Positions 1 through 64,000 of a stretch of DNA of 64,000 nt are shown here, in pieces. The first letter of the stretch is position 1. Every line of letters begins with the position of its first letter. Source of the DNA: Saccharothrix violaceirubra (GTDB lineage Bacteria > Actinomycetota > Actinomycetes > Mycobacteriales > Pseudonocardiaceae); the NCBI RefSeq assembly GCF_014203755.1, contig NZ_JACHJS010000001.1, forward strand, positions 4,154,001-4,218,000. Reading direction: 5' to 3'. A model generated the notes under the pieces. It saw only the letters and a list, made by a program, of their open reading frames with translations, made no database searches and was not told where the DNA came from. A program made the position numbers and the translations under genes.

Positions 1-642
1 ACGGTGCTGGTCGTGGACGACCAGGCGATGATCCGCGAGAGCCTGCGCGTGGCCTTGGACAGCAGGCCGGACCTCGAGGTCGTGGGCGAGGCCGCGTCCG
101 GCGCGGAGGCGGTGGCCCTGGCCACCAGACTGTCGCCCGACGTGGTGTTGATGGACATCCGCATGCCCGGCATGGACGGGCTGGAGGCGACCCGGCGCGT
201 GCTGGACTCCCACGCCACGACCAAAGTCCTGGTGCTGACCACCTTCGACCACGACGAGTACGTCTACGGCGCTTTACAGGCCGGGGCGAGCGGGTTCCTG
301 CTCAAGGACTCGCCGCTGAGCGACCTGATCAACGCGGTGCGCGTGGTGTCGGCGGGGCATTCGCTGTTCGCGGCCTCGGTCACCCGGCGGCTGGTGGCCT
401 CCTTCGCCGCCCGGGCCAGGCCCGACGACGCCACGCTGCGGCACCTGACCCCGCGCGAGACCGAGGTGTTGCGACTGGTCGCGCGCGGCCTGTCCAACAC
501 CGAGATCGCCGACGCCCTGACGATCGCGGAGCAGACCGCCAAGAGCCACGTGAGCCGGGTGCTGACGAAGCTCAACGCGCGGGACCGGGCGCAGGCCGTC
601 GTCGTGGCCTACGAGTCGGGTCTGGTCGCGCCGAACGACTGA
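1..642 (+). CDS. LuxR/NarL-family response regulator (5' end cut by window edge)
   Basis: This is a two-component response regulator. The N-terminal receiver domain has the acidic pair in VVDDQ, a phospho-acceptor Asp in VVLMDIRMPGMDG and the conserved Lys in LLKDS. The C-terminal LuxR helix-turn-helix starts at LTPRETEVLRLVARGLSN and ends with SHVSRVLTKLNARDRAQAVV. The open frame runs off the left edge: the first in-frame GTG is at position 4, and the usual first few residues before the receiver strand are missing. The true start and the partner histidine kinase, normally just upstream, are therefore probably outside the window. The target genes cannot be told from the sequence. Family assignment is certain. 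Confidence 0.95.
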   Translation, partial: TVLVVDDQAMIRESLRVALDSRPDLEVVGEAASGAEAVALATRLSPDVVLMDIRMPGMDGLEATRRVLDSHATTKVLVLTTFDHDEYVYGALQAGASGFLLKDSPLSDLINAVRVVSAGHSLFAASVTRRLVASFAARARPDDATLRHLTPRETEVLRLVARGLSNTEIADALTIAEQTAKSHVSRVLTKLNARDRAQAVVVAYESGLVAPND

Positions 643-733
643 TACCGGGGTAGGGGGTCCGTACTCGAAGGTGACACCGGGACACCACGTCGGCGGGACG
701 ACTTCACACTGAGTGATCACTAGCGTCGAATTC

Positions 734-1786
734 ATGATCGTTCCGGTCCGTCCGATCGTCGTCGCCGGTCTCGGCGCCGTCGTCGCGGCGGCTTTCGCGT
801 GTTGGCTTCTCGACCTGCCCTTGGGCACGGACAGCGCGGTGTACCGCTCGGGCGCGCTGGCCGTCCTGGACGGGGTCCCGCTCTACGGCCACCTGCCCGC
901 GACCCCGTCCTGGTCCCCCGACCTGCCGTTCGCCTACCCGCCCGTCGCCGCACTGCTGTTCCTGCCGCTGGCCGCCGTGCCGACCGAGTTCGCCTGGGCG
1001 GGGATGGCCGGACTCTCGGTGGTGTGCGTAGGCGTGGTGGCACGCCTGCTGCCGCACGGGAAGCGCTGGTGGCCGCTGCTGCCGGTCATGTTGGAGCCGG
1101 TGTGGCGCACGGTGGCGTTGGGCCAGGTCAACCTGGTGCTGATGACCCTGGTGCTGGTCGACGTGCTGCGGCGGTCACGGTGGAGCGGCGTGCTCATCGG
1201 GTTGGCGGCGGCGGTCAAGCTCACGCCGCTGATCTTCGTCGGGTACCTGCTGATCGCCGGTCGACGTCGGGACGCGGCACGGGCCGTCGCGACGTTCGGC
1301 GTGGCGACGGGCCTGGGTTTCCTGCTGCTGCCCGGCGACTCGGTGCGGTACTGGACGTCGGCCCTGCTCGGCGCCAACGACGCGATGTCCAACGCCTGGT
1401 GGGGCAACCAGTCGCTCAACGGCGTGGTGCTGCGGCTCGGCGGCGGCACGGCCGTGCTCGCGGTGCTGACCCTGGTGTGCCTGGGCGTGGCGGTGTACCT
1501 GACGCGGAAGCTCGTGCACGACCGGCCGGTGGAGGCGTTGCTGGTCATGGCGTTCTGCGGCCTGCTCGTCAGCCCGATCTCGTGGTCGCACCACTGGGTG
1601 TGGGTGCTGCCGCTGGGCATGCTGGTGGCCCGCCGGCCCTGGTGGGTGGTGGCCGTGTTCAGCGGGGCGGTGCTGGCCGTGCCGTTGGCGGACAACGGCT
1701 ACGTGCTCGCCACACTCGTGGCCGGTGTCGTGCTGACCGTCCGGGTCGTGCGTCAGTCGCGCCGCCCGATCGCCGCCCTGAGCTGA
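734..1786 (+). CDS. GT87-family (DUF2029) polyprenol-phosphate-mannose-dependent glycosyltransferase, integral membrane
   Basis: This is a polytopic membrane protein of about 350 residues with around ten hydrophobic segments. Its motifs are typical of actinobacterial alpha-mannosyltransferases of the GT87 type: FAYPPVAALLFLPLAAVP after an early loop, then ALGQVNLVLMTLVL and AAAVKLTPLIFVGYLL. The family transfers mannose or other pentose/hexose units from a polyprenyl-phosphate donor on the outer face of the membrane. The ATG at 734 is taken as the start; an in-frame GTG at 713 would add seven residues, and neither has a good Shine-Dalgarno sequence. The palindrome AGTGATCACT (712-721) lies between the two candidates. 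The 3' end overlaps the convergent repeat-protein gene by 34 bp. The exact acceptor is unknown. Confidence 0.85.
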   Translation: MIVPVRPIVVAGLGAVVAAAFACWLLDLPLGTDSAVYRSGALAVLDGVPLYGHLPATPSWSPDLPFAYPPVAALLFLPLAAVPTEFAWAGMAGLSVVCVGVVARLLPHGKRWWPLLPVMLEPVWRTVALGQVNLVLMTLVLVDVLRRSRWSGVLIGLAAAVKLTPLIFVGYLLIAGRRRDAARAVATFGVATGLGFLLLPGDSVRYWTSALLGANDAMSNAWWGNQSLNGVVLRLGGGTAVLAVLTLVCLGVAVYLTRKLVHDRPVEALLVMAFCGLLVSPISWSHHWVWVLPLGMLVARRPWWVVAVFSGAVLAVPLADNGYVLATLVAGVVLTVRVVRQSRRPIAALS

Positions 1787-2658
1787 GCGCGCACCCGACG
1801 ACCGGCCGCCCGCACCGGGTCGACGACCTCGGTCCGCACCCAGCGGGCCGGTGCCACGACCAGGGCGTGCCAGGCCCGGCCGAGCGGTCCGCCCAGCCAT
1901 GTCAGCGGCCGGACGACCAAGGCCCGGAACACCCGGCCCAGGAACCGCAGGAACGGCGACGCCACCCGACGACCGGCCCAGACCAGGGCGTCCAGGAGCA
2001 CCCGGCCGATCACGCGCAGGACCCGCAGGAGCGCGACGAGTGCCCGGCCGACCTTGCGCGCGGCCCAGAGCAGGGCGTTGCCGGACAGCCTCAGGACCCA
2101 CCACAGTCCCCGCAGCACTTGCTCCGCGAGCCACCGCGCCGCGTGGAGCACCGGGAGGAACACCGGTCGGAGCACGTGTGTGCGCAGCCACCGCAGCGCG
2201 CGTCCGCTCGGGCGGAGGGCGATCCTGTCGAGCAGCTCGAACACGGCCACGACGCCTTGCAGCACGTACCGCAGTCCCACGCCGAGGGGCCGGAGCACGA
2301 ACCGGACCACGGCTCGACCCGTCCACCGCAGTCCACGACCGAGCCCGACAAGGACGAACCGCAGTCCACGACCGAACCTGACCAGGACGAACCGGAGACC
2401 GCGGCCGAACCTGACCAGGACGAACCGGATTCCACGGCCGACCGGCACCAGGACCCGTCCGATCGGCCTCAGCACGTACTCGGACACCGCGGCGCCGAGC
2501 CGGCCCAGCCCGGCACCGACCGGCCGCAGGACGAACCGGATGCCGCGGCCGACGGCCTTGATCCCCTCCCACGCGAGCCGCGCCGGGACCACGATCGCGA
2601 CCGCGATCACCCGGGCCACCCACACCGCCCAGGCCGGCGGCTGCGCCTTGTCGTCCAT
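1753..2658 (-). CDS. Arginine-rich amphipathic repeat protein, possible peripheral membrane protein
   Basis: This 301-residue protein belongs to no family I recognise. After one N-terminal hydrophobic stretch (about residues 9-28), almost the whole chain repeats hydrophobic blocks (FVL, VLRP, LLR) alternating with Arg and Gly, and acidic residues are nearly absent. Residues 78-110 are three consecutive 11-residue units, RFVLVRFGRGL, RFVLVRFGRGL and RFVLVGLGRGL, encoded by near-identical 33-bp DNA repeats. The 11-residue periodicity with basic and hydrophobic faces resembles lipid-binding 11-mer helices, which is inference only. ATG 2658 is chosen because residues upstream of it lack this composition; it lies 48 bp from the divergent HEAT-like gene. 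The 3' end overlaps the GT87 gene. Confidence 0.6.
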   Translation of the reverse strand: MDDKAQPPAWAVWVARVIAVAIVVPARLAWEGIKAVGRGIRFVLRPVGAGLGRLGAAVSEYVLRPIGRVLVPVGRGIRFVLVRFGRGLRFVLVRFGRGLRFVLVGLGRGLRWTGRAVVRFVLRPLGVGLRYVLQGVVAVFELLDRIALRPSGRALRWLRTHVLRPVFLPVLHAARWLAEQVLRGLWWVLRLSGNALLWAARKVGRALVALLRVLRVIGRVLLDALVWAGRRVASPFLRFLGRVFRALVVRPLTWLGGPLGRAWHALVVAPARWVRTEVVDPVRAAGRRVRAQLRAAIGRRD

Positions 2659-2706
2659 GTGCCCCCTCGTCGGAGCCCGGATCGTACGTGTCCGGGAAGG
2701 ACGATC

Positions 2707-3774
2707 GTGCAGGATGTGACCGTGCTCGACAGACTCGACGAAGTGCCCTGGTCTTCCCTGGACCACGCCTACGGCCCGGCCGACGACGTGCCCGGCCAAC
2801 TGCGGGCGTTGCGCTCACCGGACGCGGACGAACGCGGACGTGCGGTGTCGGCGTTGTACGGCAACGTCTTCCACCAGGGCACCCGGTTCCCGGCGTCGGC
2901 GCACGCCGTCCCGTTCCTGCTGGAACTGGTGGCCGCGCCGGACACCCCGGACCGCGAGGTCCTGCTGGGGCTGCTGACGGCGATCGCGATCGGCTACGAC
3001 GAGTCCCATCTGCCGGGCACCGTGCCGATCGCCGAGTACCGACGGGCGGCGGCGGGCGGCGCCGCCCTGCTGCCGGACGCCGACTTCTTCGAGCACAGGG
3101 AATCGCTGCCCGAGGACGACCAGGACCGGCTGTTCGCCCACGTCACGGTCGCCGCCTACGACGCCGTGAAGGCGGGCGTCCCCCTGTTCCGCACGCTGCT
3201 GGCCGACCCGGACCCGGGCGTCCGGTGCCAGGCCGCGTACGCCCTGGCCTGGTTCCCCGAGGAGGCCGAGGGCAGTGTCGCGGCGTTGACCGGACCGCTC
3301 GACCCCGACGAGATCGCCGCCGCGACGGCCGTCGTGGCGACCGGTCTACTCGGCGGCACGCCGGTCGCCGACGACCGCCGCCTCGTGCGCTGGGGCCGGG
3401 CGATCGCCACCCGGGACGTCCCGGAACTGCTGCGCTGGGCCGGGAGCGCCGACCAGGGCGACGACCGGATCCCGTTCCTCGGCGGCGACCTGGCCGGGCT
3501 CGCCGCGTCGGCCCTGCCCGAACGGGCCGAGGTGCTCGACGCCCTGCTGGCCCGCGTGCCGCACGTCTCGGGTGTCGAGGCGTTGCCGGTCGTCGGCGAG
3601 GCGCTGCGCCGCACGGAGGACGACCCCGACGGCCGCCGCCGGCTGCTGGAGGTCCTCGCCGCCACGCCGGCCGTGTGGCTGCTCGGCGGCCGTCGGTTCG
3701 GCAACTTCGTCACCCTGCTCGCGGGTCACGGCGTCCCGCACGACATCGAGGCGTTGCGCGAGTACCTCGGCTAG
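2707..3774 (+). CDS. HEAT-repeat-like protein of unknown function
   Basis: This is a 355-residue soluble protein rich in short helix pairs such as DPGVRCQAAYALAWFPEEAE and DEIAAATAVVATGLLG, as in bacterial HEAT/PBS-lyase-like repeat proteins that act as interaction scaffolds. The N-terminus (LDEVPWSSLDHAYGPADDVP) matches a group of actinobacterial proteins of this kind, and no catalytic motif is visible. GTG 2707 is chosen because GGGAAGGA (2694-2701) lies five bases upstream; GTGs at 2716 and 2722 are alternatives. The gene is divergent from the amphipathic repeat protein and convergent with the carboxylesterase, with the two stop codons sharing the palindrome CTAG at 3771-3774. Confidence 0.75.
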   Translation: MQDVTVLDRLDEVPWSSLDHAYGPADDVPGQLRALRSPDADERGRAVSALYGNVFHQGTRFPASAHAVPFLLELVAAPDTPDREVLLGLLTAIAIGYDESHLPGTVPIAEYRRAAAGGAALLPDADFFEHRESLPEDDQDRLFAHVTVAAYDAVKAGVPLFRTLLADPDPGVRCQAAYALAWFPEEAEGSVAALTGPLDPDEIAAATAVVATGLLGGTPVADDRRLVRWGRAIATRDVPELLRWAGSADQGDDRIPFLGGDLAGLAASALPERAEVLDALLARVPHVSGVEALPVVGEALRRTEDDPDGRRRLLEVLAATPAVWLLGGRRFGNFVTLLAGHGVPHDIEALREYLG

Positions 3775-5258
3775 TCCGACCAGAACGAACACCGGTGTGC
3801 GGTCCAGCCGTCCACCGACCCGATCCGGTCCGGCGCGTACGAGCGCACCGACCGCCACGGCACCGTGCCCGTGCGCACGAACCCCGCCCAGTTGTCGATC
3901 ATGGTGTCGGACAGCGCCCGTTGCCGGGGCGTGAGCGAGGTCGGCGTGAGGCCGGCGTAGGGGCCGACGCGCAGGTCGAACACGTACGCCAGTTCCGAGC
4001 CGTGCGACGCCCCCGCCGGCCGCTGCCCGAAGTACATGCTCGACGTGGGCGCGTCCGGGTCGGCGAACTCGTAGGCGTGCACCGGCGTGAACCGGGCCAG
4101 GTCGCGTCCGGTGCGCAGCTGCGGGCACGCGAACACCCGGTCGGTGTCCAGCGCCGACAACGCGGCACCGGCGTCGGCGCCGGCCGGGTACTCGCGCAGC
4201 ACGGCCGCCGCCCGGTCCGCGCCGAACGCCACGCGCAACGCCTCGGCGTACTCCTGCGCGGTCAGCGTCCGACCGAGGGGGAGTTCGGCGTACATGGTGG
4301 TCAGGCGTGCTTCGTCACGGGTGTTGCCGGACAGCACGGGCACGCGGTGCACCCGTCCGGCGGCCACGGCCGTGACCGGGTTCTCGGGCAACGTCGGCGT
4401 CCCGTAGGCCGGACCGAAGCCCGCCTCGTGGCGCAGCAGCTCCTCGGTCGACCGTCCACGCAGGCAGTCCACGTCGCCGCACCCGAGTTCCGCGGCCACC
4501 GCCGCGCCGGACCGCTCGCGGTCGGCGACCGGTGCCCAGAACCCGCCGACGCCGACCCGGACCTCGCCGTCGGCACCGTAGGTCGGCTGCCCGGTCCGGC
4601 ACGATCCACTCTGCATGATCACCCGGTGGAACAGCCCGGCCGCGCCCGGCGAGGTGAGCTGCCCGCACACGTCCACGGCGCCGGCCGACTGGCCGGCCAG
4701 GGTCACCACGCGCGGGTCGCCGCCGAACGCCGCCGCGTTCGCCCGTACCCACCGCAGCGCGGCCTGCTGGTCCTGGAGCCCGAACGTGCCCGAGCCCGCC
4801 AGTCCGGGGTGTCCGAAGAACCCGAACACGCCCAGCCGGTAGTTGATCGTCACGACCACGACGCCGCGGGCCGCCAGGCGGGCGGGGTCGATGTCGGCGC
4901 CGCTGCCCATGGTGTTGCCGCCGCCGTGCAGCCACACCAGGACCGGGCGTCCGGTGCCGCGCGGCGTCGTCACGTCCAGGTAGAGGCAGTCTTCGGCCGA
5001 GCCGGTCGGCAGGATGGTCTGCGCGCACGGGGAGCCGGAGGCCGTCGCGTCCCGTACTCCCGACCACGGCCGGGCGGGCAACGGCGGGTGCCACCTCAGT
5101 GCTCCGACGGGTGCCTGTGCGTACGGGATGCCCCGATAGCTTTCGACCTGGCCCGTGCGCGAGCCGCGGACCGTGCCGCCGTCCGTCGTGACCTCCGGGC
5201 CGGGTCGGGCGGGCGCCACTGTCGCGGTCAGGATCGCGAGCACCAGAAGTAGCCTCAT
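3771..5258 (-). CDS. Secreted type B carboxylesterase (alpha/beta hydrolase)
   Basis: This is a 495-residue carboxylesterase/lipase of the cholinesterase-like type B family, which hydrolyses ester bonds. A short signal peptide (MRLLLVLAILTATVAPA) is followed by YRGIPYAQAPVGALRW, the early Cys pair region with EDCLYLDV, the oxyanion-hole motif HGGG (111-114) and the nucleophile Ser191 in GQSAGA. A late FPRPxxGASHGSELAY-like segment (AGASHGSELAYVF) carries the likely catalytic His. The start at 5258 gives an immediate signal peptide; only 36 bp separate it from the divergent membrane protein at 5295, so the transcripts probably start close to the codons. The natural substrate is unknown. Confidence 0.93.
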   Translation of the reverse strand: MRLLLVLAILTATVAPARPGPEVTTDGGTVRGSRTGQVESYRGIPYAQAPVGALRWHPPLPARPWSGVRDATASGSPCAQTILPTGSAEDCLYLDVTTPRGTGRPVLVWLHGGGNTMGSGADIDPARLAARGVVVVTINYRLGVFGFFGHPGLAGSGTFGLQDQQAALRWVRANAAAFGGDPRVVTLAGQSAGAVDVCGQLTSPGAAGLFHRVIMQSGSCRTGQPTYGADGEVRVGVGGFWAPVADRERSGAAVAAELGCGDVDCLRGRSTEELLRHEAGFGPAYGTPTLPENPVTAVAAGRVHRVPVLSGNTRDEARLTTMYAELPLGRTLTAQEYAEALRVAFGADRAAAVLREYPAGADAGAALSALDTDRVFACPQLRTGRDLARFTPVHAYEFADPDAPTSSMYFGQRPAGASHGSELAYVFDLRVGPYAGLTPTSLTPRQRALSDTMIDNWAGFVRTGTVPWRSVRSYAPDRIGSVDGWTAHRCSFWSD

Positions 5259-5294
5259 TGTTCTATCATTATGCAAACACTTGGGAGGTGTCGA

Positions 5295-6119
5295 ATGAGC
5301 CGCTACGCCTGGCGGGTCGTGGTCGCGCTGGTCCCGCTCGTCATCGCGGCGGTCGCCCAGGAGGCCACGCCGGTGAAGGCCGCGGTGAAGGCTGCGGTGA
5401 CCGCCGCCTGGCTGGCCGTCGGAGCGCTCGCGGTGGCGGCCTGGCTGCACCGCCACCGCCGCTCACCGGTCGGCACGCGCTGGCCGGCGCCGTTCACGTG
5501 GGCGGCGGGCGCGGCCGTGGTCCAGGGGAATCCGTGGATCGTCGCGGCGGCGGCCGTGTGCGGCTGGGTGCTCACCGGCCGCGACCCCGCGCCCGTCGAC
5601 GCCACGTCCGGACCCACTCCTGACGCACCGCGCCTGACGTTGCGCGGCGGACAACGCGCGATGTGGTACCGGACGGCGTACACGCCGTACGTGTTCGCCA
5701 CGACGGCCCTGCTCGCGGTCGCCGCGGCGGCGGCCCTGGCCACCCCGGGACTCGGCGTGGTCGGCGTGCTGGGCGTGGCCGCCGCGATCGGGGCCGCGCT
5801 CCAGTCCAGGGTGGCGGTGCGCGTCGGCGACCAGGGTGTGACGGTCACGCAGCCACTGCTGCGCCGGACGGTGCTCGCGCTGCCGTTGCGGCACATCGAG
5901 CAGGCGTACGTCGAGTATTCGTCACCCCTGGCCGACTACGGCCTGGTCGCGGACGGCCCCGTGTTCGGCTGGCGGTCCCGCTCGACCGGGCCGGTCCTGC
6001 GGCTGCGCCTGGCCGACCGGCGGGACTGCGTACTCACCGTCGACGACGCGACGACGGCGGCGGCGTTGGTCAACACCTGCCTGGACCGCCTCCGGACGCC
6101 CGAGGACGACCCGTGCTGA
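5295..6119 (+). CDS. Membrane protein with C-terminal PH-like domain, partner of a GntR regulator
   Basis: This 274-residue protein has two hydrophobic hairpins (roughly residues 8-55 and 65-95), a second pair around 130-175, and a C-terminal soluble domain (VRVGDQGVTVTQPLLRRTVLALPLRHI) with the strand pattern of bacterial PH-like/DUF1648-associated domains. ATG 5295 is preceded by GGGAGGTG at a good distance. The stop codon overlaps the GTG of the GntR gene, so the two are translationally coupled. Membrane protein plus short YtrA-type GntR regulator is a recurrent actinobacterial pair whose biochemical role is not established. Function here is unassigned. Confidence 0.8.
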   Translation: MSRYAWRVVVALVPLVIAAVAQEATPVKAAVKAAVTAAWLAVGALAVAAWLHRHRRSPVGTRWPAPFTWAAGAAVVQGNPWIVAAAAVCGWVLTGRDPAPVDATSGPTPDAPRLTLRGGQRAMWYRTAYTPYVFATTALLAVAAAAALATPGLGVVGVLGVAAAIGAALQSRVAVRVGDQGVTVTQPLLRRTVLALPLRHIEQAYVEYSSPLADYGLVADGPVFGWRSRSTGPVLRLRLADRRDCVLTVDDATTAAALVNTCLDRLRTPEDDPC

Positions 6120-6472
6120 TCACCATCGACCCCACCGCGAACGTCCCGCTGGCCGACCAGATCGCGGCGTCGGTGCGGGGCGCGGCCGTGCGCGGCGAAC
6201 TCTCGCCCGGCGACCGCCTGCCACCGGCGCGCGAGGTGGCCGCCGCGCTGGGCGTGAACCTGCACACCGTGCTGCGCGGCTACCAGCGGTTGCGCGACGA
6301 GGGCCTGGTCGACCTGCGCCGGGGTCGGGCCGCCGTGCTCACCGACGCCGCCGACGGTCCGCGCCTGGCCGTCGCCGAGCACGTGCGCGCGCTCGTCGAG
6401 GCCGCCCGCCGCGCCGGCTTGGGGGAACAGGAGCTGCACACGGCGATCGAGGACGCGTTCAACCGTCCATAG
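6113..6472 (+). CDS. Short GntR-family (YtrA-type) transcriptional regulator
   Basis: This 119-residue regulator has the N-terminal GntR winged helix: VPLADQIAASVRGAAVRGEL, GDRLPPAREVAAALGVNLHT and VLRGYQRLRDEGLVDLRRG. The short C-terminal helical tail is typical of the YtrA subgroup, too small for an effector-binding FadR or UTRA domain. Members usually repress their own operon, which often encodes membrane proteins or ABC transporters. The GTG at 6113 overlaps the end of the upstream membrane-protein gene by seven bases, so both should be one mRNA. The ligand is unknown. Confidence 0.93.
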   Translation: MLITIDPTANVPLADQIAASVRGAAVRGELSPGDRLPPAREVAAALGVNLHTVLRGYQRLRDEGLVDLRRGRAAVLTDAADGPRLAVAEHVRALVEAARRAGLGEQELHTAIEDAFNRP

Positions 6473-6602
6473 CGGACAGTGCCGGTGTTATGGCGAAGTG
6501 TAATGGCATGACCGGGGACGCCCGTTGGTACCGTCCGGACGACTAGGAACGCCGCGACCGCCCCTGCCGCCCGGTCACGGCCACCCGCGAATCGAGGTCC
6601 CT

Positions 6603-7532
6603 GTGAGTCGAGCACGCACCCTGCGCGTGATGACCGTGGTGCTGTCCCTGGCACTCGGATCGGCGGCCGTCACCGGCGCGTCGGCCGCGACCGCCGCGGC
6701 ACCGTACTGCTATGAGGAAACGTCAACTCCCACGGCGGGCATCGCCGACCTGAAGTCGTCGTTCACGTCGGCGAACTGGATGCAGACGCTCCAGGCCATG
6801 TACAAGCGGCGGTGGCCCAGCGGCGAGGCGTTGGCCAAGGCCCAGGTCAACGACAAGTACTGGAACCAGTTCGTGCGCAAGGAGAACTTCGAGGCGTTCG
6901 CCGAGTCGATGATGGTCGCGATCCACGAGGAGACCCACATGTGGGACCTCGACGGGTCGCGGACGCGGTGGAACGTGCACACCGCCGCGTGGATCGACGC
7001 GACGCGCCAGGCGACGACCGTCCCCCTGCACGACGGGTTCGCGCGCAAGGAGATCATCCCGCTGATCAAGGACAAGTTCAGCGACTCCATGGACGGGATC
7101 TACCTGCGTGACCGCACGCAGGGCGAGTACCACCTCCAGGGCATCCTCGCCGAGCTGAACGCCGGGCTCACCGGCCTGCCGGCCGTGACCGTGGTGCAGG
7201 AGTACATCAAGGGCGTGGGCGCGAGCAACGCGCGGGACATCGCCGCGACGAACCTGCGCTACCTGCTGCTGTACCTGCGTGTGGCCAAGGACCGGCACGC
7301 CGACTACTGGGCGAAGATCAAGAACGAGCCGAAGCTGCGCGAACTCGTCCTCACCCAGTTCCTGCGCACGGCGTACTGGCTGGAGAAGTCGGCGCCGTAC
7401 ACCGGCCGGATCGGCGGTCCCAACGCCGACAAGATCACCGCGACGAACTACGCGCCGGAGAACATCGCGATCGTCGAGGAGTTCACCGGCCGGAAGATCG
7501 ACACCGGCACCCGGAAGAACTGCACGCTGTAG
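6603..7532 (+). CDS. Secreted protein with an HExxH metallopeptidase-like motif
   Basis: This 309-residue exported protein has a Sec-type signal peptide (basic start, then TVVLSLALGSAAVTGASA, cut near AAA). The mature part contains VAIHEETHMWDLDG, an exact HExxH zinc-binding motif, followed about 75 residues later by GILAELNAGLTG, whose Glu could be a third ligand as in gluzincins. I do not recognise a named family. GTG 6603 is chosen because GAGG lies five bases upstream; ATG 6630 is an alternative that still keeps the signal peptide. The 3' end abuts a perfect palindrome that probably terminates transcription. Peptidase activity is inference from one motif. Confidence 0.7.
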   Translation: MSRARTLRVMTVVLSLALGSAAVTGASAATAAAPYCYEETSTPTAGIADLKSSFTSANWMQTLQAMYKRRWPSGEALAKAQVNDKYWNQFVRKENFEAFAESMMVAIHEETHMWDLDGSRTRWNVHTAAWIDATRQATTVPLHDGFARKEIIPLIKDKFSDSMDGIYLRDRTQGEYHLQGILAELNAGLTGLPAVTVVQEYIKGVGASNARDIAATNLRYLLLYLRVAKDRHADYWAKIKNEPKLRELVLTQFLRTAYWLEKSAPYTGRIGGPNADKITATNYAPENIAIVEEFTGRKIDTGTRKNCTL

Positions 7533-7540
7533 TGCCCGTC

Positions 7541-7570
7541 GACGCCGTGGTCCGGCCGGACCACGGCGTC
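7541..7570. terminator. Perfect 30-bp palindrome, probable bidirectional terminator
   Basis: The arms GACGCCGTGGTCCGG (7541-7555) and CCGGACCACGGCGTC (7556-7570) are exact reverse complements. They fill the 40-bp gap between the convergent HExxH gene and the lipoprotein gene. There is no U-tract, as is usual in high-GC actinomycetes. Confidence 0.75.
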
Positions 7571-7572
7571 GC

Positions 7573-7947
7573 TCACGAACAGGCGCCGGTCAGCGTGGCG
7601 ACCTGCCCGGCCTGGTCGGCGAGCCACTGGGCCGGGCGGCCCACGAGGTCGTCGACCGTCACCGAGGTCATGGTGCGGGCCAGCGCGGCGATCGCCTCGT
7701 TGATCGTGGTGTCGGCGGCCTTGGCGGCCAGCGCGGACAGCTCGGTCGCGGCCTGGTGCGCCTGGTCGACGGCCCGCTGCGGCGAGGACACGTCCAGCGG
7801 GATCGACACCTGCGACAACGCGTCGGCGCAGACCTGCACGGTCGTGGCGGTGTTCGCGACCGACGAGGCGGTCTCCGCGATCGAGCCGCACGCACCGAGC
7901 GTGGTGATGGCGGCGAACGCGGCGATGACGACGATGGTGGCGCGCAT
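7573..7947 (-). CDS. Small secreted lipoprotein of unknown function
   Basis: This 124-residue protein begins MRATIVVIAAFAAITTLGAC, a signal peptide ending in a lipobox (LGAC), so the mature N-terminus should be a lipidated Cys20. The rest is Ala- and Thr-rich with predicted long helices and one further Cys pair candidate (VCADAL and TGAC at the C-terminus). The start at 7947 is decided by GGAGGAAGT immediately upstream. No family or partner is evident. Confidence 0.8.
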   Translation of the reverse strand: MRATIVVIAAFAAITTLGACGSIAETASSVANTATTVQVCADALSQVSIPLDVSSPQRAVDQAHQAATELSALAAKAADTTINEAIAALARTMTSVTVDDLVGRPAQWLADQAGQVATLTGACS

Positions 7948-8186
7948 GGCACTTCCTCCGGTCCGAGAACCGGAGGTCTCCCCTGCCACCGGGTGTCCGG
8001 TGACGCCGTGACCGAGTCGCTGTCGAGCGACCGTAATGACGACCACGAGCCGGGTGGGTACTCCCCTCCGCACCACAAGCCTGGGGCACGGGACGGGAGG
8101 TTGTCAACGTGCTGTCGATCTCCCACCGCACTCGTCCATTCGGCCGAGCGCGGCCGTCCCCGCGCGAACGGACGGACCACCACCGT

Positions 8187-9155
8187 CTACTGTGGACTCC
8201 GATCGGCGCGTTCGACCGCCCGCTTCAGGCGATCCGTCAACGAACGCAGTCGCGCCACCAGCTCCGGGGGCTCGCGGACCTCGAAGTCGAACCCGAACGA
8301 CGCGACCCAGGCCAGGAGCGGGTCGGGCTCGTCCGAACCGAGGGACAACGTGCACGTGCGGCCGTCGACCGGTTCCACCAGGCCGACGGTGGCGGGCACG
8401 ACCTCGGCCACGTCGTGCGCCGAGGCGTGCAGCAGGAACACGGCCCGATGTCGGTGGCGGGCCGTGGTCAGCCCGTGCACCAGGTACTTCGCCACGTCGT
8501 CGGCGGGCAGGTCGCGTGGACGGAAAGCCGGCCCGGCGGGAACGCGTGGCCGCACCCGGTCCGCCCGGAAGGTACGCCAGTCGCGACGCCCGACGTCCCA
8601 CGCGAACAGGTACCAGCGGCGTCCGTTGTGCACCAACCGATAGGGCTCCACCTCCCGGACGGCGGACCGCCCACCGCCGTCCACGTAGTCGAACCGCAAC
8701 CGGTGGTGGTCGCGCACGGCGGAGGCGATCGCGGTCAACGTCGCCGTGTCCACGGCGGCACCGGAGGCGGGCGTGGCGACGACGGCGGCGGCGACCGCGT
8801 CGACCCGGTGCCGCGACCGCGAGGGCAGGATCCGGTCGAGCTTGGCCAAGGCCCGCACGGAAGTCTCCGCGATCCCGGTCAGCGCGACGGTCGTCCGCAA
8901 CCCGACCGCGAGGGCCACTGCCTCGTCGTCGTCCAACAACAGGGGCGGCAACGCACCCCCGATCCCGAGCCGGTAGCCGCCACCCACACCACCGACCGAG
9001 TCGACCGGATATCCCGACTCCCGCAACCGCTCGACATCCCGACGCACCGTGCGCGCACTGACTTCCAGCCGCTCCGCGAGATCCGGCCCACCCCATTCCT
9101 GCCGCGCCTGGAGCAGCGCGAGCAACCGGAGCAGCCGGGCCGAGTTGTCACCCAC
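8187..9155 (-). CDS. WYL-domain (YafY/DeoR-type) transcriptional regulator
   Basis: This is a 322-residue regulator. The N-terminal HTH_11 winged helix (ARLLRLLALLQARQEWGGPDL, then SARTVRRDVERLRESGYPV) is followed by the WYL ligand-binding domain (HHRLRFDYVDGGGRSAVREV, PYRLVHNGRRWYLFAWD) and a WCX C-terminal domain. GTG 9155 is chosen because GAGGA lies eight bases upstream and the family usually begins right before NSARLLRLL. It is divergent from the NmrA-like gene, which is the most likely regulatory target together with itself. Ligands of WYL domains are often nucleic acids or small metabolites; none is known here. Confidence 0.93.
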   Translation of the reverse strand: MGDNSARLLRLLALLQARQEWGGPDLAERLEVSARTVRRDVERLRESGYPVDSVGGVGGGYRLGIGGALPPLLLDDDEAVALAVGLRTTVALTGIAETSVRALAKLDRILPSRSRHRVDAVAAAVVATPASGAAVDTATLTAIASAVRDHHRLRFDYVDGGGRSAVREVEPYRLVHNGRRWYLFAWDVGRRDWRTFRADRVRPRVPAGPAFRPRDLPADDVAKYLVHGLTTARHRHRAVFLLHASAHDVAEVVPATVGLVEPVDGRTCTLSLGSDEPDPLLAWVASFGFDFEVREPPELVARLRSLTDRLKRAVERADRSPQ

Positions 9156-9302
9156 ACCGCCATCCTCACACCGATCGCGGCCGGCCACTGTCCTCGATCG
9201 CCCGAACCCTCCACTACGGGCTTCGCACCCGGTCGGGAATTTCTCCGCCCGGCCGACGATCGCGGCCGGGGGGTGTCCGCGATCGGCTCTAGCGTCGGAC
9301 AC

Positions 9303-10148
9303 ATGACGACAGGAGAAGCCACAACCGTTCTGGTGTGCGGTGCGACCGGCAACGTCGGCCGGCCGCTGGTCGAGCGACTGCTCGCCGAGGGGCACCGGGT
9401 ACGCGCGCTCACCCGGGACCCCGCACGCGCGGGGCTGCCGGTCGGCGCCGAGGTGGCGCGGGGGGATCTGACGGACACGGCGTCGCTGGTCGAGGTGTTC
9501 GCCGGGGTCACGGCCGCGCACCTGATCGGGTTCGGCGGCGACCACGCACCGCTGCGCAACGGCCCGGAACTCGTTGCCCTGGCGACGAAAGCCGGTGTGC
9601 GCAAGGTGACGGTGCTCAAGGGCGAGGCGGAAACCACCGGGCTGGACCGGGCCGTCGCCGCCGCGGACTGGGACCACACGTTCCTCAGCCCGGTCGAGTT
9701 CATGAGCAACTCCCTGGAGTGGGCCACCCAGATCAGGGAGACCGGGCAGATCGTCGACGGGTTCGCCGACGTGAAGAGCGCGATGGTCCACGAGGCGGAC
9801 ATCGCCTCCGTGGCCGCGACCGTGCTCACCACCGACGGACACGCGGGAAAGGAGTACTGGCTGACCGGCCCGGAGGCGCTGACCGCACGGGACCGGCTGG
9901 CGGCGATCGCGGCGGTGCTCGGCCGCGACATCCCCTTCGTCGAGCTGGGTCGCGACGAGATCGTGGCACGCTGGCGCGCGCAGGGCCACGGCGACGAGGA
10001 CATCGAGTTCTTCCTGGCCATGCGCACCACCCCGCCCGAGGTCGCGTACACGCCGCTGCCCACCGTCGAGCAGGTGACCGGCCACCCGCCACGCACCTAC
10101 GACCAGTGGGTCCGCGCCCACGAAACCCTGTTCTCACCGGAAGCCTGA
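9303..10148 (+). CDS. NmrA/YtfG-like NAD(P)-binding oxidoreductase
   Basis: This 281-residue atypical short-chain dehydrogenase has the N-terminal dinucleotide-binding motif VLVCGATGNVGRPLVERLL and the NmrA-like pattern VRALTRDPARAGLP. There is no canonical YxxxK in the usual place, as in quinone-reductase-like or sensor members of this family. The C-terminal part (PPRTYDQWVRAHETLF) is typical of the group. The ATG is at 9303. The gene lies head-to-head with the WYL regulator across 147 bp, the usual arrangement for a regulator and its target. Redox sensing or quinone reduction is plausible but not shown by the sequence. Confidence 0.85.
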   Translation: MTTGEATTVLVCGATGNVGRPLVERLLAEGHRVRALTRDPARAGLPVGAEVARGDLTDTASLVEVFAGVTAAHLIGFGGDHAPLRNGPELVALATKAGVRKVTVLKGEAETTGLDRAVAAADWDHTFLSPVEFMSNSLEWATQIRETGQIVDGFADVKSAMVHEADIASVAATVLTTDGHAGKEYWLTGPEALTARDRLAAIAAVLGRDIPFVELGRDEIVARWRAQGHGDEDIEFFLAMRTTPPEVAYTPLPTVEQVTGHPPRTYDQWVRAHETLFSPEA

Positions 10149-10203
10149 CGCCGCGGGCGTAATCGGAGCGCGTCCCCGCCGCCCGGCCCGCTACGGTCGG
10201 CGG

Positions 10204-10929
10204 ATGCCCGACGAGATCTTCGACCACCCCCGCCTGGCACGGATCTACGACGACTTCGACGGCGAACGCGACGACCTCGCGGCCTACCTGGCCCTGGCCG
10301 ACGAACTGGGCGCCAAGACCGTGCTCGACGTCGGCTGCGGCACCGGCAACCTCGCGATCCTGCTCGCGGCGCGCGGACGGGCGGTGACCGGCGTAGACCC
10401 GTCCTCGGCCTCCTTGGAGATCGCCAGGGCCAAGCCCGGCGCCGGGGACGTCACGTGGCTCGACGGCGACGCGACGACCCTGCCCGCGATGGCCGTCGAC
10501 CTGGCGACGATGACCGGGAACGTCGCCCAGGTCTTCCTCACCGACGACGAGTGGCTCCGGACGCTGCGCGGCATCCACGCCGCGCTGCGGCCGGGCGGCC
10601 ACTTCGTGTTCGAGACCCGCCGCCCGCGGCGTCGGGCGTGGGAGGACTGGGGCGGGGGTCGCCGGGACTTCGCGCTCGACATCCCGGGCGTCGGTCGGGT
10701 CGAGCAGTTCGTGGAGGTGACGGACGTCAGCCTGCCGCTGGTGTCGTTCACCCACACCTACCGCTTCGCCGAGGACGGCTTCGAGATCACCTCCCCCTCG
10801 ACCCTCCGCTTCCGCGACCGCCCGGAGCTGGAGGAAAGCCTTGCCACCGAGGGCTTTCTCGTCCTGGACGTCCGCGACGCACCCGACCGACCCGGCCGGG
10901 AGTTCGTCTTCGTCGCCCGGAGAGTCTGA
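10204..10929 (+). CDS. Class I SAM-dependent methyltransferase
   Basis: This 241-residue protein has motif I VLDVGCGTGNL (residues 40-50), an acidic motif II (VTGVDPSSASLEIAR), a motif with LDGDATTLP and the post-motif LRPGGHFVFETRRP. These are the features of small-molecule class I methyltransferases. The acceptor is not predictable. The ATG is at 10204, 55 bp after the NmrA-like gene and on the same strand, so read-through is possible. The next gene starts 55 bp downstream. Confidence 0.9.
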   Translation: MPDEIFDHPRLARIYDDFDGERDDLAAYLALADELGAKTVLDVGCGTGNLAILLAARGRAVTGVDPSSASLEIARAKPGAGDVTWLDGDATTLPAMAVDLATMTGNVAQVFLTDDEWLRTLRGIHAALRPGGHFVFETRRPRRRAWEDWGGGRRDFALDIPGVGRVEQFVEVTDVSLPLVSFTHTYRFAEDGFEITSPSTLRFRDRPELEESLATEGFLVLDVRDAPDRPGREFVFVARRV

Positions 10930-10984
10930 CCCGGCGGGCGGGGTCGGACGCCGCGCCCGACCCCGCCCGTGCGAGGCTCACCCC

Positions 10985-12070
10985 ATGCCCCGCCGCCCGG
11001 ACTTCCCCAGGTCGGAGCCGGTGACCCGCCTGCACGGCCCGGACCCGTCGACGCTGCGCGCCGAGGTCGGACGCCGGGGCACACCCCTGGTCGACCCGGA
11101 CCCGCTCGGCGACCCGCGCCACCGGGCGGTCACGTTCGTCCACTTCGACGACCGGGCCGACACCGTCGTGCTGCACGCGAACAAGTTCACCGACTACTCG
11201 GCCCTGGACAAGTTCACCCTGACCAGGACCCCGGGCACCGACGTGCGGCACGCCACCTACCGCCTGCGCGCGGACTGGCGCTGCTCCTACACGTTCAGCA
11301 CCCACGACGGGCCGTTGCCGGACCGCCGGACCATGCTGCGCGCCGCGCGGCCCGACCCGTTCAACCGCACTCCCCTGCGCTTCCACCACACCGGCCGGAC
11401 CGTGTCGATCGCCGAGCTGGACGAGGCACCGCCACGACGCTGGGTCGACGGTCCGCCGCCCGACCCGCACCGGCTCGACACCCCGCACCCGGTCTGGGTC
11501 CACGGCCCGCCGCGCCCGGTCGGTCCGGTGCTGGTGCTCCTCGACGGTGACATGTGGGCCGAGGAGCACCCGATCGCGCCCACCCTCGACGCCCTGATCG
11601 TCCAGGGCGCGCTGCCGCGACTCACCACCCTGCTGATCGGGACCTCGGGCGCACGCGAGCGGCACCTGACCGGAGACCCGGACTACGCCGACTTCGTCCG
11701 GTCCACAGTGGACAAAATCACTGTGGACAGTCCTGCGGCGGACTCCCGCGTGACCATCGCGGGGCAGAGCTTCGGCGGACTGGCCGCCGTCCACGCCGCG
11801 CTGCGCCACCCCGACCGCTTCGGCACGGTGATCGCGCAGTCGGGTTCCTTCTGGTGGCCCGATTTCTCCCCTCGCCCCGCACCGCCCCTGCGCTTCCTGT
11901 TCCAGGTGGGCACCCAGGAGTGGGGCATGCCGCCGATCACCCGCGCCCTGGCCGCCACCCTCGCCGACCAGGGGCACACCACGTCGGTCCACGAGTACAA
12001 CGCCGGTCACGACCGCGCCTACTGGCAGGGCGCGCTGATCGACGCCCTGACCGCGGGCGCCGTGACCTGA
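10985..12070 (+). CDS. Enterochelin esterase-like hydrolase (Fes family)
   Basis: This 361-residue protein has an N-terminal Fes-type beta domain (VTFVHFDDRADTVVLHANKF, then the YRLRADWRCSYTF segment) and a C-terminal alpha/beta hydrolase of the esterase D type. The nucleophile is Ser262 in GQSFGGLAA, and the catalytic His is probably His342 in AGHDRAYW. Fes enzymes cleave ferric-enterobactin-type siderophores to release iron. No siderophore synthesis or uptake genes lie in the window, so this could be an orphan for xenosiderophores. The coding sequence contains a small hairpin formed by GTCCACAGTG (11701-11710) and CACTGTGGAC (11719-11728). The ATG is at 10985. Confidence 0.88.
   Translation: MPRRPDFPRSEPVTRLHGPDPSTLRAEVGRRGTPLVDPDPLGDPRHRAVTFVHFDDRADTVVLHANKFTDYSALDKFTLTRTPGTDVRHATYRLRADWRCSYTFSTHDGPLPDRRTMLRAARPDPFNRTPLRFHHTGRTVSIAELDEAPPRRWVDGPPPDPHRLDTPHPVWVHGPPRPVGPVLVLLDGDMWAEEHPIAPTLDALIVQGALPRLTTLLIGTSGARERHLTGDPDYADFVRSTVDKITVDSPAADSRVTIAGQSFGGLAAVHAALRHPDRFGTVIAQSGSFWWPDFSPRPAPPLRFLFQVGTQEWGMPPITRALAATLADQGHTTSVHEYNAGHDRAYWQGALIDALTAGAVT
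11701..11713. repeat. Copy of palindrome GTCCACWGTGGAC (W = A)
   Basis: This exact 13-bp palindrome lies inside the Fes-like gene. Its reverse-complement half recurs eight bases later. Other exact copies are at 36198, 41929 and 44409. Confidence 0.8.
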
Positions 12071-12086
12071 TCCGGTCACGGCGCCC
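12055..12086. terminator. Perfect 13-bp hairpin between convergent genes
   Basis: GGGCGCCGTGACC (12055-12067) pairs exactly with GGTCACGGCGCCC (12074-12086) around a six-base loop. The loop contains the TGA stop of the Fes-like gene. It lies just before the end of the convergent large gene at 12092, so it can serve both strands. Confidence 0.8.
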
Positions 12087-12091
12087 ACCGC

Positions 12092-15000
12092 TCAACGGGT
12101 CGTCAGGCGTTCGTAGGCCGGTGCGTCACCCTCGCGAACCCGTTGCCACGCACGGGCGAACAGGTCGGCCACCGGCTCGATCGGCACCAGGACCGACTCG
12201 GGCCGGCCGTCGACGATCGGCAGCATCGACGCCTTCCACGACTCCACCGGCAGGTAGGGGCTCGACAGCGGCAACCACTCGCCCGGCAGGAACAGCGACC
12301 GCCCGGCCCGCGCCCGCTTGGCGCTCACCACCAGGTCCGTACCGGCCAACGCCGTCCGCGCGGCCTTCAGCCGTGCGGGCTTCCAGCCGGTCCACCGGGC
12401 CACGTTCGCGTCCGCCGGGTCGGGCAGGGCGAGCAGTTGCAGGTACAGGGTGGCGGCGTCCTCGGCCAGGCCCAGCGTAGACGCGACCTCGGCGACCAAC
12501 GGCGCGGGCGGAACCTGTTGGTACGCCAGGGGATCGCCGTCGAACGCCGGGACGCAGGCGGCGTCGAGGCCCGGCGAGAGGAGGTCGTGCAGCGATCGCA
12601 CGAGGTCCTCGGAGTCGGTGATCGCCGCCAGCCCCACGAGCAGCTCGCGGTCGCCCGGCCCCATCAGGCCCGGCCGGATGTGCAGTTCGCAGTCCTCGTC
12701 GTCGACCCGGACCACCACGATCCACCCCCGGTGCTCGACCAGGGGCTCGGACAGGGTGACGCCCAACAGTCCCTGGATCCTGCGCACGCTGACCCAGTCC
12801 GCGAGCGTCACCACGAACTCCGGGTGTCGCACGCGGTCGCGGGCCGCCGCCAACGCGGCCACCAGCCTCGGCCGCAGCGGCGACCCCACCGGCAGGTTGT
12901 ACGCCAGCCAGGCGACCGTCTGCGTGACCGACTCGATGTGGTCGGGCTCGAACGCGCCCTTCTCCCGTGCCACCAACGAGGTGTCGTCGCCGAACCGGTA
13001 CCGCCCGTCGGTGGTCAGCCACCGCGTGGTCCCGGAGTCGACCACGTCGGCCACCAGCTTGGTGGCCTTGTGGAACGGGAGCTGCGCCGTCGCCGCGACC
13101 AGCACCTCGTCCGGCACCGGCGTGCGCACGCCCACCTCCTCGTTCCACACCGCCGCGATCGCCGCCACGTCCGGCCCGGTCGTCCACAGCCCGCGCGGGT
13201 CGGTCGCCAGCAGTCGCCGACGCACCCGGATGTCGATCTCACGGCACCGGTCGCGCCCGACCCGTGCCTCGGCGGCCGACAGCCCGAGCACGCCGCGTTC
13301 GGCGGGGGTCAGGTAGGCCGTGGCCCAGCCGTCGACGCCGGGCATGCCCGCCAGCACCACGGTCGCCGCGGCGCGGGACAGCCCGGTGCGCGCGGACAAC
13401 GCCGACGCGGCCTCCGGGCGCCAGGGCGCGGGACCGCGTTCGGCGAGGGTGGTCAGGAACTCCGGGATCGCCGTCAGGCCGAACACCGGGTCGACGGGCG
13501 AATCGGTCACCAGCTCCCACTTGGGGGGCAGCACCAACTCCCCGCGCGCGAACGCGACGCCCGCGTACTCGCGCCGGCTCGCGGACCGGTGGTCGAGCAG
13601 CGCCACCAACCCGTCATCCAACGGCAGGAGGCGGTCGATCACCTTGTCCGCGAACTTGGGCACCCGGACCACGACCGTGCGCCAGCCCGGCCCGGCGATC
13701 CCGTGCCGGACGAACAGGTCCAGCACGTCCACGAGCGCGTCCCGGTCGCGGTCGCCCACCAGCGGGGAAGCCGCCCGGTGGGCGAGCGCGGACAGGTGCG
13801 GCAACCACCGGTACCACCCGTCCACGCCCGACTCGGGCAGTTCCACCGGCGCCGCGGGGACGTCGCCGCAGAGCACGGCCAGCAACGTGGACAGCCCGTT
13901 CGGCTCCGCCTCCGGCCGCTCGTCGAACCACGACAACGCGGTGTACAGGTCGAACTTCGGGGTGGCGACGGCGACCGGCTCGGCGACGGCGACCTCACGC
14001 GCCTTCACCGCGACCTCGGCGTAGGTGCCGTGGACGCGCGCGATCCGGGCGGCCGTGCGCACCACGTCGACCACCCCGGCGAGCAGGCCGACATTGGTCA
14101 GACCGGGCAGTTCGGCCGCGACGGCACGCGACAGGTCGTCCGTCTCGCCCTGCACCAGGGCCGCCAACCGCTTGCCCCGGTTGCGCTTCTCGGCGGCCTC
14201 GACGGCAGCGGCGGCCAGCATCCGTTCGACCGCCTCACGGGTCACGGCCCGCAGCGCGGCGGACCCGGCCTCGTCGCGGGGCCGCAACGCGTGCCACCAC
14301 CCGACCGGCGGCACGAGCGGCGTGCCGGCGGCGTCACGCGGCGTCCGCTTCCCGGGGGTGATCCGCGCGACGACCACGTCCCCGGACAGCAGCAGCACGT
14401 CGGCGCGGTCGCCGTCGTCGTCCGAATCGTCGTCCGGGTCGGTGTCGACCACCCGCAGCTCGGCGCCGGGCAGGCTCAACACGCCGAGCGGCGTGCCCGC
14501 GGACGTGGCGAACCCCCGACCGTCCACTCCCTCGCCGTACCGCGTCCCGTCCGGGTCGACCCGGACGCGCCAGCCGTGCAGGCCGTCGGCCGCCCCGAGC
14601 GGGCTCGCCCGGGTGGAGGAGACCGCCGGCCGCAGGTAACCCGATTCCAGGTCGGTGCCGCGCAGGAAGTCGGGCACGCTCGACGGGCCGAGGGCGCCGG
14701 TCGTCGGGTCGACCTCGCGCCAGGTGTAGCCGTCGTCCGCGTGCATCGCGGTCCACCACGTGGTCCCGTCGCTGTAAGCGGGTTCGGGCAAAGGGACCTC
14801 GGTGTCGCCGGGACGCACGGCCCGCCGTCCGGTGAACCGCCCGTCGGCGGTCCCGATCGACGGCAGCGGATCACCGTGCCCCCGCCAGTGGTTCAGTTCG
14901 CTGCCCGGGTCGAAGATCGTCTCGGGCGCGTCGCTCCAGTACGCGTGTTCCCGCTCACGACCGAGCCAGCGCACGAGCAGCGTCCCGGAGATCCACGACG

Positions 15001-16801
15001 CGGCCGGGTCGAACGCCCAGGGGCTGTGGTCGTCCGCCGGGATGCGCGAGCCGTGCTCGGCGAGCAGGCCGTCCGGCCCGACCACGGAGAACCTCGAGCC
15101 GCGTCGCACCACGAGCGCGGGCCAGCCCTCGCCGCAGATCCGAGCCCTCGCCTCGCCGACGGTGTCCTCCAACGCCGCCCAGCCCAGCTCGTCGAACAGG
15201 CCACCGCGCAACGTCGCGTGCAGCACGCCCGCGACGTCGGTCGCGGCCACGGCCTCGGCCGCGGCGGGGACGTCGGCGAACGCCTCGGGCGTGCGCACCG
15301 CCTTCAGCGCCTTCACCCGCGCCCGAAGGCCCGGCAACCCCAGGTCGGTGCGCAGCGCGTGCCGGTCGATCCAGTCGCGCAACGCGGTGCGCAGTCCCGG
15401 CACGGCGACCATTTCGGCCACGGCCTCCGGTCGGGCCAGGTCGTGCTTACCCGAATTGGCCCGCAGGTGGTCGACCACGCCCTCGCCCAGGTTCGGGCCG
15501 AAGGCGGAAGCCGCCACCGCGACCAGGTCCCGGCGTCCGGGCGTGGTGTCCCTGAGCCAGTCCTCCAGGTGGAAGTCGACGTCCTCGGCCGGCGCCATGG
15601 GCACGCCGTGCGCGCACAGCACGTCGAGCAGGTCGAACTCGGTGAACCGCCACCCGGTGAACATCTTCACCGGCGTGCCCTGCGCGACCAGCACCGGACC
15701 CAGGCGGTCGGCCAGGGCGAGCAGCACGGTGGACCGGTCGTGGGTCTCCCAGCCGAAGTCGCGCGTCTGGATCACCCGCGACAGCCACCCGGCCGGGTCG
15801 ACCACGTCGGCGTGCTCGTGGAGTTCACGGACGGCACCGGTGTCCTCCAGCAGCCGCAGCCAGTCGTCCGACCTGGTGACGGAGGCGGGCACGAACGTGA
15901 GCAGGCTCCGACGCACCTCGACGTCGGCGGCCGTGATCTTCACGAGGGCGTCGCGATAGGACTTCCAGAACCCGATGCCGGTGCGGGACAGGGTGGAGCT
16001 GCCGAGCACCGCCCGCAACACGCGTTCGTCCTCGACCGCGAGGTCGCGCTTGGCTGCCTTCGCCAACCGGCGCAGGTCCTCGGCCATGCCGGCGTACGGG
16101 GGCAGCCCGCCGAGCGTGCGCTGCACGCACAAGGTCACGAACAGCTCGTAGGCCCGTTCCGGGTCGTGGCGTTCGGCCAGCGTGCGCGCGTAGCCGGTCA
16201 ACGCCTTGGCGGTCAACGCGCCCGCGAAGGCGAACTCCAGGAACACGTCCCGGATGCGCTCGGGGTCCACGTCGAGGCTGTGGGTCTGCTCGGCTTCGCG
16301 TGCCTTGCCGAACATGGTCGCCGCGTACGTGGTGTTGCCGTTGCGCAGGAAGACCCGCCCGGCCTCCTCGTAGAAGGTGGGCAGGAAGTGCGGCGCGGAC
16401 TTCTCCAGCGACCGGCCGAGCGTGGTGAACCCGTCGCGTGCGGCGCCCGCACGGGTCCGGGCCGTGCGGGCGATGCGTTCCACGTCCTTGACCAGCGAGA
16501 GCGCGTGATGGGCGTTGGCCGGGTCGTGGACCAGCGCCCAGGCCGGGAAGCCGAGCGCGCCTCGTTTGCCCACGCCGACGGGCACGACGCGCAGCGGCGC
16601 GGCGAACCCGAGGTAGCCGCAGGTCAGGTCCTCGGCCCGACCCAGGATCTCGGGCACCAGCCGCACCACGGTGCGCTCGTCGAGCCCGAGGTGGGTGTAG
16701 TGCCGCGCGGTGATCGTGGCCCGATCGTCCGCACCGCCCTCGGCCGTGCCGGGCACCACACCACCCGCCGCGATCATCGCGTCGTCGTACTCCGTCGTCA
16801 C
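12092..16801 (-). CDS. Very large protein of unknown function (1569 aa)
   Basis: I do not recognise this protein. It has no signal peptide, membrane segment or clear nucleotide-binding motif. The N-terminal third (for example FYEEAGRVFLRNGNTTYAAT, then GYARTLAERHDPERAYELF) looks like TPR/alpha-solenoid helices. The middle has beta-rich segments with repeated Trp and Asp (YSDGTTWWTAMHADDGYTW). The C-terminal part is again helical (LKAARTALAGTDLVVSAKRA). The start is GTG 16801, not the upstream in-frame ATG at 16879, because AAAGGTGATCC is a perfect Shine-Dalgarno at the right distance. The gene stands alone, bounded by hairpins at both ends. It could be a scaffold or one arm of a large complex. 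Confidence 0.7.
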   Translation of the reverse strand: MTTEYDDAMIAAGGVVPGTAEGGADDRATITARHYTHLGLDERTVVRLVPEILGRAEDLTCGYLGFAAPLRVVPVGVGKRGALGFPAWALVHDPANAHHALSLVKDVERIARTARTRAGAARDGFTTLGRSLEKSAPHFLPTFYEEAGRVFLRNGNTTYAATMFGKAREAEQTHSLDVDPERIRDVFLEFAFAGALTAKALTGYARTLAERHDPERAYELFVTLCVQRTLGGLPPYAGMAEDLRRLAKAAKRDLAVEDERVLRAVLGSSTLSRTGIGFWKSYRDALVKITAADVEVRRSLLTFVPASVTRSDDWLRLLEDTGAVRELHEHADVVDPAGWLSRVIQTRDFGWETHDRSTVLLALADRLGPVLVAQGTPVKMFTGWRFTEFDLLDVLCAHGVPMAPAEDVDFHLEDWLRDTTPGRRDLVAVAASAFGPNLGEGVVDHLRANSGKHDLARPEAVAEMVAVPGLRTALRDWIDRHALRTDLGLPGLRARVKALKAVRTPEAFADVPAAAEAVAATDVAGVLHATLRGGLFDELGWAALEDTVGEARARICGEGWPALVVRRGSRFSVVGPDGLLAEHGSRIPADDHSPWAFDPAASWISGTLLVRWLGREREHAYWSDAPETIFDPGSELNHWRGHGDPLPSIGTADGRFTGRRAVRPGDTEVPLPEPAYSDGTTWWTAMHADDGYTWREVDPTTGALGPSSVPDFLRGTDLESGYLRPAVSSTRASPLGAADGLHGWRVRVDPDGTRYGEGVDGRGFATSAGTPLGVLSLPGAELRVVDTDPDDDSDDDGDRADVLLLSGDVVVARITPGKRTPRDAAGTPLVPPVGWWHALRPRDEAGSAALRAVTREAVERMLAAAAVEAAEKRNRGKRLAALVQGETDDLSRAVAAELPGLTNVGLLAGVVDVVRTAARIARVHGTYAEVAVKAREVAVAEPVAVATPKFDLYTALSWFDERPEAEPNGLSTLLAVLCGDVPAAPVELPESGVDGWYRWLPHLSALAHRAASPLVGDRDRDALVDVLDLFVRHGIAGPGWRTVVVRVPKFADKVIDRLLPLDDGLVALLDHRSASRREYAGVAFARGELVLPPKWELVTDSPVDPVFGLTAIPEFLTTLAERGPAPWRPEAASALSARTGLSRAAATVVLAGMPGVDGWATAYLTPAERGVLGLSAAEARVGRDRCREIDIRVRRRLLATDPRGLWTTGPDVAAIAAVWNEEVGVRTPVPDEVLVAATAQLPFHKATKLVADVVDSGTTRWLTTDGRYRFGDDTSLVAREKGAFEPDHIESVTQTVAWLAYNLPVGSPLRPRLVAALAAARDRVRHPEFVVTLADWVSVRRIQGLLGVTLSEPLVEHRGWIVVVRVDDEDCELHIRPGLMGPGDRELLVGLAAITDSEDLVRSLHDLLSPGLDAACVPAFDGDPLAYQQVPPAPLVAEVASTLGLAEDAATLYLQLLALPDPADANVARWTGWKPARLKAARTALAGTDLVVSAKRARAGRSLFLPGEWLPLSSPYLPVESWKASMLPIVDGRPESVLVPIEPVADLFARAWQRVREGDAPAYERLTTR

Positions 16802-16912
16802 CGGATCACCTTTCCCACGGTCGGATTTCGGCCGTCCGTCCGACGTGGGTCCGGGTACGCCCGTTCCGCCGTCCGACACGGACGCCGGATCTCTACCACT
16901 CGGGGGAGAAGT

Positions 16913-16963
16913 CGTGCCGTCAGGGCGGGACTGGGGTGGGGTCTCTCCCGCCCTGACGGCACG
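16913..16963. terminator. 18-bp perfect-stem hairpin terminator
   Basis: The arms at 16913-16930 and 16946-16963 (core GTGCCGTCAGGGCGGGA and its exact complement) flank a 15-base G/T-rich loop. The hairpin lies downstream of the 58-residue coiled-coil gene and upstream of the large gene on the same strand. It therefore separates the two transcription units. Confidence 0.8.
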
Positions 16964-17029
16964 GAACCCGCACGGACCGGTGAGTTCGGCGCGCGGCCCG
17001 AGCGGGACCGGGAAGTGGTCCGGTGGGGA

Positions 17030-17206
17030 TCAGCGACGGGACGTGCGGCGCAGGAGGACCTCCATGTCGCGGGCGTAGCCGCCCGCGATGGAGACGAGCG
17101 CGTCGCACTGGGCGCGCAGGAAGGCGTTCTCCGCGCGCAGCCAGTCGAGTTCGGCCCGCTCGTCGTCGCCGAGGACCGACACGACCGCCTTCGACTCGTC
17201 GATCAT
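17030..17206 (-). CDS. Small coiled-coil protein (58 aa)
   Basis: This short gene starts at ATG 17206 with GGAGG five bases upstream and ends at TGA 17030-17032. The 58-residue product is acidic at the start and has a heptad-like stretch ERAELDWLRAENAFLRAQCD, a leucine-zipper type coiled coil, followed by a basic tail LLRRTSRR. Such mini-proteins usually dimerise or bind a larger partner. It sits 73 bp from the end of the PucR gene on the same strand and is followed by a strong hairpin. The ribosome binding site and codon bias support it as real; its function is unknown. Confidence 0.75.
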   Translation of the reverse strand: MIDESKAVVSVLGDDERAELDWLRAENAFLRAQCDALVSIAGGYARDMEVLLRRTSRR

Positions 17207-17279
17207 GGCCGCCTCCGCACGTGCTGTCGCTGGTGGTCCCAGGATGTGCCGGCAGGGCGCGCGGGCGGTTGTCCGTCGG

Positions 17280-18842
17280 CTACAAACCCGACGGTCCGGG
17301 CTGTCGGTTCGCCACAGGGTCGTCGGCGACGGCCAGCGCGATGACCATCGCCAGCCGCTTGCGGGCGTCGTCCAGGTCGAGGGTGGTCACCTCGGCCATC
17401 CGCCGCAGCCGGTTGCGAACGGTGTTCTGGTGCACGCCGAGCCGTTCACCGGCGACGGCCGGATCGCCCTGCGCTTCCAGCCAGGCACGCAACGTGGCCG
17501 CGTAGTGCGTGCCGTGCTGCCGGTCGTGGGCCCGCAGCTCGACGACCGGTCCGCGCGCGGGCGTGCGACCGACGCGCGCGGCGGCACGCAGCCGTTGCAG
17601 CAGGATGTCGTCCCACGACTCGTCGTAGGCGGGCGGCTCGACGGTCAGCCCGGCCTCGTGCAGCGCGAGGCACTCGTCGGCCTCCTGGCGGCCGGCGGGC
17701 AGGTCGGCGGCCGACGCCACGCCCCCGATCCCCGCGACCACCGGGAACGGCAGCCCGGTGCGCAAGGCGGTCACCCACGCGCGGGCCGACGCCACGTCGT
17801 CACCGGGCAGGACCGTGTAGAGCGTGCTGCCGACCAGGGCGCTGCGGCCGGGCCTGGACCACCCGAACCCGGTCGTGGCCCGGTCGAAGGCGAGCAGCAG
17901 CGCGGCCTGCCGCTCGTCGACGCCGTGCGGGCGGACCGCGATCGCCCGCAGCGCGCCGCCGACCAGACCGAGCCGGCTGACCACGGTCGCGGCGTCGGCC
18001 GTGCCCTCGACGAGCCGGATCACGAGGTCGGACTCCACCTGGCGTTCGAGGTCGGCACTCGCCCGCGAGCGCAGCAGGTGCAACGCGACCGTCCGCGCGC
18101 CGTCCGCCAACGCCGACCGCCGGCCGCCCGCCAGCGGCGCGGCGCAGGCGACCCACACCGATCCGAGCAGCTCCCGCCCGGACCGCACGGCCACGACCAT
18201 CCGGCCGGCGGACAACCCGGAATCGGGTTCGGCCGCCACGAACAGGGGCTCGTCGGAGGAGGAAAGGTGCGCGGCCACCCCGCGTCCGTCCAACAGGACA
18301 CCCAACCACTCGGGCACCCGGCGGTGCAGGATCGTGTCGGCCCGGGCCGGGTCGACGTCGTGCTGCGGTGACGAGTACGCGAGCACCCGGGCGGACCGGT
18401 CCTCGATCACCACGGCGCCGCCCACCGCGTCGGCCAGGCTGTCGGCGAGGGCGAACAGGTCGGTCGGCCCGCGTCCGGACTCGGTCTCCCGCCCTTCGAG
18501 CACGAGGCCGTAGACCACGCCGGCCAGTTCGGTCAGCGACACGGCCGGGTCGACGACCAGCACCGCGACACCGGCCGACTCGCCCAGCACCGCCGCGTCC
18601 CGCTCGACGGCAGCGTCCCCGCGCACCAGCACGCACACCGCCCGCGCCCGCGCGGCCCACTTGACCGCGTCGTCGACGGACTCGGCACCCAGGGCGAGGA
18701 ACACGTCACCGGTGACCGGCCGGTCGTCGGCCGGGTCGTGCACGACGACGTCGCGCAGCGCGGCCGACCTGGGCACCGGGCAGCAGCACAGCCGCACCCC
18801 GTAGCCGCCCAGCACGTTGACCAAGCGGTCCAACCTCACCAT
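17280..18842 (-). CDS. PucR-family transcriptional regulator
   Basis: This 520-residue regulator has an N-terminal PucR domain (residues about 1-125, with DVVVHDPADDRPVTGDVFLA), a central GGDEF-like/CdaR sensor region, and a C-terminal PucR HTH (HTH_30). The HTH reads LRAWLEAQGDPAVAGERLGV followed by HQNTVRNRLRRM. Family members activate purine, amino-acid or secondary metabolism genes in response to metabolites. ATG 18842 gives the standard N-terminus. No catabolic operon adjoins it; the nearest same-strand gene is the 58-residue coiled-coil protein. The divergent side is a long intergenic region before the DUF2690-like twins. Confidence 0.92.
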   Translation of the reverse strand: MVRLDRLVNVLGGYGVRLCCCPVPRSAALRDVVVHDPADDRPVTGDVFLALGAESVDDAVKWAARARAVCVLVRGDAAVERDAAVLGESAGVAVLVVDPAVSLTELAGVVYGLVLEGRETESGRGPTDLFALADSLADAVGGAVVIEDRSARVLAYSSPQHDVDPARADTILHRRVPEWLGVLLDGRGVAAHLSSSDEPLFVAAEPDSGLSAGRMVVAVRSGRELLGSVWVACAAPLAGGRRSALADGARTVALHLLRSRASADLERQVESDLVIRLVEGTADAATVVSRLGLVGGALRAIAVRPHGVDERQAALLLAFDRATTGFGWSRPGRSALVGSTLYTVLPGDDVASARAWVTALRTGLPFPVVAGIGGVASAADLPAGRQEADECLALHEAGLTVEPPAYDESWDDILLQRLRAAARVGRTPARGPVVELRAHDRQHGTHYAATLRAWLEAQGDPAVAGERLGVHQNTVRNRLRRMAEVTTLDLDDARKRLAMVIALAVADDPVANRQPGPSGL

Positions 18843-19325
18843 GGCACGACCCCGATCGCCGAGGCCACCACCGTAGCGACCGGCACGCCCCCACCCGGCC
18901 GACCCGACCCCGCCGCCCCCGATCGAGGCAACGGCACGGGACGCCCGCCCACGACGTGGTCCCGGCTCCACCGACTCGACCGCCCACGTGTCCGCGCCCG
19001 TTCCGGTGATCGACGGCGGTGCCGCTCGCGTGATGTCCGCGGTCGTGGCGCCCCAGGACACCGGGTGCGAGGTCCCGACCGCGAAGAATGCCCGATTGAC
19101 TCAACGAAAACGCTGTCCCAGCGTTCACCGAATGCCCCAGAAATACCCGACTACTCCATTCGGAGGACATTGTGCCGGGCACCGGACGTCGGTTAGTGTC
19201 CGTGTGTTCCCGGCGCCAGACCGGGCGAGTCCGGGGGGATTCGATGACATTCCGCGAAGGCGTCGGGGCGAGCTAGCCGCCAACCGCGCTCCTCACTTCT
19301 CCGGCAGTAGCCAGGAAGACATCCG
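18843..19325. other. Intergenic region between PucR and the secreted-protein twins
   Basis: I see no convincing gene here. From about 19080 to 19200 the composition is noticeably richer in A/T than the surroundings, with TTGACT near 19096 and TTGTGC (about 19170) roughly 18 bases before TAGTGT. The promoter for the first DUF2690-like gene probably lies in this part, but neither hexamer pair is strong. Short frames such as the one from 18988 lack family features and ribosome binding sites. Confidence 0.4.
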
Positions 19326-19430
19326 GCCGACCCCTTTTCCGCGCATCCGCGAAAGGGGTCGCCGAGCCCTGCCACGCCACTCGGGACACCTGTCCCCGAA
19401 TGCCCCCATCCTGTAGAGGGGAACTACTTC
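19326..19430 (+). promoter_or_regulatory. Structured 5' leader of the first DUF2690-like gene
   Basis: CGACCCCTTT (19328-19337) pairs with AAAGGGGTCG (19352-19361). A second hairpin is formed by TCGGG and CCCGA about 20-40 bases further on. Then comes GTAGAGGGGAACTACTTC with the Shine-Dalgarno AGAGGGGA eight bases before GTG 19431. The same order of two hairpins and the same Shine-Dalgarno region recur upstream of the second copy, so the structure was either duplicated or kept. Confidence 0.55.
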
Positions 19431-19874
19431 GTGAAATTCATCCGCACCGCGACGGCCGCCGCCCTGGCCGTCGCCGCACTGTTCGGCTCGTTCGCCACGG
19501 CGTCGGCGGCGTCCGCGACGGAAACCGCCATCGGCTGCACGGACGGCTCCACCCCCTCCGGGTTCCCCGACCAGAAGGTCGTGAAGTCGGTCACCACCCC
19601 CGTCTTCGGCAGGCGCATCGAGCTGTGGTACAGCTCCAACACCTGTGCCTGGGGTTATCTGGGCAACGCCAACTCCGGCGACCCCCTGTGGGTCGACCGC
19701 GCGGCCAACATCGCCCAGGCCAACGCGGGCATCTGGACCCAGCTGGGCATCACCCAGCTGAACGGCACCGCAGGGATCACGCGGGCATACAACGACAACA
19801 GAAGGGTCATGCGCGCGTGCGCCGAGGTCTGGGACGGATTCGCAGTCAAGGTGTTCTGCACCGGCTGGTACTAG
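19431..19874 (+). CDS. Small secreted DUF2690-like protein, copy 1
   Basis: This 147-residue exported protein has a signal peptide MKFIRTATAAALAVAALFGS ending near ASA. The mature domain has IELWYSSNTCAWGYLG, WVDRAANIAQANAGIW and RVMRACAEV. It resembles the actinobacterial DUF2690 domain (Tyr-Ser followed by Cys and Trp, late Arg-Ala-Cys); two or three Cys pairs could form disulfides. GTG 19431 is the only start with a ribosome binding site. A paralogue with an almost identical signal peptide follows at 20127. The function of the family is unknown. Confidence 0.85.
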   Translation: MKFIRTATAAALAVAALFGSFATASAASATETAIGCTDGSTPSGFPDQKVVKSVTTPVFGRRIELWYSSNTCAWGYLGNANSGDPLWVDRAANIAQANAGIWTQLGITQLNGTAGITRAYNDNRRVMRACAEVWDGFAVKVFCTGWY

Positions 19875-19940
19875 AAGCGCACCGGCTCGTGACCGAGCAG
19901 CTTTCCCATCACCTTTCCCGACATTCGCACGACAGCACGT

Positions 19941-19984
19941 GATCGATGTCGGGCACCACGACGGCGGTGCCGCCGACCACGATC
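19941..19984. terminator. Imperfect hairpin after DUF2690-like copy 1
   Basis: GTCGGGCACC (about 19948-19957) pairs with GGTGCCGCCGAC (19965-19976) with a small bulge, and flanking GATC bases extend the stem. The sequence aligns with the hairpin at 22837-22872 downstream of copy 2, so the terminator belongs to the duplicated unit. Confidence 0.5.
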
Positions 19985-20013
19985 CAGACCGCACCAGCGG
20001 CAATCACGCGATA

Positions 20014-20126
20014 CACCACCCGGCCAACCCTTCCGCGCGCTCCCGGAAAAGGGTGGCCGGACCCTGTCATGCCATTCGGGACGCCCGCACCCGAATACCT
20101 CGATCCCGATAGAGGGGAAACACTTC
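20014..20126 (+). promoter_or_regulatory. Structured 5' leader of the second DUF2690-like gene
   Basis: CCGGCCAACCCTTCCG (20020-20035) pairs with CGGAAAAGGGTGGCCGG (20044-20060) with small bulges. A second hairpin uses ATTCGGG and CCCGAAT. It ends with GATAGAGGGGAAACACTTC and GTG 20127. The stems differ in sequence from copy 1 but keep pairing, which suggests the RNA fold matters. Confidence 0.55.
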
Positions 20127-20570
20127 GTGAAGTTCATCCGCACCGCGACGGCCGCCGCCCTGGCCGTCGCCGCACTGTTCGGCTCCTTTGTCACCGCGTC
20201 GGCGGCACCCGCGGCGGAAACCGCCGCCAACTGCGTGGACAACTCCGACCCGAGCTCGTTCACGGGCGTCAGCACCAAGAAGACCTTCACCCTCCCCATC
20301 GCCCAGAGGGTCCTCGAGCTGCGGTACAGCAGCACCAACGCCTGCGCGTGGGCCAGGTTCACCGCCGGCGGGTCCTACTACCTGTGGGTCGACCGCGCCG
20401 CCAACATCAGCCAGGCCAACGCGGGCATCTGGACCCAGCTGGGCATCACACCGATGTTCCCCCACACGGTGGCGTACACGCGGGCCTTCAACGACAGCGG
20501 CAAGGTCATGCGCGCGTGCGCCGAGGTCCACGAAATCGTCCGGACGGTGGTCTGCACCGACTGGTACTAG
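20127..20570 (+). CDS. Small secreted DUF2690-like protein, copy 2
   Basis: This 147-residue paralogue of the preceding gene has the same signal peptide core. Its mature domain has LELRYSSTNACAWARF, LWVDRAANISQANAGIW, YTRAFNDSGKVMRACAEV and a terminal CTDWY. It starts at GTG 20127 with AGAGGGGA upstream. Its stop codon TAG lies inside the CTAG target site of the downstream IS element, so the reading frame is intact. However, the gene is cut off by about 2.2 kb from its original terminator at 22837. Confidence 0.85.
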   Translation: MKFIRTATAAALAVAALFGSFVTASAAPAAETAANCVDNSDPSSFTGVSTKKTFTLPIAQRVLELRYSSTNACAWARFTAGGSYYLWVDRAANISQANAGIWTQLGITPMFPHTVAYTRAFNDSGKVMRACAEVHEIVRTVVCTDWY

Positions 20571-20592
20571 GAGCTGTTTGAGGTTTGGATCA
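20571..20592 (+). repeat. Left terminal inverted repeat of the IS composite
   Basis: GAGCTGTTTGAGGTTTGGAT begins right after the CTAG that contains the stop codon of the DUF2690-like gene. It pairs with the right end at 22746-22765 with two mismatches in 20. Confidence 0.85.
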
Positions 20593-21612
20593 TGTGGTTG
20601 GGGTCAGGGTCTTCAGCCACATGATCGCTGCACGTAGGTGTAACCCGGCTTCGTAGTTTTCTGGCGACTTGTCATAGCGTGTGGCAAGGCCACGCCATGT
20701 CTTGATCTTCTGGAAGCAGCGTTCGACGGTGTTGCGCCGCGTGTAGCGCACGGGATCGAACGAGACCGGTCGTCCTCCGGCGGAGCCCTTGTTCTTCCGG
20801 TTGGCCTGCTGGTCGGCCTTCTCCGGGATCACCGCCGTGATCCGGCGGCGGCGCAGGTAGGCCCGGTTGGCCTTGGAGGAGTAGGCCTTGTCCGCCGCCA
20901 CCGCGCCCGGACGGATGCGGGGGCGACCGGCTCCGCGGGGGGACCCGGATCCGGTCGAGCAGGGCCTGGAACCGCGGGCAGTCCGCGGCCTGGCCGGGGG
21001 TGGGCACGAACGCCAACGGCAGCCCGGCGGCGTCGACCGCGGCGTGGATCCTGCTGCTCAGCCCGCCCCGGGACCGGCCGAGCCCGGCCGCCGCAGCCCG
21101 CGTCGTCCGGCGCCGCCGGAGGGCGGCACGGTCCCGACCGGCAGACGTGCCCGCGTCGGCGGTGTCCGGTGCGGCCTGCGGCGCATCACCCGCAGTACCC
21201 GCCGTTGCGTGGGCAACGGAGCCCCTTTTTCCTCGGTCAGTGCCTGTTCCAGCGCGTCGAGGGTCTCCCCGGCCACCGCCAACCCGGCCGATTCGTGGTG
21301 CGCCCGCACGATCGTGGAGTCCACACCCACCAGTTCCAACCCGACCTGCCCGCGCGAGGCGGCCTCGGCGATCAGCGCGTCCATCAGCACTTGGAACACC
21401 CCGGCCTTGGCCCACGCGTTGAACCGGGAGTAGACGGTGGACCAGGGACCGTACCGTTCCGGAACGTCACGCCAGCCCGACCCGGTCCGGAACCGCCACA
21501 GGATCCCGTTGAACCGCTCTCTCACCCGCCGCGGCAACGGCCCGGTGGCCGCCACCGGCACGTGCGGCTCGATCAACGCCCACTCGGCATCGGTCAGGTC
21601 AAAACGCGCCAC
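20590..21612 (-). pseudogene. IS5-family transposase, copy 1, frameshifted
   Basis: The first frame (from ATG 21612) encodes the N-terminal DUF4096-like part with ARFDLTDAEWALIEPHVP and the first catalytic Asp in VGVDSTIVRAHH. The second frame holds GRSRGGLSSRIHAAVDAAGL. The third holds AADKAYSSKANRAYLRRRR and NTVERCFQKIKTWRGLATRY, with the catalytic Asp and Glu. Frame 1 to 2 is the normal programmed -1 shift of these elements. Compared with copy 2, this copy has one extra base in a G-rich stretch near 20920-20945, which breaks frame 2 into frame 3. It is therefore very likely inactive. Confidence 0.85.
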
Positions 21613-21677
21613 ATCCGTGTTCTACCAGCCCGACCAGCACACACCGAACCCCACCTAGGAGCTGTTTGGGGTTGGGA

Positions 21678-22699
21678 TCATGTGGTTGGGGTAAGGGTCT
21701 TCAACCACATGATGGCTCCTCGTAGATGCAGTCCGGCCTCGTAGCTTTGTGGTGTCTTGTCGTAGCGGGTGGCCAGTCCGCGCCATGTCTTGATCTTCTG
21801 GAAGAGGCGTTCGACGGTGTTGCGCCGCCGGTAGCGCACGGGATCGAAGGACACAGGCCGCCCGCCGGCGGAGCCCTTGTTCCTGCGGTTGGCCCGCTGG
21901 TCGGTCTTCTCCGGGATCACAGCCGTGATCCGGCGGCGGCGTAGGTAGGCCCGGTTGGCTTTGGAGGAGTACGCCTTGTCCGCGGCCACCGCGTCCGGAC
22001 GGGTGCGCGGCCTTCCGACCGGGCCGGGAACCCGGATCCGGTCCAGCACCGTCCGGAATTGCGGGCTGTCCCCGGCCTGGCCAGGGGTGAGCACGAACGC
22101 CAACGGCAGCCCGGCGGCGTCGACCGCGGTGTGGACCTTGCTGCTCAGCCCGCCCCGGGACCGGCCGAGCCCGGCCGCCGCAGCCCGCGCCTTCCGACGG
22201 CGCCTACGGGCGGCACGGTCCCGACCGGCAGATGTGCCCGCGTCGGTCGTGTCCGGCGCGGACCGCGACGCACCACCCGCAGCACGCTCCGCTGGACGGG
22301 CAACGGAGCCCCTTTTTCCTCGGTCAACGCCTGTTCCAGCGCGTCAAGGGTCTCCCCGGTCACCGCGAGTCCGGCCGATTCGTGGTGTGCCCGCACGATC
22401 GTGGAGTCCACGCTCACCAGTTCCAGGTCGACCTGTCCGCGGGAGGCGGCCTCGGCGATCAGCGCCTCCATCAGCGTCTGGAACACTCCGGTCTTCGCCC
22501 AGGTGTTGAACCGGGAGTAGACGGTGGACCAGGGACCGTACCGTTCGGGCACGTCACGCCAGCCTGACCCGGTGCGGAACCGCCACAGGATCCCGTTGAA
22601 CTGCTCCCGCACCCGACGTGGCAACGGCCCGGTGGCCGCCACCGGCATATGCGGCTCGATCAACGCCCACTCGGCATCGGTCAGATCAAAACGCGCCAC
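21678..22699 (-). CDS. IS5-family (IS427 group) transposase, copy 2, two frames joined by -1 frameshift
   Basis: OrfA (22145-22699) starts MARFDLTDAEWALIEPHMP and carries the first catalytic Asp in SVDSTIVRAHHESAGL. OrfB, in the -1 frame and open to 21678, carries AADKAYSSKANRAYLRRRR and the terminal NTVERLFQKIKTWRGLATRY with the DDE Glu. The shift is expected in the overlap. On the coding strand the run AAAAAGGGG (complement of 22309-22317) in the codons for EEKGAP is a candidate slippery site. Unlike copy 1, the rest of OrfB is uninterrupted, so this copy could make an active DDE transposase. Confidence 0.85.
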
Positions 22700-22745
22700 A
22701 TCCGTGTTCTACCAGCCCAACCAGCACACCACCGGGCCCACCTAG

Positions 22746-22765
22746 ATCCGAACTTCAAACAGCTC
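22746..22765 (-). repeat. Right terminal inverted repeat of the IS composite
   Basis: ATCCGAACTTCAAACAGCTC is the complement of the outer left end. It is preceded by an internal CTAG (22742-22745) and followed by the target duplication CTAG (22766-22769). Only one copy of this end exists for two IS bodies. Confidence 0.85.
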
Positions 22766-22836
22766 CTAGGAGCACGCGGACCCGGGGCGGGGCAACCGTT
22801 CCCCGTTCCCGGGCGTTCCGACGGCAGCATGTGACT

Positions 22837-22872
22837 GGTGGTCGGGCGCCACGACGATGGCGCCCGACCACC
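22837..22872. terminator. 15-bp perfect hairpin, original terminator of DUF2690-like copy 2
   Basis: GGTGGTCGGGCGCCA (22837-22851) and TGGCGCCCGACCACC (22858-22872) pair perfectly around CGACGA. The hairpin precedes the end of the convergent gene at 22925, so it may act in both directions. It aligns with the hairpin after copy 1. Confidence 0.8.
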
Positions 22873-22924
22873 GACCTGCGACCACAACCGGCAGCGCCGG
22901 AAGCGGCCCGCGACACCGGCCCGA

Positions 22925-23776
22925 TCACCGCCACTCGGCCAGCGCGTCCACAACCTGCCGTCGGGACGAGGCCGACTCGCGGACCGACCGGCTCAGCTCC
23001 ACGTGCGCGAACGGCACGCCGTGCTCGGCCGCCTCCTCGCCCTGGACGTTCGTGCGGCCTTCGAGGTCGTCGCAGTCCCGCGACCACGCCCGGCACACCT
23101 CCAGGTCCTCGTCGAGCCGGTCGGCCACGCCCTTGAGGTGGTCGCCGTCGCGGGCCGCGCCGGGCGAGAGCACCACGTCGACGTCGGGCAGGCTCGCGTC
23201 GTCGAAGCCGTGCACCTGGACCTGTGCCAGCCCGCGTCCGGTGTGCTCGGCGGCCACGGCGTGGAACACCGAGTCGGTCCGGTGCGCCACGTCGCCCGCG
23301 CCGTCGCCCGCCCGGCGGTGGGTGCCCGCCACGGACAGCACCGCACCCGGCACCCGGCGGAACAGGTCCAGCCCGAGCCCGTCGGTGCGCAGGTCGTTGG
23401 CCGGGTGGGGGACCTGGACCGCGAGCCGGACCGGCGCGGACAGGTCGACCACGTACAGGCCCCACATGCGGGCGTCGACGAGGGCGTAGGGCCGCCCGGT
23501 GGCCTGGTCGACGGCCCGGTCCACCCGGGCGCCGAGATCGCGCAGGACGCCGTCGTCGAGTCGGCTCAGCGCGTCGGCGAAGCGCTCGCGGTCCGACGCG
23601 GGTGGCGGCCGGTACGGCGCGTCCTCGGACAGGGCGGCCACGAAGTCGCCCAGGACTCCGTCGAGCGTGGGCACCCGTTCGGCGGTCTTCCGGTCCGGTA
23701 ACCGGAGCAGGACCCCGGTGATTATCACAGTCAGTGCCAGGGCCGCGACCAGCGCAAGCACCGCACGGTTAGTCAC
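22925..23776 (-). CDS. Exported putative poly-gamma-glutamate hydrolase-like protein
   Basis: This 283-residue protein has an N-terminal signal-anchor (AVLALVAALALTVIITGVLL). The body has VQVPHPANDLRTDGLGLDLF, AGTHRRAGDGAGDVAHRTDS, VFHAVAAEH and QVQVHGFDD. These His/Asp/Glu clusters recall poly-gamma-glutamate or metal-dependent amidohydrolase folds that remove surface polymers. The match is by eye and not decisive. It is divergent from the capsule-type operon at 23928, which supports a role in releasing or trimming the polymer. GTG 23776 is used; the only nearby purine-rich site overlaps it. Confidence 0.6.
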   Translation of the reverse strand: MTNRAVLALVAALALTVIITGVLLRLPDRKTAERVPTLDGVLGDFVAALSEDAPYRPPPASDRERFADALSRLDDGVLRDLGARVDRAVDQATGRPYALVDARMWGLYVVDLSAPVRLAVQVPHPANDLRTDGLGLDLFRRVPGAVLSVAGTHRRAGDGAGDVAHRTDSVFHAVAAEHTGRGLAQVQVHGFDDASLPDVDVVLSPGAARDGDHLKGVADRLDEDLEVCRAWSRDCDDLEGRTNVQGEEAAEHGVPFAHVELSRSVRESASSRRQVVDALAEWR

Positions 23777-23808
23777 CTTACGTAATTCAACTCACCCTTT
23801 CGGGCTAG

Positions 23809-23906
23809 GCCAAATCACCTATCCGGGTTTGGCAAAGGTACCGAGTGGTGCACAATCTACGACCTAACAGTCCTGAGGGTCGCGCGATCGGGAGGCGCAC
23901 CACTCG
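23809..23906. promoter_or_regulatory. Inverted repeats in the divergent promoter of the polymer locus
   Basis: CGAGTGGTGC (23842-23851) is mirrored exactly by GCACCACTCG (23897-23906), with 45 bases between. A shorter pair, GCCAAA and TTTGGC, lies at 23809-23814 and 23828-23833. They occupy the 151-bp gap between the divergent putative hydrolase and the 720-residue membrane protein, and may be operator halves or a long RNA hairpin. Confidence 0.4.
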
Positions 23907-23927
23907 TACGGATGAGAGTTCGGAGAA

Positions 23928-26090
23928 GTGGTGCGACCGAAGTCTGTCACCGACCGTGACGTCCGACTCAAGCGATTGGAGAGGCAGCTCCCGGAGTCGA
24001 CCTTTCCGGCGACAGTGCGAAGGCTCCCGGTCGCCATGCTCGTGGCCCTGCTCGTGGTCGCCGCCGCCACCGCGCTGTTCCTGGGCGGCCGGAACGACCC
24101 GCAGGTACCGACCGCCTTCCTCGACGCGCAGCGTGACACAGCGGAGTCCGCGGCCCGGTCGGTCGGCGCCACGGCCTCGCAGGCGCTCGCCGACCTGCGC
24201 ACCGCCGCCGCGAACCCGCCCGGCGACCCGGCGGCGCTCCTGGACAAGGCCGCCCGTGCCCGCACGTGGCTCGGCCTCACCCTGTTCACCGACTCCGGGC
24301 GCACCGCCGCCGCCACGCGCGGCAAGGCCGTCCCGGCCACCGCGCTCCCGTCGGTGACGACCGGGGGCTCCGTGGTCGCATTGGTGGCCGAGGACGGCGA
24401 GCCGCAACTGCTCGCGGTCACCCCGCTCGACGGCGGACGCGTCCTCGCCGCCACGACCGCGATCCGCCTGCCCCAGCCCGTCGCCGACGACACGCTCGGG
24501 CAGCGGTTCGTGCTCACCACGCTGTCCGGGCGGATCGCCGGGTCGGCCGGGCAGCAGGCCCAGCTCGACGCCGCGGTCGCCGCCCTGGCCACACGGGCGG
24601 GCCGCAACGCCGCCGGCGGACCGGGCGTGCTGCTGGGCACCCCCGACGGCGACCGGACACCGACGCTCGCGTTCGCCCGCGTCACGCCCTCGGCCGCGCC
24701 CGCCGGGCTCGACCTGGCCGTGGTCGTCGTCGCGACCGGCACGCCGTACGACGGCGACGAGGGCTCCGGGCTGGTGCCCGCCGCCCTGCTGGCCCTGCTG
24801 GCGATCGTCGGGTTCCTGGTCGTGCGCGGCGTGGTGACCGGCCCGATCCGGGCGGCACGGCGCGACCTGCTCCGGGTCGCCGCCGGCGACCTCGCCACCG
24901 AGCCCGGCCGGTACCGCACGGACGACGTGCACCGGGTGGTCGCCGCCGCGCGCGAGTGCCGTGACCTGATCGCCGGCCGTCCCGATGCCAAGCCCCCACG
25001 GGGGCGCAAGGTGTCCGCCCGTGCTGTCACGATCGCGCTCGCCGCGACGCTGTTCGCATGGTCAGCCGGGATGCTCGTGCAGTTCCGGTCGGACGAGGTG
25101 CGGATCCCGGATTCGGTGACCGCCGCCGTGCGCTCCCAGACCGGCATGGCGACCGAGACCCTGCGGCGCAGCCTCAACGACAGCCTCTCCGACCTCCGGG
25201 ACGTCGTCACCACCAAGGACACGGCGGCGCTGAACCGCGCGCTGCGCGACCTGAACGCGGCCCAGCCCCGCTACCGCAGCGTCTACCTGGTCGACAAGGC
25301 GGGCAAGGCCATCGCGACGGACGGGCGCGACCCGTTGCGCGACACCGAGACACCCGCGACCGAACCCCGGCTCCGCCAGCAGAACCAGGACGGCCGGGTG
25401 CCGGTGATCTTCGCCGAGGTGCCGCTGCCCGACGGCGCGGGCTCCGCGATCGCCGAGCTGGACCTCGACCACCTCCAGGCCCTGCTGGGCCGCGTGCCCG
25501 GCCACGCCCGCCTGGTCGACGGCGACCTGCGCACGATCGGCTCCACCGACGGGTACGTGGCGTTCGCGCAGGTCACGGAGGCGCACCTGCGCGAAGGCGT
25601 GGCCAAGGCGAAGGCGGGCGAACTCGTCGGCGCCACGCACTCGACGCCGGGCGGGCAGGTGATCGTCGCGTCCGCGGCCGTGTCCGGCGGCGAGGCCGGC
25701 GACCTGGGCTGGGCCGTGGTGACCGAACGCCCCGGCGCCGAACTCGCCCTGCCGCTCAACGAGACCCGCAAGCACGCCCAGCTCGCCGCGCTCCTCGTCG
25801 CCCTGATCGCGTTGTTCGGCCACGGCTGGCTGCTGTTCACGGTGCTGCTGCCGCTGCACCGCCTGGCGCGGTCGGCCGATGCCGTGGTCGACGGCGACGT
25901 GACGTCCGTGATCTACCCGCAGCGGCACGACGAGGTCGGCACCATGGCGTCCTGCCTGGAGATCTGCCGCCAGGCCGTCGTGCACGGACCGGGCCGGCTC
26001 GGGGCCGTCCGCCGGCCCCGGGGCGCCGCGACGGACCAGACCGTGCTCATGGGCAGGATCGAGGAGCCGGTGCGACGGGGGTCCTCGTGA
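23928..26090 (+). CDS. Large membrane protein with duplicated TM-sensor-TM-HAMP architecture
   Basis: This 720-residue protein is built of two similar halves. In the first, a TM segment at about 34-53 is followed by an extracytoplasmic Cache-like domain (TWLGLTLFTDSGRTA), a TM segment near 281-303 and a HAMP-like helix pair (GPIRAARRDLLRVAAGDLAT). In the second, a TM segment near 365-384 is followed by another sensor domain (YRSVYLVDKAGKAIATDGRD), a TM segment near 625-650 and a HAMP (LHRLARSADAVVDGDV). No kinase, cyclase or methyl-accepting domain follows. The stop overlaps the GTG of pgsB, so it is the first gene of the polymer operon, where CapA might be expected. GTG 23928 or 23931 is the start. 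Confidence 0.75.
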   Translation: MVRPKSVTDRDVRLKRLERQLPESTFPATVRRLPVAMLVALLVVAAATALFLGGRNDPQVPTAFLDAQRDTAESAARSVGATASQALADLRTAAANPPGDPAALLDKAARARTWLGLTLFTDSGRTAAATRGKAVPATALPSVTTGGSVVALVAEDGEPQLLAVTPLDGGRVLAATTAIRLPQPVADDTLGQRFVLTTLSGRIAGSAGQQAQLDAAVAALATRAGRNAAGGPGVLLGTPDGDRTPTLAFARVTPSAAPAGLDLAVVVVATGTPYDGDEGSGLVPAALLALLAIVGFLVVRGVVTGPIRAARRDLLRVAAGDLATEPGRYRTDDVHRVVAAARECRDLIAGRPDAKPPRGRKVSARAVTIALAATLFAWSAGMLVQFRSDEVRIPDSVTAAVRSQTGMATETLRRSLNDSLSDLRDVVTTKDTAALNRALRDLNAAQPRYRSVYLVDKAGKAIATDGRDPLRDTETPATEPRLRQQNQDGRVPVIFAEVPLPDGAGSAIAELDLDHLQALLGRVPGHARLVDGDLRTIGSTDGYVAFAQVTEAHLREGVAKAKAGELVGATHSTPGGQVIVASAAVSGGEAGDLGWAVVTERPGAELALPLNETRKHAQLAALLVALIALFGHGWLLFTVLLPLHRLARSADAVVDGDVTSVIYPQRHDEVGTMASCLEICRQAVVHGPGRLGAVRRPRGAATDQTVLMGRIEEPVRRGSS

Positions 26091-28696
26091 CCTACCTGTA
26101 CGTCGTCTACCTGGTCATGGTCGGCGGACTGCTCATGGCCGGGATCGCCGAGCAGCGGCGGCACCTCGCGCACCTGCACGCCATCGAGCACCGGGTGCTG
26201 GTCAACGGCATCCGCGGCAAGAGTTCGATCACGCGGCTGTGCGCGGGGGCGCTGCGCGGCGGCGGTCTGGTCACCACGGCCAAGACCACCGGCACGGCGG
26301 CCCGGTTCATCCACCCCGACGGCACCGAGGAACCGGTCTACCGCAAGTTCGGCGTGGCGAACGTGGTCGAGCAGATCGGCATCGTCCGCCGGGCCGCCGC
26401 CTACCGGTCGGACGTGCTGGTCATCGAGTGCATGGCGGTCATGCCCGACCTCCAGGAGATCAACCAGAGCAAGCTGATCCAGTCCACGATCGGCGTGCTG
26501 TGCAACGTCCGCGAGGACCACCTCGCCGAGATGGGCCCGACGCTGGACGACGTGGCCCGCTCGTTGAGCCGGTCGATGCCGGTCGGCGGGGTGTGCGTGA
26601 CCGCCGAACGCGACCGCCTGCACATCCTGGAGAAGGAGGCGGCCAAGCGGGACTGCGAGCTGATCGCCGTCGACCCGGAGTCGGTCAGCGACGAGGACAT
26701 GGCCGGGTTCACGTGGGTGACGTTCAAGGAGAACGTCGCGATCGCGTTGAAGGTCGCGGAACTGCTGGGCGTGAACCGGCAGCTGGCGTTGACGGGCATG
26801 TGGTCGGCGCCGCCGGACCCCGGCGTGCTGTCGGTGCAGACGCGCGCGGTGCACGGGAAGACCGTGCGGATGGCCAACGTGTTCGCGGCCAACGACCCCG
26901 AGTCGACGCTGATGAACATCGAGCGCCTGCTGGAGCAGGGCGCGATCGCCCGGCCGTTGCACGTGGTGATCAACTGCCGCCCGGACCGGGTCGAGCGCAA
27001 CCGGCAGATGGGCGAGCTGGTGGCCCGGATCGAGCCGGACCACGTCGTGCTGATCGGCGAGCCGACCCGCAGTGCCCGGTCGACGATCGCCGAGTCGTGG
27101 CAGGACCGCGTGAGCGACCTGGGCGGCAGCCGGGGCCCGGAGGAGCTGGTGGCGGAGATCCTCGCGAAGGTCGAGGACGAGGTCTCCCTGGTGGCGATCG
27201 GCAACATCCACGGCCAGGGCGAAGTCCTGCTGCACGCCCTCGACGAGTTCGAGGAGATCGCCGCGGACCAGGCCCCCCGCCGGACGACCGTGCCGGACGA
27301 CCACCGGCCCGCACCGGACCGCGACCACGCCCGCCTCCCGGCCCACGACCCGCGCCGCCCGGCGGCACCCGACCACGGCCGCTCGCGCGCACACGACCTA
27401 CGGCACCCCGCCGCCCCCGACCGGACCAGGCCTGCCGGACCCGACCACGGCCCCATCCGCGCGGACACGTCGGCCCGCGACCTACCGCACCCGACGGCGG
27501 CACCCGGCCCCGCCCGAAACCGACCGACCGGCGCCGACGCGTCGGCACCGGGCCGCCTCCCGTCCGGCCCCGGCGCCGAGACCTCGGCACGCGACCTGCC
27601 TCGACCGCCGGCACCGGGCCACAGCCGATCCCACGCCGACACGTCGGCACGCGACCTGCCCCGTCCCGTCCCGCCGCCGCACGACCGACCCGGCCACGGC
27701 ATGGCGGCCGACGAGGAACACCGCTCCGCCGACCCGGCCCGCCCCCGTCCCGGCAGGTACGACCTCGACCCGCCGACCGAACTGCTGCCGCTCGTACCAA
27801 GGGACGCGGCAGACGCACCGGCCCCGCGGCCCTACCGTCCCCGCCGTCTCGTCGACGACCGCGCACACGACGCCGCCCCGGCCCGACCTCAGGCTCCCGC
27901 CGAGGCACCGGCCCGACGCCCGGACGACCGCCCTCGACCGGGGACCTACCAACCCCGACGTCTGGCGGACGAGCCCGGCAGCGGCCGGCCCGCACCGGAT
28001 CCCCACGACCCCGGAACCGGTCGGCGCCGTGCACCCGAACCACCCGGTCACGAGCCACGCGAAGCCACCGGCGGACCGACACGAACCGGTCGCCTACACC
28101 GCCCCGACGCGGAATCGCGCCCCGACGAACCACCGTCCCGCCGATCACGACCGGCTGCCCCGCCCGACCGCCACCCGGCACCCACGCACACCGACCGACC
28201 GCACCCCGGACAACCGCGGCACACCGACCGGTCGCATCCCGGGCGACCGCGGCAGTCGGACCGCACACCGCAGGACGACCCGCGCGGGGCCGCCCGCCCG
28301 GCAGTCCCGCCGGAACACCGACCTGGGCACCGCCACCCCGACGACCCGGCACGGCAGAACTCCGACGGCGCACCCCGCCCCGACCGACCGGGGCCACCGC
28401 GTCGGCCCGAGCACGGGTCGACCCGACGCCACGGCGGACATCCGGGTGGACCCCAGGGCGGCCATCCGGGCGGCCCGCCACCCGACCGCCGAACCGGGCC
28501 CCGCCCCGAGCAGCGGCCGACCGGCGACCGCCCTCGCCCCGACCGCCAGGACCAGGGCCCGGTCGACCTCCACGGCGCCCACCGGCAGAACGCACCACGA
28601 CGCGAACACGCCCCCGGCCCGACCGGCGAATGGCCGGCACCGGACCGACGCGACCCACCCGACCGCCCCCACGACCGGACACGGACGAACCCATGA
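26087..28696 (+). CDS. pgsB: Poly-gamma-glutamate synthase subunit PgsB/CapB with long disordered C-terminal tail
   Basis: CapB/PgsB is the Mur-ligase-like ATP-dependent amide ligase that polymerises glutamate at the membrane. The first ~397 residues match: an N-terminal TM segment, the P-loop NGIRGKSSITRLCAGAL, TAKTTGTAARFIHPDG and LCNVREDHLAEMGPTLDDVA. The family normally ends near residue 400. Here about 470 further residues follow, rich in Pro, Arg, Asp, His and Thr, with recurrent DTSARDLP and YRPRRL-type motifs and no predicted fold. The GTG start overlaps the previous stop (GTGA), and the end overlaps pgsC (ATGA). The tail could organise export or bind the polyanion, which is inference. 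Confidence 0.85.
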   Translation: MTYLYVVYLVMVGGLLMAGIAEQRRHLAHLHAIEHRVLVNGIRGKSSITRLCAGALRGGGLVTTAKTTGTAARFIHPDGTEEPVYRKFGVANVVEQIGIVRRAAAYRSDVLVIECMAVMPDLQEINQSKLIQSTIGVLCNVREDHLAEMGPTLDDVARSLSRSMPVGGVCVTAERDRLHILEKEAAKRDCELIAVDPESVSDEDMAGFTWVTFKENVAIALKVAELLGVNRQLALTGMWSAPPDPGVLSVQTRAVHGKTVRMANVFAANDPESTLMNIERLLEQGAIARPLHVVINCRPDRVERNRQMGELVARIEPDHVVLIGEPTRSARSTIAESWQDRVSDLGGSRGPEELVAEILAKVEDEVSLVAIGNIHGQGEVLLHALDEFEEIAADQAPRRTTVPDDHRPAPDRDHARLPAHDPRRPAAPDHGRSRAHDLRHPAAPDRTRPAGPDHGPIRADTSARDLPHPTAAPGPARNRPTGADASAPGRLPSGPGAETSARDLPRPPAPGHSRSHADTSARDLPRPVPPPHDRPGHGMAADEEHRSADPARPRPGRYDLDPPTELLPLVPRDAADAPAPRPYRPRRLVDDRAHDAAPARPQAPAEAPARRPDDRPRPGTYQPRRLADEPGSGRPAPDPHDPGTGRRRAPEPPGHEPREATGGPTRTGRLHRPDAESRPDEPPSRRSRPAAPPDRHPAPTHTDRPHPGQPRHTDRSHPGRPRQSDRTPQDDPRGAARPAVPPEHRPGHRHPDDPARQNSDGAPRPDRPGPPRRPEHGSTRRHGGHPGGPQGGHPGGPPPDRRTGPRPEQRPTGDRPRPDRQDQGPVDLHGAHRQNAPRREHAPGPTGEWPAPDRRDPPDRPHDRTRTNP

Positions 28697-29178
28697 CCGA
28701 CGGCACGACCCTCCTGCCCGAGGTGGCGACCCTCGGCCTGGCCATCGGCCTGGTCTTCTCGCTCGGCTGCTACCTCACCACCAACCTGTCCCCCGGCGGC
28801 ATGATCACGCCCGGTTGGCTGGCGCTGACCCTGGTCGAGGACTACCGGCGGGCGCTGCTCGTCGTGGTCATGAGCGGCGTGACGTTCGGGGTGGTCAAGC
28901 TGCTCCAGCGGTTCGTGATCCTCTACGGCAAGCGGCTGTTCGCGGCGGTGGTGCTCAGCGGCGTGCTGTTGCAGGTCACGCTGTTCATGCTGCTCCAGAA
29001 CGGTTTCCCGCTGCTCTTCCCCCACCAGACACTGGGTTTCGTCGTGCCCGGCCTGATCGCCTACCAGCTCGTCCGCCAGCCTCCGGTCGTCACGATCGTG
29101 GCGACGAGCACGGTCAGCGCGGCCGGTTACGGTGTCCTGGCCAGCGGTATCCTCTCCGGACTGCTGCCGACCGTCTGA
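28693..29178 (+). CDS. pgsC: Poly-gamma-glutamate biosynthesis protein PgsC/CapC
   Basis: This 161-residue integral membrane protein has four to five TM segments, close to the ~150 residues usual for CapC. NLSPGGMITPGWLALTL matches the conserved Pro-Gly loop of the family, and FVVPGLIAYQL closes it. CapC pairs with CapB in the membrane synthase. The ATG overlaps the stop of pgsB by four bases. The NlpC/P60 gene follows 22 bp later, so the set reads as one operon. No CapA/PgsA-type metallophosphoesterase-like subunit is present. Confidence 0.9.
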   Translation: MTDGTTLLPEVATLGLAIGLVFSLGCYLTTNLSPGGMITPGWLALTLVEDYRRALLVVVMSGVTFGVVKLLQRFVILYGKRLFAAVVLSGVLLQVTLFMLLQNGFPLLFPHQTLGFVVPGLIAYQLVRQPPVVTIVATSTVSAAGYGVLASGILSGLLPTV

Positions 29179-29200
29179 ACAGGACCCGGAAGAGGTGGGA

Positions 29201-30193
29201 ATGGCACGCAGGCGTGCACTCTGGGTCGTGGTCGTCGCGGTCGCGATCCTGGCAGCAGGTCTCACGGTCTGGCTGTCCCGCGACGACCCCGCCCACATCG
29301 CCGTCGACGTGCCCGACCCCGCCGCCCTGTCCTACGACCGCGCCGACAATCCGCCGAGGACGATCGTGCGCGACGGAACCGGCGCCGTGGTCGCGGTGCT
29401 CACCGACGACGCACGCACCGCGGTGGTCAACGGACCACGCCGCACGTTCAGCGAACCGAAGTCGACCTCGGCCACGGTCGACACCTCGGCATGGGTACGC
29501 CTACTGCCCCGACCTTGGCGGGCCGGCGCGGAAACCGACGAGTGGTTCCGCGAGTGGTTCACCCCCACCCGCACCGACACCCGCCCGGACGTCCTGGCCA
29601 CCGCCATGGAGTACGTGATCGACGCCCCGGAGGAAAAGGACGCGGCAGGCGTCCGATTCCGCGGCGACGCGTCGTTCGGCCCGGTGAAGCCGTCGGGCAG
29701 CGGACGCCAGGAACAGTCGGACTTCTACGACTACCTGGGCATCGACTGGAAGTTCCCCGACGCCCCCGACGGCGAGCCCGAAACCGGCCGCTACGGCTCG
29801 GTCGACTGCTCGGGCTACGTGCGCCTGATCTTCGGCTACCGACTCGGCCTGCCACTGCTCGGCTCGAACGAGGAGGGCGACGGCCTCCCCCGCCGGGCCT
29901 ACGCGATCGCCGACGTCGGCCCCGGCGTGGAACTGGTCCCCGACGGAGGCACCCGCGCCACCGACTACGGCGCCCTGCAACCCGGCGACCTGGTGTTCTT
30001 CGAGGTCGAGGACGACCCCGACACCCTCGACCACGTAGGCGTATACCTGGGCGTGGACGACGGCGGCCACCACCGCTTCGTCTCGAGCCGGGAACGGATC
30101 AACGGCCCGACGATGGGCGACGTGGGCGGCGCCTCGCTCCTGGACGGCGGCGGCTTCTACTCGACCGCCTGGCGCTCGGCCCGCAGACTCTGA
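29201..30193 (+). CDS. Membrane-anchored NlpC/P60-type cysteine hydrolase of the polymer operon
   Basis: This 330-residue protein has an N-terminal TM or signal anchor (ALWVVVVAVAILAAGLTVWL). The C-terminal part has the NlpC/P60 signature: catalytic Cys in SVDCSGYVRLIFGY, GDLVFFEV, and His in LDHVGVYLGVDD. The family cuts gamma-D-glutamyl bonds in peptidoglycan. The Bacillus PgdS enzyme, which cuts poly-gamma-glutamate, is also NlpC/P60. Location right after pgsC suggests chain trimming, release or cell-wall attachment of the polymer. ATG 29201 has GAGGTGG upstream. Confidence 0.85.
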   Translation: MARRRALWVVVVAVAILAAGLTVWLSRDDPAHIAVDVPDPAALSYDRADNPPRTIVRDGTGAVVAVLTDDARTAVVNGPRRTFSEPKSTSATVDTSAWVRLLPRPWRAGAETDEWFREWFTPTRTDTRPDVLATAMEYVIDAPEEKDAAGVRFRGDASFGPVKPSGSGRQEQSDFYDYLGIDWKFPDAPDGEPETGRYGSVDCSGYVRLIFGYRLGLPLLGSNEEGDGLPRRAYAIADVGPGVELVPDGGTRATDYGALQPGDLVFFEVEDDPDTLDHVGVYLGVDDGGHHRFVSSRERINGPTMGDVGGASLLDGGGFYSTAWRSARRL

Positions 30194-30251
30194 CACACAC
30201 CCCGAACGACGCCCACCAAGCGCGAACCGCTTCCGCTACCGCCCAAACGCG

Positions 30252-31379
30252 TCAACGAGTGAAGACAACCAGGGCGCTGGGCGTAATGGCCCACAACGAG
30301 TCGTCGGCCATGACCACATCCCCGTAAACACAAGCGCCGAACTCGGGCTTGGGCACATCGCACTCCGAAGGCACCAACGTCGACGCCCCACCGCCCAGGT
30401 CGACCAACTCGATCAACCCCTCGTCGATCAACGCCACCTCGTCCCCGTAGGTGGACAACCCGTCGACGTCCTTCAACGAAGAGGCCTCGGCCCGCGCCGC
30501 CAACCGGGTCTTGGGCAACTCCCGGGCCTCCCCGCTCCGGGGATCGACGACCCACAGGGTGTTCAAGTAGGAGAAGACCACCTTGTCCCCCACCGTCTCC
30601 GGCCCGAGGATCGTCCCGTCCGCCTTGACCTGGAACGGTTTCACCGCCCCGGACGCCGGATCGAGCGTCAACAACCGGTCGTAGACCGGCGGCCCGCTCA
30701 GCGGCGTGGTCTTGACCACCGCCCCGTACCAGACCAACCCACCCGCGACCCCCAGGAGCCGGTAGTCGGTCGTACTGCCCGAAGGCACCGTCACCCCGGG
30801 ATTGGAGAGCGTGAACGTCCGCACCGGCGTCCCGTCCGCCTTGTCCAACTCGTACACGGTCTCCCCCACCGCGACGTAGGCCGCCTTGCCGTCACGCGTG
30901 GACACCGGCTTCCCCGGCTTGGCACCGTCCTTGGCGGCCGGCAGCTGCCGGTAGACCGCCACCTCGTGGGTGGCCCGGTCGATCCCGTGCAGGTTGCCCG
31001 CGCCCGTGTCCAGGAACACCGCCGACGCCGTCACCGCGATGGCGTTCACGTTGTCCGCGGCGGCCAACGAGTTCTTGGACTTGGTGACGGTCTCCTTCAA
31101 CTCCCGGGTCTCGGCGTCGAACACGAACACCACGGCCGCACCCTTGGCCGTCCCGGACACCCAGATCTCGTCGCCGACCCGATCGCCGAACCCGAACCTC
31201 GCGTCGTCGACCTTGATCTCGGGCTGCCGCTTCCAGGCCGAGGACGCAGCCGAGGACGGCGCGGCCGGCGAAACACCCGACGACGACACAGGCGTACCGA
31301 CCGTGGGCTCGCCGCCACACGCCGAGACACCGAGCAGGACGACCATGGCGAGACCGGCACGACGGGTGGGGACGGACAT
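30252..31379 (-). CDS. Lipoprotein with beta-propeller-like repeats
   Basis: This 375-residue lipoprotein has a signal peptide and lipobox (VVLLGVSACGG), so Cys21 should be lipidated. A Ser/Pro/Ala-rich linker follows. Then come repeated blade-like segments with small-hydrophobic strands and turns (VVFVFDAETRELKETV, VYELDKADGTPVRTFT, LLTLDPASGAVKPF, TLWVVDPRSGEA), as in PQQ/YVTN-type propellers. There is no enzymatic motif. It ends 58 bp from the convergent NlpC/P60 gene and is divergent from narK. Function is unknown. Confidence 0.8.
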   Translation of the reverse strand: MSVPTRRAGLAMVVLLGVSACGGEPTVGTPVSSSGVSPAAPSSAASSAWKRQPEIKVDDARFGFGDRVGDEIWVSGTAKGAAVVFVFDAETRELKETVTKSKNSLAAADNVNAIAVTASAVFLDTGAGNLHGIDRATHEVAVYRQLPAAKDGAKPGKPVSTRDGKAAYVAVGETVYELDKADGTPVRTFTLSNPGVTVPSGSTTDYRLLGVAGGLVWYGAVVKTTPLSGPPVYDRLLTLDPASGAVKPFQVKADGTILGPETVGDKVVFSYLNTLWVVDPRSGEARELPKTRLAARAEASSLKDVDGLSTYGDEVALIDEGLIELVDLGGGASTLVPSECDVPKPEFGACVYGDVVMADDSLWAITPSALVVFTR

Positions 31380-31666
31380 GCGGATGCCTCCGGAGGGTAC
31401 GGGACGACGTGACCCGTATCGGGCACTCGGACCGGCGCGTTAGCCGGATCGGATGAACATCGCACCCCACCGTGATCTTGTGCCCCGGGCCTACAGCCGA
31501 AGGGCCCGATCACAAGGTGACCTGCTGCCCTGTGGTCCGTGACCACCCCGAAGCAGGCTCGGTGAAGCACTCCGCCGTCGCCCGTTCCGGGGAACACCTC
31601 GGGGTGCGACGGTCCTCACCTCGACTGATGCTGGGGACGACCACCCACCGCGTAAGGAAGCCGGCG
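31380..31666. promoter_or_regulatory. Divergent lipoprotein/narK promoter region with inverted repeat
   Basis: This 287-bp region has no supported gene. CTTGTG (31477-31482) and CACAAG (31511-31516), and the overlapping GTGATC (31472-31477) and GATCAC (31508-31513), form inverted repeats about 30 bases apart. They resemble neither a clean FNR nor a clean CRP site. Regulation of the nar operon by oxygen or nitrate would have to act here. Confidence 0.4.
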
Positions 31667-32869
31667 ATGTCCACATCGACGTCCTCAGGCCGCACCCCCA
31701 TGCTGGTACTCGCCACAGTCGGGTTCGCGGTCAACTTCTGGGCCTGGGCCCTGCTCAGCCCACTGGGTCCCCTGTTCAAGGAGGACTTGAAGCTCAGCGC
31801 GTTCCAGCAGGCGCTGCTGGTCGCGGTGCCCGTGGTCGTCGGTTCCGTCGGCCGGATCCCGGTCGGCGCGCTGACCGACCGGTTCGGTGGGCGGGTGATG
31901 TTCCCGCTGGTCTCGGCGGTGACGATCGTCCCGGTGCTGTTTCTGGGCACGATCGGGCACGGCTCGCTCGCGGCCCTGCTGATCGGCGGGTTCTTCCTGG
32001 GTCTGGGCGGCACGGCCTTCGCGGTCGGCGTGCCGTTCGTCAACGCGTGGTTCCCGCCCGAACGCCGGGGTCTGGCCATCGGCGTGTTCGGCGCGGGCAT
32101 GGGCGGCACCGCGATCAGCGCCCTGACCACGGTGAAGCTGGTCGGCAGCTGGGGCATCCAGGCGCCGTTCATGATCACCGCCGGAGCGCTCGCCCTCTAC
32201 GCCGTCGTGGCCGCTCTGACGCTGCGTGACGCGCCGGGCCGGGTCGTGCCGACCGGCTCGGTCGCCCGGCGCCTCGCGGACACCGTGCGCCTGCCCGTCA
32301 CGTGGCAGGCGTCGGCGCTGTACGCGGTGGTCTTCGGCGGGTTCGTCGCGTTCTCCGTCTACCTCCCGGCCTACCTCAAGACCGCCTACGGGCTGGCGCA
32401 GGCCGACGCCGCGAACCGGATGGCCGGGTTCGTCCTGCTCGCCGTGGTGATGCGGCCGATGGGCGGCTGGCTGTCGGACCGGGTCGGACCGGTGCGGGTG
32501 CTGGCCGTGTCCCTGGTCGTGGTCACGCTGGGCGCGCTCGCCCAGGTGTTCACGCCGTCGCTGGCACCAGTAGGCACGATCGCGTTCCTGTCCATGGCCG
32601 CCGCGCTCGGTGCGGGTAGCGGCGCGGTATTCGCCCTGGTGGCGCTGCTGGCGCCGGCGAACAAGGTCGGTTCGGTCACCGGCGTGGTCGGCGCGGCCGG
32701 CGGCCTGGGCGGTTTCGTCCCGCCGCTGCTGATGGGCGCGCTCTACGGCGCGCTGTCGTCCTACGCGCTCGGCCTGGCCGCACTGGTCGTCGTCGCGGTC
32801 TGCTCGTTCGCGTTCACCTCGACGGCGGTGCGCCGCGCGGTGGGCGTCTCCCGGCCCCGAACCCTGTGA
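31667..32869 (+). CDS. narK: NarK-type nitrate/nitrite MFS transporter
   Basis: This 400-residue MFS protein has twelve predicted TM segments. The nitrate signature motif regions are seen in GGFFLGLGGTAFAVGVPFVN (first signature, with the substrate Arg supplied by VGSVGRIPVGALTDRFGGR) and GAGSGAVFALVALLAP (second signature). NarK proteins import nitrate and/or exchange it for nitrite. ATG 31667 has AAGGA nine bases upstream. The TGA overlaps an in-frame GTG of narG's frame, so the two are one operon and supply nitrate to the reductase. Confidence 0.93.
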   Translation: MSTSTSSGRTPMLVLATVGFAVNFWAWALLSPLGPLFKEDLKLSAFQQALLVAVPVVVGSVGRIPVGALTDRFGGRVMFPLVSAVTIVPVLFLGTIGHGSLAALLIGGFFLGLGGTAFAVGVPFVNAWFPPERRGLAIGVFGAGMGGTAISALTTVKLVGSWGIQAPFMITAGALALYAVVAALTLRDAPGRVVPTGSVARRLADTVRLPVTWQASALYAVVFGGFVAFSVYLPAYLKTAYGLAQADAANRMAGFVLLAVVMRPMGGWLSDRVGPVRVLAVSLVVVTLGALAQVFTPSLAPVGTIAFLSMAAALGAGSGAVFALVALLAPANKVGSVTGVVGAAGGLGGFVPPLLMGALYGALSSYALGLAALVVVAVCSFAFTSTAVRRAVGVSRPRTL

Positions 32870-32883
32870 AGGGAGCCCACCCG

Positions 32884-35800
32884 GTGAGCACCGGACTGTC
32901 CGAGGCACTCGTCAACACCCGTCGGTTCTTCACCCGCGCGGAGGTCTCGTCCGACCTGCGGACGCTGCACATCAAGGGCGGACGCGAAGCCGACGCGTTC
33001 TACCGGGACCGGTGGAGCCACGACAAGGTCGTGCGGTCCACGCACGGCGTCAACTGCACCGGGTCGTGCTCGTGGAAGGTCTACGTCAAGGACGGGATCA
33101 TCACGTGGGAGTCCCAGCAGACCGACTACCCGTCGGTCGGCCCGGACCGGCCCGAGTACGAGCCGCGCGGGTGTCCGCGTGGCGCCGCGTTCTCCTGGTA
33201 CACGTACTCGCCGACCCGGGTGCGCTACCCGTACGTGCGCGGCGTGCTGCTGGAGATGTTCCGGGAGGCCAAGGCCCGCACGGGTGATCCGGTCCGAGCG
33301 TGGGCCGAGATCGTCGAAGATCCCGACAAGGCCCGGCGCTACAAGGCCGCGCGGGGCAAGGGCGGGCTGGTCCGCGCCACGTGGGACGAGGCGGCCGAAC
33401 TGGTCGCCGCCGCCCACGTGCACACGATCAGGGCCTACGGCCCGGACCGGGTCGCCGGGTTCTCCCCCATCCCGGCCATGTCGATGGTGTCGCATGCCTC
33501 GGGCGCGCGGTTCGTGTCGCTGCTGGGCGGCACGATGCTGTCGTTCTACGACTGGTACGCCGACCTGCCCGTGGCCTCGCCGCAGATGTTCGGCGACCAG
33601 ACCGACGTGCCCGAGTCCGGCGACTGGTGGGACGCCGGCTACCTGATCATGTGGGGTTCGAACATCCCGGTGACGCGCACGCCGGACGCGCACTGGATGA
33701 CCGAGGCCCGCTACCGGGGCCAGAAGGTCGTCGCGGTGGCGCCGGACTACGCCGACAACGTCAAGTTCGCCGACGAGTGGCTGCCCGCCCGGCCCGGCAC
33801 GGACGGCGCGTTGGCGATGGCCATGGGCCACGTGGTCCTGCGCGAGTTCTTCGTCGACCGGCAGGTCCCCTACTTCACCGACTACGTCAAGCGCTACACC
33901 GACCTGCCGTTCCTGGTGCGGCTCGACGAGCACGGCGACGTTTACCGGCCCGGCAAGTTCCTCACCGCCGAAGACCTCGGGCACGACGAGGAGAACGCGG
34001 CGTTCAAGACCGTCCTGATCGACGCGGAGACCGGGCAGCCGGTCGTTCCCAACGGCTCGCTCGGCCACCGCTACGGCGAGCGGGGCGAGGGCCGGTGGAA
34101 CCTCGACCTCGGCGACGTCGACCCGCTGCTGTCGGCGGACGGTTCCGGGGAACCGGTCACGGTCGCGCTGGCCCGGTTCGACGCGGCCGACGGATCCCAG
34201 GGCGAACTGCGCCGGGGCGTACCGGTCCGCCGCGTGGGCGGACACCTCGTGACCACGGTGTTCGACCTGATGCTCGCCCAGTACGGCGTGCACCGGCCGG
34301 GACTGCCCGGCGAGTGGCCGACCGGCTACGACGACGCGTCCCAGCCCGGCACGCCCGCCTGGCAGGAGCCGATCACCGGTGTGCCGGCCCAGGCCGCGGC
34401 CCGGATCGGCCGGGAGTTCGCGGACAACGCCGAGCGCACCCGCGGCCGGTCGATGATCATCATGGGCGCGGGCACCAACCACTGGTTCCACTCGGACACG
34501 ATCTACCGGGCGTTCCTCGCCCTGACCACGCTCACCGGTTGCCAGGGTGTCAACGGCGGCGGGTGGGCGCACTACGTCGGCCAGGAGAAGTGCCGGCCGA
34601 TCACCGGGTGGGCGCAGCTCGCGTTCGGCCTGGACTGGTCGCGCCCGCCGCGGCAGATGATCCAGACCGCGTTCTGGTACCTGCACACCGACCAGTTCCG
34701 CTACGACCGGTTCGGCGCGGGCGCGCTGGCCGGCGCCGTGACCGGCGGCAAGCTGGCGGGCAGCACGACCGCCGACCTGATCGCCCAGTCCGCGCGACTG
34801 GGCTGGATGCCGTCCTACCCGACGTTCGACCGCAACCCGCTGGACCTCGCCGACGAGGCGACCGAGGCCGGGCTGCCGGTCGCCGACCACGTCGTGGCCG
34901 AGCTGAAGTCCGGCCGGTTGCGGTTCGCCTGCGAGGACCCGGACGACCCGCGCAACTTCCCGCGCGTGCTCAGCGTGTGGCGGGCGAACCTGCTCGGCTC
35001 GTCGGCCAAGGGCAACGAGTACTTCCTGCGCCACCTGCTGGGCACGGACGACTCGTTGCGCGCCGAGGAGACGCCGCCGTCGCTGCGCCCGAAGGACGTG
35101 GTGTGGCACGAGAAAGCGCCGGTCGGCAAGCTGGACCTGCTGCTGTCGCTGGACTTCCGGATGACCGGCACGACGCTGTTCTCCGACGTCGTGCTGCCGG
35201 CCGCCACCTGGTACGAGAAGCACGACCTCAACACCACGGACATGCACCCGTTCGTGCACTCGTTCAACCCGGCCATCGCACCGCCGTGGCAGACCCGCAC
35301 GGACTGGGTGGCGTTCCGGACCATCGCCGAGGCGTTCAGCCGGCTCGCCGCCACCCACCTGGGCGTGCGCACGGACGTCGTGGCCACGCCGTTGCTGCAC
35401 GACACGCCCGACGAGCTGGCCACGCCGCACGGCCGCGTACGGGACTGGAAGCGGGGCGAGTGCGAGCCGATCCCGGGCGTGACCATGCCGCGCCTGACCG
35501 CCGTCGAACGCGACTACGGCGCGATCGCGGCGAAGATGGGCGCGTTGGGACCGCTGGCCGATTCGCTCGGCGCCACCACCAAGGGCATCACGTTCCGCGT
35601 GGAGAAGGAGATCGAGTACCTGGCCAGGAAGAACGGCACGGTGCGCGGCGGCCCCGCCGACGGGCGGCCTTCCCTGGCCCGTGACCTCGACGCGTGCGAG
35701 ACGATCCTGGCGTTGTCCGGCACGACCAACGGACACCTTGCCGTGCAGGGCTTCGAAACGTTGGAGAAGCGCACCGGCACCAAGTTGGCCGACCTCGCCG

Positions 35801-36543
35801 CCGAGCACGAGGGCAAGCGGATCACGTTCGCCGACACCCAGGCCGCGCCCGTGCCCGTGATCACCTCGCCGGAGTGGTCCGGTTCGGAGAGCGGTGGACG
35901 CCGGTACTCGCCGTTCACGATCAACGTCGAACGCCTCAAGCCCTGGCACACCCTCACCGGACGCCAACACTTCTACCTCGACCACGACTGGATGGCCGAA
36001 CTCGGCGAGCGGCTGCCGGTGTTCCGGCCGCCGCTGGACATGACCGCGCTGTTCGACGAGCCGAGGGTCGGCGAGCACGGTCCGCGGGGACTGTCCGTCC
36101 GCTACCTGACGCCGCACTCGAAGTGGTCGATCCACTCGGAGTACCAGGACAACCTGTTCATGCTCAGCCTGTCCCGGGGCGGCCAGACCATCTGGATGTC
36201 CACTGTGGACGCCGAGAAGATCGGCGTGGCGGACAACGACTGGATCGAGGCGGTCAACCGCAACGGCGTGGTCGTGGCCCGTGCGATCGTCTCGCACCGG
36301 ATGCCCGAGGGCACCGTGTACATGCACCACGCGCAGGACCGGCTGATCGACGTGCCGCGCGCCGAGACGTCCGGCAAGCGCGGCGGCATCCACAACTCGC
36401 TGACCCGACTGCTGGTCAAGCCGTCGCACCTGATCGGCGGGTACGCCCAGCTCTCGTTCGCGTTCAACTACCTCGGCCCGACCGGGAACCAGCGCGACGA
36501 GGTCACGGTCATCCGCCGTCGCTCCCAGGAGGTGACCTACTGA
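32884..36543 (+). CDS. narG: Respiratory nitrate reductase alpha subunit NarG
   Basis: This is the catalytic molybdo-bis(MGD) subunit (1219 aa) that reduces nitrate to nitrite on the cytoplasmic face. The FS0 iron-sulfur ligands read H54-x3-C58-x3-C62-x34-C97, with exactly the spacing of Escherichia coli NarG. MLSFYDWYADLP carries the Asp expected to bind Mo. GTG 32884 is used because GAAGGGAG (32868-32875) is well placed. An earlier GTG at 32866 overlaps the narK stop but lacks a ribosome binding site. The stop overlaps the narH ATG (TGATG). Confidence 0.97.
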   Translation: MSTGLSEALVNTRRFFTRAEVSSDLRTLHIKGGREADAFYRDRWSHDKVVRSTHGVNCTGSCSWKVYVKDGIITWESQQTDYPSVGPDRPEYEPRGCPRGAAFSWYTYSPTRVRYPYVRGVLLEMFREAKARTGDPVRAWAEIVEDPDKARRYKAARGKGGLVRATWDEAAELVAAAHVHTIRAYGPDRVAGFSPIPAMSMVSHASGARFVSLLGGTMLSFYDWYADLPVASPQMFGDQTDVPESGDWWDAGYLIMWGSNIPVTRTPDAHWMTEARYRGQKVVAVAPDYADNVKFADEWLPARPGTDGALAMAMGHVVLREFFVDRQVPYFTDYVKRYTDLPFLVRLDEHGDVYRPGKFLTAEDLGHDEENAAFKTVLIDAETGQPVVPNGSLGHRYGERGEGRWNLDLGDVDPLLSADGSGEPVTVALARFDAADGSQGELRRGVPVRRVGGHLVTTVFDLMLAQYGVHRPGLPGEWPTGYDDASQPGTPAWQEPITGVPAQAAARIGREFADNAERTRGRSMIIMGAGTNHWFHSDTIYRAFLALTTLTGCQGVNGGGWAHYVGQEKCRPITGWAQLAFGLDWSRPPRQMIQTAFWYLHTDQFRYDRFGAGALAGAVTGGKLAGSTTADLIAQSARLGWMPSYPTFDRNPLDLADEATEAGLPVADHVVAELKSGRLRFACEDPDDPRNFPRVLSVWRANLLGSSAKGNEYFLRHLLGTDDSLRAEETPPSLRPKDVVWHEKAPVGKLDLLLSLDFRMTGTTLFSDVVLPAATWYEKHDLNTTDMHPFVHSFNPAIAPPWQTRTDWVAFRTIAEAFSRLAATHLGVRTDVVATPLLHDTPDELATPHGRVRDWKRGECEPIPGVTMPRLTAVERDYGAIAAKMGALGPLADSLGATTKGITFRVEKEIEYLARKNGTVRGGPADGRPSLARDLDACETILALSGTTNGHLAVQGFETLEKRTGTKLADLAAEHEGKRITFADTQAAPVPVITSPEWSGSESGGRRYSPFTINVERLKPWHTLTGRQHFYLDHDWMAELGERLPVFRPPLDMTALFDEPRVGEHGPRGLSVRYLTPHSKWSIHSEYQDNLFMLSLSRGGQTIWMSTVDAEKIGVADNDWIEAVNRNGVVVARAIVSHRMPEGTVYMHHAQDRLIDVPRAETSGKRGGIHNSLTRLLVKPSHLIGGYAQLSFAFNYLGPTGNQRDEVTVIRRRSQEVTY
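36198..36210. repeat. Copy of palindrome GTCCACWGTGGAC (W = T)
   Basis: This exact 13-bp palindrome lies inside narG. Other exact copies are at 11701, 41929 and 44409. Confidence 0.8.
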
Positions 36544-38174
36544 TGCGCGTCATGGCGCAGCTCGCCATGGTGATGAACCTCGACAAGTGCATCGGCTGCC
36601 ACACCTGCTCGGTCACGTGCAAGCAGGCGTGGACGAACCGGTCCGGGGTCGAGTACGTGTGGTTCAACAACGTGGAGACCCGGCCCGGCCTGGGCTACCC
36701 CCGCACCTACGAGGACCAGGAGCGGTGGCGCGGCGGGTGGACGCTGGGCAAGCGCGGGAAGTTGACGCTGCGCGGCGGCGGTCGGCTGCGGCGACTGCTG
36801 AGCATCTTCAGCAACCCCAAGCTGCCCGCGTTGGACGACTACTACGAACCGTGGACCTACGACTACGAAAACCTCACGAACGCGCCGTTGCAGGAACACA
36901 CCCCGGTGGCCCGGCCCCGCTCGTTGATCAGCGGCGAGCCCACGAAGATCACGTGGTCGGCGAACTGGGACGACAACCTCGGCGGGCCGCACGGGCAGCG
37001 CGACCCGATGCTCTCCGAACGGGTCCGCCTGGAGTTCGAGCGCACGTTCATGTTCTACCTGCCGCGCATCTGCGAGCACTGCCTGAACCCGTCGTGCGCG
37101 GCGTCGTGCCCGTCCGGCGCGATCTACAAGCGCAGCGAGGACGGCATCGTGCTCGTGGACCAGGACCGGTGCCACGGCTGGCGGATGTGCGTGTCGGGGT
37201 GCCCGTACAAGAAGGTGTACTTCAACCACCGCACGGGCAAGGCCGAGAAGTGCACGTTCTGCTTCCCGCGCGTCGAGGTCGGCATGCCCACGGTGTGCGC
37301 GGAGACGTGCGTGGGACGCCTGCGGTACATCGGCCTGCTGCTGTACGACGCCGACCGCGTGCTCGAAGCCGCGTCGACCCCGGACGAGAAGGACCTGTAC
37401 GAGGCCCAGCGCGGGGTGTTCCTCGACCCCTCGGACCCGGCCGTGGCACGGGAGGCGGAACGCGCGGGCATCCCGACCGACTGGATCGAGGCGGCCCGGC
37501 GGTCCCCGGTGTACGCGTTGATCGAGAAGTACCGCGTGGCCCTGCCACTGCACCCGGAATACCGCACGATGCCGATGGTCTGGTACATCCCGCCGCTGTC
37601 GCCCGTGGTGGACGTCGTCCGCGACACCGGGCACGACGCCGAGGACCACGGCAACCTGTTCGGCGCCATCGAAGCGTTGCGCATCCCCGTGGACTTCCTG
37701 GCCAACCTGTTCACGGCCGGCGACCCGAAGCCCGTCGAGTCGGTGCTGCGCAAGCTGGCCGCGATGCGCTCGTACATGCGGGACATCAACCTCGGCGACG
37801 CGCCGCGCGAGAGCGTGGCGGCATCGGTGGGCATGACCGGTGTCGAGGTCCACGACATGTACCGGTTGCTGGCGTTGGCGAAGTACGACGAGCGCTACGT
37901 CATCCCGGCCGCGCACGCCGAACAGGCACACGGGTTGGAGGAACTCGGGTGCAGCCTGGACTACGAGGGCGGGCCGGGGATGGACGGGCCGTTCGGCGAG
38001 TCGTCGGGCGGCGCGTCGCCGATCGCCGTGGAGAACTTCCACCTGCTGCGCGAACGGCAGACCGGCGACACCGTCGCCGCGCCGGTCGACAAGAGCCGCC
38101 GCGTCAACCTGCTGAACTGGGACGGCAAGGGACGGCCCGAGGGGCTGTTCCCGCCGCGCGAGGGGGAGTCGTGA
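36543..38174 (+). CDS. narH: Nitrate reductase beta subunit NarH
   Basis: This 543-residue iron-sulfur electron-transfer subunit links NarI hemes to NarG. Four cysteine clusters are visible: CIGCHTCSVTC, CEHCLNPSCAASC, CHGWRMCVSGCPYKK (with the Trp characteristic of the [3Fe-4S] cluster) and CTFCFPR followed by CAETC. The ATG at 36543 shares a base with the narG stop. The GTG of narJ overlaps its TGA. Length is normal for the family. Confidence 0.97.
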   Translation: MRVMAQLAMVMNLDKCIGCHTCSVTCKQAWTNRSGVEYVWFNNVETRPGLGYPRTYEDQERWRGGWTLGKRGKLTLRGGGRLRRLLSIFSNPKLPALDDYYEPWTYDYENLTNAPLQEHTPVARPRSLISGEPTKITWSANWDDNLGGPHGQRDPMLSERVRLEFERTFMFYLPRICEHCLNPSCAASCPSGAIYKRSEDGIVLVDQDRCHGWRMCVSGCPYKKVYFNHRTGKAEKCTFCFPRVEVGMPTVCAETCVGRLRYIGLLLYDADRVLEAASTPDEKDLYEAQRGVFLDPSDPAVAREAERAGIPTDWIEAARRSPVYALIEKYRVALPLHPEYRTMPMVWYIPPLSPVVDVVRDTGHDAEDHGNLFGAIEALRIPVDFLANLFTAGDPKPVESVLRKLAAMRSYMRDINLGDAPRESVAASVGMTGVEVHDMYRLLALAKYDERYVIPAAHAEQAHGLEELGCSLDYEGGPGMDGPFGESSGGASPIAVENFHLLRERQTGDTVAAPVDKSRRVNLLNWDGKGRPEGLFPPREGES

Positions 38175-38770
38175 CGGAGACCGCGTGGCAGGTCCAGTCG
38201 CTGTTGCTGGGATATCCCGATGCGCACCTGCTGGGGTTGCGGCCGGTGTTGCGCGAGTCGGTGGCGACCCTGCCCGCACCGCTGGGCACGCCGCTGGAAG
38301 TGTTCCTGAACCACGTGGACGCGACGTCGCCCACGGAACTGGCCGCGTCGTACGTTGCCACGTTCGACCATCGGAAGCGGTTCAGCCCGTACCTGACGTA
38401 CTTCGTGCACGGCGACACACGCAAGCGCGGGATGGCATTGCTGCGGTTCAAGAACACGTATCGCGCCGCCGGACTCGTGCTGGACGAGGGCGAACTGCCC
38501 GACCACGTGTCCGTCGTGCTGGAGTTCGCGGCGATCTCGCCGACCGGCCGGACGCTGCTGGAGGAGCACCGGGCCGGGCTGGAGCTGCTGCGGCTGGGGT
38601 TGCGCGAGGCTTCGTCGCCGTGGGCGCCCGTCTTGGACTCGGTGTCGGCCACGCTGTCGCCGTTGCGCGGCCTGGACCGGGAGACCATCGCGGGCCTGGC
38701 CGCCCAGGGGCCGCCCGAGGAGGAAGTCGGCCTGACCCCGTACCTCATGCCCCGGGAGGGAGCGCGATGA
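38171..38770 (+). CDS. narJ: Nitrate reductase assembly chaperone NarJ
   Basis: This 199-residue chaperone is for molybdenum cofactor insertion and membrane attachment of NarGH. The conserved segment YVATFDHRKRFSPYLTYFVH followed by GDTRKRGMALLRFKNTY is typical, as is PDHVSVVLEFAA. It is a cytoplasmic helical protein, not part of the final enzyme. The GTG overlaps the narH stop, and the stop overlaps the narI ATG (ATGA). Confidence 0.95.
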   Translation: MTETAWQVQSLLLGYPDAHLLGLRPVLRESVATLPAPLGTPLEVFLNHVDATSPTELAASYVATFDHRKRFSPYLTYFVHGDTRKRGMALLRFKNTYRAAGLVLDEGELPDHVSVVLEFAAISPTGRTLLEEHRAGLELLRLGLREASSPWAPVLDSVSATLSPLRGLDRETIAGLAAQGPPEEEVGLTPYLMPREGAR

Positions 38771-39495
38771 GCACGCTCGACGTGATGCTGTGGGTGGTCG
38801 TGCCGTACGTGGCGATCGCGGTGTTCGTCGGCGGTCACGTGTGGCGGTACCGGTACGACAAGTTCGGCTGGACCACCCGCTCGTCGCAGCTCCACGAGAA
38901 GCGGCTGCTGCGGCTGGGCAGCCCGTTGTTCCACTTCGGCATCCTGTTCGTCGCGCTGGGCCACGTGGGCGGCCTGCTCGTGCCCAAGTCGTGGACCGAG
39001 GCGGTCGGGGTGGGCGAGACGGCGTACCACGTCACGGCGGTCGGGCTGGGCGTGATCGCGGGCGTGTGCACGGTCGTGGGCGCGGCGATCCTGATCTACC
39101 GCCGCCGCACGGTCGGCCCGGTGTTCTCCACGACCACCCGCAACGACAAGGTCATGTACGTGCTGCTGGTAGGCACGATCCTGCTGGGCCTGGGCACGAC
39201 GGTGCTGGGCAACCTCACCGACCACCCGCACGACTACCGCGAGTCGGTGTCACCGTGGTTCCGCTCGATCTTCACCCTGAGCCCGGACCCGGAACTCATG
39301 GCCTCGGCGCCGCTGGGTTTCAGGCTGCACGCCCTGGCCGCGTGGACTTTGTTCGCGTTCTGGCCGTTCAGCCGCTTGGTGCACGTGTTCTCGATGCCCT
39401 TGGGCTACCTGACCCGCCCTTACATCGTGTACCGGAGCCGTGACGACCGGCTCGGCTCCCGGCCACCCCGACGGGGGTGGGAGCGGGCCAGGTAG
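38767..39495 (+). CDS. narI: Nitrate reductase gamma subunit NarI (cytochrome b)
   Basis: This 242-residue membrane subunit oxidises menaquinol and passes electrons to NarH through two b-hemes. Five TM segments are visible. Candidate heme His residues lie in LFHFGILFVALGHVGGLL and in the last helices (FRLHALAAWTLFAF, FSRLVHVFSMPLGYL). The gene ends the narKGHJI operon three bases before the end of a convergent lipoprotein gene, so no separate terminator fits between them. Confidence 0.96.
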   Translation: MSTLDVMLWVVVPYVAIAVFVGGHVWRYRYDKFGWTTRSSQLHEKRLLRLGSPLFHFGILFVALGHVGGLLVPKSWTEAVGVGETAYHVTAVGLGVIAGVCTVVGAAILIYRRRTVGPVFSTTTRNDKVMYVLLVGTILLGLGTTVLGNLTDHPHDYRESVSPWFRSIFTLSPDPELMASAPLGFRLHALAAWTLFAFWPFSRLVHVFSMPLGYLTRPYIVYRSRDDRLGSRPPRRGWERAR

Positions 39496-39498
39496 GGC

Positions 39499-40089
39499 TC
39501 AGGCGCGTTCCCCGACCACCTTGAGCCGGTAGACGGCGGCGACGTGGAACTTGCCGGTGGACCCCTCGAAACGCAGTTCGTGCCGCCCCGGCGACAAGGG
39601 CGGCACCCACAGCCACAGGCCGCACGCGGTGACACGACTCTCACCGGCGCGCAGGTCCCACGAGTTGTCCGCCCCGGCCCGGACCACCGTCTTCACCGCA
39701 CCCACCTCGTGCGGCACGACGGGCACGCCGTCAAGGCTCACCTGCCCTTTCGCGTCCGCCATGAACAAGGCGCACTCACCCGACGTGCCGATCCTGTTCA
39801 CCACGGGGCCGACGAGCGGCCGTCCCGCAGGCACCTCGCACGTGCGCTCGACCGCGCCGCCGAACGTCCCCGCGACGAACCACACGTCGTCCGGCTGACC
39901 CTCGCCGCAGAACTCGCCCGTCCGGTCCGCCACCGGGTTGCGTGCCTCCGGTACCGATGCCCAGCCCCACCAGCGCCCTTGGACGTCCGACCACACCCCG
40001 CCCGTCGGTCGTGCCACTCCCGGCTCTGCCTGCGCGCACGCCGCGAGCAGCATCCCCGACACCGCTACGACCACTCCCCACCACCGCAC
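39499..40089 (-). CDS. Secreted lipoprotein of unknown function
   Basis: This 196-residue protein has a signal peptide ending in a lipobox (AVSGMLLAAC). The mature part has several Cys residues (EFCGEG, RTCEVP, GECALF, VTACGLW), which could form disulfides, and a C-terminal beta-rich segment (SPGRHELRFEG) like carbohydrate- or adhesion-type folds. GTG 40089 is supported by GGGGAAGG five bases upstream. It is convergent with narI and divergent from the kinase gene; no functional link is visible. Confidence 0.75.
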   Translation of the reverse strand: MRWWGVVVAVSGMLLAACAQAEPGVARPTGGVWSDVQGRWWGWASVPEARNPVADRTGEFCGEGQPDDVWFVAGTFGGAVERTCEVPAGRPLVGPVVNRIGTSGECALFMADAKGQVSLDGVPVVPHEVGAVKTVVRAGADNSWDLRAGESRVTACGLWLWVPPLSPGRHELRFEGSTGKFHVAAVYRLKVVGERA

Positions 40090-40299
40090 GACAACCTTCC
40101 CCCGTCCACTGACGACCGTCGGCGCACAGGATCTCAGCCACTCCCGTCCGGCTCCGGCGGGTCCACGCCATTCCTTCGGAACGGGTCGTGACCCCACGGT
40201 CACCAGGCGTCATTTCGCATTCCGAAACGGACTCGGGCGTAGCGCGCGGCCCCGTCCCGGCGATGTGGAATGCGGGTTGTCCGGTGTCGAAGGGGTGGC

Positions 40300-41919
40300 A
40301 TGTCCGAGCAGTTCGGGCCGTATCGGATCGAGGCGTTGCTCGGCCGGGGCGGCATGGGCGAGGTCCACCGTGCCTTCGACACCGTCAACGGCCGGTACGT
40401 GGCACTCAAGCGGCTGCCCGTGGCGATGGCGAACGACGAGGACTTCCGCGCCCGCTTCCGCCGCGAGGCCCGGCTGCTGTCCCGGCTGAGCGCGCCGCAC
40501 GTCGTGCCGATCAACGACTTCGGCGAGATCGACGGCCGCATGTACCTCGACATGGCCCTCATCGAGGGCCGTGACCTGGACAAGGTGCTCGCCGAGGGCC
40601 GCCTGTCCGCCGCACGCTCCGTGACCGTCATCTCGCAGCTCGCCGCCGCGCTGGACGCCGCCCACGCGGCCGGACTCGTGCACCGCGACGTCAAGCCGTC
40701 CAACGTGCTGCTGGCCTCGGTCGCCGGCGGCGATTTCGTCCACCTGCTCGACTTCGGCATCGCCCGCAGCACCACGGGCACCACCGGCCTGACCGCGACC
40801 GGTGCCGCGATCGGCACGCTCGACTACATGGCGCCGGAGCGGTTCGTCACCGGCGAGGCGGACGTGCGGTCCGACGTCTACGCCCTGGCCTGCCTGCTCT
40901 ACGAGTGCCTGACCGGCGCCAAGCCGTTCCCGGGCGGCAGCATGCCGTCGCTGATCCACGCCCACCTGAACGTGCCGCCGCCGGCGCCCACGCTCAAGGC
41001 CGCCGACCTGCCGCCCGCGTTCGACCACGTGGTGGCGACCGGCATGGCCAAGGAGCCCGAGGCCCGCTACCAGACGCCCGGTGCGCTGGCCGCCGCCGCG
41101 CGCGAGGCGCTGGAAGCCACCCGCGTCACGACGCCGAGGCCCACGCGCCTGGACACGCCGCCGACCCCCACCAGGGTCGAACCGCCGCAGCCACCGACGC
41201 GGGTCGAGACGCCGCAGCCGCCGACCCGCGTCGAACCCCCGCAACACCCGCCGACGCTGTTCGACGTCGCCCCCCGGCCGAACCCGACCACCGCGCCGCC
41301 GTTCCGGCACCAGCCGCCGCCGTACACCCCGAACACGAGCACCCCGCCGTTCCCGGTCCCGACCATGCCGCCCGCCGACACGGGCGGCTCGCGCAAGCTC
41401 GCCGTCGTCGCCGCTGTCACGGGCGTGGTCGCGGTCGGCCTTGCCGTCGCCCTGGTCGTGAACCTGACCGGCGCCCCCGCCGACACCGCGACCAGCGGCA
41501 CCAAGACGATCACCACCACGACGACGACCTCCGAGACCACCACGGAGACCACGACCACCACGTCGGACGAACCGACGACGACCACCAGCACCACCACGAC
41601 GACGACCACGACCACGACGCCCGCACTCCCCGACCCGGAGGTCAAGGGCACCGTCGACTGGTACTCGTGCTCCGAGGCCGACGTGCCGTCCGAGCCGTCC
41701 GACATCCCCGCCGTGTTCACGGTCACCAACGACTACGAGGGCAACGGCCTGCCGATCCTGGTCTTCTGGATCGACCAGTACGGCGAGTGGCAGCACTGGT
41801 TCGACGTCGAACCCGGCCAGACGATGCGCCAGGAGACCTACATCGGCCACCGCTGGGCGTTGAAGTACGACTCCTGCATCGCCGTGTTCTCGGGTCCGGG
41901 CGAGATCTACGTGAGCTGA
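40300..41919 (+). CDS. PknB-type transmembrane Ser/Thr protein kinase
   Basis: This 539-residue kinase has a Hanks-type catalytic domain at residues about 7-265: the glycine loop GRGGMGEV, Lys37 in VALKRL, HRDVKPSN with Asp130, DFG at 151-153 and an activation loop with several Thr (TTGTTGLTATGAAIGT, then DYMAPERF). A Pro-rich juxtamembrane region follows with repeated TRVExPQPP units. A single TM helix near 378-397 follows, then a run of about 45 residues that is almost all Thr with Ser and Glu, and finally a ~95-residue extracytoplasmic domain with two Cys. ATG 40300 has AAGGGG upstream. The ligand is unknown. Confidence 0.93.
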   Translation: MSEQFGPYRIEALLGRGGMGEVHRAFDTVNGRYVALKRLPVAMANDEDFRARFRREARLLSRLSAPHVVPINDFGEIDGRMYLDMALIEGRDLDKVLAEGRLSAARSVTVISQLAAALDAAHAAGLVHRDVKPSNVLLASVAGGDFVHLLDFGIARSTTGTTGLTATGAAIGTLDYMAPERFVTGEADVRSDVYALACLLYECLTGAKPFPGGSMPSLIHAHLNVPPPAPTLKAADLPPAFDHVVATGMAKEPEARYQTPGALAAAAREALEATRVTTPRPTRLDTPPTPTRVEPPQPPTRVETPQPPTRVEPPQHPPTLFDVAPRPNPTTAPPFRHQPPPYTPNTSTPPFPVPTMPPADTGGSRKLAVVAAVTGVVAVGLAVALVVNLTGAPADTATSGTKTITTTTTTSETTTETTTTTSDEPTTTTSTTTTTTTTTTPALPDPEVKGTVDWYSCSEADVPSEPSDIPAVFTVTNDYEGNGLPILVFWIDQYGEWQHWFDVEPGQTMRQETYIGHRWALKYDSCIAVFSGPGEIYVS

Positions 41920-41928
41920 CCCCCGAAG

Positions 41929-41941
41929 GTCCACTGTGGAC
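41929..41941. repeat. Copy of palindrome GTCCACWGTGGAC (W = T)
   Basis: This exact 13-bp palindrome lies between the kinase stop codon and lutA. It is the only exact copy outside coding sequence. Confidence 0.8.
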
Positions 41942-41981
41942 AGGGTCGCGCGGCGACACGGCGGTGTCTACGTTGGGACGG

Positions 41982-42734
41982 GTGAGAGTCGCGCTCTTCG
42001 TCACCTGTCTGGTCGACGGGCTGTTCCCCGACGTCGGCAAGGCCACCGTCACCCTGCTGGAACGTCTCGGCCACGAGGTCGTCGTGCCGCGCGGACAGAC
42101 CTGTTGCGGCCAGATGCACGTCAACACCGGGTACGCGCGGATGGCGTTGCCGGTCGTGCGCAACCACGTCGAGGCGTTCGCGGACGCCGACGTCGTGGTC
42201 ACGCCGTCGGGTTCGTGCACCGCCGCCGTCCGCCACCAGCACGCCGACGTGGCCCGCGAACACGGCGACCGCGGGCTGGCCGACGCCGCCGCACAGGTCG
42301 GGCAGCGCACGTACGAACTCTCGGAGTTCCTGGTCGACGTCCTGGGCCTGACCGACGTCGGCGCGTACTTCCCGCACCGGGTGACCTACCACCCGACGTG
42401 CCACTCGCTGCGCCTGCTTCGGGTCGGCGACCGACCGGAACAGCTGCTCAGGGCCGTGCGGGGCATCGACCTGGTCGAACTGCCGGCGGCCGACGAGTGC
42501 TGCGGGTTCGGCGGCACGTTCGCGCTCAAGAACCCCGACACCTCGACCGCGATGCTGGCCGACAAGATGGCCGCCGTCGTGGGCACGGGCGCCCGCGTGC
42601 TCACGGCCGGCGACTCGTCGTGCCTCATGCACATCGGCGGCGGGCTGAGCCGGTTGCGCACGGGGGTGCGGCCGTTGCACCTGGCGCAGGTGCTGGCGAG
42701 CACGGCCGACGCGCCGACGGCGGTGACGCGATGA
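41982..42734 (+). CDS. lutA: LutA-type (Fe-S) oxidoreductase of lactate utilisation
   Basis: This 250-residue protein has two CCG-type domains. Its conserved motifs are VALFVTCLVDGLFPDVGKAT, CCGQMHVNTGYA, a Cys in PSGSCTAAV, YHPTCHSLR, ECCGFGGTFALKN and a late CLMHIGG. LutABC oxidises L-lactate to pyruvate. GTG 41982 gives the usual N-terminus; GTG 41964 is an alternative. The stop overlaps the lutB ATG (ATGA). Confidence 0.93.
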   Translation: MRVALFVTCLVDGLFPDVGKATVTLLERLGHEVVVPRGQTCCGQMHVNTGYARMALPVVRNHVEAFADADVVVTPSGSCTAAVRHQHADVAREHGDRGLADAAAQVGQRTYELSEFLVDVLGLTDVGAYFPHRVTYHPTCHSLRLLRVGDRPEQLLRAVRGIDLVELPAADECCGFGGTFALKNPDTSTAMLADKMAAVVGTGARVLTAGDSSCLMHIGGGLSRLRTGVRPLHLAQVLASTADAPTAVTR

Positions 42735-44137
42735 CGTTCCTGGGCATGCCGACGCTGTCGGGCGAACCGTTCCCGACCGCGGCACGGGCCGCGCTGGGCG
42801 ACGCGCAGCTCCGCCGCAACCTGGCCAAGGCCACCGGCACGATCCGCGCCAAACGCGCCCGGGTCGTCGAGGAGCTGCCCGACTGGGCCGGACTGCGCGC
42901 CGCCGGTGCCGCGATCAAGGACGCGACGCTCGCCGACCTGGACACCCACCTGCTCGCGTTCGAGGCCGACCTCGTCGCCCGCGGCACGACCGTGCACTGG
43001 GCCCGTGACGGCGCCGAGGCCGCCCGGATCGTCACCGACCTGGTCGCCGCGACCGGCACCCGCGAGGTGATCAAGGTGAAGTCCATGGCCGGCGCCGAGA
43101 TCGGGCTCAACGACGCGTTCGACGCCGCCGGGATCGCCCCGATCGAGACCGACCTCGCCGAGTTGATCGTCCAATTGGGACACGACCGGCCGAGCCACAT
43201 CCTGGTGCCCGCCATCCACCGGTCCCGCGCGGAGATCCGCGACCTGTTCCGCCGCGAGATGCCCGGCGTCGCCCCGGACCTCACCGACGAACCCGCCGCG
43301 CTCGCCGAGGCCGCGCGCCGCTTCCTGCGGCACAAGTTCACCACGGTCGACGTCGCGATCTCCGGCGCCAACTTCGCGGTCGCCGACACCGGTTCGCTGG
43401 TCGTCGTCGAGTCCGAGGGCAACGGCCGCATGTGCCTGACCCTGCCGCGCACCCTGATCAGCGTCGTCGGTATCGAGAAGCTGGTGCCGACGTGGTCGGA
43501 CCTGGAGGTGTTCCTCCAGCTGCTGCCGCGGTCCTCGACCGGCGAGCGGATGAACCCCTACACGTCGGTGTGGACCGGGCCGACCGAGGGCCAGACCGCG
43601 CACGTCGTGCTGGTCGACAACGGCCGCACGGCCACGCTCGCCGACACCGTCGGCCGGGCCGCGCTGCGCTGCATCCGCTGCTCGGCGTGCCTGAACTCGT
43701 GCCCGGTCTACGCGCGCACGGGCGGCCACGCCTACGGTTCGGTCTACCCCGGCCCGATCGGCGCGGTGCTGTCGCCGCAGCTCACCGGCGTGGCGCACAA
43801 CCGGACCCTGCCCTACGCGTCGTCGCTGTGCGGCGTCTGCCAGGACGTGTGCCCGGTGGCGATCGACATCCCGTCGATCCTGGTCCACCTGCGCGGCAAG
43901 GTGGTCGAGGACCACGCACCCGTCGCCGAGGCCGCCGCGATGCGCGCGTTGGCGTGGGCGATGGCGGACGCCGGGCGGTGGCGCCGGCTGCTACGGGCCG
44001 GTCGACTGGGTCGCGCGCTGGGCCGGCGGCGCGACCGGATCGGCAGCCTGCCGCCGCCGTTGTCGGCGTGGACGGGAACGCGGGACGCGCCACGACCGCC
44101 CCGGCAGACCTTCCGCGACTGGTGGGAGTCCCGGTGA
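42731..44137 (+). CDS. lutB: LutB-type iron-sulfur lactate utilisation protein
   Basis: This 468-residue protein has an N-terminal LUD domain (about 60-300, with VIKVKSMAGAEIGLN and SGANFAVADTGSLVVVESEG). Two ferredoxin-like clusters follow, CIRCSACLNSCPVY and CGVCQDVCPVAIDI. A basic C-terminal tail follows. It passes electrons within the LutABC complex. Both ends overlap neighbouring genes (ATGA with lutA, GTGA with lutC), so the three are translated together. Confidence 0.95.
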   Translation: MTFLGMPTLSGEPFPTAARAALGDAQLRRNLAKATGTIRAKRARVVEELPDWAGLRAAGAAIKDATLADLDTHLLAFEADLVARGTTVHWARDGAEAARIVTDLVAATGTREVIKVKSMAGAEIGLNDAFDAAGIAPIETDLAELIVQLGHDRPSHILVPAIHRSRAEIRDLFRREMPGVAPDLTDEPAALAEAARRFLRHKFTTVDVAISGANFAVADTGSLVVVESEGNGRMCLTLPRTLISVVGIEKLVPTWSDLEVFLQLLPRSSTGERMNPYTSVWTGPTEGQTAHVVLVDNGRTATLADTVGRAALRCIRCSACLNSCPVYARTGGHAYGSVYPGPIGAVLSPQLTGVAHNRTLPYASSLCGVCQDVCPVAIDIPSILVHLRGKVVEDHAPVAEAAAMRALAWAMADAGRWRRLLRAGRLGRALGRRRDRIGSLPPPLSAWTGTRDAPRPPRQTFRDWWESR

Positions 44138-44733
44138 ACGCCCGCGACGAGATCCTGCGCCGCATCGCCGCCGCGCTCGGCGACCGCCGGCCCACACCTC
44201 CGGTCCCCCGCGCCTACCGCCGGGCGACCGGGGAGCCGGGTGACGTCGACCTGTTCGCCGACCGGGTGCGGGACTACGGCGCACGCGTCCGCGTCGTGTC
44301 CGCCGACGCGATCGCCGCCGCCGTGGCCACGGCCCTGCACGACCGGAACGCGCGGGACGTCGTCGCCGCACCGGGGATCCCCGCCGGCTGGGCACCTACG
44401 GCCGACCGGTCCACTGTGGACACCCAACGGCTCGGCGCCGTCGACGGCGTGATCACCGCCTGCCGCGTCGCGATCGCCGCGACCGGCACGATCGTGCTCG
44501 ACCACGACGCGCCCGACCAGGGTGTCCGCGCGCTCACCCTGCTGCCCGACTACCACCTGGTCGTGGTGCGCCGGGACCGGATCGTGGCCGACGTGCCCGA
44601 CGCCGTCGCCGCGCTCGCCGGCGTCCGCACGCAGACGTGGATCAGCGGCCCGTCCGCGACCAGCGACATCGAACTCGAACGCGTCGAGGGCGTGCACGGC
44701 CCGCGCACGCTGGAGGTGATCGTCGCCCGCTGA
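44134..44733 (+). CDS. lutC: LutC-type LUD domain protein
   Basis: This 199-residue protein contains only the LUD domain (AATGTIVLDHDAPDQGVRAL, then LLPDYHLVVVRRDRIV and ISGPSATSDIELERVEGVHG, all standard for LutC). It is the third subunit of the lactate oxidation system. GTG 44134 overlaps the lutB stop. The gene stops three bases before the end of the convergent M48 peptidase gene. Confidence 0.95.
   Translation: MNARDEILRRIAAALGDRRPTPPVPRAYRRATGEPGDVDLFADRVRDYGARVRVVSADAIAAAVATALHDRNARDVVAAPGIPAGWAPTADRSTVDTQRLGAVDGVITACRVAIAATGTIVLDHDAPDQGVRALTLLPDYHLVVVRRDRIVADVPDAVAALAGVRTQTWISGPSATSDIELERVEGVHGPRTLEVIVAR
44409..44421. repeat. Copy of palindrome GTCCACWGTGGAC (W = T)
   Basis: This exact 13-bp palindrome lies inside lutC. 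Confidence 0.8.
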
Positions 44734-44736
44734 CCC

Positions 44737-46464
44737 TCACGGCGTCTTCGGCGGGGAGAAGCCGGGCAGCGTCGGCCGGGGCTCGATCGCGGGTCCCGGC
44801 CGCACCGTCGTGAGCAGGACCTCGGCCGGGTCGTACGTGGGACGCACCGGTCGCGGTCCTACCGGCCGGATCGCGATCGTCACCAGGGCGACCACCACGG
44901 CGAACCCCACGACCGAGAGCACCAGCGCGAGGTGGCCGCCCTGCTCAAGACGGATCTCCGCGGCGGCCACCGGCGTCGACCCGGCCGGGATCACCACGTC
45001 GGCCGGGTCGACACCGGCCAGGGCCAGGACCAGCCGCAGGCGGGACACCCGGCCACCGACCGCCGTCCCGACCACCGCGTCGAGGTCGTCGTCGTCGCGG
45101 ACGACCAGCCGGGGCCGGCCCGTCCACGGCACCGACCAGCGGGCCGCGCCGACGTCGGCCAACGCCTGGCCGACGACCACCGGCAACGCGTCGGGCAGCG
45201 CCTTGCCGAGTTCGGCGCCACGACCGGCTTCGAGCAGGTCCAGCACGGCCTCGAGGTTCGGCGTCCGCTCCCCCGTCACCCGCCGGACCGCGCGGCGCAG
45301 CGGCACCGCCCCGTCGACGACGTGCTGCCGGATCACCTCGTCCAGCCACCGCGTCCACCTCAGGCGGGGGCCGGGCCGCACCGCCCGCCACAGCCGGACG
45401 AACAGCGCGTGCCGGTCGACGAGCAGTCCGGCGGCGGGCTCGCACGTCGGGTCGCCGCCGCCGGGCCGGTCCAGCACCGCCAGCCGACGCGCCAACGGCG
45501 GGTGCGGGTCGCGCACGCCCCGGCGGCCGACGGGCAGCGGTTCCCGGAACTCGGCGAACCGCTCGCGGTACTCGGGATCGTCGACCATGGCGTGGAAAGC
45601 GGTGAACGGGTCGTCGGGCACCAGGCCGCGCGCCCGCGCGGGTTCCAGGAACCGGTCGACGAAATCCGCCCACGCGACACCGGCCGCCTGGGTCGAGCGC
45701 AACGCGTCCGCCACCACCCGACCGCCCGCGATCCGGGCCGCCGCGGCGTCGGCGTCCACCTCCTGCCGACGGCGCACGGTGAACGAGACCCAGTCGTAGA
45801 GCAGCGCGTATCCGGTGAGCAACAGCAACGGGATGCCCGTGTACACGCGGGCGAGCGGGTTGGCCGACGCGGCACGGGCCAGCTCGCGCCGGGCGTGCGC
45901 CATGGCCGAGGACCCGCGCACCGCCTGCACGCCGAACCGGGTGCGCCCACGTGCGTAGTGACCGAGTTCGTGACACACCACGGCACGCAGTTCGGCCGTG
46001 GACAGGCACAACGTCAACGGCACGCCGAGGTACAGCCGCCGGGTGCCCGGCACGAGCCCGAACAGGCGGGCGTCCTCCTCGACGGCCGCGCCCGCCTCGT
46101 CGGTCAGCCGCAGTTCGGTCGGTGCGCGGGTGCCCAGCAGCCGGGCGCACTCGACCACCATCCGCCACAGGTCGGGCGCGTCGCGCTCGGCGACCGCGAC
46201 GGTGTCCGCGAGCCGGGCCGTCGGTCTGGACGCCCGCGCGAGGCCGCACAGCGACCCCGGCAACACCAGGCCACCGCCGACGAGCGCCAGGACGACGTCG
46301 CCCCGGAACAGCGAATCGGCCGAGCCCGAGACGACCGGCAGCACCAGCACCACGAGGTAGAGCGGCACGAAAGCGCCGACGGCCAGACAGAGCCCGACCC
46401 GCAGCACGAACGCGAGGAGGCCCGACGCGGCCGTGGCCACGCCGTCCACCGCCCGGCCGATCAC
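44737..46464 (-). CDS. M48-family membrane metallopeptidase
   Basis: This 575-residue protein has two N-terminal TM segments and the zinc site HELGHYARGRTRF, with a downstream VRRRQEVDADAAAARIAGG supplying the Glu ligand. A TM pair lies between them (IPLLLLTGYALLYDWV). The long C-terminal part ends in another TM helix (LVLSVVGFAVVVALVTIAI) and a Pro-rich tail. HtpX/Ste24-type enzymes degrade membrane proteins. The start at GTG 46464 is preferred over the in-frame ATG at 46638 because it overlaps the stop of a small gene with a strong ribosome binding site (GTGA). Confidence 0.85.
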   Translation of the reverse strand: MIGRAVDGVATAASGLLAFVLRVGLCLAVGAFVPLYLVVLVLPVVSGSADSLFRGDVVLALVGGGLVLPGSLCGLARASRPTARLADTVAVAERDAPDLWRMVVECARLLGTRAPTELRLTDEAGAAVEEDARLFGLVPGTRRLYLGVPLTLCLSTAELRAVVCHELGHYARGRTRFGVQAVRGSSAMAHARRELARAASANPLARVYTGIPLLLLTGYALLYDWVSFTVRRRQEVDADAAAARIAGGRVVADALRSTQAAGVAWADFVDRFLEPARARGLVPDDPFTAFHAMVDDPEYRERFAEFREPLPVGRRGVRDPHPPLARRLAVLDRPGGGDPTCEPAAGLLVDRHALFVRLWRAVRPGPRLRWTRWLDEVIRQHVVDGAVPLRRAVRRVTGERTPNLEAVLDLLEAGRGAELGKALPDALPVVVGQALADVGAARWSVPWTGRPRLVVRDDDDLDAVVGTAVGGRVSRLRLVLALAGVDPADVVIPAGSTPVAAAEIRLEQGGHLALVLSVVGFAVVVALVTIAIRPVGPRPVRPTYDPAEVLLTTVRPGPAIEPRPTLPGFSPPKTP

Positions 46465-46607
46465 GGCAGGTCCCCGGGGATCCCGCGTTCGCGGGTCCCG
46501 ATCCGCACTTCCGCCCACCGGGACGTGGACGACGGTGGGTGCCGGGACTCCGGGTCGGGGTCGCCCCACCTCGGGACCGCCGCCGCGAGCACGGGATCGA
46601 GCGTCAT
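46461..46607 (-). CDS. Small protein (48 aa) coupled to the M48 peptidase gene
   Basis: ATG 46607 is preceded by GGAAGG at six bases, and the frame ends at TGA 46461-46463, which overlaps the GTG of the peptidase. The product starts MTLDPVLAAAVPRWGDPDPE, is Pro/Arg/Ser-rich and has no TM segment or known domain. It overlaps the N-terminal extension that a longer M48 model would need, so the two models exclude each other. It may be a translational leader or a real partner peptide. Confidence 0.65.
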   Translation of the reverse strand: MTLDPVLAAAVPRWGDPDPESRHPPSSTSRWAEVRIGTRERGIPGDLP

Positions 46608-46932
46608 ACGGCACCTTCCGATCAGGTCGCATCGGCACCGTCCGCGCCGATTCTCACCCACTCACACCCCGGGGAGCCGGTTTTGTTCACCGCACACCCG
46701 GGAATGTCCCCGAACGGCGGCATCGCCGGCCGACTGACGGGAACGGATTCGCGGCCCGACCGGCTCGACATCGTGATCGGCGAGCAGCGCATGGACGACG
46801 GGGCCCGCGCTCCGGCCACGACGACCCGATCTCCCACCGCACGTCGGCAACGGTCGGCGCGGGATCGCTGGTCCTCACGGCCGTTTCGGCGATCGTCGGC
46901 CCGCGATGGCGTGGTCCCGCGGGCGATGCGGG
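46608..46932. other. Intergenic region without a supported gene
   Basis: This 325-bp region separates the ECF sigma gene's 3' end from the small gene upstream of the M48 peptidase. I see no ribosome binding site with a plausible frame and no strong hairpin. It should hold the promoter of the 46607 to 44737 unit. Confidence 0.4.
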
Positions 46933-47577
46933 TCAGCCGCGCACCGACCGCGAGACGATCGCGCGCAGCAGGCGTTCCCGGGCCCGGGAATCGGCGGCGA
47001 CGCGGTCCGCCCACCACCGCTCGGTCGCGGCGAGCACGTCGGCCAGCGGATCGGACACGGCCTCCGGCAGCGCGGAACCGGCCGACAGCGGGCGCCGCGA
47101 CCCCGGGTCGACCAGGGCGTTCTCCAACGTCCGCCGACCCTTGCCGATGCTCCCGACGACCACGCCGCGCGCGATGCCCAACTCGTCGGCGATCTCCTGC
47201 TGCCCCAGGCCGTCGAGGCAGTGCAGCACGATCACCACACGCTGCCGTCCGGGCAACCCGTCCAACGCAGTCAGCACGGCCCGCGCGCGTGCATGGCCCC
47301 GATCTCCTTGCGCCGCAACCCATGCGGCATTCTCGCCCGGTACGGCCGGGCCCCGATACCGCCACCGTCCGGCGGAACGCCACAACCGCTGGCGCACCAC
47401 GCGTGCCACCCACGCTTCAGGCGAGTCGTAGTGCGCGATCCGGTCCCACGCCCGCAACGCCTCCGTATAGGCGTCCTGGACCGTGTCCTCCACCTCGTGC
47501 CGATCACCCGACGACATCAGGGCACGGGACAGCACCCCGGGGAACGTGGTCTCGAAGAAGTCGGTGAACGTGACCAC
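46933..47577 (-). CDS. ECF-type RNA polymerase sigma factor
   Basis: This 214-residue sigma-70-family protein has region 2 (FFETTFPGVLSRALMSSGDR, then HEVEDTVQDAYTEALRAWDR), with the acidic -10 recognition helix. Region 4 (LDGLPGRQRVVIVLHCLDGL, then GQQEIADELGIARGVVVGSI) has the -35 HTH. A C-terminal extension of about 45 residues follows. GTG 47577 has GGGGGAG just upstream. No anti-sigma factor gene adjoins it, so control must be otherwise, or the anti-sigma lies elsewhere. Confidence 0.9.
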   Translation of the reverse strand: MVTFTDFFETTFPGVLSRALMSSGDRHEVEDTVQDAYTEALRAWDRIAHYDSPEAWVARVVRQRLWRSAGRWRYRGPAVPGENAAWVAAQGDRGHARARAVLTALDGLPGRQRVVIVLHCLDGLGQQEIADELGIARGVVVGSIGKGRRTLENALVDPGSRRPLSAGSALPEAVSDPLADVLAATERWWADRVAADSRARERLLRAIVSRSVRG

Positions 47578-47968
47578 GACTCCCCCTCGGAACGCGCCGA
47601 CGCGATACCGCACCGATTCTGGTCCACCGGCCGGGCCGGACGTGGCCGATGTCCGCCGAACCCGCGCGAAACAGACCCGATCGGCGGCATGGCGCAGGGA
47701 CGTTCACGTTCTCGTCGCGGACGACCGTGAACCGGCGCGAGGGGTCCGCCGGGCCGATCACGGTCGGCAGGAGCGGGAGGCCGACCTCTCCGCGACAGGC
47801 CGCTCCACTTCGTCATTCCCGGCTCGCCCGCAGGGCGGTGCGATCGCCGCGTGCCAAGTCGAACCCGCGCGCCGGACTCCCGGTCGGAAGCGACCGCTTC
47901 CGACCCGGGCGTCACGAACGCGCGGCGCGGCCGGACCCACCGGGACAGCCGCGCCGGACACTGCGGAA
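47578..47968. other. Intergenic region upstream of the ECF sigma factor
   Basis: This 391-bp region lies between the 3' end of the DUF1059-like gene and the sigma factor start, both on the minus strand. It contains short open frames on both strands without ribosome binding sites or recognisable products. The sigma factor promoter is expected near 47600-47700; no clear ECF-type motif stood out. Confidence 0.4.
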
Positions 47969-48115
47969 TCAGTAGGCCATGAACAGGATCTCGTCCCGCG
48001 AGTAGTCGTGGCCCGGGTGCTTCTCCTTGAGGTGGGCCTGGGTCTTGGCGACCAGGTCGTCCTCGTCCTGCCCGGTGATCTGCTCCCCGCAGGGGCACGT
48101 GATGTTCCGCTTCAC
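47969..48115 (-). CDS. DUF1059-like small Cys-containing protein (48 aa)
   Basis: The product begins VKRNITCPCGEQITGQDEDD, continues with LVAKTQAHLKEKHPGH and ends DEILFMAY. The CPCG pair followed by a helix with HLKEKHPGH is the pattern of DUF1059 mini-proteins, in which two Cys and two His could bind a metal. GTG 48115 fits the conserved N-terminus; the ribosome binding site is weak. The function of the family is unknown. Confidence 0.8.
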   Translation of the reverse strand: MKRNITCPCGEQITGQDEDDLVAKTQAHLKEKHPGHDYSRDEILFMAY

Positions 48116-48296
48116 CCTTGCGAGGCTACCTGCGCCACAGCCCCGACCGAGCGTGTCCGACAGCGGCCTCCGGCACCCCGAACCGGGGACGCCGACGCCC
48201 GGATTCAACCCGGATGCCTCACATACCGGTGACAACGCATAGGGTGCCGTGACCCGGACGTGTGATCGGCACGACCGCGACAATCCAGGGTGGGGC

Positions 48297-48902
48297 ATGT
48301 CGGACGACAGGTTGACGGCGCAGGAGCGGGCGACACTGCTGGTGTTGCTGGCCGAGGCGCGCGAACTCACCAACGCCGACCTGCGCGCCGTCGCGGGCCT
48401 CTCGCTCGACGGCGCGTCCCGCCGCCGCCTCAACGACCTGGACCTGGTGACCAGCACGAAGGTCGGCCGCGCGTACGTGCACGAACTGACCGACCGGGGC
48501 GCGGTCCGGTGCGCCGAGGAGTTCGGCGCCGAGCGCCCGGCGCGGTCGGGCTACGCGAGCGCCACGCTCTACGCCGTGCTCGCGGGCCTGCGCCGCTGGC
48601 TGGACGACACCGACCACGCGGTCGCCGACCTGTTCCGCCCCGACCTCGCCCGGCGCGTGCTCGACGCGCACCGGGCGGTGACCGGCGCGCACGGCCCGGT
48701 CCGGCTCGCCGACCTGCGCGACCGACTGGCGGACGTGCCGCGCGCGGACCTCGACCGGGTGCTCGACGCGCTGGCCCGGCGCGCGGGCGTGCACCTGTGG
48801 GCCGAGGCCGACCAGAAGACCTTGACCGACCGGGACCGCGACGCCGCGCTCGTCCTCGGCGGTTCCGCACGGCACGTGCTCGTCGTCGGGGAGGCCGGGT
48901 GA
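48297..48902 (+). CDS. Winged-helix-like partner of the double-ATPase gene
   Basis: This 201-residue cytoplasmic protein has an N-terminal ~75 residues (LTAQERATLLVLLAEARELT, then SRRRLNDLDLVTSTKVGRAY) that look like a winged-helix. The C-terminal half has helix-rich segments ([20 protein letters not shown]) that may form a second wing-like domain. There is no enzymatic motif. ATG 48297 is close to a GGGTGGGG ribosome binding site. The stop overlaps the GTG of the 1128-residue ATPase, so the two are coupled and probably act together, with this protein possibly giving DNA binding. Confidence 0.75.
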   Translation: MSDDRLTAQERATLLVLLAEARELTNADLRAVAGLSLDGASRRRLNDLDLVTSTKVGRAYVHELTDRGAVRCAEEFGAERPARSGYASATLYAVLAGLRRWLDDTDHAVADLFRPDLARRVLDAHRAVTGAHGPVRLADLRDRLADVPRADLDRVLDALARRAGVHLWAEADQKTLTDRDRDAALVLGGSARHVLVVGEAG

Positions 48903-51900
48903 ACGAGGAGGAACGCCACGCGCTCGCGTCGGTCCAGTTCAACTGGGCGGTCACGCCCGACGACATCTGGAGCCCGCTGGACCACCACGTCGACGGCCTG
49001 CACCAACGCGCGGCCGAGGACATCACGCACGCGGTCGCGGCGGCGGCGCGCAAGGCGGACGCCAACCCGACCGGCATCGTGCTGCGCGGCGAGCGCGGCG
49101 TGGGCAAGACCCACCTGCTGGGCTGGCTGCGGCAGCGCGTCCAGCAGGAGGGCGGCGCGTTCTTCCTGCTCAAGCTGCTCGACGAGCACTCGTTCTGGGC
49201 CGGTGCCGTGCACGGCGTCGTCGGCGGCCTGCTGACCAACGACCAGCTCGGCCGGATGCTCGACAAGCTCGCCGAGCGCACCGGCCACAACCACGAGTCC
49301 CGGTTGCGGCTGCGCGGCACGATCCCGGTCGCCCGCGCCGACGTCGACGGGCTGATCGACCGGCTCTACGACATCGACCCCCGGGTCGCCGTCGAGTGCC
49401 AGGACACGCTGCGCGCGCTCGTGCTCTACCGGGCGAAGGGGCAGCCCAGCGAGGTCGGACACGGGTTCCTGGTGCTGGCCGACGGCATCGACGAGGCCGA
49501 CCGCGAGGCGTGGGGCTTCCGCTCGCGCACCCGGCCCGCCCAGCTCGTGCTCAACGACCTGTCCCGGATCTTCGCGCTGACCGGGCCCGTGGTCATGGCG
49601 GTCGACCAGATCGACTCCGTGCTGACCCGCCCGGCGACCGGCGTCGACGAGGTCGAGCTGGCCGACCGGCTGGCCGACGGCCTGATGCGGCTGCGCGAGG
49701 AGACCCGGCGCACGATCCTGGTGGTGGCGTGCATCCCCGGCTCGTGGGACCTGATCGCGAACCGGGGCGTGAACTCGGCCGCCGACCGGTTCCGGGTGCT
49801 GGACCTGCGCACGGCCATGCCGAGCGCGTCCGTGGCGACGGCGATCGTGGAACGCCACCTGGCCGGTCTGTACGGCGAGATCGGCTTCACGCCGCCGTAC
49901 CCGACGTGGCCGGTGCTGCGGTCGGCGTTCGGCGCGGACGGGATCGCCCACTACACGCCGCGTCGCCTGCTGCAACGCGTGGACGACCACGTGCGCCGCT
50001 GCCTGGCCCGCGACGAGGTGGCGGAGCTGGCCGACTTCGACGCCGGTGAGGTGGACGCCGCGCCGACGCCGGTCGTACCGGTGGACCTCGGCGTGCTCGA
50101 CGAGCGGTTCGCCCGGCTGTGCGCGGCGGCCGACGTGACCGCGCCCCTGGACCACGAGTGGGAGGACAAACTCGTCCCGGCGCTGCTCAACGCGGCGTTG
50201 CGCTGCTACGTGGTGGAGCAGGGCGACCACGGGCACGACCTGTCGATCGACGCGCTGCCCGGCGGCAAACCTGCCCTGCACGCACGCCTGCGGCGGACGC
50301 TGGACGAGGCGACCGAGGACGAGGTGCACTGGAGCTTCCGCGCGATCGCCCACACCCACCCGAACGCCGTGCTGACCCGGTTGCGGTCGGCGTACCTGGA
50401 GGCGGGCCTGCGCGACGGCGGCAACCGCCACCTGGTGGTCCTGCGCGAGGCGCCGTTCTCCGGCGGGCCGCGCACGGCTCAGGCGGTCGGCGAGTTCCAG
50501 GCGGCGGGCGGTGTCGTGCTGCCGTTCGCCGACGAGGACCTGCGGGTGTTCGCCGCCCTGCGCACGCTCATCGACGAGTCGCCGGCGGGGTTGCGCGCCT
50601 GGCTGCGGGCCCGCCGCCCGGCGGGCTCGTCGGACCTGTTCACGCGGGTGTTCCCGGCGTCGACCCGACGGCCGTCCAAGGCTCGTGCCGACCTGTTCCA
50701 GCCCGAGGTCCCGCCCGCGCCCAAGCTGTCGGCGACCTCGACGGGCACGAACCTCAGACCCGTGGCCGTGGAGTCCGCGGACGCCCACCCAGAGCCGGCC
50801 CACCCAGAGCCGGCCCACCCGGCCGAGTCGACGGGTTTCCACCCGGTCCCGGCCGAGGCGACCGGCACCGGTTTCCGCCCGGTCGACCCCGGCGCACCGC
50901 TGCCCCGGCGGGAACCCGCCAAGCCGATGGGTTTCGCCCCGATCCCGGCGGAGTCGACCGGCACCCGCCTGACCCCCGTCACGCCGGAACCGACCGCCGT
51001 CGAGCCCGCCGGGTCCGACGGCCACCGCGTCGACCTGGCCGACGCCGGTGCCCCGGAACCGGTCCTCACCTTCGGCGCGAGCGTCGCCACCGGGACGCCG
51101 TTCACGGTGCCCCTGTCGGCCCTGCGCAAGCACGTCGCGGTGTTCGCCGGCAGCGGTTCGGGCAAGACCGTCCTGCTGCGGCGGCTGATCGAGGAGGCCG
51201 CGCTGGCGGGCGTGTCGTCCATCGTGATCGACACCAACAACGACCTGGCCCGCCTGGGCGACGAGTGGCCCGCGGAGCCTGCGGGCTGGGGCCCCGGCGA
51301 CGCCGACCGGGCCGCGCGCTACCACGCCGACACCGAGGTGGTCGTCTGGACGCCGTGCCGCGCGGCCGGACGTCCGCTGGTGCTCAACCCCTTCCCGGAC
51401 TTCGGCGGCGTGCTCGACGACCCGGACGAGTTCCGCATGTCGGTCGACGCCTCGGTGTCCGGCCTCATGCCGCGCACCGGCCTGGTCGGTCGCCGGATCG
51501 ACACCGGGCGTGCCGTGCTCACCCAGGCCCTGACCTGGTACGCGCGCCGGGGCGGCACCGACCTCGCGGGGTTCGTCGAGGCGCTGACCGACCTGCCCGA
51601 CGGCGTGGGCACGGTCCGCGACGCCACCCGGCTGGCCGCCGACATGGCCGACGGCCTGCACGCCGCGATGATCAACGACCCGGTGTTCGGCGGCGTGGGC
51701 GACCACGTCGACCCCGGCGTCCTGCTCACCCCGACCCCGGGCCGTCGGGCCAGGGTGTCGGTGATCAGTTGCGTCGGCCTGGCGACCGACGACCAGCGGC
51801 GGACGTTCGTCAACCACCTCCAGCTCGCGCTGTTCGCGTGGATCAGGCGCCACCCGGCGGGCGACCGGCCGCTGGGCGGGCTGCTGGTGCTCGACGAGGC

Positions 51901-52285
51901 GCAGACGTTCGTGCCGTCGCGCGGCGTGACCGCGTCGACCGAGAGCAGCCTGCGCCTGGCCACCCAGGCGCGGAAGTACGGCCTGGGCCTGGTCTACGCC
52001 ACCCAGGCGCCGAAGGCGCTGCACAACATGGTCACCGGCAACGCGGCCACGCAGTTGTTCGGCCGCCTCAACGCCGCGATCCAGATCCAGACCGCGCTCG
52101 ACCTGGCACGGGCCAAGGGCGGGCGCATCGACGACATCTCCCGCCTGCCCGCGGGCGTGTTCCACGCGTCCACGGAGGGCACCGGCTTCGTGAAGGTGCG
52201 GGCGCCGATGTGCCTGAGCCACCACCCCGCCGGCGCGTTGACCGAGTCGGAGGTCGTCGACCGCGCCGCCACCCTCCGGAGTTGA
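48899..52285 (+). CDS. Fusion of an AAA/STAND-like NTPase and a HerA/FtsK-like ATPase (1128 aa)
   Basis: This is one chain with two P-loop ATPases. The N-terminal module has Walker A GERGVGKTHLLGWL (residues 64-77), a Walker B candidate VVMAVDQIDSVL and a winged-helix-like tail. A Pro-rich linker (about 620-720) has repeated TGxxxxPVPAE-type units. The C-terminal module has Walker A AGSGSGKTVLLRRL (lysine 756), Walker B LLVLDEAQTFVPS (Asp999, Glu1000) and TESSLRLATQARKYGLGLVY, as in the HerA/DUF87 and TraG-like pumping ATPases. HerA-type enzymes move DNA. A nuclease or effector domain is not visible. The GTG start overlaps the upstream gene. Confidence 0.8.
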   Translation: MNEEERHALASVQFNWAVTPDDIWSPLDHHVDGLHQRAAEDITHAVAAAARKADANPTGIVLRGERGVGKTHLLGWLRQRVQQEGGAFFLLKLLDEHSFWAGAVHGVVGGLLTNDQLGRMLDKLAERTGHNHESRLRLRGTIPVARADVDGLIDRLYDIDPRVAVECQDTLRALVLYRAKGQPSEVGHGFLVLADGIDEADREAWGFRSRTRPAQLVLNDLSRIFALTGPVVMAVDQIDSVLTRPATGVDEVELADRLADGLMRLREETRRTILVVACIPGSWDLIANRGVNSAADRFRVLDLRTAMPSASVATAIVERHLAGLYGEIGFTPPYPTWPVLRSAFGADGIAHYTPRRLLQRVDDHVRRCLARDEVAELADFDAGEVDAAPTPVVPVDLGVLDERFARLCAAADVTAPLDHEWEDKLVPALLNAALRCYVVEQGDHGHDLSIDALPGGKPALHARLRRTLDEATEDEVHWSFRAIAHTHPNAVLTRLRSAYLEAGLRDGGNRHLVVLREAPFSGGPRTAQAVGEFQAAGGVVLPFADEDLRVFAALRTLIDESPAGLRAWLRARRPAGSSDLFTRVFPASTRRPSKARADLFQPEVPPAPKLSATSTGTNLRPVAVESADAHPEPAHPEPAHPAESTGFHPVPAEATGTGFRPVDPGAPLPRREPAKPMGFAPIPAESTGTRLTPVTPEPTAVEPAGSDGHRVDLADAGAPEPVLTFGASVATGTPFTVPLSALRKHVAVFAGSGSGKTVLLRRLIEEAALAGVSSIVIDTNNDLARLGDEWPAEPAGWGPGDADRAARYHADTEVVVWTPCRAAGRPLVLNPFPDFGGVLDDPDEFRMSVDASVSGLMPRTGLVGRRIDTGRAVLTQALTWYARRGGTDLAGFVEALTDLPDGVGTVRDATRLAADMADGLHAAMINDPVFGGVGDHVDPGVLLTPTPGRRARVSVISCVGLATDDQRRTFVNHLQLALFAWIRRHPAGDRPLGGLLVLDEAQTFVPSRGVTASTESSLRLATQARKYGLGLVYATQAPKALHNMVTGNAATQLFGRLNAAIQIQTALDLARAKGGRIDDISRLPAGVFHASTEGTGFVKVRAPMCLSHHPAGALTESEVVDRAATLRS
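50783..50820 (+). repeat. 15-bp tandem repeat in the linker of the double ATPase
   Basis: The unit GCCCACCCAGAGCCG occurs twice in full and a third time for eight bases. It encodes the His-Pro-Glu-Pro-Ala repeats of the Pro-rich linker. The number of units may vary between strains. Confidence 0.7.
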
Positions 52286-52301
52286 TCACCACCCCGGTCG
52301 A

Positions 52302-52757
52302 TCACCACACGGGGCGCAGCGGCGGCAACGCCGTCCCGGCCAGCGACCGGACGACGGCGGCGAGGTCGACCCGCAGCGCCTCGCCGCCGGGCAACGTCGA
52401 CTCCAGCTCGCGCATCACGCGGCCGGCGACCCGCAGGTGCTCCCGGGCCCGGTCGGTGAGCACGACGAGGCGTCGACGCCCACCGCCGGGGTGTTCCTCG
52501 CGGCTGACGTAGCCGCGGTCCTCCAGGTAGGCCACGGTCTGACCGGCGGCCTGCTTGGTCACGCCGAGGTGTTCGGCGAGTTCGGTGCCGGTCAGGCCGC
52601 CGTTCTTGAGGAGCTGGAACACGAAGCCGTGCACGGGCCGCAGGTCGGTGTAGCCGAGTTCGCCCAGCCTCCGGTCGAACTCGGTCACCAGGAGCTGGAA
52701 CGAGATGCCCAGCAGGTAGGTCAGCTCCGCGCCGGCCAAGGGGTCCTTCGAGGTCAC
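52302..52757 (-). CDS. MarR-family transcriptional regulator
   Basis: This 151-residue winged-helix protein has LTGTELAEHLGVTKQAAGQT (helix-turn-helix) and GYVSREEHPGGGRRRLVVLT (wing). It is the second gene of an operon with a cupin: the GTG overlaps the cupin stop (GTGA). The TGAGTAAA/TTTACTCA palindrome upstream of the operon is the likely operator, so autorepression is probable. It ends 16 bp from the convergent double-ATPase gene. Confidence 0.92.
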   Translation of the reverse strand: MTSKDPLAGAELTYLLGISFQLLVTEFDRRLGELGYTDLRPVHGFVFQLLKNGGLTGTELAEHLGVTKQAAGQTVAYLEDRGYVSREEHPGGGRRRLVVLTDRAREHLRVAGRVMRELESTLPGGEALRVDLAAVVRSLAGTALPPLRPVW

Positions 52758-53128
52758 CCGGCCCAAGGTAGCGGGTGCGACTCCCCGCTCCCGACGACGC
52801 CCGCCCTGCCGTCCGGGTGCATGCACACGAGCGCCTCGGCCGGGCCGTCGACCGTCCGGAACCGCCGTTCCTCCCCGGCGGCGACCACGACCGCCTGTCC
52901 GGCGGTGACCTCCGCGGAGCCGTCGGGCGTGGTGAACGCGAACGTGCCCGCGACCGGCATCCACACCTGGTCGCGGTCGACGACGTGCGGCGGCGACTCG
53001 GTGCCGGCCGACATCCGGACGCGCCACGTGCTCAGTTCCGCGCTGCCCCGGCTCGGCCCGGCCAGTGCGGTCATGGTGGCGGCGGCCGTGCGCGTGGTGC
53101 GGTCCTCGGTCTCTTCGACGACGTGCAT
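52754..53128 (-). CDS. Small cupin-domain protein
   Basis: This 124-residue single-domain cupin has strands with SAGTESPPHVVDRDQVWMPV (metal-site motif 1, with one of the usual His replaced) and GQAVVVAAGEERRFRTVDG (motif 2). Cupins of this size bind a metal or a small ligand, or act as isomerases. ATG 53128 has GGGGAGG at the right distance. Its coupling to marR suggests it handles the compound sensed by the regulator. Confidence 0.82.
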   Translation of the reverse strand: MHVVEETEDRTTRTAAATMTALAGPSRGSAELSTWRVRMSAGTESPPHVVDRDQVWMPVAGTFAFTTPDGSAEVTAGQAVVVAAGEERRFRTVDGPAEALVCMHPDGRAGVVGSGESHPLPWAG

Positions 53129-53156
53129 GGGTCCTCCCCTGATGAGTGCGACCCGG

Positions 53157-53177
53157 TGAGTAAACCCGCTTTACTCA
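53157..53177. promoter_or_regulatory. Palindromic MarR-type operator upstream of cupin-marR
   Basis: TGAGTAAA (53157-53164) and TTTACTCA (53170-53177) are perfect mirror arms around CCCGC. A third half-site TTTACTCA follows at 53194-53201 and overlaps the 3' end of the AsnB gene. It lies 29 bp upstream of the cupin ATG and stands out as A/T-rich in this GC-rich region. Confidence 0.75.
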
Positions 53178-53198
53178 GCCCGAGTCAAGCGCCTTTAC

Positions 53199-54959
53199 TC
53201 AGTTCAGGTCCAGCTTCGGGGAGGTGGCGTCCACCCACGCGGCCATGTCCAGGTAGGTCTCCAGACCCGTGCGCTCGACCGGCGACACGACCTCGGCCGA
53301 CGCCGCCGCACGCAGGAAAGCCGTGTCGAACAACGGTGTCACCGCGTGGTCGGACGACAGCAGGTCGGCCGCCTGCCCCTGGATCGCGGACACGTACGCG
53401 GACTGGTTCGTCGTCGGGTACATGGCCTTGCGACGTCCCACCACGCTCGGCGGCAACAACGGCGCGACGGCCGCCCGCAGCAGGCTCTTCTCCCGACCGT
53501 CGAACGTCGTCAGCGCCGACGGCACGCTGTACACGTACTCGACCAACGCCGTGTCGCAGAACGGCACCCGCACCTCCAGCCCGGTCGCCATGCTCATCCG
53601 GTCCTTGCGGTCCAGCAGCATCCGGTTCATCCGGGTCAGGTTCAGGTGGGTGGTGACGTCGGCGCCGGGCGGGACCTCGGCCAGCGCCTCCCGGTAGCGG
53701 TCGGCCACGTACGTCCCGACGTCCAGCGACGCCACCAGGTCCGGGTGGTACATGCGGTCGGTCATCAGCGGCGCCAGGGCGGCACGCCACGGGAACGTCG
53801 TCTTGGGTCTGCCGTCGTGGCACCAGCTGTAGCCGCCGAACAGCTCGTCCGCCGACTCCCCCGACAACGCGACCGTCGCCGTCTCCCGCACCGCCGTGAA
53901 CAGCAGGTGCAGCGACGTCGACAGGTCGCCCATCGAGATCGGCAGATCCCACGCCGCCACGGCCGTCGCCCGCACCGCCGGATCGGCCAGGCGTGCCGCG
54001 TCCAGCACCACCGCCCGGTGTTCCGTGCCCACGTGCGCGACCACGTCCCGCACGAACGGCGCGTCGGCGTCGGGCCGATTCACGTCGGCGACGTGCTCCT
54101 GCCCGGCGAACTCGACCGACATCGTGCGCGTGCCGGCGGGCGACAACACGGTGATCGCGCTGGAGTCGAGGCCGCCGGACAGCAGCGCGCAGTGCGGCAC
54201 GTCGGCCACCGACTGCCGCGCGACCGCCTCGCCGAGCAGCCGCCGCACGGTGGCCACGGTGGTCGGGAGGTCGTCGCGGTGCTCGCGGGCCGACAGCGTC
54301 CAGTACGTCCGTGTGCGCAGGCCCGCGCGGGTGGCCGTCAGGACCGTGCCGGGCAGGAGTTCGCGCATGCCCGACCAGAACGCGTGGCCCGGCGTCTTCA
54401 CCCGGGCCACGGCCTCGCGCAGGCCGTCGGTGTCCAGCACCCGGTCCACCGCCGGGTCGGCGTGCAGCGCTTTCGGTTCCGAACCGAACACCAGACCCGC
54501 CGGAGTCGGGTGGTAGTAGAGCGGTTTCACCCCCATTCGGTCGCGGATCAACACCAGCGCGTCGCGTCGGCCGTCCCACACGGCGAACGCGTACATGCCG
54601 TCGAGCCGTTCCGCGATCTCCTCGCCCCATTCCAGATATCCGCGCAACACGACTTCCGTGTCGCTCGCGGTGCGGAACGGGTGATCGCGCAGCCGGGCGC
54701 GCAGTTCGCGGTGGTTGTACACCTCGCCGCTGTAGACCAGCACGACCGGGCCGTCCGGCGTGCGCGCGACCATCGGCTGCCGCCCGCCCGGCAGGTCGAT
54801 CACCGCCAACCTGGTGTGCCCCAAGGCCACCGGGCCGTCCACCCACACGCCGGAGTCGTCCGGACCGCGCCGCGACAGCGTGGCCGTCATCGCCTCGATC
54901 ACCTCGGGCGACCGCGTGAGATCGCGGTCGAACGCCACCCGGCCGGTTATTCCGCACAT
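53199..54959 (-). CDS. AsnB-type glutamine-dependent amidotransferase (asparagine synthase family)
   Basis: This 586-residue protein has a class II glutaminase domain with catalytic Cys2 (MCGITGRVAF), YSGEVYNHRELRARL and MYAFAVWD. The C-terminal synthetase domain has the ATP pyrophosphatase loop SGGLDSS (261-267) and SGESADELFGGYSW. Such enzymes amidate Asp or other carboxylates, and in natural-product clusters they can amidate malonyl or acyl groups to give amide starter units or side-chain amides. Position beside a PKS and a second amidotransferase favours a biosynthetic role over housekeeping. It starts at ATG 54959 with AAGGGG eight bases upstream. Confidence 0.9.
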   Translation of the reverse strand: MCGITGRVAFDRDLTRSPEVIEAMTATLSRRGPDDSGVWVDGPVALGHTRLAVIDLPGGRQPMVARTPDGPVVLVYSGEVYNHRELRARLRDHPFRTASDTEVVLRGYLEWGEEIAERLDGMYAFAVWDGRRDALVLIRDRMGVKPLYYHPTPAGLVFGSEPKALHADPAVDRVLDTDGLREAVARVKTPGHAFWSGMRELLPGTVLTATRAGLRTRTYWTLSAREHRDDLPTTVATVRRLLGEAVARQSVADVPHCALLSGGLDSSAITVLSPAGTRTMSVEFAGQEHVADVNRPDADAPFVRDVVAHVGTEHRAVVLDAARLADPAVRATAVAAWDLPISMGDLSTSLHLLFTAVRETATVALSGESADELFGGYSWCHDGRPKTTFPWRAALAPLMTDRMYHPDLVASLDVGTYVADRYREALAEVPPGADVTTHLNLTRMNRMLLDRKDRMSMATGLEVRVPFCDTALVEYVYSVPSALTTFDGREKSLLRAAVAPLLPPSVVGRRKAMYPTTNQSAYVSAIQGQAADLLSSDHAVTPLFDTAFLRAAASAEVVSPVERTGLETYLDMAAWVDATSPKLDLN

Positions 54960-54975
54960 GTCGTCGACCCCTTAC

Positions 54976-54989
54976 CGGGGAATTCCCCG
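54976..54989. promoter_or_regulatory. 14-bp palindrome between the divergent amidotransferase genes
   Basis: CGGGGAATTCCCCG is a perfect palindrome 17 bp upstream of the AsnB start and about 100 bp from the PP-loop gene. It could be an operator for a cluster regulator outside the window, or an RNA hairpin in the AsnB leader. Confidence 0.4.
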
Positions 54990-55087
54990 TGTCCCTCACC
55001 CGATGGGTGGGCTGTGGTTGCGAGTGCTCTTCCGGTTCTGCTTCGGTTCGGACGACCGCCCGGAACGAAACGGAATGGGAAATCGCC

Positions 55088-56188
55088 ATGGACGCCGCAC
55101 GGACCGACACCGGCTGTTCCCGCTGCGGAATGCCGCTGACATTCGACGCGCTCGTGTCCGGGGTGCCCGGCGAGGCGGGGGTGTGCGGGCACTGCGCGAC
55201 CGCCGAACCGGTGCCGGCCGCGCCGCAGGTCGACCGCTCGGCCCTGCTGGACCGGATCTTCGCGGTCTACCGCGGCGCCCCGGTCGAGCCCGGCGAGGGG
55301 TACGAGTCGGTGCTGCGGACGCTGCCGAGCGCGGGCGGCGACATCGACGGCGTCGTCCTCTACAGCGGCGGCAAGGACTCGAGCTGGATGCTCGCCGACC
55401 TGGTCCACCGCGGCCTGAAGGTCGTCGCGTGGATGCTCGACCAGGGCTACCAGTCGCCGGCCGCGATCGACAACGCCCGCTTCCTGTGCGACCGGCTCGG
55501 CGTGGACCTGGTGATCGCCAAGCCGGAACGCGAACCCATGGACAACCTGTTCCGCATCGGGTTCGGCATTCCCGACCAGGGCGACCCGGAGCTGGTGCGG
55601 TCGGCGATGACGTTCGGGTCCGCGTGCTGGCCGTGCTTCGCCACGATCTCCGCGCGGGCCACGGTGTTCTGCCGCGAGAACGACGTGCCGTTCTGCTTCG
55701 TGGGCACGCACAAGGGCCAGAACCGGGTCGGCGACGAGACCGCGATGGCGCAGACCTTCCTGCCGCCGCTGTCCGCCGCGGCGGACGGCTTCGTCGCACC
55801 GCTGCGCGACCACGCCCGCACCCGCGCGCCCGAGTCGGCCGACCTGCTCGACACGGCGCCGTCCCGGACGATCCTGGTGCCGTTCTACGAGTTCGTGCCG
55901 AGGCCCGCACGCGAGGACCTGATCGCCGACCTGGAGGCGATGGGCTGGCGGGTGCCCCGCAACACGGGGTCGTGCAGCACCAACTGCATGATCAACGAGT
56001 TGGGCTGCCAGGTCATGCGACACCAGTACGGGTTCGACGTCTACCAGGTGTTCGAGGCACACGAACGGCGCCTGGACCCGGAGGCGGGCCCGGTCCGTCC
56101 CGGCCCGCTCGACGAGGCGGCGGTGCGGCGCGGCGCCCGGCTGATCGGCCTGACGCCCGAGGAGGAACGCGCTTTCGGTCTGGCCTGA
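55088..56188 (+). CDS. PP-loop amidotransferase, N-acetyl-sugar amidotransferase (WbpG/PseA)-like
   Basis: This 366-residue protein has an N-terminal zinc-ribbon-like motif with Cys10-x2-Cys13 and Cys33-x2-Cys36 (CSRCGMP, then GVCGHC). Next comes the ATP pyrophosphatase loop YSGGKDSSW (SGGKDSS 93-99). Further conserved Cys lie in GSACWPCFATI and GSCSTNCMINELGC. The arrangement matches N-acetyl sugar amidotransferases of LPS/flagellin pathways, where such proteins use ammonia from a glutaminase. It is divergent from AsnB and convergent with the PKS, so it may be a second amidation or a sulfur/amide step in the same cluster. ATG 55088 is used; an earlier ATG at 54989 has no ribosome binding site. 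Confidence 0.82.
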   Translation: MDAARTDTGCSRCGMPLTFDALVSGVPGEAGVCGHCATAEPVPAAPQVDRSALLDRIFAVYRGAPVEPGEGYESVLRTLPSAGGDIDGVVLYSGGKDSSWMLADLVHRGLKVVAWMLDQGYQSPAAIDNARFLCDRLGVDLVIAKPEREPMDNLFRIGFGIPDQGDPELVRSAMTFGSACWPCFATISARATVFCRENDVPFCFVGTHKGQNRVGDETAMAQTFLPPLSAAADGFVAPLRDHARTRAPESADLLDTAPSRTILVPFYEFVPRPAREDLIADLEAMGWRVPRNTGSCSTNCMINELGCQVMRHQYGFDVYQVFEAHERRLDPEAGPVRPGPLDEAAVRRGARLIGLTPEEERAFGLA

Positions 56189-56195
56189 CCGTTCG

Positions 56196-56289
56196 CGGAC
56201 CACCCAGGCCCGGACGGACACCGGGTGGTCCGGACGCTCCGACCACTTCGGGCGGTTCCGGTGGTCCGACCGCTTCGGCCGGACCACCG
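56196..56289. terminator. Two tandem hairpins between convergent PP-loop and PKS genes
   Basis: CGGACCACCC (56196-56205) pairs with GGGTGGTCCG (56223-56232). CGGTGGTCCG (56259-56268) pairs with CGGACCACCG (56280-56289). A fifth copy of the motif, CGGACCACCGG, lies at 56319-56329. The block separates two convergent genes, so bidirectional termination is the simplest role. Confidence 0.65.
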
Positions 56290-56370
56290 CGCCGCCGGCC
56301 GCACACCCACCACACGACCGGACCACCGGCCCACGAACCACCCGCGGACCGGCACCCCGACCCGACCCGA

Positions 56371-59300
56371 TCACCGGGCCGCCGGCCACTCGTCCACCAC
56401 CCGCGAGGTCTCCGCCACGCACCCGCCGACCACGTCGAAGTGGTCCCCGGACACCTCGCGCACGGTCACCTCCCCCGGCCACTGCGCCCGCCACGCCTCC
56501 GGGAACCCCTCGACCGGACGGCCCGCCCGCACCAACAGCGTCGGCACAGCCGGCGGCCCGACGGGCCAGTCGAACCCGGTGTACCAACTGGTCGGCAGCA
56601 GCCAGTCCGGTTCACCCCCGCCCGCCGCCCGCGCCACCAGCGCCGGCAGCAGATCGGCGACCAGGTCCCCCTGCGCCGCCGGGTGGTAGGAGTCGAGCAG
56701 CACCAAGGCCCGCGGCCGCAGCCGCGCCGCGAGCGCGTAGCCGACCAACCCACCCGACGAATGGCCGACCACGACGAACGGCCGGTCGCCGACGCACGAG
56801 CGCACCGCCGCCTCGTGCGTGTCGAGCAGCACGTCCAACGACGCGGGCAACGGCTCGCCCGGCGCGAAACCGGGCTGGCGCAGCACGAACACGTCCCGCA
56901 CACCCTGCCGCGACCGGGCGAAGCCCAGGAACGTCGACGGATCGGACGGTCCGAGGAACGACGTCAGGCACACCAACGGCACCTCGTGCGGCCCGTGCGC
57001 CACCCGGACCGGCGCGGACAGCGAGTCCGGCGGCGTGGTGTACGTCGGCAGGAACGAGGCCGCCGAGCGCAACGCACCGAACAGGGCCGGTACGCCGCCC
57101 GCCCGCGCCGCGTGCCCGAACAGGGACAGCAGCCTCCCGGTCGGCGCCGACGCCGGTGCCGCCACCGGCTCGGCGTCGAGTTCCTTGATCAGGTGCCGGG
57201 CCAGGTCCTCGGGCGTCGGGTGGTCGAACACGAGGGTCGCGGGCAGCAGCAGACCGGTGGCGTCGGCCAGCGTGTTGCGCAGTTCGACGGCGGTGAGCGA
57301 GTCGACGCCGAGTTCGGTCAGTCCGCCGTCGGGCGGGATCGCGTCCGGGTCGGCGAAGCCGAGCACCTCGGCGGCGGTACGCCGCACCAGGTCGAGGGCC
57401 ACCCGGTCGCGTTCGGCCGCGGGCAGGTCGACGGACAGGTTCACGCGGTCGGCCGTCCGGACCCGTCGGGTGGCACGCCGGCCGGTGCCGAACGGCTCGG
57501 GCAGCGTCCCGGTGTGCCGCATCGGGACCAGGAACGACTCCGGCCGGGCCAGGGCCGCGTCGAACAGCGCCAGTCCTTCCTCCGCGGACATCGGCACGAT
57601 CCCGGACCGGGCGATCCGCGTCCGGTCGCGCTCGTCGAGCGTGCCGGTCATGCCGCTGTCCGGCGCCCACATGCCCCACGCCAACGACGTGGCGGGCAAT
57701 CCGGAGGCGACCCGGTGCGCGCACAACGCGTCCAGGTAGCGGTTGGCCGCCGCGTACGCGCCCTGCCCCGGCCCGCCGAACAGGCCCGACGCCGAGGAGA
57801 ACACCACGAACGCCGCCAGGTCACCGGTCAGCTCGTGCAGGTTGCGGGCACCGTCGACCTTGGGCCGGAACACCCGGTCGAGGTGTTCGGCGGTGATCGA
57901 GTCGAGCACGCCGTCGTCGAGCACGCCGGCCGTGTGCACGACCGAGTCCACCGGGTGCTCGGCCAGCACGGCGGCGAGCGCGTCCCGATCGGCCACGTCG
58001 CACCGCACGGTCACCACCTCGACGTCCGTCCCCAGCTCGGCCGCGAGGTCCGCACAGTCCCTGCGGGACAACAGGACCAGTCGTCGCACGCCGTGCCCGG
58101 CCACCAGCCGGTGCGCGACCAGCCCGGCCAGGACACCGCTCGCACCGGTCACCAGCACCGTGCCGAGATCACGGCCGACGGGTTCGACCACACCGGCCGG
58201 CACCACAGACGGCGTGTGCACGCGGCCCGCGCGCACCGCGACCACCGGACCGGGATCACCCCCCGGCAGGACGCCGTCGGTGTCCACAAGGGACACCCGG
58301 CCGGGATTCTCGGACTGCGCGGACCGGACCAGCCCCCACGCGGCGGCCTGCGCCGGGCGGACATCCTCGCCCGCCACCGACACGGCGCCGCTGGTCACCA
58401 CGACGACGTGCCGCGCACCGGCCAACCGGTCGCGCAGGTCGGCCAGAACGGTCGCGGTGGTGACGCGCGGGTCTTCGTCGTCGACGACCCGCACCACGTC
58501 GACCTCGCGGTCGACGTCGGCGGGTTCGGCGGGCGTCCAGACGAGCCGGCTCAGCCCGTCGGGCACGCGGGTCAGGTCCGGCAGCGGCCGGGTCACCAAC
58601 CGCTCGACCGCCAGCACCGGCAGGCCCGCCGGGTCGGTCGCGGTCAACGCCATCCCGCCCGGCGTCGGCGTGATCCGCACGCGCAGGTCCGCGCGGCCCG
58701 ACGCGTACGCGGTCACCCCCGTCCACGAGAACGGCAGTCCGTCCAACGCGGGCGCGTCGCCCTCGCGCAGGGCCGAAGCCTGCAACGCCGCGTCCAACAG
58801 CGCCGGGTGCACGCCGTAGTGCGCGGCGTCGGCGCGGTCCGGCGCCGAGAGTTCGGCGAACACCTCCTCGCCGACCTGCCAGGCCCGCCGCACGCCCTGG
58901 AACGCGGGCCCGTAGCGGAAGCCGCGCTCGGCCGCCTGCTCGTAGAAGCCCTCGGTGTCCAGCGGTCGTCCGTCCGGCGGCCAGGGCACCGGATCCACGC
59001 CGCCGGGACGGCGCGGCCCGAGCGTGCCCGACGCGTGCCGCACCCACTCGTCGCCGACGGTGTCGATCTCGATCGCGCGCCGGCCGCGCTCGTCGGGTTC
59101 GCCGACCCGCACCCGCAGCCGCACGCCCGCCTCCGGCACCACCAGCGGTGCGCCGATGGTCAGGTCCTCGACCCGCTCGGCACCGACCTCCGCGCCCGCG
59201 CGGACCGCGAGGTCGAGGAAGGCCGTGCCGGGCAGCAGCACCCGGCCGGCGATCACGTGGTCGACCAGCCACGGCGCGGTCGACGTGGACAGCAGTCCGG

Positions 59301-62172
59301 TGAACTCGACCGTGTCCGGTCCGTGCACGGCGGCGCCGAGCAGCGGGTGGCCGGCGTCGACGAGCCCGAGTCCGGCGGCGGCCCGCCGGGTCGACCCGGC
59401 GGTGGGCGCCAGCCAGTAGCGGCGGTGCCGGAACGGGTAGGTGGGCAGGTCGACCGTACCGACGCCCCAGGTCCGGGTGAGCGCGGCCCAGTCGGTGCGC
59501 CCGCCCGCGACGTGCCGCCGGGTCACGGCGGCGAGCAGCGTGCGCGGCTCGGACTGGTTGGCCCGCAGCACCGGCACCGCGCGGTCGGGGCCGAGCCGGT
59601 CGGCGACAAGGGCGGACAGCACCGCGTCCGGCCCGACCTCGACGACCGTGCGCACGCCGCGTTCGGCCAACGTGTCGACGACGTCGCCGAACCGCACGGC
59701 CGCACGCAGGTGCCGCACCCAGTAGTCCGGTGTGGACAGTTCGGCGCCGGCGACCGCACCGGTGGTGTCGGACACGACGGGGATCCGGGCCGGGTGCCAG
59801 TGGAGCCGTTCGGCCACGTGGCGGAACTCGTCGAGCACGGGCTCGACCCGGTGCGAGTGGAACGCGTGGCTGGTACTCAGCCTTCGGGTCTTGCGGCCCC
59901 GCGAGGCGAACACGGCGGCGGCGGCCACGACCGCGGCCTCGTCGCCGGAGAGCACCACGGACTCCGGTCCGTTGACCGCCGCGAGCGACACACCGTCGTC
60001 GAGCGCGTCGGCGGCCTCGGCCTCGGTCGCCTGGACCGCGATCATCGCGCCGCCCTCGGGCAGCGACTCCATGAGCCGGCCGCGCTCGGCGACCAGCCGG
60101 CACGCGTCGGGCAGGTCGAGCACCCCGGCGACGTGCGCGGCGACCAGGCCGCCGACCGAGTGCCCGGCGACGTAGTCGGGACGGATGCCCCAATCGCCCA
60201 GCAGCCGGGCCAGCGCGACCTCCAGGGCGAACAGCGCGGGCTGGGTGAACGCGGTCCGGTGCAGCCGCTCGTCGTCGCCGGCCAGCACCTCGCGCAGGTC
60301 GGGCACGTGCGGGTCGAGGTGGTCGAGCACGGTCTCCCAGGCGGTCGCGAACTCCGGCACGGCCGCCGCCAGCTCCCGCCCGGCACCGATCCGCTGCGCG
60401 CCCTGCCCGGTGAACGCGAACGCCGTCGACCCGTGCGTGCCGGCCGGTCCGGGTTCGAGCCCGTCGAGGGCCCGGACGAGTTCCTCGCGCGTCCCCGCGA
60501 CCACCGCGACCCGGTGGCTCAGGTGTGCCCGGGTCGTGGCCAGGGACCGGGCGAGGACAGGCAGTCCGACGTCGCCCCGGGCCAGGTCGGCGACCCGGCC
60601 GAGCTGGACCCGCAACGCCTCGGCCGAGCGTGCGGACACCACGAAGGGCCACGGACCAGCAGGCGTCGGACCGTCCGCCCGCACCGCGTCTTCCCGCGAC
60701 AGGCAGTCGGAGTCCCCTTGCACCGCTTCGGAAACGGCGCGAGCACCGTCCACTTCGGAGGCTTGGCGTCGCGGGGGCTCCTCCAGGATCGCGTGCGCGT
60801 TGGTGCCGCTCACCCCGAACGCCGACACGGCCGCCCGACGCGGACGCCCGGTCTCCGGCCACGGCCGGGTCGCGGTGACCAGTTCCACCGCGCCCGTCGT
60901 CCAGTCGACCTCCTCGGTCGGCACGTCCACGTGCAGCGTCGGTGGCACGACGCCGTGCCGCATCGCCATGATCATCTTGAGGACGCCCGCCACCCCGGCC
61001 GCCGACGCGGTGTGCCCGATGTTCGACTTCACCGACCCGAGCAGGCACGGTTCGGCCCGGTCGCGGCCGTAGGTCGCCAGCAGCGCACGGGCCTCGATCG
61101 GGTCGCCCAGCCGGGTGCCCGTGCCGTGCGCCTCGACCACGTCCACGTCCGCCGCGTCCAGCCCCGCCTCGCGCAGCGCCTGCCGGATGACGCGCTGTTG
61201 CGCCGCGCCGCTCGGCGCCGTGAGGCCGTTGCTCGCGCCGTCCTGGTTGACCGCGCTGCCCCGGACCACGGCGAGGATCTCGCGCCCGTGGCGCACCGCG
61301 TCCGAGAGCCGTTCCAGCACCAGCAGGCCGACGCCCTCGGCCCAGCCCGTGCCGTCGGCCCGGCGGGCGAACGGCTTGCACCGGCCGTCCGGCGCCAGCC
61401 CGCGCTGCCGGCTGAACTCGACGAACGCGCCCGGCGCACCCGCCACCGACACCCCGCCCGCCAGCGCGAGCGACGTCTCGCCGGACCGCAGCGAGCGGCA
61501 CGCGAGGTCGAGCGTCACCAGGGACGCCGAACAGGCGGTGTCCACGGTGAGCGCCGGACCGGTCAGGCCCAGCGTGTAGGCGATCCGCCCGGACGCCACC
61601 GCCAACGCCATCCCGGTCAGCAGGTGGCCCTCCACCTGCGGCGGCGCGTCGAAGATCGGCGGCCCGTACGCGCTGCCCGTCACGCCCGCGAAGACGCCGG
61701 TCGCCGTGCCGCGCAACGACGTCGGGTCGATCCGGGCGCGTTCGAACGCCTCCCACGCGCACTCCAGCAGCTGCCGCTGCTGGGGGTCCATCGCCAACGC
61801 CTCGCGCGGCGAGATGCGGAAGAACTCCGCGTCGAAGTCGCCCGCACCCGCGAGGAACCCGGCTTCGCGCACGTAGCTGTGCCCGGACCGCTCCGGGTCC
61901 GGGTCGAACAGGTCGGGGTCCCAGCCCCGGTCGGTCGGGAACGGCGAGATCGTGTCCCGGCCGCGCGCGACGACCTCCCAGAGGTCCTCGGGCGAGGCGA
62001 CGCCGCCGGGGAAGCGGCAGGCCGCGCCGATCACCGCGATCGGCTCGGCCGCCCGGCCCTCGACCTCGGCGAGGCGGTCCTGCACCCGGCCGAGTTCGGC
62101 CGCGGCGCGGCGCAGGTAGTCGCGGAGCCTGTGCTCGACGTCCATGGTCGTCCGTTCGTCGGTGGTGCTCAC
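56371..62172 (-). CDS. Type I modular PKS, terminal module KS-AT-DH-KR-ACP-TE
   Basis: This 1933-residue polyketide synthase starts with a short docking region ([20 protein letters not shown]). KS: Cys214 in DTACSAS, His349 in EAHGTGT, His387 in KSNIGH. AT: Ser672 in GHSVGG, with HAFH (769-772) predicting malonyl-CoA. DH: His972 in [10 protein letters not shown] and Asp1127 in [19 protein letters not shown] for NADPH, LDD (1418-1420, B-type stereochemistry), Ser1460 and Tyr1473. ACP: Ser1625 in [13 protein letters not shown]: Ser1805 in GHSSGG. No ER is present. It should add a malonate unit, make an E-alkene and release the chain. GTG 62172 overlaps the upstream PKS stop; ATG 62145 is an alternative. 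Confidence 0.93.
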
Positions 62173-64000
62173 AGTCGGCTGTCCAGCAGGGCGAACAGTT
62201 CGTCGTCGGTGATCTCCGCGGCGTCCGCGGGCAGGGCGGGGCCGTCGAGTTCCGCGCACACCAGGTCGGCCAGCGCGGCGGGCGTCGGGTGCTCGAACAC
62301 CACCGTCGAGGGCAGGCGCAGTCCGGTCGCCGCGTTGATCCGGTCACGCAGCCGGACGGCGGCGAGCGACTCGAAGCCCAGGTCACGGAAGGCGACGTCC
62401 GGGTCGACGCCGTCCGGCCCGACGTGCCCGAGGATCACGGCGGTGTGCCCGAGGACGAGGTCGAGCACGGCCGCGAGCCCCGACGGCGCGGCCGACGCGA
62501 CGGGTTCGGGCACCTCCACCCGGGACACCGCCGGGACCCCGGAGTTGTCCAGCCAGTACCGGCGGTGCTGGAACGCGTACGTCGGCAGGTCGACCCGCCG
62601 CGGCGAAAGGCCCGCGAACACCGGCGTCCAGTCGACCTCGACCCCGTGCGCGTGCGCCTCGCCGAGCGCGGCCAGGAACCGCTCCGGGCCGCCCTCGTCA
62701 CGCCGCAGCGTGGCGATCGCGGTGGCCGGCACGGCGTCGACGATCGACGGACCGAGGACCGGGTGCGGACTCGCCTCGACGAACAGCCGGTGCCCGTCGT
62801 CGGCCATGGCCCGCACCGCGCGGTCGAACCGGACCACCTGGCGCAGGTTGCGGAACCAGTAGTGCGCGTCCAGGGACCGGGTGTCGAGTGCGGTACCGGT
62901 CGTCGACGAGTAGTAGGGCACCTCCGACTCCTTCGGCGTGATGTGCCCGATGCGCGCGACGAGGTCGTCGGCCAGCACGTCGACGGCCATGGTGTGCGAG
63001 GCGTAGCCGACCGGCAGCCGCGAGGTACGCACGCCGTGCGAGGCGCAGTGCGCGAGCAGCGCGCCGACCGCCTCCGGCTCGCCCGCCACCACGGTCGAGG
63101 CGGGCCCGTTGACGGCGGCGACGGACACGTCGGCGGTGATCAGCGCGGACACCTCGTCGACGGGCGACGCGATCCACGCCATCGCGCCCGGCGCGGCCAG
63201 GTCCGCCAACGCCAGCGCCCGCACCGCCACCACCTTCGCGGCGTCCGCCAGCGACAGGGCGCCCGCCACGCACGCCGCCGCGATCTCGCCCTGGCTGTGC
63301 CCGACGACCGCGTCCGGCCGCACGCCGTGCGCCCGCCACAGCCCCGCCAGCGCGACCATCACCGCGAACAACGCGGGCTGCACGACGTCCACCCGCGCGA
63401 AGTCGGCGTCCTCCCGACGCAGCAGGTCGGACACCGACCAGCCCAGGTGCGGCGCCAGCGCCTCGCCGCACTCGTCGAGCAGGGTCGCGAACACCGGGGA
63501 CCGCCGGGCGAGACCGGCCGCCATGCCCACCCACTGCGATCCCTGGCCGGGGAACACGAACGCGGTCCGGCCACCGCCCGCGACCCCGCGCGCGGCCTCG
63601 ACCGGCCGGTCCGCCGCGAGCGCGTCCAGGTCACGGCGCAGGGTGTCGTGATCACGGGCGACGAGCACGGCCCGGTGCCGCAGGTGGGCCCGGGTCGTCA
63701 GCAGCGAGTGCGCCACGTCGACCGGCCGCCGGCCGTCCAGGTGGTCGCGCAGCCGGGCGGCCTGGGCGCGCAGCGCGGCCGGGCTGTGCGCGGACAACGC
63801 GAACGGCAACTCGATCGGTGGCACGGGCACCGGCGGCGGTTCGGGTTCGTCGCCCTGCTCGAACACCACGTGCGCGTTCGTTCCGGCGACCGCGAACGCC
63901 GACACGGCCGCCCGCCGCGGCCGGCCGGTCTCCGGCCACGGCACCGACGCCGCGGCCACCCGCAGCGCCCCCGCCGACCAGTCGACCTCCCGGGTCGGCG
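62169..64000 (-). CDS. Type I modular PKS, 3' end: (KS)-AT-ACP, cut by right window edge
   Basis: The frame is open to the right edge. Visible parts are the last KS strand ([17 protein letters not shown]), an AT with VFPGQGSQW, the nucleophile in [14 protein letters not shown] (Ser codon near 63296) and YASH (about 62994-63005), which predicts methylmalonyl-CoA. A post-AT linker follows, then an ACP with [12 protein letters not shown]. There are no KR, DH or ER domains between AT and ACP, so the beta-keto group is kept. The C-terminal tail ([14 protein letters not shown]) is a typical short docking end. Its TGA overlaps the GTG of the next PKS, so it acts immediately before the terminal module. 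Confidence 0.93.

Follow-up and report, generated by a model that had tools for sequence, protein, structure and literature searches.

A winged-helix protein and a two-ATPase fusion of Saccharothrix violaceirubra as the probable core of a modular counter-invader system

The gene pair and its products

In the window of 64,000 nucleotides from Saccharothrix violaceirubra (the whole stretch of DNA analysed here), two genes lie on the forward strand with an overlap of 4 bases. The small gene (48297..48902, ATG start) encodes a protein of 201 aa, and the large gene (48899..52285, GTG start) one of 1128 aa. At third codon positions, the GC fraction reaches 0.97 in the small ORF and 0.96 in the large one, and hence both resemble real genes of a GC-rich host genome. 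Together with their positions and the homologues found for both, this bears out an earlier note, made from the sequence alone, that had described a two-gene module. Both ORFs are intact. As the note had stated, inspection by eye of the translated neighbours revealed no gene for a nuclease, Sir2 or DUF4297 next to the pair, nor one for an active REase. The window copy is without effector and without evident defence neighbours, and no second copy of the core was found in a search of its own genome. PKS-like genes are present near the pair, as judged by eye from their translations.

The N-terminal part of the small protein (residues 1-78) is a MarR-type winged helix according to structure comparison. 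This and the 4-base overlap agree with the coupled upstream DNA-binding-like gene of the note. Residues ~115-200 form a second compact domain, which is winged-helix-like by element order only; unrelated proteins, a number of which are plasmid-borne, also contain this C-terminal domain, singly or as tandem copies. The small protein has 151 homologues at E <= 0.001, and a PDB profile search with its alignment gave zero matches at E <= 0.001.

The N half of the large protein (residues 28-590; 48980..50668) is predicted to consist of an AAA+ ATPase, an alpha/beta domain and a short helical end. Walker A (GERGVGKT, residues 64-71; 49088..49111) is followed by a Walker B-like strand with DQID (residues 231-239; 49589..49615), of which residues 231-235 are the predicted strand. 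K70 and T71 are conserved in 79/80 aligned homologues, and D236, Q237 and D239 in all 80. The fold is most likely an AAA+ of the Orc/Cdc6 type, a label taken from one structure-search row, while other AAA+ proteins (Rix7, p97, Cdc48 and ClpB) score similar E-values in Foldseek. The earlier description of this half as AAA/STAND-like was incomplete. In the alpha/beta domain (about residues 448-541, or from ~422 if drawn more widely), the order of elements in the predicted structure, judged by eye, is like that of a restriction-endonuclease core. A Pro-rich linker follows (residues 591-717; 50669..51049), predicted to be disordered with a pLDDT of about 30. Its Pro-rich repeat character had been noted before, and its exact DNA repeat is short (2.5 copies of a 15-bp unit). 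In the alignment it is the longest linker of the 80 homologues, with 162 residues versus 37-133 in the other 79 rows. Mutually related peptides containing STGF/TGT recur in it, as judged by eye.

The C half (residues 719-1128; 51053..52282) is predicted to be a motor of the HerA/FtsK type that lacks the N-terminal barrel of HerA. It carries Walker A (GSGSGKT, residues 751-757; 51149..51169) and Walker B (LLVLDEAQ, residues 995-1002), the latter ending in DEAQ (residues 999-1002; 51893..51904). Two P-loop ATPases in one chain, as previously claimed, are thus confirmed by conserved motifs. A sensor-1 glutamine with a nearby arginine finger is a hallmark of the HerA/FtsK clade (PMC10853773), and candidates for both are found in the C half at R1025 and Q1036 (51971..52006). 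K756, T757, D999, E1000, R1025 and Q1036 are conserved in 80/80 aligned homologues. A PDB profile search with the large-protein alignment matched none but HerA-type chains at E <= 0.001. The HerA-like nature of this half, as put forward in the note, is upheld. The top PADLOC profile for it is mad8 (2.5e-21 over residues 724-1104).

Conserved pairing and exchangeable neighbours

The large protein has 1845 homologues at E <= 0.001, one-half matches counted, of which the best 120 were listed. Eighty loci were compared, 79 of them distinct (L003 and L066 are one locus), with genes in relatives called by our own ORF-calling script. Three matches to the C-terminal domain of the small protein without a large gene (L136-L138) were dropped before the 80 were counted, and two partial C-terminal matches (G324:C1:319212 and G360:C8:89111) were left out of the set. 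The large gene directly follows the small gene in 74/77 loci retrieved with the small protein, and so the tabulation of neighbours that the note had proposed did reveal a conserved pairing. Conversely, the small gene precedes the large one in 7/7 full-length large-protein matches outside the own genome (L002, L003, L019-L021, G074 and G204). Its presence in 80/80 loci is partly by construction, because 74 of the 80 were found via the small gene. The junction is an exact 4-base overlap in 71/79 measured loci.

Own genome included, the small gene occurs in 60/200 genomes of the family (E <= 1e-6) and in 9/61 genomes of the order. This patchy presence speaks against a conserved housekeeping or DNA-maintenance role, which the note had considered. 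When 246 genomes of the phylum were searched with the large protein, 14 matched, 11 of them in the C half only (26-32% identity, open frames of 806-1045 aa). Reading six of the 11 in the correct frame (L008-L010, L012, L014 and L016) showed a separate HerA-like family, and therefore no C-half-only match was counted as a fusion homologue. A phage origin of the pair was rejected, with 0 matches in 50,697 phage records; of 142 candidate stretches in IMG/VR, a single one matched, weakly and in the C half. Four records of a plasmid collection matched, one of which covers just 13% of the query. The Tsukamurella record (LR134464) carries a ribosomal protein operon and the Nonomuraea record is 11.85 Mb in length, and hence both look chromosomal.

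An effector-like gene lies beside the pair in 71/80 loci. The neighbours are a TIR gene with a KGGVGR ATPase (43 loci, the TIR gene itself visible in 41), a DUF4365 nuclease with PDC-M02B (15), a DUF559 nuclease (7), AbiU/AIPR (4), a WD40 protein with Trypco1 (2), or none (9, window included), and a nuclease-type gene (DUF559 or DUF4365) is thus found in 22/80. The lack of a partner is accordingly a trait of a few copies only, that of the window included, and the partner-less module of the note holds for the window but is an incomplete picture of the family. One or two representatives of each type were identified by profile (AbiU 8e-113, PDC-M02A 3.2e-61, PDC-M02B 2.6e-72), and the rest were typed by blastp clustering with them. 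The neighbour families are of defence type. The anti-mobile-element role suggested earlier is plausible. E89 of TIR is kept in 39/39 aligned sequences (the cluster has 43 calls, short pieces and L125 being omitted), E287 and D289 of DUF559 in 7/7, and the (D/E)xQ(V/I)K motif is present in 11/15 DUF4365 calls. M02AB copies are spread over 9 outer contexts. Kibdelosporangium banguiense and Crossiella cryophila have operons of this DUF4365/M02B type, whereas Actinosynnema mirum carries a solo pair. The TIR+KGGVGR type, comprising more than half of the loci, has one single linked outer context, so that vertical synteny may account for part of this association.

Some loci typed as having no partner have something alongside: an upstream HTH/NTPase-like gene at L088, a divergent SEFIR/TIR gene at L089, and aminotransferase- and MutS-like genes at L123 and L130 (by eye). 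L125 is typed M02AB, yet has an extra TIR-cluster gene upstream. Among the titles listed in searches of the open-access literature, no publication on this set of partners sharing one core was found, nor was one on PDC-M02.

Relation to known systems

Systems of the HerA/FtsK capture kind, including an Orc/CDC6-containing class, have been described (Rakesh, Aravind and Krishnan, 2024; PMC10853773). The domains of this class reside in one or several polypeptides, with an inactive REase between the AAA+ core and the wHTH (PMC10853773). The alpha/beta domain of the N half may be the counterpart of this REase. The core of the present pair fits this class. It combines an AAA+ of probable Orc/CDC6 type, the winged HTH, present in the small protein, and a HerA/FtsK motor nearest that of DndH, and a restriction-type nuclease occurs in many relatives. 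Since a published class fits the core, the earlier statement that the module cannot be assigned was too strong. Unlike in that class, the partners here include TIR with KGGVGR, DUF4365 with PDC-M02B, AbiU/AIPR, and WD40 with Trypco1; this effector range appears wider than the one described in PMC10853773, whose supplementary data may list the family.

The reference for motor likeness is the C-terminal motor of DndH (PDB 7es4) from DndFGH/DptFGH. DndH has an SF2-type domain, TRDs, an inactive MTase and an REase in one chain (PMC10853773), none of which is seen in the large protein. As in DUF4297-HerA (PMC11291478) and Sir2-HerA (Nezha), a HerA-type ATPase goes with a separate effector protein, but the partner representatives scanned in relatives belong to different families from those. 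In the DUF4297-HerA and Sir2-HerA chains the motor begins at ~residue 110-150, and only from there do they align to the C half in a PDB structure search. HerA proper has an N-terminal HAS-type barrel ahead of the motor. In the large protein, the AAA+ half and the disordered linker take its place, and the predicted structure shows no such barrel. The likeness to mad8, which accompanies mad1-mad7 in the MADS system, is restricted to the motor, and other mad models had no match among the six partner proteins and the one small and one large homologue scanned. In contrast to PDC-M02, neither M02A (DUF4365) nor M02B had a match in the genome of the window, while both are present in 15/80 related loci. 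Short Argonaute systems (DUF4365-APAZ, TIR-APAZ and SIR2-APAZ) similarly use one sensor chassis with swappable nuclease or NADase effectors, although their sensor is an RNA-guided Argonaute instead of an ATPase pair (PMC10810196).

A core with and without effector

As the pair stays constant while its neighbours swap, it looks like the part that all versions of a modular immune system have in common, probably as the conserved core of counter-invader systems of the HerA/FtsK capture kind. This reading is built on computed gene structure, folds, pairing, neighbour exchange and tree position, to which a defence role, DNA pumping and effector activation are added by inference. The winged helix of the small protein would bind DNA or a DNA-bound partner, the AAA+ half, probably of Orc/Cdc6 type, might serve as a nucleotide-gated switch or loader, and the C half on its flexible tether could form a ring that pumps DNA. 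In relatives, the core would keep the co-encoded effector (TIR with KGGVGR ATPase, DUF4365 nuclease with PDC-M02B, DUF559 nuclease or AbiU/AIPR) inactive until it engages invading DNA, upon which the effector would be switched on. A bolder proposal, made tentatively and with somewhat less than even confidence, is an actinobacteria-centred plug-and-play chassis in which the winged-helix adaptor and the Orc/Cdc6-HerA fusion trigger chemically unrelated effectors (a TIR NADase, two nuclease families, AbiU/AIPR and perhaps a WD40/Trypco1 module), effector-less copies such as that of the window being standalone DNA-pumping anti-invader machines. One ATPase core here links a number of defence families that are orphans or candidates (PDC-M02A/B, KGGVGR/TIR pairs, DUF559 proteins and a branch of AbiU) and offers them a common trigger that can be tested. 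The natural swaps also make the switching of unrelated effectors by a HerA/FtsK motor testable, and the effector-less copies pose the question of whether the motor alone is protective.

In a tree of the large protein (79 rows), effector type changes 12 times, against a mean of 33.8 after shuffling. The window copy and two partner-less copies from the same genus (L064 and L065) form a set (98*) inside a set (100*) of five M02AB loci and three with none. Because the three lie within the DUF4365 clade, their effector was probably lost; the core would derive from a DUF4365/M02-type operon. For the window copy, the likeliest case is a core that has been kept without its effector and may act alone on invading DNA or be slowly decaying. 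That it is a functionless remnant, drifting since the loss, is doubtful. In line with decay, a search of the whole genome gave no match to DUF4365 or M02B, the linker is the longest of all, the same genome has a TIR/KGGVGR-like pair at another site whose ATPase motif is degenerate, and for the large gene the three solo copies give dN/dS values of 0.42-0.51, versus 0.24-0.32 in five M02AB pairs of the clade. However, these values remain below 1, and the excess is due to lower dS, dN being alike (window/L064, dN 0.279 and dS 0.543; L063/L066, dN 0.279 and dS 0.867). Moreover, both ORFs are intact with all nucleotide-binding motifs, and the genus retains solo copies in three of its genomes, where they occupy two different contexts. 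The DUF4365 genes of two other genomes (G318 and G354) are located elsewhere and showed no kinship with M02A by tblastn at E 0.01. No DUF559-type protein was found in the own genome with one distant protein as query, which makes this empty answer weak.

It is quite unlikely that an effector encoded elsewhere serves the core in trans. The own genome has two weak KGGVGR-like matches and no second core that such an effector could serve. The first match lies beside a TIR gene (G000:C1, about 3479913-3481852), a pair akin to a known partner type with the LAEW motif retained in the TIR part, but its ATPase has SLGGSVRE instead of KGGVGR and the TIR part, called at 141 aa, is short. The second (L156, 7366-8664) is without TIR kin in the same search, and on the tree the core of the window falls within the M02 clade rather than that of TIR. 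An FtsK/ParA-like module for DNA maintenance or segregation, with no defence role and with bystanders as neighbours, is unlikely as well, in view of the patchy distribution, the exchange of TIR, nucleases and AbiU within the operon and the catalytic motifs kept in the effectors. Regulation of the adjacent biosynthetic genes is highly improbable: the MarR-like winged helix and the nearby PKS-like genes would suit it, but a HerA-type motor is no transcription regulator, and the homologues occur in many unrelated contexts.

Architecture and partners of the pair

The small gene (48297-48902, + strand), encoding a 201-aa MarR-like winged-helix protein, is overlapped by the large gene (48899-52285, + strand; GTG start), the 1128-aa product of which is predicted to fold into two P-loop halves (residues ~28-590 and 719-1128) around a linker (591-717) with pLDDT near 30. 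In Pfam, AAA_22/AAA_16 match the first half and DUF87, the HerA central domain, matches the second. In the alignment of 80 homologues, the Walker residues of both halves, R1025 and Q1036 are retained in 79 or 80, and the latter two are candidates for the Arg finger and the sensor-1 Gln that PMC10853773 describes in motors of the HerA/FtsK type. Unrelated proteins encoded on Amycolatopsis and Nonomuraea plasmids and at other loci (L032 5398-7575; L033 5761-6195; L136-L138) share the small protein's C-terminal domain, and some of them contain at least two copies.

Neighbours were surveyed in 77 stretches fetched around small-gene matches, with genes called by an in-house script and operons tabulated. 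The large gene lies immediately 3' of the small gene in 74 of them. These 74, with L002, L003, L019-L021 and the window, make up a comparison set of 80 loci, 79 of them distinct (L003 equals L066), and a 4-base overlap joins the two genes in 71 of 79 measured junctions. Representatives of partner families were assigned by profile (values in brackets) and the remaining members via blastp clustering. A KGGVGR MinD-like ATPase gene (NF047398, 4.2e-45) stands beside the pair in 43/80 loci, at position -2 in 42, and 41 of these 43 also carry a TIR gene (TIR_2, 1.7e-12), mostly at -3, whose glutamate is retained in 39/39 aligned. A DUF4365 nuclease (PDC-M02A, 3.2e-61) at -3 and PDC-M02B (2.6e-72) at -2 accompany the pair in 15 loci. 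The (D/E)xQ(V/I)K motif, whose Q and K are proposed in PMC10810196 to be catalytic in a short Argonaute system's DUF4365 nuclease, is found in 11 of the 15 DUF4365 calls, the others being two truncated calls, one with R replacing K and one diverged. A DUF559 protein (5.1e-9 and 4.5e-13), its E/D pair retained in 7/7, is encoded at -2 in seven loci, AbiU/AIPR (8e-113 and 1.4e-41) at +1 in four, and a divergent WD40 protein with Trypco1 (1.1e-17) in two (L104, L107); this WD40 protein has a trypsin-like N-terminus by eye, and the best 25 of 45 families in its scan are WD40/propeller models. Nine loci have none of these partner types.

At TIR+KGGVGR loci (L106/L128 and others), additional conserved downstream genes are common (clusters c4, c5, c6, c7 and c11; by eye HTH-, vWA- and NB-ARC-like); they may belong to a larger conflict cluster or simply reflect synteny. 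Reading of neighbour translations by eye revealed no defence gene near the window pair; within 53199-62259, an asparagine-synthase-like gene (53199-54959, - strand), an amidotransferase-like gene (54989-56188, + strand) and a PKS-like frame (- strand) were seen in the same way.

Effector exchange and the solo copies

Effector states cluster on the tree yet switch repeatedly: with 79 large proteins in the tree (built by a quick method, supported by SH-aLRT only and containing some long branches), 12 changes are needed, against 33.8 in shuffles and a minimum of 5. The outer contexts, defined by common flanking families, number 9 for 15 M02AB (PDC-M02A and PDC-M02B) loci, 4 for seven DUF559 loci, 3 for four AbiU loci, 8 for nine loci of no partner type, 2 for two WD40/Trypco1 loci and 1 for 43 TIR+KGGVGR loci. 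The TIR type occurs in four more genomes of the window's genus (G382, G403, G465, G477), and G354 holds a solo copy (L065) and a TIR+KGGVGR copy (L085) at separate places. The effector-less copies of the window, L064 (G318) and L065 form one set (SH-aLRT 98) nested in a set (100) with five M02AB copies, and the simplest account is therefore that M02A/B was lost in their common ancestor.

The window pair might then be a remnant drifting after effector loss. By NG86, the large gene has a dN/dS of 0.42-0.51 when the three solo copies are compared with one another, 0.31-0.45 for five mixed solo-M02AB pairs, 0.24-0.32 for five M02AB pairs from their clade and 0.09-0.29 for the remaining effector-bearing pairs; flanking genes of L064/L065 give 0.03-0.73. 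Relaxed constraint is only hinted at by these values, because the solo excess comes from lower dS: dN does not differ between solo and M02AB pairs, being 0.279 for window/L064 and 0.279 for L063/L066 at similar distance, and decay is accordingly regarded as rather unlikely. The window linker is the longest of the 80: measured from anchor to matched anchor it spans 162 residues, against 133 in L064 and 115 in L065. A function of the solo pair and slow decay are each compatible with the selection and linker data.

A possible DNA-dependent trigger

In the best reading, the core would be a DNA-recognising, DNA-pumping trigger for a co-encoded effector. The small protein, together with the AAA+ half, would recognise invading DNA and load onto it; the HerA/FtsK half would pump this DNA, and its engagement would license whichever effector is co-encoded; nucleases would cut DNA, TIR would deplete NAD and AbiU-type proteins would cause abortive infection. 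What is shown directly is the order of the genes, their predicted folds, the motifs and the phylogeny; recognition, pumping and activation are drawn from PMC11291478, according to which assembly of DUF4297-HerA activates nuclease and ATPase alike, and from the capture-system proposal as outlined in PMC10853773.

Among the defining features of HerA/FtsK capture systems of the Orc/CDC6 class, a HerA/FtsK motor and a wHTH are both found in the core, and the AAA+ half is likely to be of Orc/CDC6 identity. An alpha/beta domain predicted at about residues 422-541, with a suitable order of secondary-structure elements, is a candidate for the inactive REase of that class. Its active REase is absent beside the window pair, although a nuclease-type gene is the counterpart in 22/80 loci. 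The large protein is not HerA proper, since it lacks the barrel, and the system is not PDC-M02, since both PDC-M02 genes are absent. We read the window pair as probably working like a capture system, the novelty being a core of that type with a wider, exchangeable partner set and, in the window, an effector-less copy. Among the open-access papers listed in literature searches, none describes this partner set on one core.

Partner-like genes elsewhere in the genome, and distribution

Neither DUF4365 nor M02B has a match in the own genome, which contains two KGGVGR-like matches. One (L155 8914-10853; contig position about 3479913-3481852) is a TIR gene followed by a degenerate KGGVGR-like ATPase gene in which SLGGSVRE replaces KGGVGR, with no small/large core beside it. 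The second, weaker one (L156 7366-8664; about 403365-404663) has, by the same search, no TIR relative next to it, and adjoins a gene with a P-loop NTPase-like start by eye.

The small gene is present in 60/200 genomes of the family and 9/61 of the order, own genome counted in both. The large protein has matches in 14/246 genomes of the phylum, covering both halves in only three (own genome, G074, G204). A plasmid collection yielded three full-length large-protein homologues, two on chromosomal-looking records (Tsukamurella, Nonomuraea) and a third on pMaq22A_1p from an alphaproteobacterium, Methylobacterium aquaticum; the module has thus moved between phyla at least once. The Tsukamurella record, labelled plasmid yet bearing S10/spc genes, carries a DUF559 + pair module (L019 12293-17261) with VapBC and a DEAD-box helicase between rplN and rpsQ of the ribosomal protein operon. 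A separate actinobacterial HerA-like family (L008-L010, L012, L014, L016; open frames of 806-1045 aa) has a coiled-coil-like C-terminal part by eye and aligns with the C half only, at 26-32%.
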